Positions 1 to 39,349 of a stretch of DNA of 39,349 bases are shown in pieces (the first letter of the stretch is position 1; each line of letters opens with the position of its first letter). The position numbers and the translations under genes are program-made. The notes beneath the pieces were generated by a model. The model was not told the DNA's origin and made no database searches. It saw only the letters and a list, made by a program, of their open reading frames with translations. Source of the DNA: Bacteroides sp. (GTDB taxonomy: Bacteria; Bacteroidota; Bacteroidia; Bacteroidales; Bacteroidaceae); contig JAFURM010000022.1 in assembly GCA_017471925.1 (NCBI GenBank), positions 1 to 39,349 on the forward strand, read 5' to 3'.

Positions 1-1
1 G

Positions 2-220
2 CCTGTCTATGCCTATGTAGGTGCCGGTTATGGCACACGCACCCTGGCCTGGGAGACCGAAGAGGGCGAGTGGGTGAAGAACACCGACCACTCCGCTTCG
101 GGCATCGCCGCCGAAATCGGTGCCATCGGACGCTACAAGAGCTGTGCCCTCTCCTTGGGCGTGCAGACCATCAACTTCAAGTACATGGAGCTGAGTGTGG
201 GCGTGGGATTCTTCTTCTAA
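2..220 (+). CDS. C-terminal part of a probable outer-membrane beta-barrel protein (5' end outside window)
   Basis: An open frame enters from the left edge and stops with TAA at 218-220, leaving 72 residues. The fragment has alternating polar and hydrophobic strands (PVYAYVGAGYG, SCALSLGVQTINFKYMELSVGVGFFF) and ends in a run of phenylalanines. An aromatic last residue on a final strand is typical of outer-membrane beta-barrels recognised by the Bam machinery. The following lipoprotein starts only 16 nt after this stop, so the two are probably co-transcribed, and this gene may be part of the same cell-surface locus. The family cannot be named because the start is missing; a secreted beta-rich protein that is not a barrel remains possible. 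Confidence 0.7.
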   Translation, partial: PVYAYVGAGYGTRTLAWETEEGEWVKNTDHSASGIAAEIGAIGRYKSCALSLGVQTINFKYMELSVGVGFFF

Positions 221-236
221 CCAACAAGCATACGTC

Positions 237-2408
237 ATGAAACATACACCTTATATATTATTAGGCAGTCTGTTGCTCCTCCTCTTGGCGACGGCCTGCG
301 AAAAGGACACCGATGCCGCGGTCTTCGCCCCCCAGGTGACCACGGGCACGGCCACTGACATCTACCGTAAGGGTGCCACGCTGTCGGGCAGCATCGTCAA
401 GACAGAGACCACCCCGGTGGAACGTTACGGCATCCTCTTCTCCGAACTGCAGAGCATGGCGGAGTATGAGGAACTGAACATCACCACGAACGAAAGCAAC
501 TTCACCGTGCAGAAGCAGAACCTGGAACCGGGTGTCACCTATTACTTCTGCTCCTATGCCTACAGCGGCTACACCACCGTTCGTGGCGAGGTGCGCAGCT
601 TCACCACTTCACAGAGCAATGCCCCGGTCTTCAGCAGTGTCAATCTGGTGGATAGCACCACGACAAGTGTCACCATCCGGACCACCGTGCTCGATGATGG
701 TGGCAGCGAACTGATGCTGAGCGGCTTCTGCTACGTGGAGGGCACGGACAAGATGCCCACCTTCATAGACCAGGTGGAGAATGCCACCGTGACCGGTGAT
801 AACACTATGGAAGTCACCATCAATGGTCTGACTCCCGGCAATACCTATCGTGTGCGTGCCTATGCCGCCACCTCCAAGGGCGTGGGCTATAGTGAGCCGC
901 TGACAGTGACCATGGCCACGGCCGCACTTCCCGATAATCCCGAAGTGGCCTATTTGGCTTCCGGACAGCTCTTCAATGAACGCATCAAGCAGTTGGCCAA
1001 TCCTACAGCCACCAGAGCCTATACGGATGAAGACACTAAGATTACCTCCATCATCTTCCAGGGCGAGGTTAGCGAAACACCCCAGGGTGCCGTGCAGGTT
1101 TCGGCCGATGACTCTCCGGCTCCCATCTATGCTTCCTTCAATGCAGCCGATGGTCACCTGACGGTATCTACAGCTGCCAAGCGCATGGAAATAGTGGATG
1201 CTTCCTATCTCTGTGCCAGGTTGATTGCTTTACAGAGCATCGATTGGGGTGGCTTTAGCATTAACAAGACTACAACAAAGATGAATAGCATGTTTTTGGC
1301 ATGTCCCAACTTGCTTTCTTTGGATGTGTCAGGATGGGACACTTCCAATGTGACGGATATGAGTAATATGTTTGGTGATTGTAGTTCTTTGGCTACTTTG
1401 GATGTAAGCGGTTGGAACACTTCAAATGTGACGGACATGAGCTACCTCTTTGCCTCGTGCAGTACTTTGAATTCTTTAGATGTCTCCAGTTGGAACACTT
1501 CTAAGGTGTCGGACATGGAGGGAATGTTTACTTATTGTTCTGTATTGAGCTCTTTGGATGTTTCCAGTTGGGATACCTCTAATGTAACAAATATGGCAAG
1601 TATGTTCTTTGGCTGTCAAGCGTTAGCTGCTGTCCCGGTTGAGAAATGGGATACTTCCAATGTGACGGACATGCATGGGATGTTTTTTAACTGTCAGACT
1701 TTGTCTTCTTTGGAAGTTGACGGTTGGAATACTTCCAAGGTGACTGACATGAGCAGCATGTTCAACTACTGTCGTGCTTTACCTTCATTGGACGTTTCCG
1801 GTTGGGATGTTTCCAAAGTGACAGGTATGGGCTATATGTTTTATGAGTGTATTGCATTGACCTCTTTGGATGTCTCTCAATGGAATACCTCTAACGTGAC
1901 AAATATGGACAACCTGTTTGGCAACTGCAACGCGCTCACCTCTTTGGATGTTTCCAATTGGAACACCTCCAATGTGACGGATATGGATCACGTCTTCTGG
2001 GGCTGTTGCAACCTGACTTCTTTGGATGTCTCAACTTGGGATGTTTCCAAGGTGACGGACATGACGGAGATGTTCAATAATTGCACTCGTTTGGTGACCT
2101 TGGACGTTTCCGGTTGGGATGTAACTAATGTAACAACAATGTATGGTATGCTGGGCGACTGTCATGCGCTGGCTTCTTTGGACCTCACCAAATGGAGCCT
2201 GAACGAAAGCATGAACTATGCCAATTTGTTTAGTTCTTGTGCCATCAACTCCCAAGACTGCACCATCACTTGTACACAAGATACGCAGACCAAGTTGTTG
2301 GCTCGCTTGGAGAGCACGCTGATGCACCAGACTTACTTCTCCTGGATTATCGTTGATGCCACGAACATTGATACGAACATTGATGGAATCCCTAATGAGG
2401 AATGGTAA
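237..2408 (+). CDS. BspA-type surface lipoprotein: two FN3-like domains plus about 12 DUF285 (26-residue) repeats
   Basis: A 723-residue protein. The ATG at 237 is preferred over upstream in-frame codons because it opens a clean lipoprotein signal (MKHTPYILLG, a leucine run, then LATAC with the lipidated Cys21). Residues 30-125 and 128-228 look like two fibronectin-III-like domains (GLTPGNTYRVRAYA pattern). Residues 237-355 are a linker module shared with the next gene. From residue 362 to about 673 there are about 12 copies of a 26-residue repeat of the type LDVSGWDTSNVTDMSNMF, matching DUF285/TIGR02167-type BspA repeats; the DNA period is 78 bp. A short tail with two cysteines follows. Such proteins are surface-exposed and often bind host or bacterial partners; the ligand here is unknown. 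The repeat DNA is visibly richer in A/T than the N-terminal half. Confidence 0.88.
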   Translation: MKHTPYILLGSLLLLLLATACEKDTDAAVFAPQVTTGTATDIYRKGATLSGSIVKTETTPVERYGILFSELQSMAEYEELNITTNESNFTVQKQNLEPGVTYYFCSYAYSGYTTVRGEVRSFTTSQSNAPVFSSVNLVDSTTTSVTIRTTVLDDGGSELMLSGFCYVEGTDKMPTFIDQVENATVTGDNTMEVTINGLTPGNTYRVRAYAATSKGVGYSEPLTVTMATAALPDNPEVAYLASGQLFNERIKQLANPTATRAYTDEDTKITSIIFQGEVSETPQGAVQVSADDSPAPIYASFNAADGHLTVSTAAKRMEIVDASYLCARLIALQSIDWGGFSINKTTTKMNSMFLACPNLLSLDVSGWDTSNVTDMSNMFGDCSSLATLDVSGWNTSNVTDMSYLFASCSTLNSLDVSSWNTSKVSDMEGMFTYCSVLSSLDVSSWDTSNVTNMASMFFGCQALAAVPVEKWDTSNVTDMHGMFFNCQTLSSLEVDGWNTSKVTDMSSMFNYCRALPSLDVSGWDVSKVTGMGYMFYECIALTSLDVSQWNTSNVTNMDNLFGNCNALTSLDVSNWNTSNVTDMDHVFWGCCNLTSLDVSTWDVSKVTDMTEMFNNCTRLVTLDVSGWDVTNVTTMYGMLGDCHALASLDLTKWSLNESMNYANLFSSCAINSQDCTITCTQDTQTKLLARLESTLMHQTYFSWIIVDATNIDTNIDGIPNEEW

Positions 2409-2483
2409 TTCTTTAATTGATAATTGACAGTCTTCAATAATTGATAGTTGATAATTGATAGTTTTCTTTAGTTGATAGTTAAT
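2409..2483. repeat. A/T-rich TTGATA-type repeat between the two BspA-like genes
   Basis: The junction between the two lipoprotein genes is almost entirely built from variants of TTGATAATTGATAG, ending right at the ATG of the second gene. No TTTG/TAnnTTTG promoter is visible here. The same repeat type recurs at 9421-9467 and 11258-11310. Whether it acts in RNA structure, translation or not at all cannot be told. Confidence 0.75.
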
Positions 2484-5400
2484 ATGAAGATGAGATATAT
2501 GGTTTGGGGATGGCTTGCCCTGATGATGGCGGGCTGCTCACAGGAAGAACAGGTGGAACAGGAGATAACGCCCCTGAAGGGTGACGTGAAGGTCACGGCA
2601 ACCCTGGACGGCAAGGCGGGCGATACCCGCATCGGCTACACCGAAACGACAGACATGACCTACATGACGTGGGAGCAGGGTGACCTCATTGATCTCTACA
2701 CCACGGACGGCAACACGGTGGTCTACAAAGCCGTTGCCGACGGTGGTACGGAGTTCTCGCCCAACGGCGATGACCGACTGGTGAACACGGAGGGTGAGGT
2801 GGTCTATGCCTTCTACTCGCCCGAGACCTTAGGCAGCTCGGTGATAACGGAAGACACCAAGACCATCAAGCTGCCCAACATGCAGGCTTGGAGGGGTCCC
2901 TATGATATTCAGCCGATACTCTATGCGATAGGTACCATCAGCAATGGCAGTCTGGCCTTGCAGTTCGAGCATATCCAAACCTACCTGAAGGTGACCATCA
3001 ACACCAACGTTATCCCCGCAAGCCTGAACACGACCGTGGGCAGGCTGGCAATTGTGACTGAAGACAGCAGTCCCCTCTGCTTCTCAGGAGGGGATGCCGA
3101 TGTCTACGACATCACCACGCAGACCTTCAATGTGGAGCCTATCACCTATCTTAACGTGGGGATGCAGGACGTGGACTTCACCACCAACAGCGAGGTGACC
3201 TTCCGCGTGCCCATCATGCCGCAGACCTCTGGTAGCTTGCGCTTTGAAGTCTACACGGCCGACAACGATAGTCTGGTCTACACGCTCTCCAAGGAGGTGC
3301 CCTCTGCCGGTCTGCAGGCCGGTCACCTCTATCCCGTGACGCTGAACCGGGATGCAAGCAGCGGTGGGGAAGTGGCCTACCTTGCCACCGGCTCCGTCTT
3401 CAATGAACGCGTCAAGCAGTTGGCCAACAACAGCACCACCATGACCGTGAACGATACGGACCAGGCCATCAAGAGCATCACCTTCCAGGTGGGAGTCACC
3501 GAAGTGCCGGCCAACTACGTGACTGTCTCTGCCGACGACTCTCCCGATCCCATCTATGCCTCCTTCAGCGAGGAAGACGGTCTGCTGACGGTCTCCACAC
3601 CGGCCAAGAGCATGGAGATAGTGGATGCTTCCTGTCTCTGCTTCAGCTTGACTGCTTTGCAGAGCGTGGATTGGGGTGGCTTCGTTATCAATGAAACGAC
3701 GATTACTTTATATGGTATGTTTCATGGCTGTACAGCTTTAACATCCTTAGATGTCTCTGGCTGGAATACATCCCAGGTGAAGAATATGGGTAGTATATTC
3801 TACGAATGTAGTGCTTTGACTTCTTTGGATGTCTCTGGTTGGAATACATCCCAGGTGGGGTATATGGGTGGTATATTCTGCAAATGTAGTGCTTTGACTT
3901 CTTTGGATGTCTCTGGTTGGGACACCGCTAATGCGACAGATATGATTGGTATGTTTTTTTACTGTACCAACCTGTCTGCTTTAGACGTTTCCGGTTGGAA
4001 TACTTCCAATGTGACACGTATGGGTTCCATGTTTGCTGGGTGTTCCTCTTTGACTTCTTTGAATGTTTCCGGCTGGAACACGGTTAATGTGACAGATATG
4101 GGGACTATGTTCCATTTTTGCGGAGCTTTGACATCTTTGGACTTATCCGCTTGGAATGTCTCCGCGGTGACAAACATGGCAGCTATGTTCCAAGGCTGTT
4201 CTGCCCTGTCCTCCCTGAACATGGCCAATTGGGGCACTTCTAACGTGACGGGGATGAGCTTCATGTTCGATGCGTGCAAGGCATTGGAGACACTGGACCT
4301 CTCCACCTGGGACGTTTCCAAGGTGACCGATATGACCAATATGTTCCAGAATTGTGAAGCCCTGACCTCCCTGAACGTGGCCAATTGGAATACTTCTAAT
4401 GTGACACGTATGAATAGTATGTTCTGTGGCTGCTCTGCACTGACTTCTTTAGATGTTTCCAGTTGGGATACTTCTAATGTGACGGATATGAATGATATGT
4501 TTGCTTCTTGTAGTTCTTTGGCTACTTTGGATGTGTCAGGTTGGAATACTTCCAATGTGACGGGGATGAGCTTCATGTTCGATGCGTGCAAGGCATTGGA
4601 GACACTGGACCTCTCCACCTGGGACGTTTCCAAGGTGACCGGTATGACCAGTATGTTCCAGAATTGTGAAGCCCTGACCTCCCTGAACGTGGCCAACTGG
4701 AACACGGGTAGCGTGACGCAGACTATTAACATGTTCAATGGCTGTACTGCCTTGGAGACTTTGGATCTCTCGGGCTGGGACACTTCCAACATGGGACTCA
4801 TGTATCACATGTTTGAGGGCTGCTCTGCATTGAAGTCGCTGGATGTCTCCACTTGGAATCTCGCCAAGGCAACAGACATCAGCTATATGTTCGCTTCATG
4901 CTCACAGTTGGAGACGTTGGACGTTGCCAAGTGGAACATGGCCAGCCTGACCAATCCAGCCTTCATGTTTACTGGCTGTTCTGCGCTGAAGACATTGGAC
5001 CTCTCCAATTGGGACATGACCAAGGCCGGCAATCTGATAGGCATGTTTGAGGGCTGCTCTGCATTGGAATCGCTGGATGTTTCCGGATGGGAAACCTCCA
5101 ATGTGACGGACATAAACAGCCTGTTTGCTGGATGCGCTGCCCTGAAAACTTTGGATGTTTCCAAATGGAACACTGCCAATGTAACGAATATGTACGCAGT
5201 GTTCAGCAGCTGTACTGCCTTGACTTCCTTAGACCTCTCCGCCTGGGATACTTCCAAAGTGATAGACATGAGTTCGATGTTCAACGCTTGTGAGGCTATG
5301 ACAGACTTGAATCTTTCCACGTGGGATGTCTCTAATGTGACCTCTATGAGGGATATGTTCCAGAACTGCTGGGCCTTGTCTTCCTTAGATATCACCAAAT

Positions 5401-5588
5401 GGATATTGAGGGAAACCTCCGATTACTCGGACATGTTCATTTTTTGTGCCCAAAATTCGCAGGCCTGCACCATCACCTGCACGACCGATACGCAGAGCCG
5501 ACTGTTAGGTATGCTGGAAACAATCTCCATGAATGAGTCTTACTTCCTGTGGAACATCGTGGATGCCACAGGAACTACGTCCTATTGA
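2484..5588 (+). CDS. BspA-type surface lipoprotein: fimbrillin-like domain plus about 22 DUF285 (26-residue) repeats
   Basis: A 1034-residue paralogue of the preceding gene. The ATG at 2484 gives a lipoprotein signal (MKMRYMVWGW, then LMMAGC with Cys18); a TTG four codons upstream is less likely. Residues 30-285 resemble the fimbrillin/Mfa-like family: a TRIGYTETTDMTYMTWEQGD start, an LQFEHIQTYLKVTI strand and a C-terminal AGHLYPVTLNRD. Residues 297-415 repeat the linker module of the upstream protein (VAYLATGSVFNERVKQLANN, then SADDSPDPIYASFSEEDG). From residue 422 to about 993 there are about 22 repeats of 26 residues, followed by the same TITCTTDTQSRLL tail. Likely anchored in the outer membrane and exposed as an adhesin or pilus-tip-like protein. 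A segment of about 143 bp inside the array is nearly duplicated (see 4245-4699). Confidence 0.87.
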   Translation: MKMRYMVWGWLALMMAGCSQEEQVEQEITPLKGDVKVTATLDGKAGDTRIGYTETTDMTYMTWEQGDLIDLYTTDGNTVVYKAVADGGTEFSPNGDDRLVNTEGEVVYAFYSPETLGSSVITEDTKTIKLPNMQAWRGPYDIQPILYAIGTISNGSLALQFEHIQTYLKVTINTNVIPASLNTTVGRLAIVTEDSSPLCFSGGDADVYDITTQTFNVEPITYLNVGMQDVDFTTNSEVTFRVPIMPQTSGSLRFEVYTADNDSLVYTLSKEVPSAGLQAGHLYPVTLNRDASSGGEVAYLATGSVFNERVKQLANNSTTMTVNDTDQAIKSITFQVGVTEVPANYVTVSADDSPDPIYASFSEEDGLLTVSTPAKSMEIVDASCLCFSLTALQSVDWGGFVINETTITLYGMFHGCTALTSLDVSGWNTSQVKNMGSIFYECSALTSLDVSGWNTSQVGYMGGIFCKCSALTSLDVSGWDTANATDMIGMFFYCTNLSALDVSGWNTSNVTRMGSMFAGCSSLTSLNVSGWNTVNVTDMGTMFHFCGALTSLDLSAWNVSAVTNMAAMFQGCSALSSLNMANWGTSNVTGMSFMFDACKALETLDLSTWDVSKVTDMTNMFQNCEALTSLNVANWNTSNVTRMNSMFCGCSALTSLDVSSWDTSNVTDMNDMFASCSSLATLDVSGWNTSNVTGMSFMFDACKALETLDLSTWDVSKVTGMTSMFQNCEALTSLNVANWNTGSVTQTINMFNGCTALETLDLSGWDTSNMGLMYHMFEGCSALKSLDVSTWNLAKATDISYMFASCSQLETLDVAKWNMASLTNPAFMFTGCSALKTLDLSNWDMTKAGNLIGMFEGCSALESLDVSGWETSNVTDINSLFAGCAALKTLDVSKWNTANVTNMYAVFSSCTALTSLDLSAWDTSKVIDMSSMFNACEAMTDLNLSTWDVSNVTSMRDMFQNCWALSSLDITKWILRETSDYSDMFIFCAQNSQACTITCTTDTQSRLLGMLETISMNESYFLWNIVDATGTTSY
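4245..4699 (+). repeat. Near-identical internal duplication within the 26-residue repeat array
   Basis: Bases 4245-4387 and 4557-4699 are almost identical; the first 84 bases match exactly and the rest differs at a few positions. The offset is 312 bp, exactly four 78-bp repeat units. Other units in the array differ at many positions, so this is a recent duplication or gene-conversion tract. Confidence 0.85.
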
Positions 5589-5678
5589 TGCCGCTGACCT
5601 ACGCCATAACGGCCGCTACAACCGCCACGTACTGATATGATTTATAAATTTCGGTATAGCAATTTGCACCGCAGATTA

Positions 5679-5737
5679 CGCAGATTAGCGCAAAGTTTAG
5701 AAGGATTATACCTCTACTCCCTTTGCGCTAATCTGCG
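5679..5737 (+). terminator. Probable intrinsic terminator of the BspA-like locus
   Basis: A perfect 17-bp inverted repeat (CGCAGATTAGCGCAAAG at 5679-5695, complement at 5721-5737) with a 25-nt loop is followed by TTTCTTTTTT. It lies 90 bp after the stop of the second lipoprotein gene. The rest of the 288-bp gap 5589-5876 holds a degenerate related repeat (5770-5800) and the parC promoter; no gene is seen in it. Confidence 0.75.
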
Positions 5738-5797
5738 TTTCTTTTTTGCCCGTGTTTCGTCTGTGCAATCCGTGGACAGATTAAATTCCGTGCAATC

Positions 5798-5830
5798 TTT
5801 GTCGGATTCCCGATAAAATTCGTATTTTTG
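5798..5830 (+). promoter_or_regulatory. parC promoter (Bacteroidetes -33/-7 type)
   Basis: TTTG at 5798-5801, a 21-bp spacer, then TATTTTTG at 5823-5830 match the TTTG / TAnnTTTG consensus of the Bacteroidetes primary sigma factor. Transcription would begin near 5837, about 40 nt before the ATG at 5877. Confidence 0.75.
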
Positions 5831-5876
5831 CCTGCAAGTGAGTTTTAAGTGACACAACAGAGCATATTCCCGACTT

Positions 5877-8558
5877 ATGAGCGAAGAATTTGATACCCCG
5901 AAAGACGACCTGGAAAAGGAACTCCCCCACGACGGAGAGGCGGAAGGCCATTCCGACTACAAGCCTGCCGAGACAGGCGATGCCAAAGTGAAACACCAAC
6001 TGAGCGGCATGTTCCAGAACTGGTTCCTGGACTACGCCTCCTACGTTATCCTGGAGCGTGCCGTGCCCCATATCATGGACGGCCTGAAGCCGGTGCAACG
6101 ACGCATCCTCCACTCCATGCGCCGCATGGAGGACGGGCGATATAACAAGGTGGCCAACATCGTGGGCCACACCATGCAGTTCCACCCCCACGGTGATGCC
6201 AGCATCGGCGATGCCCTGGTGCAGCTGGGACAGAAGGAGATGCTCATTGACTGTCAGGGAAACTGGGGTAACATCCTGACGGGCGACTCGGCCGCCGCAC
6301 CGCGTTACATCGAGGCCCGCCTCTCCAAGTTCGCCTTGGACGTGGTGTTCAATCCCAAGACCACGGAGTGGAAGCTCTCCTATGACGGACGCAACAAGGA
6401 ACCGGTGACCCTGCCCGTGAAGTTCCCCCTGCTGCTGGCCCAGGGCGTGGAGGGTATCGCCGTGGGACTCTCCTCCAAAATCCTCCCCCATAACTTCAAC
6501 GAACTGTGCGACGCTGCCATCAACTACCTGCACGGCCAGGAGTTCCGCCTCTATCCCGACTTCCTGACGGGCGGCAGCATCGACGTGAGCAAGTATAACG
6601 ACGGTGAGCGTGGCGGCTCGGTACGCATACGCGCCAAGATAGAGAAGGTGGACAACAAAACGCTGGCCGTCCGCGAGATACCCTATGGAAAGACCGTGGC
6701 CACCGTCTGCGACTCCATCGTGAAGGCCAGCGAGAAGGGGAAAATCAAGATAAAGAAGGTGGAAGACCTCACGTCGGGCAGTGTGGAGATTCTGGTGCAT
6801 CTGGCACCGGGCGTCTCCAGCGACAAGACCATCGACGCGCTCTATGCCTTCACCGACTGCGAAGTGAGCATCTCGCCCAACTGTTGCGTCATTGACGACC
6901 AGAAGCCCCACTTCCTGACCGTGAGCGACGTGCTTCGCAAGTCGGCCGACAACACGCTGGCTCTGCTGCGCCGCGAACTGGAAATCCGCAAGGGCGAGAT
7001 ATTGGAGAGCCTGCACTTCGCCTCATTAGAGAAGATATTCATCGAGGAGCGCATCTACAAGGACCGCGAGTTTGAGCAGGCCAAGAACATGGATGCCGCC
7101 TGCGAGCACATCGACGAGCGGCTGACGCCCTACTATCCCACCTTTATCCGCGAGGTGACCAAGGAGGATATCCTGAAGCTGATGGAAATCAAGATGGCCC
7201 GCATCCTGAAGTTCAACAGCGTGAAGGCCGACGAGCTGATTGCCCGCATGAAGGCCGACGTGGAGGAGATAGACCGCCAGTTGGCCAACATCGTGGAGTA
7301 TACCGTGGAGTGGTATCGCCAGCTGCAGGCCAAGTATGGCAAGAACTTCCCGCGCCACACGGAGCTGCGCAACTTCGACACCATAGACACGGCCAAGGTG
7401 GCCGAGGCCAACGAGAAGCTCTACATCAACCGCGAAGAGGGATTCATCGGCACGGGACTGAAGAAGGACGAGTTCATCGCCAACTGCTCCAACCTGGACG
7501 ACGTCATCATCTTCTTCCGCGACGGACGCTACCTCATCACGGGCGTCACCGAGAAGAAGTTCGTGGGCAAGAACATCTACTATGCCAGCGTCTTCAAGAA
7601 GAACGACAAGCGCACCATCTACAACGTGGTCTACCGCGACGGCAAGAACGGCACCTGCTACATCAAGCGTTTCGCCGTGACGGCCATCGTGCGCGACCGT
7701 GAATATGACCTGACGCAGGGCACGCCCGACTCGCGCCTCATGTACTTCAGTGCCAACCCCAACGGCGAGGCCGAAGTCATCAAGGTGACGCTGAAGCCCA
7801 ATCCCCACCTGCGCCGCATCATCTTTGAGGAAGACTTCAGTGCCATCGGCATCAAGGGACGGCAGGCCAGGGGCAACATCCTGACGCGCAACCCGGTGCA
7901 CCGCATTGTGCTGAAGCAGCGCGGCGGCTCCACGCTGGGAGGCAGACAGGTGTGGTTCGATCGCGATGTGCTGCGCCTCAACTATGACGGACGAGGCGAC
8001 TACCTGGGCGAGTTCCACAGCGACGACCAGATTCTCGTCATCCTGGACAACGGTGACTTCTATACCACCAACTTCGACGTGAACAACCACTACGAGGGCA
8101 ACATACGCATCATGGAGAAGTTCAACCCCAACAAGATATGGACCGCCGTGCTCCACGATGCCGACCAGCAGAACTATCCCTACATCAAACGCTTCTGCCT
8201 GGAAGCGACCAACCGCAAGCAGAACTACCTGGGCGAGAACAGGCACAACCGTCTGTTGCTGCTCACCGACGAACGCTATCCCCGCTTGGAGGTGGTGTTT
8301 GGCGGCCACGACAGTTTCCGCGAGCCGATGGTGGTGGAGGCCGACGAGTTCATCGCCGTGAAGGGATTCAAGGCCAGGGGCAAGCGACTGACCACCTACA
8401 CCTTAGAGACCATCAACGAACTGGAACCTACGCGCCGGCCCGAGCCGGAAGAGCCGGTGGAACAGTCCGAGGAGGAACCTGAAATCCTGGACCCCGACCA
8501 CGGCAAGAGCGAAAGCGACATCCGTGACGAATTGACCGGACAAATGAAACTCTTTTAA
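5877..8558 (+). CDS. parC: DNA topoisomerase IV subunit A (type IIA topoisomerase, ParC-like)
   Basis: An 893-residue subunit that cuts and rejoins DNA in the ParC2ParE2 enzyme, which decatenates daughter chromosomes. The winged-helix core begins near residue 44 (FLDYASYVILERAVPHIMDG). The catalytic tyrosine is Tyr144 in AAAPRYIEARL. The quinolone-region motif reads HPHGDASIGD: Ala108 sits where E. coli GyrA has Ser83, and Asp112 is at the GyrA Asp87 position. The coiled-coil gate covers roughly residues 360-490 and a beta-pinwheel C-terminal domain follows. Near residue 680 the sequence QRGGSTLGG only partly resembles the GyrA box (QRRGGKG), which favours topoisomerase IV over gyrase. The C-terminus is acidic. 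parE is not in the window. The next gene starts 9 nt downstream, suggesting an operon. Its own promoter is at 5798-5830. Confidence 0.9.
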   Translation: MSEEFDTPKDDLEKELPHDGEAEGHSDYKPAETGDAKVKHQLSGMFQNWFLDYASYVILERAVPHIMDGLKPVQRRILHSMRRMEDGRYNKVANIVGHTMQFHPHGDASIGDALVQLGQKEMLIDCQGNWGNILTGDSAAAPRYIEARLSKFALDVVFNPKTTEWKLSYDGRNKEPVTLPVKFPLLLAQGVEGIAVGLSSKILPHNFNELCDAAINYLHGQEFRLYPDFLTGGSIDVSKYNDGERGGSVRIRAKIEKVDNKTLAVREIPYGKTVATVCDSIVKASEKGKIKIKKVEDLTSGSVEILVHLAPGVSSDKTIDALYAFTDCEVSISPNCCVIDDQKPHFLTVSDVLRKSADNTLALLRRELEIRKGEILESLHFASLEKIFIEERIYKDREFEQAKNMDAACEHIDERLTPYYPTFIREVTKEDILKLMEIKMARILKFNSVKADELIARMKADVEEIDRQLANIVEYTVEWYRQLQAKYGKNFPRHTELRNFDTIDTAKVAEANEKLYINREEGFIGTGLKKDEFIANCSNLDDVIIFFRDGRYLITGVTEKKFVGKNIYYASVFKKNDKRTIYNVVYRDGKNGTCYIKRFAVTAIVRDREYDLTQGTPDSRLMYFSANPNGEAEVIKVTLKPNPHLRRIIFEEDFSAIGIKGRQARGNILTRNPVHRIVLKQRGGSTLGGRQVWFDRDVLRLNYDGRGDYLGEFHSDDQILVILDNGDFYTTNFDVNNHYEGNIRIMEKFNPNKIWTAVLHDADQQNYPYIKRFCLEATNRKQNYLGENRHNRLLLLTDERYPRLEVVFGGHDSFREPMVVEADEFIAVKGFKARGKRLTTYTLETINELEPTRRPEPEEPVEQSEEEPEILDPDHGKSESDIRDELTGQMKLF

Positions 8559-8567
8559 ACTGTCAAG

Positions 8568-9395
8568 ATGAGACACCGACGATACCTGCCGCTCCTGCTC
8601 CTTCTCCTGCTGCTGACCACCCTCGGCACGCAGGCGCAGGGAGAGTTGCGGACCGACTCGCTGACCGACCTCACGAGGCGCGTCAGCCGGGCCACTTCCT
8701 ATGGTGTAGGCTTTACCAACATCCTGGACACCTATCTCTCACCCCAGGAGTATCGGGGCGTGGAGTTCCGCCTCTCGCGCGAGAGCATGAAGATGGTGGG
8801 GTGGGGAGGCGGCCGCGTCTCCCGTCAGACCTACTTCCAGGGCAACGTGGGCTACACGCACAACGAGGTGGACAACAACAACACCGTGGCTGCCCTGCTC
8901 AACTGGAACTACGGCCTGCACTACCACTTCCCCATTACCGACAACTTCCGTCTGCTGGCCGGAGGTGTGGCCGACCTGAACGGAGGCTTCGTCTACAACA
9001 TGCGCAACGGCAACAACCCCGCGCAGGCCCGTGCCTACATCAACCTGGCCGCCTCGGGCATGGCCATCTGGAAGCTGCGCGTCAAGCGTCTGCCCCTCAC
9101 CCTGCGCTACCAGCTGAACCTTCCCCTGGCCGGCGTCATGTTCATGCCCCACTATGGCCAGTCCTACTACGAAATCTTCTCATTAGGCAACAGCGGCGGT
9201 GTGGTGAACTTCACCTCGCTGCACAACCAGCCCTCCCTGCGACAGCTGCTCAGTGCCGACCTGCCCGTGGGCCGGATGAAGATGCGCTTCAGCTATGTGT
9301 GGGACGCCCAGCAAGCCAAGGTGAACAACATCAAGATTCACGCCTATTCCCATGTCTTCATGGTAGGCTTCATTAAAGAATTCTATCTGCTATGA
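8568..9395 (+). CDS. Secreted DUF3316-like protein, function unknown
   Basis: A 275-residue protein with a classical signal peptide (MRHRRYLPLLLLLLLLTTLG, probable cleavage after TQAQ). The mature part is rich in alternating strands and aromatic residues (GLHYHFPITDNFRLLAGG, IKIHAYSHVFMVGFIKEFYLL), and the last strand is aromatic-rich, compatible with a small outer-membrane beta-barrel. The pattern matches my memory of the Bacteroides DUF3316 family, but I cannot verify this. It sits 9 nt after parC, and its stop overlaps the next start (ATGA at 9392-9395), so translation of the two is probably coupled. Confidence 0.75.
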   Translation: MRHRRYLPLLLLLLLLTTLGTQAQGELRTDSLTDLTRRVSRATSYGVGFTNILDTYLSPQEYRGVEFRLSRESMKMVGWGGGRVSRQTYFQGNVGYTHNEVDNNNTVAALLNWNYGLHYHFPITDNFRLLAGGVADLNGGFVYNMRNGNNPAQARAYINLAASGMAIWKLRVKRLPLTLRYQLNLPLAGVMFMPHYGQSYYEIFSLGNSGGVVNFTSLHNQPSLRQLLSADLPVGRMKMRFSYVWDAQQAKVNNIKIHAYSHVFMVGFIKEFYLL

Positions 9396-10444
9396 CTCCC
9401 TCCAACTCCACCCTCCCCACCAACAACCATCACTTATCAACTATCAACTATCACTTATCAATTATCCTTCTTCTCCTCCTCACCCTCTCTTCCTGCATCC
9501 GTGAAGAGCAGTTTGACAACACCCCTCGCGGCAACTTCGAAGCCCTGTGGAAGACCATCGACGAACGCTACTGCTACCTGGACTACAAGCAGGTGGACTG
9601 GGATGACGTGCACGACCGCTACGCCCCGCTCATCACGGACGACATGAGCAGCAGCGGCCTCTTTGAAGTGCTGGGCAACATGCTGGCCGAGCTGAAGGAC
9701 GGACACGTGAACCTCTACAGCACCTCCAACATGGCACGCTACTGGAACTGGTACCTGGACTATCCGCGCAACTTCAACGAGAGCATCATTGAACAATACC
9801 TGGGGCGGGACTACCGCATTGCAGGCGGCATCAAGTACACCATCCTGGAGGACAACATCGGCTATGCCCAATATGAAGACTTCAGCAGCGGCGTCGGCGA
9901 GGGCAACCTGGACGAGGTGCTTTCCTACTTTGCCATCTGCGACGGCCTGATTATCGACGTGCGCAACAACGGGGGCGGCGTGCTCACCTATGCCGAGCGT
10001 TTCGCCTCGCGTTTCACCAACGAGAAGGTGCTCACGGGCTACATCATGCACAAGACCGGCAAGGGACACAGCGACTTCTCCGAGCCGGAGCCGGTCTACG
10101 TCACTCCCTCCAACAGCATCCGTTGGCAGAAGCCCGTCATTGTGCTCACCAACCGCCATGCCTACAGTGCCACCAACGACTTCGTGAACGCCATGCGCTA
10201 CTTCCCCAACGTTACCCTCGTGGGCGACAAGACCGGCGGTGGGGCGGGCCTCCCGTTCTCCTCCGAACTGCCCAACGGATGGGGCGTGCGCTTCTCGGCC
10301 AGTCCCCACCTGGATGCCGACCGGCGGCACATTGAGTTCGGTATAGACCCCGACATCAAGGTGGACATGACTTCCGAAGACGAAGCACGGGGCGTGGACA
10401 CCATCATTGAAACGGCCAGACAGCTGATTGGCCAGCAGCGTTAA
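9392..10444 (+). CDS. S41-family peptidase lipoprotein (tricorn/C-terminal-processing type)
   Basis: A 350-residue serine protease, probably lipid-anchored through Cys35 (TLSSC). An N-terminal helical region (residues 45-105) ends in DGHVNLYS with the likely catalytic His105. The core follows with LIIDVRNNGGGVL (about 187-198) and VLTNRHAYSATNDF (251-264), where Ser259 is the expected nucleophile, then VGDKTGGGAGLPF. This arrangement fits the tricorn-like Ser-His type rather than CtpA Ser-Lys. No PDZ domain is evident. The ATG at 9392 overlaps the preceding stop; no other start in frame gives a signal peptide. Residues 11-24 (NNHHLSTINYHLSI) are encoded by an A/T-rich dispersed repeat, so the n-region of the signal peptide is repeat-derived. 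Confidence 0.87.
   Translation: MTPSNSTLPTNNHHLSTINYHLSIILLLLLTLSSCIREEQFDNTPRGNFEALWKTIDERYCYLDYKQVDWDDVHDRYAPLITDDMSSSGLFEVLGNMLAELKDGHVNLYSTSNMARYWNWYLDYPRNFNESIIEQYLGRDYRIAGGIKYTILEDNIGYAQYEDFSSGVGEGNLDEVLSYFAICDGLIIDVRNNGGGVLTYAERFASRFTNEKVLTGYIMHKTGKGHSDFSEPEPVYVTPSNSIRWQKPVIVLTNRHAYSATNDFVNAMRYFPNVTLVGDKTGGGAGLPFSSELPNGWGVRFSASPHLDADRRHIEFGIDPDIKVDMTSEDEARGVDTIIETARQLIGQQR
9421..9467 (-). repeat. TTGATA-type repeat translated inside the S41 signal peptide
   Basis: The stretch contains ATCACTTATCAACTATCAAC-type units, the reverse complement of the TTGATAGTTGATAAT repeat at 2409-2483. Here it is in frame and encodes part of the n-region of the lipoprotein signal. Confidence 0.7.
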
Positions 10445-10502
10445 TCCGTGGCTGTGTATCGATTCAATACAGGGGACTAAATTCGATATTTGACACACGC
10501 TC

Positions 10503-10533
10503 TTTGCGAAAACAAAAAAACTTCTTATCTTTG
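10503..10533 (+). promoter_or_regulatory. Promoter of tRNA-Leu
   Basis: TTTG at 10503-10506, a 19-bp A-rich spacer, then TATCTTTG at 10526-10533 match the Bacteroidetes consensus exactly. The tRNA begins about 58 nt after the -7 box. Confidence 0.8.
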
Positions 10534-10591
10534 CCTCCGCTAATCTGCCCCTTGTGCCGAGTGCACCGTTCGGGTGGGGGCGAATGCCCAT

Positions 10592-10676
10592 GCGCGTGTG
10601 GCGTAATTGGCAGCCGCGCCAGACTTAGGATCTGGTGTCGTAAGACGTGTAGGTTCGAGTCCTATCACGCGCACCA
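10592..10676 (+). tRNA. tRNA-Leu, anticodon TAG, CCA encoded
   Basis: The acceptor arms GCGCGTG (10592-10598) and CACGCGC (10666-10672) pair fully, followed by discriminator A10673 and an encoded CCA. The D arm is GCG-TAATTGGCAGC-CGC. The anticodon stem CCAGA (10619-10623) / TCTGG (10631-10635) holds the loop CTTAGGA with anticodon TAG at 10626-10628, reading CUA and other CUN codons. A long variable arm (TGTCGTAAGACGT) marks a class II tRNA, as expected for Leu. The T loop is TTCGAGT. Confidence 0.96.
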
Positions 10677-10678
10677 AA

Positions 10679-10717
10679 AAGAAGAGGGCGTACCTGTTTG
10701 GGGTACGCCCTCTTCTT
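10679..10717. terminator. Bidirectional terminator between tRNA-Leu and the convergent gene
   Basis: A perfect 16-bp stem (10679-10694 with 10702-10717) has a 7-nt loop. On the minus strand it is followed by a run of five T, so it also ends the minus-strand gene that stops at 10727. On the plus strand it directly follows the tRNA. Confidence 0.88.
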
Positions 10718-10726
10718 GCTCTTTCA

Positions 10727-11257
10727 TCACTGTATTATCCACTCTATCTCTAACGGGTTGTGGGTCATGCGCCACACGAGGGGATATTGCGGATGGTCCA
10801 GTATCCACATCTCGCCGCCTTCGGCCTGGTCCTTGACGTGCAGCAGCGGCAGGTCGAGAACCGTGTAGTTGCAGTCCAGCAGCTTGTAGCGTGTGTGGTT
10901 GAAGGCCATTTCGCCCTGCGCCTTCAGGGTGCGGTAGGCCCTGCGGGAGAGCATGTAGCACACCTCATGCGTGGCCACCGTGACGTGGCGGCCGTCTTCG
11001 GGCATCAGGAAGCAAAGTTCGGTGGCTTCTTCTAACGAGGCTGGCGTCATGGTGTAGCTGCCCACCCACCACTTCAGGTTGCGAAGGATGGTCCAGTCCA
11101 TGCGCAGGGAATCGCCCTGTTCGCTGAAGCTCACCTTGAAACGACGTGTCTGTCCGTGCAGCTTGAACGTGAACTGCAGGGTGTCCGGCAGGATGCTTTG
11201 CGCCATCGCACCCTGTCCTGCACATAGGATGAGTAGTATGAGTATAATCTTCTTCAT
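10727..11257 (-). CDS. Small secreted protein of unknown function
   Basis: A 176-residue protein with a signal peptide (MKKIILILLILCAGQGAMAQ, cleavage likely after AMA). The rest is a mixed alpha/beta sequence (FTFKLHGQTRRFKVSFSEQG, then HVTVATHEVCYMLSRRAYRTL) with no motif I recognise. It follows the GH92 gene by 27 nt on the same strand, so it is probably the last gene of that transcript and ends at the terminator at 10679-10717. The context suggests a periplasmic or surface accessory protein of glycan use, but the sequence itself does not show a role. Confidence 0.75.
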   Translation of the reverse strand: MKKIILILLILCAGQGAMAQSILPDTLQFTFKLHGQTRRFKVSFSEQGDSLRMDWTILRNLKWWVGSYTMTPASLEEATELCFLMPEDGRHVTVATHEVCYMLSRRAYRTLKAQGEMAFNHTRYKLLDCNYTVLDLPLLHVKDQAEGGEMWILDHPQYPLVWRMTHNPLEIEWIIQ

Positions 11258-11310
11258 TATAGTTGACAGTTGATAATTGATAGTTTATAATTCACAATTC
11301 ATCATTCTAT
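11258..11310 (-). repeat. TTGATA/AATTGTGAATT-type repeat at the GH92 3' end
   Basis: The 27-nt gap and the last codons of GH92 are made of units such as CTATCAATTATCAACTGTC and GAATTGTGAATTATAAAC on the minus strand. The final residues MNCEL of GH92 and its TAA stop lie inside this repeat, so the C-terminus appears to have been set by it. Confidence 0.6.
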
Positions 11311-13582
11311 CCACTTTCTTCTTTCCCATCTTCAGCACCAGCTCTCCGCCTGCTGTGATGTCCCGGTGTTTCAGGGTGGTGTAGGGATAGGGCACGCCGT
11401 TCAGCGTGGCCGACTGGATGTAGCGGTTCTTCTCGGAGAGCCCCTTGGCCACGATGCGGAACTGCTTGCCGTCGGCCAGGTGCAGGGTCACCTCGCGCAG
11501 CATCGGTGTGTTTATCAGGTAGTAGTCCTGTCCCGCGTTGGGATAGAAGCCCATCATGTGGAAGGCCAGCCAGGAGGACATTGCGCCCGAGTCGTCGTTG
11601 CCCGGCAGCCCTACGGGACCGTCGTTGTAACACTCTTCCACGATGCGGCGGATGCGGTCGCTGCTCTTCCAGGGCTTGCCAATCCAGTGGTAGAGGCAGG
11701 GCGTGAGGAAGGAAGGCTCGTTGTTCACGTTGTAGAAGCCCCGCTCGAAGAAGGTGTCCAGTCGCTTCTCGAAGGCTTCTGGACCGCCACACTTCGCTAT
11801 CAGCCCCGGCACGTCGTGGGGGATGCTGAGCGAATATTCCCACGAACTGGCCTCGTAGAAGAACATGCTCCACCAGGGCGTGTACCACGGTCCTTCGAAG
11901 GTGAGTGGCGTGTACTTGTACTTGGGCTTCCACAGCTTGCTGTGTCCGTAGCTCAGGCTGTCCAACCAGTTGCCCTCTGCGTCGCGCGGCATGATGAATC
12001 CCCGTGCCCCTTCGTGCTCATAGTCGTCGCGCCACAGGTTCTTCCAGTTTTCCGATTGCTTCAGGTATTGGCGGTAAAGCTCCTCCTTGCCCAGGCCCTT
12101 GGCTACCAGGGCGATGGCGTAGTCGCAGTAGGCATACTCCACCGTGCGGTTGCCGGCGCGGTCTATGCCGTGGGGGATGTAGCCCAGTTGCAGGTAGGGC
12201 ACCAGCCCGCCGCGTCCCTCGGCCTCCTCGTTGCCTCCGGGCGGCACGGTGGCATCCTTCAGCATGGCCTTCAGCGCCTCCTCCCAGTCGATGCCGGGTA
12301 GTTGCTTCACGAAGGCGTCGGCCAGGACAATCTCGCCGTTGGAGCCTCCCTGCGTGCGCCCGTTGCTGTTGCCGCTCCGTGCGTCGGGCATGTAGCCGTC
12401 GCGCTTGCAGATGTTGATCATGGCGTTCACGATGTCCACCTCGCGTTGCGGGTCGATGAGCGTGATGAGCGGTGTGGAGGTGCGGTAGGTGTCCCAGATG
12501 GCGTAGTAGTCGTCATAGTAGGGCACTCCCGGGTCGGTCCACAGCGGGTTCTCGCCGGTGCGGTCCACGGGCATCAGCATGGTGTGATAGAGGGCCGTGT
12601 AGAACATGCGCTTCTGTGCCTCGGGGGCATCCTCGGGCAGCTCGATGCGTTCCAGCAGTCCCTGCCATGCCTGCAGCAGGTCGGCGTGTACCCGTCCGAA
12701 GTCCCAGTGGGGAATCTGCGTGCGGGCGTTCATCCGTGCCTTCTGTTGGCTGATGAAGGAGATGCCCACCTTCAGCTGCACGCATTCGGCATCGGCGGCA
12801 AAGCGCAGCAGGGCACCGCTCTTCTCGCCCGTGTCCACCTGTTCCTTCTCCTCCGTGATGCGGCTGCCCTTCCAGGTGGCCGTCTGCACGGCAGGATGGT
12901 CGGTCTCGGCATAGAAGTAGACGGTGTAGGCCCGTCCGTTGTTCCATCCGCCCCGTATGCGCGTGTAGCCCTGCACCTCGGTGGGCGAGAGAATCTGCAC
13001 CTCCGAGCCTACGAACTGCTGGCATTCGCGCGAGTCGGGCACGGAGTTCTCGCCCAGGAAGAATCCGGCGTCTATGGCCAGTGACTTCAGGGAGTCCTTG
13101 GGATAGCTGAAGCGGTAGAACGAGGCCCGCTCGGCTGTGGTCACCTCGATGCGTATGCCGCTGTGTTTCAGTCGGGTGTCATAGTAGCCCAGGGCAATCT
13201 CCTCATACTCCCTATAGTCGATGTGGGAGGTGCGGTCCATGCCCATTCCGAAGGGCATCACCAGGATGTTGCCATACTTCGGCCCGCCGCCCGTTCCGCT
13301 GACGTGTACCTGTGCGAATCCGTCTATCTGCGTCGGCATGGATGCCCAGCCGCTGTTGTTCTTGCAGGTGCAGTCGGGCGACGGCTTCACCATGCCATAG
13401 GGGTAGGAAGGCCCGATGAACACCCGCCCCAGTCCTTCGCTGCCGATACGCGGGTCTACGTAGCGGGTCAGTCCCTCCTCGCGGGAGGGGGTGGCGGGTC
13501 CTGTTGTCTGTGCCGCCATGGGCATTGCCGCGCTTGCCATCAGCAAGAGCAGGCCGCAGGCGGCAGTCGTTGCATGTCTCAT
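11285..13582 (-). CDS. GH92 family exo-alpha-mannosidase, secreted
   Basis: A 765-residue glycoside hydrolase. The start at 13582 gives a signal peptide (MRHATTAACGLLLLMASAAM, cleavage after MAAQ); an ATG at 13597 is an alternative, and the longer upstream frame runs through repeats and is not coding. The mature enzyme opens with LTRYVDPRIGSEGLGRVF and has the GH92 landmarks SPDCTCKNNSGW, HVSGTGGGPKYG, YYDDYYAIWDTYRTSTPL and GNDDSGAMSSWLAFHMMGFYP. The Asp pair near residue 660 is where the GH92 general base is expected, and Glu near residue 577 (YEASSWEYS) is where the acid is expected. GH92 enzymes are calcium-dependent and trim mannose from N-glycans or mannans; linkage specificity cannot be read here. 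A promoter lies at 13623-13654 and SusD/SusC lie upstream on the same strand. A GC-rich palindrome encoding PATPSREEG follows the signal peptide. Confidence 0.92.
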   Translation of the reverse strand: MRHATTAACGLLLLMASAAMPMAAQTTGPATPSREEGLTRYVDPRIGSEGLGRVFIGPSYPYGMVKPSPDCTCKNNSGWASMPTQIDGFAQVHVSGTGGGPKYGNILVMPFGMGMDRTSHIDYREYEEIALGYYDTRLKHSGIRIEVTTAERASFYRFSYPKDSLKSLAIDAGFFLGENSVPDSRECQQFVGSEVQILSPTEVQGYTRIRGGWNNGRAYTVYFYAETDHPAVQTATWKGSRITEEKEQVDTGEKSGALLRFAADAECVQLKVGISFISQQKARMNARTQIPHWDFGRVHADLLQAWQGLLERIELPEDAPEAQKRMFYTALYHTMLMPVDRTGENPLWTDPGVPYYDDYYAIWDTYRTSTPLITLIDPQREVDIVNAMINICKRDGYMPDARSGNSNGRTQGGSNGEIVLADAFVKQLPGIDWEEALKAMLKDATVPPGGNEEAEGRGGLVPYLQLGYIPHGIDRAGNRTVEYAYCDYAIALVAKGLGKEELYRQYLKQSENWKNLWRDDYEHEGARGFIMPRDAEGNWLDSLSYGHSKLWKPKYKYTPLTFEGPWYTPWWSMFFYEASSWEYSLSIPHDVPGLIAKCGGPEAFEKRLDTFFERGFYNVNNEPSFLTPCLYHWIGKPWKSSDRIRRIVEECYNDGPVGLPGNDDSGAMSSWLAFHMMGFYPNAGQDYYLINTPMLREVTLHLADGKQFRIVAKGLSEKNRYIQSATLNGVPYPYTTLKHRDITAGGELVLKMGKKKVDRMMNCEL

Positions 13583-13622
13583 AGTCTCTTGTAGCATTAT
13601 GTAGCGTAATGTTTTCTGTTCA

Positions 13623-13654
13623 TAAAAATACGGCATTTCTTCCGCTTCGCCAAA
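13623..13654 (-). promoter_or_regulatory. Candidate GH92 promoter
   Basis: On the minus strand TTTG (plus 13651-13654) is followed by a 20-bp spacer and TATTTTTA (plus 13623-13630), one base from the TAnnTTTG consensus. It lies about 40 nt upstream of the GH92 ATG, so the enzyme may be transcribed independently of SusC/SusD. Confidence 0.55.
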
Positions 13655-13708
13655 CTGCAGTTTGGGGGCATAATCCTCCCCCCTGCGGAGCACCCCTTTT
13701 CGGCCGTT

Positions 13709-13796
13709 GGACGAGACACGTCCGGTCCGTGGACGAGACATGTCCGGACGACGGGCCACACATGTCTGGACGACGGACGAAACATGTCCGGACGAA
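13709..13796. repeat. Tandem array of four 22-bp units
   Basis: Units begin at 13709, 13731, 13753 and 13775 with exact 22-bp phasing. Their common core is GACGAGACATGTCCGGAC with a central ACATGT palindrome; unit 1 has ACACGT and unit 3 starts GGGCCAC. The array is upstream of the GH92 promoter. There are no spacers, so it is not a CRISPR array. Confidence 0.9.
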
Positions 13797-13895
13797 AGGG
13801 AATTTACATATAGACGTAACTCCTTGATTATCCGCCTGATGCGATTTCTTGGGCGTAAGGCTTTCCGACAGTCCGTACAGCAGGCGACGCTTGGA

Positions 13896-14010
13896 GGGTG
13901 TAGCACGCGATGGCTTGTGCTTGTAGCATGCGTTGGGCGATGCCTGTAGCACGTGATGCCCGATGCCTGTAGCACGTGATGCCCGTCAGGTGCAGACGCT
14001 GTTGCCCGGT
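13896..14010. repeat. Tandem array of five 23-bp units
   Basis: Units begin at 13896, 13919, 13942, 13965 and 13988. The core is CCTGTAGCACGTGATGCC; units 3 and 4 are nearly identical, units 1 and 2 diverge and unit 5 is degenerate. Another degenerate unit may precede it at 13873. It is separated from the 22-bp array by 99 bp. No gene is seen in the whole 13583-14214 gap. Confidence 0.85.
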
Positions 14011-14033
14011 CGCAGTGATGAAGGGAATAATAA

Positions 14034-14087
14034 ATCCCTGCAACGGTGAAGTTATGGAACCTTGTTCCTCCATCATCATGCAGGGAT
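14034..14087. repeat. Inverted repeat between SusD and the tandem arrays
   Basis: ATCCCTGCA (14034-14042) pairs perfectly with TGCAGGGAT (14079-14087). Inside are shorter nested pairings (ATGGA/TCCAT and GGAAC/GTTCC). It lies downstream of susD and could be an RNA processing or end structure. Confidence 0.5.
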
Positions 14088-14128
14088 CTATGAGTTATGA
14101 AATAGAATATTTATTCCCTTTGGTAAAG

Positions 14129-14169
14129 GCATTGCAAAACGAGGTTGGCGTTCCCGAATTGCAATGCCA
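14129..14169 (-). terminator. Candidate terminator or attenuator downstream of SusD
   Basis: GGCATTGCAA (14129-14138) and TTGCAATGCC (14160-14169) form a perfect 10-bp stem. On the minus strand the stem is followed by only TTT, so termination may be partial, with some read-through to GH92. Confidence 0.5.
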
Positions 14170-14214
14170 GCTTTCGTTCTTTAAACTCTAAATAAAAACA
14201 AAAGCAATCATATC

Positions 14215-15828
14215 TTAGTAGCCGGGGTTCTGCTTCCAGTTGGTGTTCTCGGTCATGATTCCAGTAGGAACGGGAAGCAGACGTGCATTATAGTTGGTCT
14301 TGGCATCAGGATTGATAATATTCTTCCAACCCCAGTCGTCTTCAAAGTTGCCGTAGCGGATAAGGTCGTTACGACGCCAATTCTCACTGAAAAGTTCACG
14401 GCCACGCTCATCCAGCAAATCCTGTAGTGTAGGAGTGCCTGACACAGAAGGAGCACCGGCACATGCGCGTACCTGATTCATCAGCGAAGCTGCTGTGTCA
14501 CCATTGGTTGCGCTGCCACCACGAAGAATCGCTTCCGCTTTGGTCAAAAGCACATCGGCATAACGGAAAATGGGAACATCATTGCTTTGATTGCGGTTAT
14601 GATTGTTGTAATCGGCAGCAGATATCCACCACTTGACAGAACGATACCCTTGTGACCAACCATGAACGTCTTTGGACACCATCAGTTCAATAGAAGGACT
14701 AACCAATTCGATTTCTTTACTCAAGACTACAGGCTCTCCATTGTACAACCAAGGGGTCTCGGTCTTCTCGCGGGTTACGGGGTCGAACATCTTGATTTCA
14801 CCGCCAATGATGACTTCATTTCTTTCATCGCCTTCTAAGCAGAACAGGTCGGCCATCTCGGGGGTAATGGCAAATATACCACCGAAAGATTTGGTCAGAA
14901 TTTCGCCATAATAGCAAGCGTCTTTGGAACTGTTTGCCTTACGCCAGGTCTCAAAACGACCATATGTCATACCTTGTGCGGTCACAGCGTCATACGGCAT
15001 GGCATAGATGAAGTCTTTGATATGCACACCGTTTTCGGGCATGAATTTCACCCGATAGCCGTCATCCAAATTAAAGATGCCGGAATTGATGATGTTATCA
15101 CAATGGGCAATACAATCATTCAACTTTTCGTTGGTGATGCTTGGAGTGTATTTGGTAATGTCGCCACAAGTGTAGACAGCCCAATTGATATACAGCTTCA
15201 CAAGCAATGCTTCTGCCATCCATCGGTTGGGCTTTCCATAGGTGGAAGCATCGTTGGCTTCACTCAAATTGGGAATAGCTTTCAGCAAATCGCTTTCGAT
15301 AAAGCGGGCTACATCTGCACGTGGAGCGCGTTCTACGACTTCGTCGACATCAGGTTTGTGGTCAAGCAGAGGCACATCACCGTAACTGTCCATCAAGATG
15401 AAATGATAAAAAGCACGCATGGCAAGCGCAGGTGCGGCAGCCTCTGCGTCTTCTCCGCCTAATTCCATAATGATGTCATTACATTTGGTAATGCCCGAAG
15501 CGGCATTGGTCCAATGGCCGACACAAGCGTCATCGGGACTTGAACGGTGCAACGAGGGGTTGGCATAATTGTAATTGTCCAGATAATCGTCGGCACCAAA
15601 ACAAACACCTGTAAACTCATCAGAAGAGAAAGACATCACTTCATGATAACGACGTCCCCAATCTGCACGAAGAGAGAAGTAAACATCTGCCATCTTGGCT
15701 TCCAATGCAATCTCAGAATTGGGATATTCTGTCAACTGAGACTTAATATCTACATCCAAGTCTGTACAGCTACCGACTGTCAGGGCCACTATAGATGCAG
15801 CAAATATACTTTTGATATAACTTTTCAT
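14215..15828 (-). CDS. SusD/RagB-family glycan-binding lipoprotein
   Basis: A 537-residue surface lipoprotein that acts as the lid on the SusC transporter and binds the glycan. The start at 15828 (MKSYIKSIFAASIVALTVGS, lipidated Cys21) has a GGA seven bases before it; ATGs at 15834 and 15840 are also possible, and 15840 would lie one base after the susC stop. SusD features include the N-terminal DLDVDIKSQLTEYP, TPR-like helices (ALAMRAFYHFILMDSYGDVPLL), and the C-terminal PIFRYADVLLTKAEAILRGG, RGRELFSENWRRNDLIRYG and LLPVPTGIMTENTNWKQNPGY. It is directly downstream of its SusC partner. Its nearest catalytic partner is the GH92 enzyme, suggesting a mannose-containing glycan; this is inference from context. 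Confidence 0.94.
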   Translation of the reverse strand: MKSYIKSIFAASIVALTVGSCTDLDVDIKSQLTEYPNSEIALEAKMADVYFSLRADWGRRYHEVMSFSSDEFTGVCFGADDYLDNYNYANPSLHRSSPDDACVGHWTNAASGITKCNDIIMELGGEDAEAAAPALAMRAFYHFILMDSYGDVPLLDHKPDVDEVVERAPRADVARFIESDLLKAIPNLSEANDASTYGKPNRWMAEALLVKLYINWAVYTCGDITKYTPSITNEKLNDCIAHCDNIINSGIFNLDDGYRVKFMPENGVHIKDFIYAMPYDAVTAQGMTYGRFETWRKANSSKDACYYGEILTKSFGGIFAITPEMADLFCLEGDERNEVIIGGEIKMFDPVTREKTETPWLYNGEPVVLSKEIELVSPSIELMVSKDVHGWSQGYRSVKWWISAADYNNHNRNQSNDVPIFRYADVLLTKAEAILRGGSATNGDTAASLMNQVRACAGAPSVSGTPTLQDLLDERGRELFSENWRRNDLIRYGNFEDDWGWKNIINPDAKTNYNARLLPVPTGIMTENTNWKQNPGY

Positions 15829-15841
15829 ATTCATTTCCATT

Positions 15842-18832
15842 TTAGAAGTTAACACTAAGGCCAATTAAGAAGGAACGGGTGCGCGGATACATGGAATTGC
15901 GCCAGTCCATACCGGGTTCCAAACCACCGAGACTGATTTCCGGGTCACGTCCCTCATATCCTGTCAATGTGAACAAATTGTTGCATGTTGCATAAAGGCG
16001 CACATTGCTTACCCAATCTCCAATGTTGCCAAAGTTATAACCTAATGTCAACTGGGCAAGGCGCAAATAACTTCCGTTTTCCAGATAACGGTCAGACGGT
16101 GCCTGTGCGTTGGTATCACTGATCTTTTGTTGCGTTACCACCTCGCTCAGTACATTCTTGCCGCTTGAAATGTTGCCAATATTGTTATAATGTGCACGGG
16201 TTGCATTGAAAATCTTGTTACCGGCCACACCTTGGAAGAAAGCTGTCAATGACCAATTCTTATAATTGATGGTGTTGTTCCATCCATAAGTAAGTTTCGG
16301 TTGTGCTGAACCGACATTACGACGGTCTTCATCTTCTGGCGATACGGTAGTTCCTACCAAATTGCCTTCTGCATCATAATCATTGAATATGGATTGTCCG
16401 GCATCGTTATAGCCAGCCCATTCCCACATGTAGAATGTTCCGATAGGCTCACCTTCCATAATGCGTTGTACATTGTTGGTAGAATAACCGCCGATGTTCG
16501 GATTGGCCAAATCAATGTATTCCTTGGAGAATTCCGCATTGGATAATTTCTCTACAACGTTCTTGTTGTGTGAAAGAGTCAGGCTTGTTTCCCATTTCCA
16601 GTCCTTTGTCTGAACAGGAATAGCATTGATCGTAAATTCAATACCTTTATTGCTGATGTTGCCGACATTGGCAGTTAACCAACCAACAGGATAACGACTG
16701 GTGGACACACCGTAATCATAAATAAGGTCGTCTGTCTGTTTGTCGTAGTATTCAATGCTACCGCTCAATCTTCCACCGAAGAAAGCAAAGTCAACACCGA
16801 TATTGAACATGCTGGTAGATTCCCATTTCAAATCCGGATTGGCATTCCTTGCTATACCGATGGTTCGGTAATCGGAAGAGTTTCCATTGGCATCTGTATA
16901 CGTAAACCAACCTGTTGCATTATAAGTCTGAGTGGCTGTAAAGGCATCGAAACCGAATGAATTGCCGCTCACACCATAACCAACACGAAGTTTCAGGTCA
17001 TGGAATATATCCAAATCCTTGATGAAACCTTCTTCGCTCATGCGCCATGCTGCAGAAACAGATGGGAATGTACCCCAACGGTTGTTCTTGCCGAATGCGG
17101 AAGAACCGTCGCGGCGAACAGTTGCTTGCAGCATGTATTTGCTCTTATAAGAATAATTGGCACGACCGTAGAATGAAATCATGCGGAGTGTGGAGAGACC
17201 TCCTGCACTGACACTGGTGAAATCCATCTTGTTGCCCATGGCCAAATTGTGCCAGCTGAGGTCATCATTATAGAAATTATAAGTTGCTAAACCATAGCCA
17301 TCACCTGTATTGTTCTCTTCCCAAGAGTAACCAACCATCAAACCGAGTTTGTGCGTGTCTTCGTTCCAACTCTTGTTGTAATTCAGATAGGTTTCGAATA
17401 CCTCACGCTTGTCTTGTGAAGTGGAGCGAGTAGCCAAGCCGTTCTGTTGGTTGATTTGAGATTGTTGGCTATTGTAGTTGTTCCACATCCACTGCTTGTT
17501 CTCTTTGGTATAAAGCATGTTCCACTTCAAACCGTCAATGATGTCAAGAGTGGCTTTGAAGGTACCGGAAATCATCTTTCTTTCGGTATTGTGGCGGTCT
17601 TCGTTTATCAAAGACATCGGGTTGTAGTTCTGCGAAATACTTAAGTCTTCATACCAAGAACCGTCTTCATTGGTAACCGGAACTAATGGAGAATAATAGT
17701 GCATAGCGTCAAAAACACCTGCGCCATCCGTTCCTGTATCTACAGAATTGTGTTCGGAAACACTTGCATTTAAATTGAACGAAAGAGTCAGACGGTCTTT
17801 CAAGGTCTTTGTCTCTATAAAAGCACGACCATTGATGCGATTCATGTCTGTAGACTTGATAATACCTTGGCGATCCATGTAAGTAATGCTGGCACTATAT
17901 TTAGTTTTGTCGTTTCCACCATTAATACTTACATTATGATTGTGGCTGATAGCTGTACGCATCGCTTCGTCCTGCCAATTGGTAGAGGCCCCTGCATCAT
18001 TAGCTATGCTGATGTTGTTTGCCTTTGCAAATGAACGAAGTTCACTGGCAGACATGAAGTCAAGTTCTTTAATCACATTATCGAATGCGACATAACCATT
18101 ATAACTTACCGTCGCTTTGTCTGTATTGCCCTTCTTGGTGGTGACGATGATCACACCGTTGGCAGCCTTGGAGCCGTAGATGGCAGTGGCGGTGGCATCG
18201 CGCAGCACGTCGATGCTCTCAATGTCTTCGGGAGCAACCAAAGCAAGGTCCATACCCGGAACCCCGTCAATGACATAATAGGGAGACATGGCATTGGAAC
18301 GGAGCGAAGAGGCACCACGCAACTGGATAGAAGCTACACCGCCATTGGGGTCGCTGTTCTGTGTGATGGTCAGGCCGGGAACCTTGCCTTGTAACATCTG
18401 ACCGGGGTCTGTGTATACACCTTTATTCAAATCGTCTGCTTTCACCGTCGTGATGGAGCTGGTCACGTCCTTGCGGGTCATGCTGCCATAGCCCACTACG
18501 ACAACTTCGTCCAGCAGCTTGGCGTCTTCGGCGAGGGTGACGTTGAGAGTGTTTTGGTTGACCTTGACTTCTTGGGTAGTGTAGCCGATGAAGGAGAAGA
18601 CAAGCGTCTTGCCGCGGGCCACGTTCAGTGAATACTTGCCGTCAATGTCGGTGATGCAACCGTTGGTGGTTCCTTTCTCCAGTACGTTGACACCGATGAG
18701 CGGTTCGCCGGACTTGTCTGTTACCGTACCGCTCACTCTGCTTTGCGCAAAGGCCAGAGTACTGCATAACAAAAACACAGCAAGGAAGAGACCTTGTGTG
18801 AATGTCCTCTTGTTTTTCAATTGTACATTCAT
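15842..18832 (-). CDS. SusC/RagA-family TonB-dependent outer-membrane transporter
   Basis: A 996-residue TonB-linked transporter that imports oligosaccharides across the outer membrane with its SusD partner. The signal peptide is residues 1-29 (ending LAFA-Q). Residues 32-112 form the carboxypeptidase-regulatory-like domain typical of SusC (VSGTVTDKSGEPLIGVNVLE). The TonB-box-like LLDEVVVVGYG is near 107-117, followed by the plug (QGKVPGLTI, LRGASSLRSNAMSPYYVIDG, IESIDVLRDATATAIYGSKA). A 22-strand-type barrel ends in SFLIGLSVNF with a terminal Phe. Length is normal for the family. The susD gene follows within about 14 nt. A promoter and a paired direct repeat lie at 18907-18952, and no dedicated regulator (HTCS, SusR or sigma/anti-sigma pair) is adjacent. 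Confidence 0.96.
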   Translation of the reverse strand: MNVQLKNKRTFTQGLFLAVFLLCSTLAFAQSRVSGTVTDKSGEPLIGVNVLEKGTTNGCITDIDGKYSLNVARGKTLVFSFIGYTTQEVKVNQNTLNVTLAEDAKLLDEVVVVGYGSMTRKDVTSSITTVKADDLNKGVYTDPGQMLQGKVPGLTITQNSDPNGGVASIQLRGASSLRSNAMSPYYVIDGVPGMDLALVAPEDIESIDVLRDATATAIYGSKAANGVIIVTTKKGNTDKATVSYNGYVAFDNVIKELDFMSASELRSFAKANNISIANDAGASTNWQDEAMRTAISHNHNVSINGGNDKTKYSASITYMDRQGIIKSTDMNRINGRAFIETKTLKDRLTLSFNLNASVSEHNSVDTGTDGAGVFDAMHYYSPLVPVTNEDGSWYEDLSISQNYNPMSLINEDRHNTERKMISGTFKATLDIIDGLKWNMLYTKENKQWMWNNYNSQQSQINQQNGLATRSTSQDKREVFETYLNYNKSWNEDTHKLGLMVGYSWEENNTGDGYGLATYNFYNDDLSWHNLAMGNKMDFTSVSAGGLSTLRMISFYGRANYSYKSKYMLQATVRRDGSSAFGKNNRWGTFPSVSAAWRMSEEGFIKDLDIFHDLKLRVGYGVSGNSFGFDAFTATQTYNATGWFTYTDANGNSSDYRTIGIARNANPDLKWESTSMFNIGVDFAFFGGRLSGSIEYYDKQTDDLIYDYGVSTSRYPVGWLTANVGNISNKGIEFTINAIPVQTKDWKWETSLTLSHNKNVVEKLSNAEFSKEYIDLANPNIGGYSTNNVQRIMEGEPIGTFYMWEWAGYNDAGQSIFNDYDAEGNLVGTTVSPEDEDRRNVGSAQPKLTYGWNNTINYKNWSLTAFFQGVAGNKIFNATRAHYNNIGNISSGKNVLSEVVTQQKISDTNAQAPSDRYLENGSYLRLAQLTLGYNFGNIGDWVSNVRLYATCNNLFTLTGYEGRDPEISLGGLEPGMDWRNSMYPRTRSFLIGLSVNF

Positions 18833-18906
18833 AAATTTAAGTTTTAGTTAGAAAATCGTTCTTAGTCTTTACATATTTAAGTTTAACTGATGCAAAGCTA
18901 AGATAA

Positions 18907-18938
18907 CAAAGATTAAGCGAGGAGGAAAATAATGCAAA
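18907..18938 (-). promoter_or_regulatory. Candidate susC promoter
   Basis: On the minus strand TTTG (plus 18935-18938), a 19-bp spacer, then TAATCTTTG (plus 18907-18915) closely resemble the -33/-7 consensus, with one extra base in the -7 box. A second -7-like box, TAGCTTTG (plus 18894-18901), lacks a spaced TTTG. The 5' leader would be roughly 70 nt. Confidence 0.5.
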
Positions 18939-18952
18939 AGAGGAGGAAAATA
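18919..18952 (-). promoter_or_regulatory. Paired 13-bp direct repeat around the susC -33 box (candidate operator)
   Basis: GAGGAGGAAAATA occurs at 18919-18931 and again exactly at 18940-18952, a 21-bp period (two helical turns). One copy is inside the promoter spacer and the other is just upstream of the -33 box. Same-face direct repeats of this kind suggest binding of a dimeric or cooperative regulator. Confidence 0.5.
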
Positions 18953-18968
18953 GTGAACCGGGGGGCAA

Positions 18969-20507
18969 TTATCCCGCCCAATCCTCTCTATCAAGGCTTC
19001 TGTAGCCGATGGCTTCGGCCAGATGTGACGATTCTATGACAGAACAGCCCTCTAAGTCGGCTATGGTGCGGGCCACTTTCAGGATGCGGTCGTAGGCACG
19101 GGCGGAGAGGTTGAGGCGCTGCATGGCGCTTTTCAGCAGGGCGAGGCCGCGCTCGTCGGGGCGGGCATAGAGGGCAAGCAGGCGGCTGCTCATCTGGGCA
19201 TTGCAGTAGACACCGGGCACATCGGCATAACGCTCCTCCTGAATGCGGCGGGCACGCACCACGCGCTCGCGGATGGCACTGCTGGGTTCGGAGGGACGGG
19301 CATCGGACATCTTCTCGAAGGGTACGGGGATGACCTCTATCTGGAGGTCAATGCGATCCAGGAGCGGGCCACTGATGCGGTTCAGGTATTTCTGTACCTG
19401 GCCGGGCGAGCAGACGCAGGCCTTGGTGGGGTGGTTGTAGTAGCCGCAGGGGCAGGGGTTCATGGAGGCTACCAGGGTGAAACTGGCGGGGTATTCCACG
19501 TTGCACTTCACGCGTGAGATGCTGATCTTGCGGTCTTCCAACGGCTGACGCAGCACTTCCAGCACGTTGCGGTTGAACTCGGGCAGTTCATCAAGAAAGA
19601 GCACACCGTTGTGGGCCAGGCTGATTTCGCCCGGCTGGGGATAGTTGCCACCGCCGGTCATGGCTACGTTGGAGATGGTGTGGTGCGGGTCACGGAAGGG
19701 ACGCTGGCTGATGAGTCCGCCTTCCCGACCCAGACGGCCGGCTACGGAGTGTATCTTGGTGGTCTCTAAACTCTCGCCGAGGGAGAGGGGAGGGAGAATG
19801 GAGGGCAGACGCTTGGCCAGCATGGACTTGCCGCTGCCCGGGGCACCGATGAGAAGGATGTTGTGTCCGCCTGCAGCGGCCACTTCCAGAGCACGCTTCA
19901 CGTTCTCCTGTCCCTTCACGTCGGCAAAGTCCAGGTCGAAGGAGTTCTGGCGGGCGCGGAACTCCTCGCGGGTGTTGACAATGGTGGGGACCAGTTCCTG
20001 CTTGCCATCGAAGAAACGGATGACCTCCTTCACGTTTTCCACACCATAGACCGTCAGGTTGTTCACCACGGCTGCCTCACGGGCGTTTTGCGTGGGGAGT
20101 ATCATGCCCTTGAAGCCCAGTTCGCGGGCCTTGATGGCAATGGGCAGGGCACCCTTGATGGGTTGCAAAGTGCCATCCAGACTGAGTTCGCCCATCAGGA
20201 GGTAGTCGCCGAACTTCTCCGTACTGATGTTCTCGGTGGCTCCCAGCATGCCGATGGCCAACGGCAGGTCGTAGGCCGAACCCTCCTTGCGGATGTCGGC
20301 CGGAGCCATGTTGATGGTGATGCCTCCGGAAGGAGCCTTGAAGCCGCTCACCTGCAGGGCCGAACGGATGCGCTGCTGGCTCTCCTTGACGGCCGAGTCG
20401 GGCAGGCCCACCATGTAGAACATGCACCCACGGGCATAGTTCACTTCTATCGTGATGAGTGTGGCATCAATACCTTGTACGGCGGCTCCGAAGACTTTGA
20501 CAAGCAT
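18969..20507 (-). CDS. comM: ComM/YifB-family Mg-chelatase-like AAA+ ATPase
   Basis: A 512-residue protein of the YifB/ComM family, whose best-studied member is a hexameric helicase promoting branch migration during natural transformation and recombination. The N-terminal ChlI-like/Lon-fold domain (residues 1-170) starts LVKVFGAAVQGIDATLI with GLPDSAVKESQQR. The AAA+ module follows: Walker A GAPGSGKSML (221-230), Walker B GVLFLDELPEF (about 300) and sensor-type ASMNPCPCGYYNHPTKACVC, a four-cysteine cluster common in this family. The C-terminal domain contains LNLSARAYDRILKVARTIADL. Length is normal. The upstream gene is 58 nt away on the same strand. The window shows no other competence gene, so a general recombination role is equally likely. 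Confidence 0.93.
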   Translation of the reverse strand: MLVKVFGAAVQGIDATLITIEVNYARGCMFYMVGLPDSAVKESQQRIRSALQVSGFKAPSGGITINMAPADIRKEGSAYDLPLAIGMLGATENISTEKFGDYLLMGELSLDGTLQPIKGALPIAIKARELGFKGMILPTQNAREAAVVNNLTVYGVENVKEVIRFFDGKQELVPTIVNTREEFRARQNSFDLDFADVKGQENVKRALEVAAAGGHNILLIGAPGSGKSMLAKRLPSILPPLSLGESLETTKIHSVAGRLGREGGLISQRPFRDPHHTISNVAMTGGGNYPQPGEISLAHNGVLFLDELPEFNRNVLEVLRQPLEDRKISISRVKCNVEYPASFTLVASMNPCPCGYYNHPTKACVCSPGQVQKYLNRISGPLLDRIDLQIEVIPVPFEKMSDARPSEPSSAIRERVVRARRIQEERYADVPGVYCNAQMSSRLLALYARPDERGLALLKSAMQRLNLSARAYDRILKVARTIADLEGCSVIESSHLAEAIGYRSLDREDWAG

Positions 20508-20565
20508 GAGAGGGAAAATGAAGGTGAATATTGGATTATTGGAGTAGGGGATGGAGAGGGGAGGA

Positions 20566-21630
20566 CTAACGCTTCTTCTTCTGTCGGGCCTTCTCCTTGA
20601 CCTCTTCGCGGGCGGTGATTTCAGCGATTTTCTTCTCTAACTCTGCCGGAGAGAGGTCGCGGGCCTCGATGCGTCCGCCGGGATTCAGCAGAATGTTGGC
20701 CGGCAGGCGACGGATGCAGAGCTGGTTCAGCATGTCGGCATTCCATCCGGTGGAGTCCCGCAACTGTTCCCACTGCAGGGTGTCGCGCTCCACGGCGGAG
20801 AGCCACTGCTCCTTGTCGGCATCCAGGGAGATGCCCACCAAGGCAAAGTGTTTGTTCTTCTTTACCTTATTATATATAGGACGGTAGTGGCTGTTGTGCC
20901 GGTAGCTTAGGGAGTCCCATGAAGCCCAGAAGTGGAGCAACAGGTATTGCTCCTTGAAGTCGGTGCGCGACATCTTTTCGCCCTTCGTGTTGGTGAGTTG
21001 GAAATAGGGGACGCTGCGGCCTGTGCCGATTTTGTCCTCCTCTTGTGCCAGCTCCAGGATATGGGTCATCTCGGGACGGTCTTTCAACTCGCCGGTGAGC
21101 AGGTCGATGAGACGCTTGGCCTGTCTTAAGTCGGGATGCTCTTTCAGAACGAAGTGTTGGAGGATGAGGTGGATGCTGAGCATGGAGGCCGGATGGCTCT
21201 TGATGAAGGCTTCGGCCTTCTCCGTCAGTGCCTTGTCGGTGGGAGCGGGCATCTCCTTCAGTTCGCGGCGATAGGTCGTGAGGTCGGCATTGTGGGTGTT
21301 GCCGCTTATCTCCAGGAAGTCGGACTCGGCAGTTGAACCGTTGACGGTTATCTTTTCGCCCTTGTTCAGGTAGATGGGGTGTAGCGTGCCATCGGCGAAT
21401 AGCAGGTTGGCAGCCACCAAGGTGTCTACGGGGAGCAGTATGGAGAACTTGTCCTGCGCCACTGCTATCGTATCCATGCGGTCATAGATTCCGTCGGTAC
21501 CGAAGAGGTAGATGGTGTCGTTGCCCAATCCCTTGATGTTGCCGGTGAGCAACGTGCCTTCGGGTTGCTTCTCTCCGCAGGCGGCAAGCAGCAGTAGGGC
21601 GAACAGGTATGCCAGATGATTCTTCTTCAT
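20566..21630 (-). CDS. Lipoprotein with DUF4369-like and thioredoxin-like domains, lacking the redox cysteines
   Basis: A 354-residue lipoprotein (MKKNHLAYLFALLLLAAC, lipidated Cys18). Residues 25-120 look like a DUF4369 domain (LTGNIKGLGNDTIYLFGTDG), as found in many Bacteroides TlpA-type proteins. Residues 205-335 form a TlpA/AhpC-like thioredoxin fold (PYFQLTNTKGEKMSRTDF, LLLHFWASWDSLS, LPANILLNPGGRI, where the cis-Pro loop is recognisable). The expected CxxC after WASW is replaced by Asp239 and Ser242; the only other cysteine is in QLCIRR. It cannot be a dithiol oxidoreductase and may have a structural or binding role. The C-terminus is very basic (EKARQKKKR). Gene order suggests co-transcription with comM; a weak -7-like TACCTTCG lies at plus 21657-21664. 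Confidence 0.85.
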   Translation of the reverse strand: MKKNHLAYLFALLLLAACGEKQPEGTLLTGNIKGLGNDTIYLFGTDGIYDRMDTIAVAQDKFSILLPVDTLVAANLLFADGTLHPIYLNKGEKITVNGSTAESDFLEISGNTHNADLTTYRRELKEMPAPTDKALTEKAEAFIKSHPASMLSIHLILQHFVLKEHPDLRQAKRLIDLLTGELKDRPEMTHILELAQEEDKIGTGRSVPYFQLTNTKGEKMSRTDFKEQYLLLHFWASWDSLSYRHNSHYRPIYNKVKKNKHFALVGISLDADKEQWLSAVERDTLQWEQLRDSTGWNADMLNQLCIRRLPANILLNPGGRIEARDLSPAELEKKIAEITAREEVKEKARQKKKR

Positions 21631-21732
21631 GAGTCACAAATGAGATTACTGTGCTGCGAAGGTACATCTTTTGCGGGAGAAATAAAAGAGAGAGGGGGCT
21701 GAAATGAGAAAATGTAGGCTTTATGAAAAGAA

Positions 21733-21797
21733 ATTGGCACGAATTACACGGTTTTCACGGAAATATTCCGTGCTTGATCCGTGTAATCCGTGCCAAT
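21733..21797 (-). terminator. Large inverted repeat, probable terminator of the TPR lipoprotein gene
   Basis: ATTGGCACGAATTACACGG (21733-21751) pairs with CCGTGTAATCCGTGCCAAT (21779-21797) with one mismatch, and a nested CACGGAA/TTCCGTG hairpin lies inside. It sits 23 bp after the end of the minus-strand gene at 21820. It belongs to the same dispersed family as 31961-32020 and 35563-35619. Confidence 0.65.
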
Positions 21798-21819
21798 AAG
21801 GATATGGCTTCAGGCCTGA

Positions 21820-23547
21820 TTACTTGATGAGGCTCAAGAATTCAGCGCTTGTGAAGTACTTGGTGAACTCAAGGTCAGCAGCAGCCTTCTTGGCTAAAGA
21901 AGAGTCCTTGGAGATGGCGCTCTTCAGGCAGCTGATAACCTTGGAAGCATTGTTGGTTCTTGCGCCGAGGATAGCACCCAGATAGTCTGTGCTGGCGGTG
22001 GGGTTGGCAATGCTGTTCAGAGTAGCGTTAGCCTTGTTGTAGTCCTTGGCCATGATTTGTGCCAGGGCTGCGCTGTTGGACTTCGTGTCACCGAAGGCGT
22101 TGACAGCTCTTTCATACTGGCCTTGTGACAGGTAGAGGCTACCCAAAGCTTCGTTCAGGCCTTCTGCACCGGAAGCGTTGCTGAAGTAGCTTTCAGCAGC
22201 TGCCTTGTCACCCTTGTTCAGGGCAATAAGACCCAGGTTCAGGTTGGTCTCGGGAGTAGCTTGGATAGCGTTGGCCTTCTTGAAGTAGCTTTCAGCCTTG
22301 CTCAGGTCACCGGCCTGGTAAGCCAGCTTGCCGAGGTTGTTGAATGCGCGGTAGTCATTGGGGAAGTTCTGTGCAGCCTTGCTGTAGATAGCTTCCTTCT
22401 CGGCGGGAACGTCAGTCAGCGTAGCGGCATAGAGCAGTTCTTCCAGGCTCAGCTGGCTGGGATCGTTCTTGGCCAGGTTGGCGATTTCTTCGTCAGACTT
22501 GCCAATCACTTCGTAGTTCAGCGTGAGGCGTGCACGACGCAACTGGGGCAGAATCTCATCGGCCAGAGTCTTGTATACAGAAGAGATGTTCTTGATTTCC
22601 TGCTCTCTTTGCTCAGCATCGGTGTACATGGAGAGAACGCGCAGAATCAGTTCCTTGTCCTGGATGTCAGACTTGGAAACCAGTTCCTGGAAGCCTTCCC
22701 AGTCTTCGGCAGTGTACTTGGTGTCTACGTTGGCATCAATCTTGGCCTTCTTCAGGTTGCGGCTGATGACCTTGGCAGTGTTGTCCTGACGCTTTTCGGC
22801 CAGACCTTTGTTCAGGTCATAACCACCATCGGGAGAAGCATAAGCAGAAACTTCGATGCTGCTGATCTTCTTGTTCTCAGCGCTGTTCACAGTCTTGGCC
22901 TCTTCGTTGAAAGCCTTGGCAGCCTTCAGCTCGCTGGCACGTACGTTAGCCTGCTGGATGAGGAAGAGAATCTGAGCGTCGTGCTTTTCCTTGATAACGC
23001 GTTGGAAAGCATCCTGACCGTTGGCTGCAGTAGTGTTGGCTGCCAAGCCTACAGAAGCGGCACCAAATACCTGCTTGCCATCCTGCTCTATCATTTCGGC
23101 AGTAGCGATAACGCCATCAGCCACCTTCACTGCGGGAATCTCTACTTCCTTGTTGCCTACAGTAGCCTTGAACTCCAGATAGAGCTCAGACTTGGCCATC
23201 TCGGGAACATAGTCGAAGGAAGTCTTCATGGTGTAGCTGCCACCCATCTTGTTGGAGATGGTCTGGTCGTTGCCTTCCACCTTCTCGCCTTGGAATACGG
23301 CAGACTGGCCCTTGGCCTCACCGCCATCCCACTTCAATACGGGAGTCACTTCCACAATGGCTTTCTTGGGGAAATACTTTTCGGGGAACTTGCCGTTGAT
23401 GGTAACGGGAACCTTACCACCTACTGCTTCCAGAACTTGGGGAGTCACCGTGAAATAGTCAGATGACAATTCACCCATCTTGCTGCCACATGCTGCAAGG
23501 ACAGCAACCAATGCCACCAAAAGGGGCAGATACAGTTTTTTACTCAT
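21820..23547 (-). CDS. OmpA-like/TPR lipoprotein
   Basis: A 575-residue lipoprotein (MSKKLYLPLLVALVAVLAAC, lipidated Cys20). Residues 30-160 are a beta-rich N-terminal domain. Residues 225-300 resemble an OmpA-type domain (ISSIEVSAYASPDGGYDLNKGLAEKRQDNTA), with the N-x-x-L-x-x-x-R spacing seen in peptidoglycan binders. Tetratricopeptide-like helices cover about 380-510 (DYRAFNNLGKLAYQAGDLSKAESYFKKA and two more). It is likely an abundant periplasmic-side or outer-membrane lipoprotein; I recall similar conserved Bacteroides proteins but not a proven function. A -7 box TATCTTTG lies on the minus strand at plus 23629-23636, about 85 nt upstream, without a clear TTTG partner. A large hairpin follows the gene. 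Confidence 0.82.
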   Translation of the reverse strand: MSKKLYLPLLVALVAVLAACGSKMGELSSDYFTVTPQVLEAVGGKVPVTINGKFPEKYFPKKAIVEVTPVLKWDGGEAKGQSAVFQGEKVEGNDQTISNKMGGSYTMKTSFDYVPEMAKSELYLEFKATVGNKEVEIPAVKVADGVIATAEMIEQDGKQVFGAASVGLAANTTAANGQDAFQRVIKEKHDAQILFLIQQANVRASELKAAKAFNEEAKTVNSAENKKISSIEVSAYASPDGGYDLNKGLAEKRQDNTAKVISRNLKKAKIDANVDTKYTAEDWEGFQELVSKSDIQDKELILRVLSMYTDAEQREQEIKNISSVYKTLADEILPQLRRARLTLNYEVIGKSDEEIANLAKNDPSQLSLEELLYAATLTDVPAEKEAIYSKAAQNFPNDYRAFNNLGKLAYQAGDLSKAESYFKKANAIQATPETNLNLGLIALNKGDKAAAESYFSNASGAEGLNEALGSLYLSQGQYERAVNAFGDTKSNSAALAQIMAKDYNKANATLNSIANPTASTDYLGAILGARTNNASKVISCLKSAISKDSSLAKKAAADLEFTKYFTSAEFLSLIK

Positions 23548-23628
23548 TTTAGGTATAAAATTAAATGTTTATAATTGATTTTGTCTATTCCTTTCCATGC
23601 GGGCGATTGCTCAGGACGCACAGCGCGA

Positions 23629-23636
23629 CAAAGATA
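23629..23636 (-). promoter_or_regulatory. -7 box of the OmpA/TPR lipoprotein gene
   Basis: TATCTTTG on the minus strand matches TAnnTTTG. No good TTTG is found 19-21 bp upstream, so the promoter assignment rests on the -7 box alone. Confidence 0.45.
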
Positions 23637-23684
23637 TTAAATCTTCTGACATATTGTTAATGCAGTGCGGATATTTATTATAAT

Positions 23685-24635
23685 TTAATGAAATCTTTTC
23701 TTCTCGCGGTATTTGATATTGCGCGGATGATGCTCAATGATTTCGCTGCGCAACATATGGCGGTCAATGTGGGTGTAAATTTCTGTTGTGGTGATGCTCT
23801 CATGGCCCAACATGCACTGTATGGCCCGCAGATTGGCCCCGCCTTCCAGCAAGTGGGTGGCAAAAGAGTGGCGGAAGGTGTGGGGACTGATGTTTTTGGT
23901 GATGCCGGCTTTCTCGGCCAGTTCTTTGATGAGGCGGAAAATCATGATGCGCGAGATGGCCTTGCCCCAACGGGCCAGGAAGACATGGTCCTCATAGTCG
24001 GGCTTCACACGCCAATGGCAACGGTCCATCAGCCAATACTCAATCTCTTTGATGGCGCGGCGCGAGATGGGGACCAGGCGTTGCTTGCCTCCCTTGCCCT
24101 CCACCTTGATGAATCCTTCTGAGAAGTAGAGGTCGGAGAGCTTCAGTTCGCACAGTTCGGAGACACGAAGGCCGCAGCTGTAGAGGGTTTCCAAAATGGC
24201 CCGGTTACGCTGTCCTTCACTCTTCTCCATGTCTACGGTGGCAATGATGAGGTCAATCTCTTCCACGGTGAGCACTTCGGGCAACTTCATGCCTATCTTG
24301 GGACTTTCTATCAGTTCGGCCGGATCTTTCGTGATGTAGTCTTCCAGGAGGAGGAAATTGAAGAACGACTTGATGCCCGACAGGATGCGTGCCTGCGACC
24401 GGGGATGGATGCCGATGTCGTGCAGGCCGGCAATGAAGAGCTGCAGGTCTTCATGGGTCACCTCTCTTGTTCCGATGTGCTCGCTTCTCAGGAAATGCAA
24501 CAGTTTGCTTAGGTCGGTCATGTAAGCCTCTTGCGTGTTGGCTGAAAGCCCTTTCTCCAGGCTCAGGTATTGCCTGTACCTCCTGATAATGGCCTCTTCC
24601 AAAGCCTTATTTGCCGTTTTCTCTTCTGGTTTCAT
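23685..24635 (-). CDS. xerD: XerD-type tyrosine recombinase
   Basis: A 316-residue site-specific recombinase that resolves chromosome dimers at dif with a partner Xer protein. The N-terminal SAM-like core-binding domain (13-105) contains GLSANTQEAYMTDLSKLLHF. The catalytic domain has the full set: Arg157 (GLRVSE), Lys181/184 (GKGGKQR), His252 and Arg255 (HTFRHSFATHLLEGGA), His278 (LGHESITTTEIY) and the nucleophile Tyr287. This is the housekeeping XerD pattern, not a mobile-element integrase; no attachment site or cargo genes surround it. The gene is divergent from aroQ, with starts only 45 bp apart. Confidence 0.93.
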   Translation of the reverse strand: MKPEEKTANKALEEAIIRRYRQYLSLEKGLSANTQEAYMTDLSKLLHFLRSEHIGTREVTHEDLQLFIAGLHDIGIHPRSQARILSGIKSFFNFLLLEDYITKDPAELIESPKIGMKLPEVLTVEEIDLIIATVDMEKSEGQRNRAILETLYSCGLRVSELCELKLSDLYFSEGFIKVEGKGGKQRLVPISRRAIKEIEYWLMDRCHWRVKPDYEDHVFLARWGKAISRIMIFRLIKELAEKAGITKNISPHTFRHSFATHLLEGGANLRAIQCMLGHESITTTEIYTHIDRHMLRSEIIEHHPRNIKYREKKRFH

Positions 24636-24645
24636 TTCTTTTTCC

Positions 24646-24653
24646 TACCTTTG
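24646..24653 (+). promoter_or_regulatory. -7 box of the aroQ-pyk-OMT operon
   Basis: TACCTTTG in the short divergent region matches TAnnTTTG. The -33 would fall in the xerD start region, where TCTGG is only a weak match. Confidence 0.5.
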
Positions 24654-24680
24654 CGCCACAAAGGTAGAAAAAAAAGAGTT

Positions 24681-25100
24681 ATGAGGATACAAATCATTAA
24701 CGGGCCTAATATAAATCTTTTAGGCAAACGCGAACCTTCCATCTATGGCAGCGTTACATTTGAAGACTTTCTGGCCGAACTGCGCACACACTATGCCGAC
24801 GTGCAGATTGACTATTTCCAGTCCAACATTGAGGGTGAACTGATAGACAAGATGCAGCAGGTGGGTTTTGAGGCAGACGGCATCATCCTGAATGCCGGTG
24901 CCTACACGCATACATCCATCGCTTTGCAGGACTGCATCCGGGCCATCAAGACACCGGTGGTGGAGGTACACATCTCCAACGTCCATGCACGCGAGGAGTT
25001 CCGTCACAAGTCCATGATTTCCTGTGCCTGCAAAGGGGTGATTTTAGGCTTCGGCCTGAACTCCTACCGGCTGGCACTGGAGGCGTTGCTGGAAGGGTAG
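24681..25100 (+). CDS. aroQ: 3-dehydroquinate dehydratase, type II
   Basis: A 139-residue enzyme of the shikimate pathway that removes water from 3-dehydroquinate. The start at 24681 (MRIQIINGPNINLLGKREPS) gives the family's usual length; the longer upstream frame overlaps xerD and is not used. Type II motifs are clear: NGPNINLLGKREPSIYG with the flexible-loop Arg and Tyr, FQSNIEGELIDKM, GIILNAGAYTHTSIALQDC, and VEVHISNVHAREEFRHKS with the catalytic His. These enzymes are dodecamers in the cytoplasm. Pyruvate kinase follows after 40 nt. Confidence 0.95.
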   Translation: MRIQIINGPNINLLGKREPSIYGSVTFEDFLAELRTHYADVQIDYFQSNIEGELIDKMQQVGFEADGIILNAGAYTHTSIALQDCIRAIKTPVVEVHISNVHAREEFRHKSMISCACKGVILGFGLNSYRLALEALLEG

Positions 25101-25140
25101 AAGCGGATATTCAGGTAATATATAAAATAGGTATTAGATT

Positions 25141-26601
25141 ATGCAACTAAAACAAACGAAGATTGTCACAACCATTTCCGACCAGCGTTGTGACGTGGAC
25201 TTTATTCGAAATCTTTTCAATGCGGGCATGAACGTGGTACGCATGAATACGGCCCATTTGGGACGCGAAGGGGCGGAACGCCTGATAGGCAATGTGCGCC
25301 AGGTCTCCAACCGCATTGCCATTCTGATGGATACCAAGGGTCCCGAGGTGAGAACCACTTCCTTGGCCGATGAACCTATCCCCATGAAGGCCGGCGACCT
25401 TATCAAGGTGGCGGGCGGACCCGAGAAGGTCACTACACGCGACTGTCTCTATGTCTCTTATCCCGACTTTGTACGCGACCTCAATGTGGGCAGCAGCATC
25501 CTGATAGATGACGGCGACTTGGAGTTGAAGGTGGTGGAAAAACATGCAGACCATCTCCTCTGCGAAGCACAGAACGAAGCCTCTATTGGCAATCGCAAGA
25601 GCGTCAACGTACCGGGAGTACGCATCAACCTCCCCTCCCTGACCGAAAAGGACCGTACCAATATTTTTTATGCCATAGAGAAGGACATTGATTTCATTGC
25701 CCACTCTTTCGTGCGTAGCAAACAGGACGTATTGGACATCAAGGCCATACTGGAAGCCCATAATAGTGACATCAAAATCATTGCCAAGATTGAAAACCAG
25801 GAAGGCGTGGATAACATCGACGAGATTCTGGAAGTGGCCGATGGTGTCATGGTGGCTCGTGGTGATTTGGGCATTGAAGTGCCCCAGGAACGTATTCCAG
25901 GAATCCAGCGTGTGCTTATCCGTAAGTGTATCCTGGCCAAGAAACCGGTCATCGTGGCTACGCAGATGCTCCACTCCATGATCAATAACCCGCGCCCTAC
26001 CCGTGCAGAGGTGACCGATATAGCCAACGCCATCTACTACCGCACGGATGCTTTGATGCTGAGCGGTGAGACGGCTTATGGCAAATACCCTCTGGAGGCT
26101 GTGCAGACCATGACCAAGGTGGCCAATCAGGCCGAGAAGGACAAACTGGCCGACAATGATATCCGCATTCCTCTGGACCCCAACAGCAATGATGTGACCG
26201 CCTTCTTGGCCAAACAAGCAGTGAAGGCTACCAATAAGTTGAAGGTGAGGGCCATCATTACCGACAGCTACAGCGGACGTACGGCCCGCAACCTGGCTGC
26301 CTTCCGTGGAAAATGTCCGGTGTTGGCCATCTGCTACAAGGAGAAGACCATGCGGCATTTGGCACTCTCCTATGGCGTGGAGGCCATCTACATGCCCGAA
26401 CTGGCCAACGGACAAGAGTATTACTTTGCCGCTTTGCGGCACTTGCTGCAGGAAGGACGCCTGCAACCTACGGACATGGTGGGCTATCTGAGCAGCGGGA
26501 AAGCCGGCACGCAGACCTCTTTCCTGGAAATCAATGTGGTGGAAGACGTGCTGAAACATGCGGAGGAGTGCGTATTGCCCAACAGTAACCGATACTTATG
26601 A
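25141..26601 (+). CDS. pyk: Pyruvate kinase
   Basis: A 486-residue glycolytic enzyme that converts phosphoenolpyruvate and ADP to pyruvate and ATP. Visible landmarks are VRMNTAHL, DTKGPEVRTT, IAKIENQEGVDNIDEIL with the catalytic Lys, GVMVARGDLGIEVPQERI, KPVIVATQML, and RPTRAEVTDIANAIYYRTDALMLSGETAYGKYP. A C-terminal domain (about 360-475) follows. The motif reads NTAHL where many kinases have NFSHG, which I take as a lineage variant. aroQ lies upstream, and the stop overlaps the methyltransferase start by four bases (ATGA), so the three genes form an operon with translational coupling. Confidence 0.95.
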   Translation: MQLKQTKIVTTISDQRCDVDFIRNLFNAGMNVVRMNTAHLGREGAERLIGNVRQVSNRIAILMDTKGPEVRTTSLADEPIPMKAGDLIKVAGGPEKVTTRDCLYVSYPDFVRDLNVGSSILIDDGDLELKVVEKHADHLLCEAQNEASIGNRKSVNVPGVRINLPSLTEKDRTNIFYAIEKDIDFIAHSFVRSKQDVLDIKAILEAHNSDIKIIAKIENQEGVDNIDEILEVADGVMVARGDLGIEVPQERIPGIQRVLIRKCILAKKPVIVATQMLHSMINNPRPTRAEVTDIANAIYYRTDALMLSGETAYGKYPLEAVQTMTKVANQAEKDKLADNDIRIPLDPNSNDVTAFLAKQAVKATNKLKVRAIITDSYSGRTARNLAAFRGKCPVLAICYKEKTMRHLALSYGVEAIYMPELANGQEYYFAALRHLLQEGRLQPTDMVGYLSSGKAGTQTSFLEINVVEDVLKHAEECVLPNSNRYL

Positions 26602-27239
26602 GTACTATAGACGAATACATCCTGCAACACATTGATGCCGAGGGCGACTATCTTCACGCTCTCTATCGGGACACGCACCTTCGGCTGCTCTATCCTCGCA
26701 TGGCCTCGGGACACCTGCAAGGACGTATACTGAAGATGTTCGTGCAGATGATTCGTCCGCAACAAGTTCTGGAGATTGGCACCTACAGCGGCTACTCAGC
26801 CTTATGCTTGGCTGAGGGGCTGCCCGAAGGAGCCACGCTCCATACCATTGAAATCAACGATGAGCAGGAGGATTTCACTCGTCCTTGGCTGGAGGGCTCG
26901 CCTTATGCCGACAAGATTCGCTTCTACATTGGTGATGCCTTGGAACTGGTTCCCCGTCTCGGCCTGACCTATGACCTTGTTTTCATGGACGGTGACAAAC
27001 GTAAGTATGTAGATTATTACGAGATGCTCCTTCCCCGTCTCTCCGAAGGCGGGTATATCATTGCCGACAACACTCTTTGGGACGGGCATGTCTTGGAGGA
27101 ACATCCTCATCCCTCCGACTTGCAGACCATTCGCATCAAGGAGTTCAATGACCTGGTGGCGGCAGACCATCGGGTGGAGAAAGTCATTCTTCCGCTCCGT
27201 GATGGGCTGACCATTATCCGGAAGAAACCATCGGAATAG
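26598..27239 (+). CDS. SAM-dependent O-methyltransferase (family 3, caffeoyl-CoA-OMT-like)
   Basis: A 213-residue class I methyltransferase. Motif I is VLEIGTYSGYSALCLAEGLP and motif II ends in an acidic strand TLHTIEINDEQ. YDLVFMDGDKRKYVDYYE carries the Asp residues that in this family bind a divalent metal, and IIADNTLWDGHVLEE follows. The substrate is unknown; bacterial members act on catechols, quinones or wobble uridines of tRNA. The ATG overlaps the pyk stop. The convergent ribF gene ends 57 bp away; no strong terminator is seen between them. Confidence 0.9.
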   Translation: MSTIDEYILQHIDAEGDYLHALYRDTHLRLLYPRMASGHLQGRILKMFVQMIRPQQVLEIGTYSGYSALCLAEGLPEGATLHTIEINDEQEDFTRPWLEGSPYADKIRFYIGDALELVPRLGLTYDLVFMDGDKRKYVDYYEMLLPRLSEGGYIIADNTLWDGHVLEEHPHPSDLQTIRIKEFNDLVAADHRVEKVILPLRDGLTIIRKKPSE

Positions 27240-27296
27240 GTCCGAAAAGAGACTAACCCCCTGTCTATACCTCAATAAGACGGACACGTGAAGCAC

Positions 27297-28238
27297 TCAA
27301 AGCATCTCTCTGACGGTCGCTGCATCCTTTGCCAACTGTCGGGTGAGGGTATCGAGGGTGTCGAATTTCTGTTCGGGACGGATGCGGCTTGCGAAACGGA
27401 GCAAGAGGTGATGGCCGTAAAGATTGCCAGTGAAGTCCAGAATATGTACCTCTATGCTGCGGTCGCTCCCGTTGTCCAGGGTTGGGCGATGGCCGATGTT
27501 CATCATGCCGATATGATGCCCGGGCTCATGATCTATCTGCACCTGTACGGCATAAACGCCGTCGGCCGGAACCAGTTTCAGCGGACTGTTGATTCGAAGA
27601 TTGGCTGTGGGGTAGCCCAAGGAACGCCCCACGTGATGACCTCCTACTACGGTGCCTTGCAGAAAGTAGTCTGCACCTAAAAACACACCGGCCTTTTCCA
27701 TATCGCCTTCCGTAATCAGCTGACGGATGTACGAAGAACTGATGAGCTGTTTGTTGTGAAGATAGGCTTGTGCACGGATGACCTCCATGCCTAATTCTTC
27801 TCCATAGGCTGCATATTCCTTGAAACCCTCACTGCGGTTGTGACCGAAACGATGGTCATAACCGGTGACGAGTATCCGTACATCATACTCGTCTCTGAGC
27901 CGGAGCATAAACTCGCGGGCCGTGAGGCGGGCCACTTCGGGAGTGAACTCCATCATGATGCAACGGTCCAGAAAGGGACGGTTGTCGCGCAGGAGTTCGG
28001 CCTTCTCTTCGGCATTGCGGGGGATGTAATGCTGCAGGAGCGTCAACTTCTCTTCGGAAGTGGTGAGCAGTTGGGGACGGAAATCGGGCTGCAACACCTG
28101 TCTGGGATGTACGGGAAAGGTTACGACGGCCGCTTCCATATGGCGTATGACGGCTATTTCACTCACCTGCCTGATGAGATGTTCGTGTCCCATGTGTACA
28201 CCGTCAAAGAATCCTATGGTTGCTACAGTCGGTTGCAT
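27297..28238 (-). CDS. ribF: Bifunctional riboflavin kinase / FAD synthetase
   Basis: A 313-residue enzyme that makes FMN from riboflavin and then FAD. The N-terminal FAD synthetase domain (1-180) has the nucleotidyltransferase motif GFFDGVHMGHEHL, TFPVHPRQVL, VTGYDHRFGHNRSEG and SSSYIRQLITEGDMEKAGVFLG. The C-terminal riboflavin kinase domain (185-310) begins GTVVGGHHVGRSLGYPTANL and contains ADGVYAVQV, MNIGHRPTLDNGSDRSIEVHI and DFTGNLYG. The start is six bases after the stop of the HAD gene, so it belongs to the ATPase-HAD-ribF transcript. Confidence 0.95.
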   Translation of the reverse strand: MQPTVATIGFFDGVHMGHEHLIRQVSEIAVIRHMEAAVVTFPVHPRQVLQPDFRPQLLTTSEEKLTLLQHYIPRNAEEKAELLRDNRPFLDRCIMMEFTPEVARLTAREFMLRLRDEYDVRILVTGYDHRFGHNRSEGFKEYAAYGEELGMEVIRAQAYLHNKQLISSSYIRQLITEGDMEKAGVFLGADYFLQGTVVGGHHVGRSLGYPTANLRINSPLKLVPADGVYAVQVQIDHEPGHHIGMMNIGHRPTLDNGSDRSIEVHILDFTGNLYGHHLLLRFASRIRPEQKFDTLDTLTRQLAKDAATVREML

Positions 28239-28244
28239 GAATGT

Positions 28245-28937
28245 TTATTTGGATGACAGTTGTTCCTGAAACAGGTGACTCCAGTCTTCTCCGGCCTTTG
28301 GCGTATAGGTAGACAAACCGAAGGAGGCTCCTACCCGGCAATTCTCGGCAGAATCATCAATGAAGAGCGTCTCTTCGGGACGAAGACCCGTTTCTGCTAT
28401 CAGTCGCTGGAAAATGTCGGGTGATGGCTTGGCCGTTTTCATCTCATAGGAGAGGAAAATGCGGTCGAAGTAGTCTTCCACCCGATAGCTCTTGTAGCGG
28501 AATGCGTGCTGGCACGCCCATTGCCAGTGGATATAGTTGGTATTGCTCAGCAGGTAGACGGTGTAGTGCTTGCGCAACTCTAACAGCAGGTCCAGTTTGC
28601 CGGTGGGGATTGTGACCAGGAAACTGTTCCAAGCCTCATTGATTTCCTGGTCGCTCACCGGGCGTCTGATGAATTGGCGGATGCGGGAACGAAATTCGTC
28701 GCTCGTAATCTCTCCCCGCTCGTGCTGCAGGAAGAAACCTTGTTGGTGACATTCGTTCAACAAGTGCTCTACGTGTTCCAACCCTATGCGGCGGAAGTTC
28801 TCGATGCAGCGTTGGCGGTCCAGGTCTATCAATACGCCGCCAAAGTCAATAATCAGGTTTCGGATGTGTTGGTTGTTCATGGGCTTTATCTCAGTTTCTT
28901 GGGGATTAATTCCGGGGGTGTCTCTTTTACGGTTCAT
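28245..28937 (-). CDS. HAD-superfamily phosphatase, subfamily IA (YihX-like)
   Basis: Up to 230 residues. Motif I is IIDFGGVLIDLDR: the nucleophile Asp is present, but the second Asp of the usual DxD is Gly, as in YihX-like phosphatases. Motif II is VYLLSNTN, motif III Lys lies in MKTAKPSPDIFQ, and motif IV is TLFIDDSAENC. An alpha-helical cap lies between motifs I and II. The substrate is probably a small phosphorylated metabolite. The ATG at 28937 overlaps the ATPase stop (ATGA), which supports translational coupling; the ATG at 28880 (MNNQHIRNLIIDFGG) would give the more family-like N-terminus and is a real alternative. Confidence 0.88.
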   Translation of the reverse strand: MNRKRDTPGINPQETEIKPMNNQHIRNLIIDFGGVLIDLDRQRCIENFRRIGLEHVEHLLNECHQQGFFLQHERGEITSDEFRSRIRQFIRRPVSDQEINEAWNSFLVTIPTGKLDLLLELRKHYTVYLLSNTNYIHWQWACQHAFRYKSYRVEDYFDRIFLSYEMKTAKPSPDIFQRLIAETGLRPEETLFIDDSAENCRVGASFGLSTYTPKAGEDWSHLFQEQLSSK

Positions 28938-31657
28938 TGCGGTGTGGAGCCACGTTTACTTTTCCACCTCTTGACGGCTCTCACGGCTTCACCCGCCCAC
29001 AAGACAAGTGAAGTGGAGGCGATAATCAGCAACCAGGTCTGCCAGTTCAAAGGTGTCGTGCGGAACACCTCACCGCCAAACTGCACGATGAGGAACTGTC
29101 CGCCCAATATGGCCAATACCACCACTTCCATGCCATAGGACTTATTCAGATTCTTGAAGGCCGAGTCGTTGGTACCGAAGACACGGGCGTTGAACATGTT
29201 CCAGAACTGGAGCATGACAAAGGTCGTGAAGAATATCGTGAGTTGCTCTACGTCCAGCACACCGCTCTCCCGCTTGAAGCAGAACAACATTCCCATCAAC
29301 AGGGCGGAAAAGAACAGTCCCGTGCCGAATATCACGATCTGCATGGCCGGGGAGATGATGAAGTCGGTGCGCTTGCGCGGCTTCTCGTTCATGACGTTGG
29401 CATTGGGAGGAGTAGAGGCCAGTGCCAAAGCGGCAAAGGTGTCCATAATGAGGTTCACCCACAGCATTTGGGTGACGGTAAGCGGCAGCTCGGTGCCTAT
29501 AAGCGAACCTACCAATACGGTAAAGAGGGCTACAAAATTGATGGTCAGTTGGAAGACGATGAAACGCTGGATATTCTTGTAGAGCGAACGTCCCCACATG
29601 ACGGCTGTCCCGATGCTGTTGAAAGAGTCGTCCATCAAGGTGATGTCGCTGGCCTCCTTGGCTACGGAAGTTCCTGTGCCCATGGATAGTCCTACTTGTG
29701 CATGGTTCAGGGCCGGTGCATCGTTTGTTCCATCGCCTGTTACGGCCACTACGGCCCCTTTCTTCTGAAGCAGTTGTACCAGGCGTTGCTTGTCCGTGGG
29801 CCTTGCGCGTGACATTATCTTCAAATCCATGACTCGTTCCAAGGCTTCTTCATCGCTCAGCTCGGCAAAGGCGCTACCGGTGATACGGTTACGCTCGGTG
29901 TCATTCGGTTGCCACAGGCCGATTTGGCGGGCTATCTCTGTGGCAGTACCGGGGGTGTCTCCGGTCACGATTTTCACATCTATACCTGCAGATTGGCACC
30001 TTTGTACGGCGGCCGGCACATCGGGACGGATGGGGTCACTGATGGCTACGATTCCCAGGAAGGTCAGCCCTTCCAACCATTCGCTTTGCCCTAAACCTTC
30101 AACAGACTTGGTGTGTGTGGCCCACTCTTCGTCTGTTATGATTCTATAGGCAAAGCCGAGCGTACGCATGGCCATATTCTGGTATTCCAGCAAGCGGTTT
30201 TCTATGTTGGGACGATAACTCTCCACCGATGCGACACCCTCCGTTGTGCGGACTTCCTTGCAGTGGTTCAGGACGATTTCGGGTGCTCCCTTCATGTAGA
30301 GCACTTTTCCCCCTATCAGGGGAGAGTCTACCAGGGTGGCCATGAACTTCCGTTCGGTGGAGAAGGTAAGCTGTTCCAGCACTTCGGCTTCTTCACGTAG
30401 CTTCAGATATTCCTTTCCCTGTTGGTGGAGCCACAGAAGAAGGGCTACTTCTGTAGGATTGCCTACACCTTTCGGCCGTTCGCCGGATGTCGTCTCTTCC
30501 AGGAAGGCGGTGGAGTTGGCGCTGATACCCTCCATGACCAGCCGGCTTGCCTGGTCGTCCTTCAATCCTTCCCCTCCGTTCAGGGCATAGAAGTCGGCCT
30601 CATGCACCTGCATCAGGTTTTGGGTCAGAGTGCCGGTCTTGTCGGTGCAGATAACGGTAATGGCTCCCATCGTTTCGCAGGCATGCATCTTGCGCACCAG
30701 GTTGTTGGTGGAGAGCATACGCCTCATGTTCAGGGCCAGACTGAGGGTGACGCTCATGGGCAGTCCTTCAGGGACAGCCACAACAATCAGCGTGACGGCC
30801 ATCATGAAATATTGCAGCGTGTCGCGCAGAGCCGGCATCCAGTCTTGGAACGTATGGAAGGAGGCAAAGTCATAGTGCAGCAATACATCCTTGATGAAAA
30901 AGATGGCAAAGGCCAGGCCGGCTATCGTGAAACCAATCTTGCCTATCAGGTTGGCCAGCTTGGTGAGCTGGATGTTCAGCGGGGTAGGTTCGCCACTCTG
31001 CTCGGTGCTTTGTCGGGCCACCTTGCCGATTTCCGTGGCATCACCCACCTGGTCCACCTGCATCGTGGCGTGACCATCCACTACGGTCGTACCACGCAAA
31101 ACACGATTGGAGGCGTAAGTCGCTTCTTCGTCGAAGTCGGCTTCACGGGTTGTCTTGCTTACCACAGGCTCTCCGGTCAGGTTGGATTCGTTGATTTGCA
31201 GGGAGATGGATTCGAGCAACATGCCGTCAGCCGGAATCTCCTCACCGGTTTCGAGCATCACGATGTCCCCCACCACGACCTCCTTGCGTGGCACCTCCTG
31301 TACCCGTCCGTTTCGCAGCACCTTCACCGGCACTTCTTCGTTCACGGCATTCAGCAGGTCGAACTTCTTGTTGGCATCATATTCAAAGTAGAACCCGATA
31401 CCCGTGGCCAATAGGATGGCCGCAATGATGCCGATGGTCTCGGCATATTCGTTTTCAATGATGGAGATTACGAGGGAGAAGAGAGCGGCTACCAACAGTA
31501 CTCTTACTACGGGGTCTTCGAACTTTTCAAGGTAGAGTTTCCACAGAGAGGGCCTTGAAGGCGGGGTCAGCAGGTTGGTGCCATGCTCGGTGCGGCTTCT
31601 TTGCACCTCGGCATCGGTCAGTCCAGTGAAATGATAGTCTTTTCCGGTTGTTGTCAT
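28934..31657 (-). CDS. P-type Ca2+-transporting ATPase (P2B/PMCA-like)
   Basis: A 907-residue membrane pump; the ATG at 31657 is used because the codon two positions upstream is TTG. The N-terminal cation-ATPase domain is GLTDAEVQRSRTEHGTN. The actuator loop has NESNLTGEPVVSKT. The M4 motif VPEGLPMSVTLSLAL is the calcium-site signature of this type. Phosphorylation motif DKTGTLTQN has Asp339. The nucleotide domain has KGAPE, and the hinge has VTGDGTNDAPALNHAQVG. M6 has MLWVNLIMDTFAALALAS, with Asn and Asp positions typical of PMCA-like pumps. It probably exports Ca2+ from the cytoplasm. The -7-like TATTTTTG on the minus strand at plus 31687-31694 could be its promoter. Downstream genes overlap or abut. 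Confidence 0.92.
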   Translation of the reverse strand: MTTTGKDYHFTGLTDAEVQRSRTEHGTNLLTPPSRPSLWKLYLEKFEDPVVRVLLVAALFSLVISIIENEYAETIGIIAAILLATGIGFYFEYDANKKFDLLNAVNEEVPVKVLRNGRVQEVPRKEVVVGDIVMLETGEEIPADGMLLESISLQINESNLTGEPVVSKTTREADFDEEATYASNRVLRGTTVVDGHATMQVDQVGDATEIGKVARQSTEQSGEPTPLNIQLTKLANLIGKIGFTIAGLAFAIFFIKDVLLHYDFASFHTFQDWMPALRDTLQYFMMAVTLIVVAVPEGLPMSVTLSLALNMRRMLSTNNLVRKMHACETMGAITVICTDKTGTLTQNLMQVHEADFYALNGGEGLKDDQASRLVMEGISANSTAFLEETTSGERPKGVGNPTEVALLLWLHQQGKEYLKLREEAEVLEQLTFSTERKFMATLVDSPLIGGKVLYMKGAPEIVLNHCKEVRTTEGVASVESYRPNIENRLLEYQNMAMRTLGFAYRIITDEEWATHTKSVEGLGQSEWLEGLTFLGIVAISDPIRPDVPAAVQRCQSAGIDVKIVTGDTPGTATEIARQIGLWQPNDTERNRITGSAFAELSDEEALERVMDLKIMSRARPTDKQRLVQLLQKKGAVVAVTGDGTNDAPALNHAQVGLSMGTGTSVAKEASDITLMDDSFNSIGTAVMWGRSLYKNIQRFIVFQLTINFVALFTVLVGSLIGTELPLTVTQMLWVNLIMDTFAALALASTPPNANVMNEKPRKRTDFIISPAMQIVIFGTGLFFSALLMGMLFCFKRESGVLDVEQLTIFFTTFVMLQFWNMFNARVFGTNDSAFKNLNKSYGMEVVVLAILGGQFLIVQFGGEVFRTTPLNWQTWLLIIASTSLVLWAGEAVRAVKRWKSKRGSTPQ

Positions 31658-31686
31658 TTGCAAGTCATTGAGTTTAATTGAGTCTA

Positions 31687-31694
31687 CAAAAATA
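31687..31694 (-). promoter_or_regulatory. -7 box of the Ca-ATPase-HAD-ribF operon
   Basis: TATTTTTG on the minus strand, about 30 bp before the ATPase start, matches TAnnTTTG. The nearest TTTG is 26 bp upstream, longer than the usual 19-21 bp. Confidence 0.45.
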
Positions 31695-31779
31695 CGCTTT
31701 TCTATTCACTTCATAGGAAACAAACCGTGACTTTTAGTTGTTCTTAAGATATTATTAACCCGCTAAACTTGTAGGCTTT

Positions 31780-31941
31780 ATGGAAAAGTTCGTTTGCACT
31801 GTGTGCGATTACATTTACGATCCGGATTTGGGTGACCCCGAAAATGGTATTGAACCCGGTACTTCATTCGAAGAGATTCCGGACGACTGGATTTGTCCCC
31901 TCTGCGGAGTGGGCAAGGAAGAGTTCGTGAAATGCGAATAG
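31780..31941 (+). CDS. Rubredoxin
   Basis: A 53-residue iron protein. The two knuckles are CTVC (Cys6, Cys9) and CPLC (Cys39, Cys42), which bind one Fe(Cys)4 centre. Other family marks are [29 protein letters not shown] and the final GVGKEEF. It is an electron carrier, in anaerobes often serving rubrerythrin or superoxide-reductase systems against oxidative stress; no such partner is adjacent. It stands alone between the divergent ATPase and the convergent phosphate transporter, with a large hairpin after it. TAAACTTG at 31764-31771 is a weak possible -7 box. Confidence 0.95.
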
Positions 31942-31960
31942 CCGGTATCTCGAAAACAAT

Positions 31961-32020
31961 CAGGCACGGACTACACAAGACGAAGCGGATGTTCTGTCCA
32001 CTTTGTGTAATCCGTGCCTG
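31961..32020. terminator. Large inverted repeat between convergent rubredoxin and Na/Pi transporter
   Basis: CAGGCACGGACTACACAA (31961-31978) pairs with TTGTGTAATCCGTGCCTG (32003-32020) with one mismatch that is G-U-compatible on one strand. It lies exactly between the two convergent stops and probably works in both directions. It shares the GGCACGG-TACAC core with the repeats at 21733 and 35563. Confidence 0.7.
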
Positions 32021-32048
32021 AAAAGTCATTCATGCGACACGGCCTTTA

Positions 32049-33746
32049 TCAGCTGGCCTTCTTCTCTTTCATGTCGCTGCTGGCTTCCACAACGTTGACC
32101 ACGTAGTCGGCCAGTTTCTCACATTCGGCAATGATGTCCATGTAGTAGACACCCATCTGGTAGTCATACTCTTTGTTGTTCACGTCCACGATGTTCTGGT
32201 TCTTCAACTGATTGCGATAGTTGTTGATTTCGTTTTCCAGGTTGAATGATTTGTTCACTTCGTTGGCCTGATGCTCGGGCTGTCCGATGACGGTCATCAT
32301 CTGCGTCAGGGCGTCGTCCGTGAGCTTCATCATGCTGTGGATGTGCTCGAACTGCTTGGGAGTGAATTCCTGATTGGTCTGGCGTTTGCGGTTGATGGTG
32401 CGTGCCAGGTTGTAGCAACTGTCGCCGATACTTTCAATCTCGGTCACTTCACGCAACATGGCTCTGATTTGCAGCTTGCTTTCAGAACTGAGGCGCCCTT
32501 CCGACACATTGTTCAGGTAGTTGGCGATTTCCAGCTCCATGCTGTCGCTGATGTTCTCATACTTCTCCACGCGGCTGAAGACCTTGTTGAAGTCATCGTC
32601 CTTTTCGGTGTGCAACAGGTCTTTCACCATGCCGAACATGCGGTGTGTACGCTCGGCAAAGAGGTGGATTTCCTTCTGTGCCTGCAGGATGGAGAGCTCC
32701 GCAGTGGAGAGCAGACCACCCGTAATGAAGCGCAGGCGGTATTCCTCTTCCTGTTCCTTCATGGGGATAATGGCGCATACGGTCCGCTCAATGAGTCTCA
32801 CCAGCCAAATCAGGATGAGAACGTTGCACACGTTGAAGGCTGTATGGAAGGCAGACAGTTTGAAGGATACGGCAACGGCCTGGTCGGTGGTGCCCATCAC
32901 GTCTTCCACGAACCAGGAAACGGCTTGCGTGAAGGGAGTGAAGAGACAGAGTACCCAGATGACGCCAAATACATTGAACACCAAGTGGGCCAAAGCGGCT
33001 CGGCGGGCCTGAGTGTTACCGGTGATGGCTGCCAGGTTGGCCGTGATGGTTGTTCCGATGTTCTCACCCAACACCAGGGCTGCACCAATCTCGAACGTAA
33101 TCCATCCGTTGGCACACATAATCAACGTGATGGCCATCGTGGCAGCCGAAGCCTGCACAATCATGGTAAGCACTGTTCCAATGAGTACAAAGATGATGAT
33201 GGAGAAGAATCCCATGTCGGTATAGTTGGTCAGGAAGGCCAGCATGTCAGGGTTCTGTTCCAGGTCGGGCGCATTGGCTTTCAGGTAGGAGAGGCCCATG
33301 AAGAGGAAAGAGAATCCGAAGATAAATTCTCCCACAGACTTGCGGTTGCTCTTCTGAGAGAAGAGTAGGGGCAGACCTACAAAGAGCAGTGGCAGGGCAA
33401 AGGCGGCGATGTCCACCTTGAAACCCAAGGCCGAGATAATCCAGGCTGTGACGGTGGTACCTATGTTGGCACCCATGATGACACCGATGGATTGTGCCAA
33501 TGTCAGCAGGCCGGCGTTGACGAAACTCACCACCATCACCGTGGTGGCAGAAGATGATTGTACCAAGGCTGTAATCAGCATACCCGTCAATACGCCGGTG
33601 ACCCGGTTGGTTGTCATGGCAGTTAGGATTCTGCGCAGGCGGTCGCCTGCAAATTTCTGAAGTCCCTCGCTCATGATTTTCATGCCATAGAGGAACAAGG
33701 CTAAGGAGCCTAAGAGCTTTAAAAAGTCATAAAAAGAATATTCCAT
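32049..33746 (-). CDS. Na+/phosphate cotransporter family protein with PhoU-like C-terminus
   Basis: A 565-residue inner-membrane protein of the NptA/YjbB (PF02690) family. Two inverted Na/Pi cotransport repeats are visible: LVQSSSATTVMVVSFVNAG with GANIGTTVTAW, and IVQASAATMAITLIMCANG with GENIGTTITANLA. About nine hydrophobic segments fill residues 1-330. Residues 345-550 are a charged helical PhoU-like domain (LREVTEIESIGDSCYNLARTINRKRQTNQE, YYMDIIAECEKLADYVVNV). It may move phosphate with sodium; related bacterial proteins export phosphate. The neighbours do not show a pho operon. It is divergent from the kinase fusion gene, with 83 bp between starts. Confidence 0.9.
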   Translation of the reverse strand: MEYSFYDFLKLLGSLALFLYGMKIMSEGLQKFAGDRLRRILTAMTTNRVTGVLTGMLITALVQSSSATTVMVVSFVNAGLLTLAQSIGVIMGANIGTTVTAWIISALGFKVDIAAFALPLLFVGLPLLFSQKSNRKSVGEFIFGFSFLFMGLSYLKANAPDLEQNPDMLAFLTNYTDMGFFSIIIFVLIGTVLTMIVQASAATMAITLIMCANGWITFEIGAALVLGENIGTTITANLAAITGNTQARRAALAHLVFNVFGVIWVLCLFTPFTQAVSWFVEDVMGTTDQAVAVSFKLSAFHTAFNVCNVLILIWLVRLIERTVCAIIPMKEQEEEYRLRFITGGLLSTAELSILQAQKEIHLFAERTHRMFGMVKDLLHTEKDDDFNKVFSRVEKYENISDSMELEIANYLNNVSEGRLSSESKLQIRAMLREVTEIESIGDSCYNLARTINRKRQTNQEFTPKQFEHIHSMMKLTDDALTQMMTVIGQPEHQANEVNKSFNLENEINNYRNQLKNQNIVDVNNKEYDYQMGVYYMDIIAECEKLADYVVNVVEASSDMKEKKAS

Positions 33747-33829
33747 CTTTTAATTATTAATGGTTTTGTTGTTTTCGGTCCGATAAACGCCTATCTTTAG
33801 CGGGTCAAACATCCCCAAAACGAAGCGTT

Positions 33830-35503
33830 ATGAAACACATGTTACAAATTCGTTGCAAAAATAATAATATTATTAAAACATTCCCCATCGGAAGCTCACT
33901 TTTAGACGTATATTCGGGTTTTCAGCTCGATTTTCCCTATCCTGTGGTCAGTGCCAAGGTGAACAATCGCTCCGAAGGACTCAGTTTTCGCCTCTATAAC
34001 AATAAGGATGTGGAGTTCCTGGACGTTCGCAACTCGTCGGGCATGCGCACTTATGTGCGTTCCCTCTGTTTTGTGCTGAGCAAGGCGGTGGGTGAACTTT
34101 TCCCGGGCAGCAAACTCTATCTGGAACATCCTGTTTCCAACGGATACTTCTGTGACCTGCGTTTGGGTCGTCCGATAGAGTTGGATGATGTGTCCGCCAT
34201 CAGGAGACGGATGCAGGAGATGGTGGCCGCGAATCTTCCTTTCAAGCGTGTGGAGTGTCCGGTCGAGGAGGCCATACGCATCTTCTCCGAGCAAGGGATG
34301 ACGGACAAGGTGAAACTGCTGGAGACTTGCGGTACACTCTATACCTATTATTATATGTTGGGGGATACGGTAGACTATTACTATGGCAACCTCTTGCCTT
34401 CCACGGGCTACCTTACCCTCTTCGATGTGGTGAAGTACTACGATGGCCTCTTGCTGCGCATCCCTGACAAGCGCAATCCGTCGGTGTTGGGCGAAATCGT
34501 GAAGCAGGAGAAGATGTTCGATGTCTTCAAGGAGCATTTGCGCTGGAGTGCCATCGTGGGACTGAACAATGTGGGCGACTTCAACCGTGCCTGCGAGAAG
34601 GGGTATGCCACCGAACTTATCCAAGTGGCCGAGGCGTTGCAGGAGAAGAAAATCGCCCAGATGGCCGATGATATCCATCGCCGTGGCCTGGAGGGCAATC
34701 CCGTGAGGCTGGTGCTCATCAGCGGACCCTCTTCATCGGGCAAGACCACGTTCAGCAAGCGTCTCAGCATACAGCTGATGACCAACGGGCTGCATCCCTA
34801 TCCCATAGCATTGGACAATTATTTCGTGAATCGCGAAGAGACACCCCGTGACGAAAATGGTGATTATGACTTTGAATCGCTCTATGCCGTAGACCTGAAG
34901 AAGTTCGATGAAGACATGCAGGCTCTTCTCAGGGGCGAGGAGGTGCAACTGCCCACCTTCAACTTCACCACCGGGCAAAGGGAATACCGGGGCGACACCT
35001 TGAAGATAGACGAACATACCATTCTTATATTGGAGGGCATTCACGCCCTGAATCCGGAACTGACCCCGCAGATTCCCGATGAGGCCAAATACAAAATCTA
35101 TGTCTCTGCCCTCACCACTATCTCGTTGGACGACCATAATTGGATTCCCACTACGGACAACCGCCTCTTGCGTCGCATCATTCGTGACTTTAACTATCGT
35201 GGCTATTCGGCCCGCGAAACCATCTCCCGCTGGCCCAGTGTGCGTGCCGGTGAGGACAAGTGGATTTTCCCCTATCAGGAGAATGCAGACGTGATGTTCA
35301 ACTCGGCCATGATTTACGAACTTGGAGTGCTCCGCCCTTATGCCGAGCCCATCCTTTCCAATGTACCGCGCAACTGTCCCGAATATGCCGAATCCTACCG
35401 CTTGCTGAAGTTCATCAAATATTTCACTTCCGTTCAGGACAAGGAGATTCCGCCCACTTCCCTTCTGCGTGAGTTCCTTGGCGGCAGCAGCTTCAAGTAT
35501 TGA
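33830..35503 (+). CDS. Uridine kinase-like nucleoside kinase fused to ThrRS-like TGS and editing-type domains
   Basis: A 557-residue fusion. Residues 4-68 resemble a TGS domain. Residues 72-200 align by eye with the threonyl-tRNA synthetase second additional (editing) domain: VRSLCFVLSKAVGELFPGSK, then HPVSNGYFCDL, matching the ThrRS pattern that ends in NGFYYD. The four metal/editing residues of that domain appear lost: His73 and His77 of E. coli ThrRS correspond to Arg77 and Phe81, and Cys182/His186 to Tyr184 and Leu188. Residues 293-520 are a uridine-kinase/PRK-type P-loop kinase: Walker A ISGPSSSGKTTFSKRL (about 298-313), PIALDNYFVNREETPRDENG and ILEGIHALNPELT. It probably phosphorylates a nucleoside; what the N-terminal half senses is unknown. 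The start at 33830 (MKHMLQIRC) is preceded by TATCTTTA at 33792, a weak -7 box. Confidence 0.9.
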   Translation: MKHMLQIRCKNNNIIKTFPIGSSLLDVYSGFQLDFPYPVVSAKVNNRSEGLSFRLYNNKDVEFLDVRNSSGMRTYVRSLCFVLSKAVGELFPGSKLYLEHPVSNGYFCDLRLGRPIELDDVSAIRRRMQEMVAANLPFKRVECPVEEAIRIFSEQGMTDKVKLLETCGTLYTYYYMLGDTVDYYYGNLLPSTGYLTLFDVVKYYDGLLLRIPDKRNPSVLGEIVKQEKMFDVFKEHLRWSAIVGLNNVGDFNRACEKGYATELIQVAEALQEKKIAQMADDIHRRGLEGNPVRLVLISGPSSSGKTTFSKRLSIQLMTNGLHPYPIALDNYFVNREETPRDENGDYDFESLYAVDLKKFDEDMQALLRGEEVQLPTFNFTTGQREYRGDTLKIDEHTILILEGIHALNPELTPQIPDEAKYKIYVSALTTISLDDHNWIPTTDNRLLRRIIRDFNYRGYSARETISRWPSVRAGEDKWIFPYQENADVMFNSAMIYELGVLRPYAEPILSNVPRNCPEYAESYRLLKFIKYFTSVQDKEIPPTSLLREFLGGSSFKY

Positions 35504-35562
35504 CGCTCGGCCGTGCTGTGTTCATAAATTCATAATGGCGGTATGCCCTTTTAATGAAAAAG

Positions 35563-35619
35563 GCACAGATGACGCGGATGAAACAGGACTGAATCCTGTA
35601 CACTCCGTGTCATCCGTGC
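35563..35619. terminator. Inverted repeat between convergent kinase fusion and valS
   Basis: GCACAGATGACGCGGA (35563-35578) pairs with TCCGTGTCATCCGTGC (35604-35619) with two mismatches, and an inner ACAGGA/TCCTGT hairpin closes it. It lies between two convergent stops and belongs to the same repeat family as 21733-21797 and 31961-32020. The rest of the 140-bp gap shows nothing else. Confidence 0.62.
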
Positions 35620-35643
35620 TTGAATGGCGGGTGGAAAATCACC

Positions 35644-38385
35644 TTATTGCTTCTTTAGCGCAGCGATGCTCTCTTTCAGAGACTTGATGATGCTTTCGGC
35701 ATCGGCTTGCTTCTTGCGCTCCATCTCGATGACGGCGGCGGGGGCGTTGTTCACGAACTTCTCGTTGCCCAGCTTCTTCAGCACGCCTTGCAGGAATCCC
35801 TCCTTGTGTTTCAGTTCGGCTTCCATGCGGGCAATCTCGGCCTCCACGTCAATCATGTTGCCCAGGGGTACGGCGAACTCTGTCGTTCCTACCATGAAGG
35901 CGGCAGCTCCGTCGGTCTTGGCCTCTACGGTGTTGATGGCCGAAAGGTTGCACATCTTGCTGATGACGGCGTTGAAGGCTGCGACGGGGTTTTCGCCTAC
36001 GACCTGCAACTCCAGTGCCTCTTTCTGTGCGATGTTCTTTTGCAGGCGGATGGCGCGGATGTTGCTGATGATTTCCTTCACGGTCTCAAACTGTGCAATG
36101 AGTGTTTCGTCGGCTGCGGCAGGAGCGGTCATGGGGCTTACCATCAGGCTTTCGCCATCCTTGCGGTCGATGATGTGCTGCCACAGTTCTTCGGTGATGA
36201 AGGGCATGAAGGGGTGCAGCAAGTGGAGCAGGTTGTCGAAGAAGGAGATGGTGGTGTCATACACCTCCTTGTTGATGGGCTGTCCGTAAGCGGGCTTGAT
36301 CATTTCCAGATACCAGCTGGAGAACTCGTCCCAGAAGAGTTTGTAGACTGCCATCAAGGCTTCGCTCAGGCGGTATTTGCTGAACAGGTCGGCCACCTCG
36401 GCTGCCACGGCATTCTGCTTGGCCTTGAACCACTTCATGGCCAGGGCGGCTGCTTCGGGAACCGCTGCTTCGCTGCTCACTTCCCAACCCTTCACCAGAC
36501 GGAAGGCGTTCCATATCTTGTTGTTGAAGTTGCGTCCTTGCTCGCACAGGGCATCGTCAAAGAGGATGTCGTTACCGGCCGGTGCGGAGAGCATCATGCC
36601 CATGCGTACACCGTCTGCGCCATACTTCTCTATCAGTTCCAGCGGGTCGGGGCTGTTGCCCAATGACTTGGACATCTTGCGGCCCAGCTTGTCGCGTACG
36701 ATACCGGTGAAGTAGACGTTCTTGAAAGGCATGTCGCCCATGTATTCATAGCCGGCCATAATCATGCGGGCCACCCAGAAGAAGATGATGTCCGGGCCGG
36801 TCACCAGGTCGGCAGTGGGATAGTAGTAGCTGATTTCCTCATTGCCGGGGTTGTTGATGCCGTCGAAGAGCGAGATGGGCCACAGCCAGCTGGAGAACCA
36901 GGTGTCCAGTGCGTCTTCGTCCTGACGCAAGGAGAAGTTCTTCTTTATCTCGTCCAAGGAACAGCCTCCCCAAACTCCTCCCGAGGAGGGGGATTCGTTG
37001 AGAATGGTCTGTACCTGTTGCCAGGCGGCTTCTTCCGATTCGGCTACGATTACCTTAGGCAATCCTTCCGGCAGGTCGGAAGCTCCCCCTTCGGAGGGAG
37101 TTGTGGGGGCTACATACCAGGCCGGTATGCGGTGTCCCCACCACAACTGGCGGCTGATGCACCAGTCCTTGATGTTCTCCAACCAGTTCTTGTAAGTGTT
37201 CTTGTATTTGGCCGGATAGAACTTCAGCTCGTCGTTCATTACGGGCGGCAAGGCGATGTCTGCAAAGTGTTGCATCCGGAGGAACCATTGCATGGAGAGT
37301 TTCGGTTCGATGGCCACGCCGGTACGTTCCGAGCAACCCACCTTGTTGGTGTAGGCTTCCACTTTCTCTAACAGTCCGGCCTCGGCCAGGTCTTGCTCTA
37401 TCTGCTTGCGCACGTCGAAGCGGTCCATGCCCACGTAGAGGCCGGCAGCTTCGGAGAGGGTGCCGTTGTCATTGAAGATGTCGATGGAGGGCAGGTTGTA
37501 CTTCTCGCCCAGCATATAGTCGTTCACGTCGTGGGCCGGTGTCACCTTCAGACAGCCGGTGCCGAACTCAATGTCCACGTATTCGTCTTCGATGACGGGA
37601 ATCACACGGTTCACTAAGGGCACGATGACCTTCTTGCCCCTCAGCCATTGGTTCTTCGGGTCGTTGGGGTTGATGCACATGGCCGTATCGCCCATGATGG
37701 TTTCGGGGCGGGTGGTAGCGACAATGGCATAGGGTGCCCCTTCAACTTTCTCCTCGGATGGAGTTGAGGGGGCTACATAGTAGCGCAGATAGTAAAGTTT
37801 GCTATGCTCCTCCTTGTAGATGACCTCTTCGTCGCTCAGGGCGGTGAGTGCTTTGGGGTCCCAGTTCACCATGCGCACGCCACGGTAGATGAGCCCCTTG
37901 TTGTAGAGGTCCACGAAAACCTTGATGACGCTTTGGCTGCGCTTCTCGTCCATGGTGAAGGCGGTGCGGTCCCAGTCGCACGATGCTCCCAGCTTGCGCA
38001 GCTGCTTCAGGATGATGCCGCCGTGCTCGTTGGTCCATTCCCAGGCGTGTTTCAGGAACTCCTCCCGGGTGAGGTCGCTCTTCTTGATGCCCTGTGCGGC
38101 CAGTTTGTTCACCACTTTGGCTTCGGTGGCGATGGAGGCGTGGTCGGTGCCGGGCACCCAGCAGGCGTTCTTGCCTTCCATGCGGGCGCGGCGCACCAGA
38201 ATATCTTGAATGGTATTATTAAGCATGTGGCCCATGTGGAGCACACCCGTGACGTTGGGGGGAGGAATGACGACGGTGTAGGGTTGACGACCATCGGGTT
38301 TCGAACTGAACAGTTTGTGGTCCAGCCAATATTGGTACCACTTTCCCTCCACATCTGCGGGGTTGTACTTACTTGCTAATTCCAT
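35644..38385 (-). CDS. valS: Valyl-tRNA synthetase with three repeat-derived in-frame insertions
   Basis: A 913-residue class I synthetase that charges tRNA-Val. The HIGH motif is [14 protein letters not shown] (His50-His53) and the KMSKS loop is [11 protein letters not shown] (about 569-574). The CP1 editing domain is marked by [31 protein letters not shown] and an anticodon-binding helical domain follow. The last 65 residues form the coiled coil typical of ValRS ([20 protein letters not shown]). Three short GC-rich palindromic copies lie in frame at residues about 203-212 (VAPSTPSE), 424-433 ([10 protein letters not shown]) and 465-474 ([10 protein letters not shown]), each in a loop between conserved blocks. 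Together they would explain a protein some 35 residues longer than I recall for Bacteroides ValRS. The promoter is at 38418-38450. Confidence 0.96.
36963..36993 (+). repeat. GC-rich palindromic element C inside valS (opposite orientation)
   Basis: On the plus strand the copy starts AGCCTCCCCAAACTCC and continues CCGAGGAGGGGGA. This matches elements A and B, which read in this sense on the minus strand. In valS it is translated as [10 protein letters not shown]. Confidence 0.7.
37087..37116 (-). repeat. GC-rich palindromic element B inside valS
   Basis: On the coding strand it starts TATGTAGCCCCCACAACTCC and continues CTCCGAAGGG. It matches element A at 26 of 30 positions and follows the conserved GHRIPAWY block. 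Confidence 0.8.
37750..37779 (-). repeat. GC-rich palindromic element A inside valS
   Basis: On the coding strand it starts TATGTAGCCCCCTCAACTCC and continues ATCCGAGGAG. It lies a few residues before the ATTRPET editing-domain motif and is translated as [10 protein letters not shown]. Confidence 0.8.
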
Positions 38386-38417
38386 GTCTTTTTCTATGTT
38401 ATGGTTATAATTGGGCG

Positions 38418-38450
38418 CAAAAATACGAAATTAATGGCGTTTATACCAAA
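38418..38450 (-). promoter_or_regulatory. valS promoter
   Basis: On the minus strand TTTG (plus 38447-38450), a 21-bp spacer and TATTTTTG (plus 38418-38425) match the Bacteroidetes consensus exactly, about 35-40 bp before the valS ATG. Confidence 0.78.
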
Positions 38451-38488
38451 AAGATGTGGGGAATAATCGTCGTTGTGCCTTCTTGCCT

Positions 38489-39349
38489 TTAGCTTCTTCC
38501 GCTTTCAATCTCCATGATTCTGCTCTCGAACAGTTCGTTGGGGACGAGGGACTTGTTCTTGACGCGGGTCTTGTAGGTGTTGATGGTGTGTACGGAGTAG
38601 TTCAGGAACTTGGCGATTCTTTCGCTCTCGTTGATGCCCAGGCGGATGAGGGCGAAGATGCGCATCTCCGAGGTGAGGGTGGAGTCGCTGTCGGGCTTCA
38701 CCTGCTCCTTTTCGGGGAAGAGGGCGTTGTAGGCCGCGATGAAACCGGGGAAGAGGTTCAGGAAGGTGCGGTCGAAGGCGGCATACATGTTGTCGCGCTC
38801 CTGGTTCAGGGAGGAGACCTTGAAGATGTTGCGCAACTCGTCGAACTGGCGGGCGGCAATCTTGCGGTTGATGGTCTTGTAGAGGTTCTCCATCTTCTCC
38901 AAGTATTCCGAATTCTGGTAGAAGGAGTAGCCGATGTATTCGTCCTTGATTCGGGTGGCTTCGGAGAGCTTCTTGTTGGTGGCCAGCAGTTCGTTGTTGC
39001 GCTCTTCGATGTAGCGGCGCGAGTGAGCCAGCTTCTTCACCTGCTTGTAGATGATGAGCACGGCTGCCACCAGGAACAGGAAGAGCACGGAGAAGAGGAT
39101 GGAGCTGACGATGAACGTGTTGCGTTGCTTCTTCACGATGTCGAAACGCTCTTGCTGGATGATGGGCAGTATGGTGCCCACGCTCAGTTTGCGATGGCGT
39201 GCATTGTAGAAGTTGGCATCGGCCAGGGCGAGCTGGATGTATCGGTTGGCGCGGTCCACTTCGTCCCGGTCGTAGAGCAGTTCGGCCAGCACGCAGAGGG
39301 CTGTAGTCTCCTTGGTGGCCGAGCGTATGTCGCCGATGGCGGCCCTACA
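38489..39349 (-). CDS. 3' part of a DUF6377-type membrane-bound regulator (N-terminus outside window)
   Basis: The frame is open to the right edge, leaving 286 residues. The visible start of the fragment is helical, like the end of a TPR region (YDRDEVDRANRYIQLALADAN). One membrane helix (TFIVSSILFSVLFLFLVAAVLIIY) is followed by a coiled-coil segment (RRYIEERNNELLATNKKLSE). The C-terminal 70 residues form a LuxR-like helix-turn-helix (FALIRLGINESERIAKFLNYSVHTINTYKTRVKNKS). This TPR-TM-coil-HTH design is what I recall for Bacteroides DUF6377 proteins, presumed one-component membrane regulators. It is on the same strand as valS and 103 bp downstream of the valS start region, but reads as a separate gene ending before the valS promoter. 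Confidence 0.82.
   Translation of the reverse strand, partial: CRAAIGDIRSATKETTALCVLAELLYDRDEVDRANRYIQLALADANFYNARHRKLSVGTILPIIQQERFDIVKKQRNTFIVSSILFSVLFLFLVAAVLIIYKQVKKLAHSRRYIEERNNELLATNKKLSEATRIKDEYIGYSFYQNSEYLEKMENLYKTINRKIAARQFDELRNIFKVSSLNQERDNMYAAFDRTFLNLFPGFIAAYNALFPEKEQVKPDSDSTLTSEMRIFALIRLGINESERIAKFLNYSVHTINTYKTRVKNKSLVPNELFESRIMEIESGRS

Follow-up and report, generated by a model that had tools for sequence, protein, structure and literature searches.

What kind of sequence is found three times, in both orientations, inside the reading frame of one essential enzyme? The question was raised by valS in a Bacteroides sp. contig (JAFURM010000022.1, assembly GCA_017471925.1), of which the whole stretch analysed, 39,349 nt of the forward strand, is called the window hereafter. 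The original prediction held that three copies of a short palindromic sequence, one of them inverted, are translated without frameshift between conserved blocks of the valyl-tRNA synthetase (ValRS). The window valS product matched T. thermophilus ValRS 1GAX (E=7e-189), and the three elements, A, B and C (Table 1), were indeed all translated at the predicted places within this one frame. Alignment places element A at the start of the ValRS editing domain; the solved editing-domain construct 1WK9 aligns with the window ValRS from residue 213 on.

Table 1. Features of the window, with scores of the three elements under the independent matrix.
Feature	Position	Strand	Description	Score (bits)
valS, valyl-tRNA synthetase (host gene)	35644..38385	-	single open frame, 913 aa	
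Element A	37736..37773	-	full 38-nt palindrome GCCCCCTCAACTCC...GTTGAAGGGGC; directly N-terminal to the editing-domain motif ATTRPET	27.8
Element B	37080..37110	-	tail and hairpin (GCCCCCACAACTCCCTCCGAAGGGGGAGCTT), peptide APTTPSEGG; C-terminal to GHRIPAWY	27.2
B-C segment	36995..37079	-	about 28 residues of ValRS proper, from ValRS alignments	
Element C	36963..36994	+	inverted copy of the A/B unit, weaker match	14.6
Tandem repeats	3735-4893		units of 78, 156 and 312 bp	
Two small tandem arrays	13731-13795 and 13899-13985		units of 22 and 23 bp	

When recomputed, the identity of A and B on the coding strand was the predicted 26 of 30 bases, and an ungapped comparison gave 24 of 26. Since the common TATGTA represents host Tyr-Val codons, the element proper starts at GCCCCC (37773 in A, 37110 in B). 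The element model R1 was built from 16 copies including A, B and C, so its E-values for these three are circular. This circularity was avoided with an independent matrix, derived from 59 intergenic copies of genomes G025, G078 and G542 only, under which A, B and C were the three top-scoring places of the window. Chance levels with this matrix reached at most 13.3 bits in 100 order-1 simulated windows and 11.2 bits in 300 codon-shuffled valS sequences. Element C, by far the weakest, therefore exceeded chance narrowly, and with it the claim of an inverted family member stands. Of the three, A alone forms a full palindrome (RNA z -4.2; DNA z -3.1); the structures of B and C were not unusual when folded alone (RNA z -0.42 for B; -0.06 and -0.03 for C). 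Pattern searches were informative only in their 10 exact matches, A among them: with up to two mismatches, the true pattern gave 20 and 14 matches and a reversed-pattern control 20 and 15, probably because the motif is nearly mirror-symmetric. An RNA regulatory element was considered and rejected on two grounds, the lack of Rfam matches to the element at gathering scores in the window and in loci L111, L313, L330 and L335, and the ordinary folds of B and C alone.

We then aligned the window ValRS with the best 80 of 596 confirmed Bacteroidales ValRS. As had been anticipated, most of these relatives lacked elements at sites A, B and C, and at site B most had a short loop (YFLPEGGYVVA is typical) in place of the longer window sequence. 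For the genus, 99 genomes were searched and the best 30 loci taken, 29 of them besides the window genome; elements at the valS sites were absent from 27 of these 29, and many of the 27 had a different 17-residue loop at A. Elements were present at sites A and C in L169 (G100), and L172 (G120) contained a related B-C segment. Several distant lineages had GC-rich palindromic inserts of their own in these ValRS loops, at A, B and C in L099, at B and C in L100, L071 and L072, at A in L109 and at B in L096. The expectation that the three blocks would be precise gaps in relatives had to be abandoned: at site A, the insert takes the place of several native loop codons, which G025 has, and B and C bracket genuine ValRS sequence. 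A 17-residue alternative loop at site A, DDxSGETGxEGEVVHRDAxGR, is patchy across Bacteroidales and allele-like (L031, L035, L042, L049, L050 and others). In L088, this loop contains an inverted repeat of another, AT-richer sequence (GTGGAAAGTGGAAAGATGA...TCATCTTTCAACTTTCAACTC), translated in frame.

The elements are not confined to valS. As predicted, the motif recurred elsewhere in the genome: R1 matched 40 dispersed places when E<=1 was allowed, and of the 32 with E<=0.01, 26 lay in frame in identifiable genes, namely LeuRS (11), a DUF3987 protein (four), ValRS (three), two ABC-F proteins (two each), the RecQ N-terminus (two), NuoL (one) and a glutamate-synthase-like oxidoreductase (one). 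Of the remaining six places, four fell in a long open frame (C18) that matches no Pfam family and might not be a gene; another separates two genes taken for fumarate reductase subunits, and the last is in intergenic DNA (C7). The NuoL and reductase genes were named by eye. Weaker R1 matches were found at the C-terminus of PhoH and in a SNF2-type helicase. With a looser pattern and the window left out, 35 of 37 copies in the stretches examined were in ORFs of at least 100 aa, at least three of them visibly chance matches. The LeuRS chain measures 1132 aa in the window genome against 945 in its best-matching counterpart (G025), a difference of 187, and four palindrome-coded LeuRS inserts were absent from all 19 congener LeuRS read; G031 and G088 had other extra residues at site 2. 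The LeuRS copies are spaced in 51-bp steps, so local duplication does occur. The LeuRS unit also recurs at three LeuRS sites with no match longer than 56 nt outside LeuRS, and spread within one gene is therefore common. Many units consist of two facing hairpins with a short spacer and the pyrimidine tail outermost.

Other palindromic arrangements accompanied these copies. Besides the element, the NuoL-like protein (L113:2548-2741, G000:C29) contains an array reading PSPRGRVRERLGDTEHSY that looks like a second palindromic repeat. In two ABC-F paralogues (L114:3502-3588 and L115:3521-3682), a composite occupies the same position and has a similar spacer (CTTCATGACAATGCKCTCACATCGC), as would result from gene conversion or from copying of one paralogue into the other, and G025 (L157) has an element at the same ABC-F place with another spacer. 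In a RecQ homologue (L152:3639-3714, G000:C1), the apparent N-terminus and start codon derive from a palindromic composite.

In the genus survey (R1 at E<=0.001, 45 candidates scored per genome), 19 of 158 genomes had matches, the window genome included, with 41 places in G078, 28 in the window genome, 19 in G542 and 18 each in G025 and G100. Among the copies examined, 30 of 34 were intergenic in G078, 13 of 18 in G542 and 16 of 23 in G025. Most copies read in G078 and G542 were intergenic units of about 90-120 bp, and intergenic units of these two genomes had outer inverted AAATGGGAATTTA-like arms. Two intergenic units that were folded gave one long hairpin each (z -7.6 and -5.9).

What the original prediction missed is that these palindromes also form the two ends of an in-frame DUF559 cassette, located at the same ValRS site in the congener G542. 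In that protein, a PF04480 (DUF559) domain (E=1.2e-34, residues 232-338) lies between two facing element copies at site A, whose hairpins are separated by about 125 residues in frame; B and C of the window also face each other, as two cassette ends would. A similar DUF559 domain was found at leuS site 1 in the G078 LeuRS (E=2.3e-30). At valS site A, the bare palindrome was present in the window, in G100 and in L109, from a Muribaculaceae genome, and the DUF559 cassette in G542, G404 and G338, which belong to three families. The alignments establish in-frame insertion and a common junction at this site: all six inserts begin after the same codons, Tyr-(Tyr/Asn)-(Val/Ile/Leu), and in the bare form one hairpin seems to connect the left tail with the right, as after internal deletion.

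DUF559 is often found in Vsr-like PD-(D/E)XK endonucleases, as stated in excerpts of PMC12907096. PF04480 was present in 40 of the 158 genus genomes and in 160 of 393 genomes drawn from the order, many of these assemblies being incomplete; DUF559 was not found in the window assembly, which is 89% complete. Of the 150 matches listed from the order, 31 were in open frames of 500 aa or more. Together with four loci from the genus, these made 35 loci whose hosts were read as LeuRS (15), IleRS (four), ValRS (two), SpoIID (two) and, in the remaining 12, restriction, sugar-enzyme or helicase genes; family scans support 8 + 6 of the 35 names (the IleRS assignment rests on a family model in two of four) and the others come from BLAST to ValRS/LeuRS or from reading by eye. 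Beyond the 35, DUF559 hosts were the G542 ValRS and the SpoIID copies L370, L371, L373, L374 and L378. All four IleRS cassettes read sit between HYPFE and (F)PADFI, and short Pro/Ser/Gly-rich peptides link the DUF559 part to the host protein. Genus loci read gave a valS site A cassette in one and a leuS site 1 cassette in two of the 158 genomes searched. The most conserved acidic/His positions of DUF559 (E, D, E and H) were kept in 42, 42, 42 and 41 of the 42 embedded rows, one locus being counted twice; from the PD-(D/E)XK fold, we take these residues to be the active site. No splicing of the cassettes is apparent from their sequences, and intein families were not among the matches of 2, 8 and 6 cassette proteins (E limits 1e-3, 1e-10 and 1e-8). 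DUF559 was also seen in frame in restriction-modification-like genes of several families (L443, L445, L446, L447, L448, L455, L456 and L458), of the types HsdR, HsdM, Eco57I-like, N6/N4 methylase and type ISP (L445, L447 and L448 named by eye).

At the genome level, the co-occurrence of element and DUF559 was modest in the order, where 11 of 15 element-bearing genomes had DUF559, against 149 of 378 others (p=0.014). For the genus, the figures were 7 of 19 and 33 of 139, without significance (p=0.26), and DUF559 presence was rejected there as a predictor of the element. A few spacers compared by eye showed no resemblance to DUF559 remnants.

The cassette ends follow a common plan, a pyrimidine-rich tail outermost and then a hairpin. 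In the 86 DUF559 domains that had flanks on either side, we compared the left flank, by alignment, with the reverse complement of the right one. This comparison establishes palindromic ends for many cassettes: inverted flanks reached the threshold (>=40) in 36 of 86 domains (35 of 84 once a double-counted locus and a split copy are removed). Of 193 control ORFs, stop-to-stop frames of 100-260 aa from the same stretches that are not all genes, one did so, as did 18 of 430 pairings of flanks taken from different loci. The other 50 domains were below the threshold, which direct repeats reached in 20 of 86. Free-standing DUF559 genes of the genus are flanked by other inverted palindromes, often CTCCTCC...GGAGGAG...GGTGGTAGG (L384, L385, L387, L388, L391, L392, L396, L397 and similar loci), and nearby, L381 and L382 show further palindrome pairs that lack DUF559.

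When the G078 and G122 LeuRS genes were compared, one cassette block proved much more alike in the two species than the sequence on either side of it. The cassette differed at 9 of 479 positions and the flanks at 183 of 1152 (113 of 600 upstream, 70 of 552 downstream; Fisher p=1.8e-19). The block ends at palindromes, the nearest outside differences lying 5 nt to its left and immediately at its right end. A second insert is present at leuS site 2 in G078 and none in G122. MITE-type target-site duplication was also looked at: host codons are replaced, not duplicated, at valS A and leuS site 3.

On this evidence, we consider it probable that the window elements are non-autonomous remains or members of a mobile nuclease-cassette family of Bacteroidales. 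Its coding form would comprise a pyrimidine-rich tail and hairpin, a DUF559 (Vsr-like, PD-(D/E)XK) domain, and an inverted copy of that hairpin and tail. The cassette occupies loops of essential or conserved proteins (LeuRS, ValRS, IleRS and others), hosts that tolerate the extra domain, and host and nuclease form one open reading frame. Internal deletion between the inverted hairpins could reduce a cassette to a bare palindrome that stays translated as a scar; valS site A would be an example, with insertion of a bare copy as an alternative origin there. Further non-autonomous copies, made of two facing hairpins with a short spacer, would have spread to other loops, genes and intergenic places, and these dispersed copies may have been moved in trans. 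The DUF559 nuclease itself might move the cassette, either by homing-like cutting of the empty allele or by cutting at the hairpins. Against this reading weigh the weak genome-level co-occurrence, the 89% complete window assembly without DUF559, the 50 of 86 domains below the flank threshold, the native sequence between B and C and the spacers unlike DUF559 remnants, and we know of no DUF559 activity on these hairpins. A plasmid source was rejected, as tblastn of the G542 insert against plasmids gave 40 records, with no Bacteroidales among 10 named genera (8 further were unnamed).

The alternative that survives best, although we hold it to be unlikely, is that plain REP/BIME- or RPE-like palindromes insert anywhere and persist in frame in tolerant loops, the DUF559 genes being mere passengers between them. 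The intergenic position of most examined copies in G078, G542 and G025 and the window assembly without DUF559 are in its favour, and intragenic REPs, also in tRNA synthetases, have been described in other bacteria, according to excerpts of PMC3733652. The inverted palindromic flanks of DUF559 far above controls (36/86 vs 1/193) speak against it, as do the cassette and the bare palindrome at the same ValRS codon and the LeuRS cassette that forms a block bounded by palindromes. In addition, the usual REP partner, Y1_Tnp (PF01797), had no match in the window assembly (89% complete) and occurred in 20 of 99 genus genomes searched, comprising 2 of 13 element-bearing genomes (G033 and G122) and 18 of 86 others. 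It was not found in G015, G025, G078 or G100; G542 was outside that search. A RAYT/Y1 transposase was accordingly rejected as the mover. Like the REP-RAYT system (REPtron), the family described here combines many non-autonomous palindromes with a coding copy flanked by inverted ones; unlike it, the protein is DUF559, of nuclease fold, instead of a Y1 HUH transposase, and the coding copies are often in frame inside host proteins.

The likeness to Rickettsia palindromic elements, also part of the original prediction, held in this respect: as with these elements and with intragenic GTAG/CGTC REPs, short palindromes, single or as inverted dimers, are in frame in conserved genes, here ValRS (A, B and C), LeuRS (four sites), two ABC-F genes, NuoL and the glutamate-synthase-like gene, and tRNA synthetases are among the hosts in both cases, as the excerpts of PMC3733652 state for REPs. 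We assign the elements to no described palindrome family, no Y1 transposase was found in the assembly (89% complete), and the earlier interpretation as a whole was partly supported. The Bacteroidales elements differ in being ends of a nuclease cassette and in having no GTAG or CGTC tag; the copies are preceded by varied bases, and the GTAG before A and B is made of a host Val codon and the first base of the element. An intragenic REP lies at about the same recB site in two Xanthomonas species (excerpts of PMC3733652), whereas the same ValRS codon is used in several families here.

Very improbably, the embedded nuclease and the palindrome peptides could be ordinary domain insertions kept for host-enzyme function, for example editing or regulation, inherited vertically and often lost. 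In a DUF559 tree of 85 rows and 106 columns, with 42 of 81 inner branches open, 35 of the 42 embedded rows and one free copy formed one group (SH-aLRT 91), arranged largely by host gene; the other seven embedded rows, all in restriction genes, fell outside it. The clustering by host gene (13 changes vs a shuffled mean of 39.6, with 0 of 200 shuffles as low) counts in favour of the cassette reading as well as of this explanation. The latter also agrees with the identity of DUF559 between families, mostly below that of the host, the embedded nuclease being usually less conserved there than the host protein. At the DNA level, DUF559 was more alike than both flanks in six of 13 gene pairs, less than both in six and between them in one. 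It was clearly more alike in G078/G122 and L433/L434, slightly in L452/L438 and L436/L457, and more alike in L443 with L445 and L448, where the host parts align poorly. Because DUF559 was less alike than its flanks in 6 of 13 pairs and below the host between families, old vertical descent with many losses is possible there, and recent transfer between families, to which identities give no support, was rejected. The ValRS copies of three families grouped with two sugar-enzyme copies (support 89), and the G404 ValRS copy lay away from the G404 LeuRS copy. Retention for host function is opposed by the patchy occurrence (valS site A in one and leuS site 1 in two of 158 genus genomes, among loci read), by functionally unrelated hosts (SpoIID, sugar enzymes, restriction genes) and by the block similarity of G078 and G122. 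Growth of low-complexity linkers by slippage in loops, with palindromes arising by chance from Pro/Ser/Gly codons, fits the local duplication in 51-bp LeuRS steps and the narrow excess of C, but we give it hardly any weight and it is already disfavoured by the intergenic copies, the same sequence turning up in intergenic DNA as well as in unrelated genes of several species and A, B and C all exceeding the chance controls.

The mobile nuclease cassettes that we propose resemble inteins and intron-borne homing endonucleases in that the nuclease occupies a conserved site of a conserved gene and is patchily distributed, and in one species pair it apparently moved as a block. They differ from inteins and introns in that no splicing element was found and nuclease and hairpin peptides stay in the host frame. 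The features of a homing element, conserved nuclease residues, a conserved site and horizontal mobility, were found, mobility in one clear species pair and the active site as assigned from the fold. A precedent for fusion is fungal mitochondrial rps3, an organellar gene with in-frame LAGLIDADG homing-endonuclease insertions, where a nuclease is likewise joined to the host protein without splicing; the cassettes described here are bacterial, occupy internal loops, and have inverted palindromic ends and non-autonomous derivatives. The EDxHD family is kin to Vsr. Excerpts of PMC3943268 list EDxHD among the families of homing endonucleases.

Altogether, these results suggest an undescribed kind of mobile DNA that resides in frame within essential proteins and is not spliced out. 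Whether a whole selfish class exists is, in our estimation, evenly balanced: Vsr-like DUF559 nucleases with inverted palindromic ends would settle at fixed codons of essential class I tRNA synthetases, where they are always translated as internal domains, home site-specifically without splicing, shed palindrome scars and mobilise them in trans in a REP-like manner. In the titles and abstract openings of a mostly open-access literature, we found no report of DUF559 cassettes in tRNA synthetases, nor of the palindrome family of elements A to C in Bacteroidales. Association with self-splicing elements is said, in excerpts of PMC3943268, to free homing nucleases to invade highly conserved genes; here, a nuclease apparently lives within LeuRS, ValRS and IleRS as a translated domain. 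If this reading is true, it would provide a partner protein for a bacterial palindromic-repeat family previously without one and a testable role for DUF559, a domain whose papers in the literature searched do not appear to concern palindromes. It would also show one way in which lineage-specific loops of essential enzymes originate, and offer ready-made fused, empty and scarred alleles for experiments.
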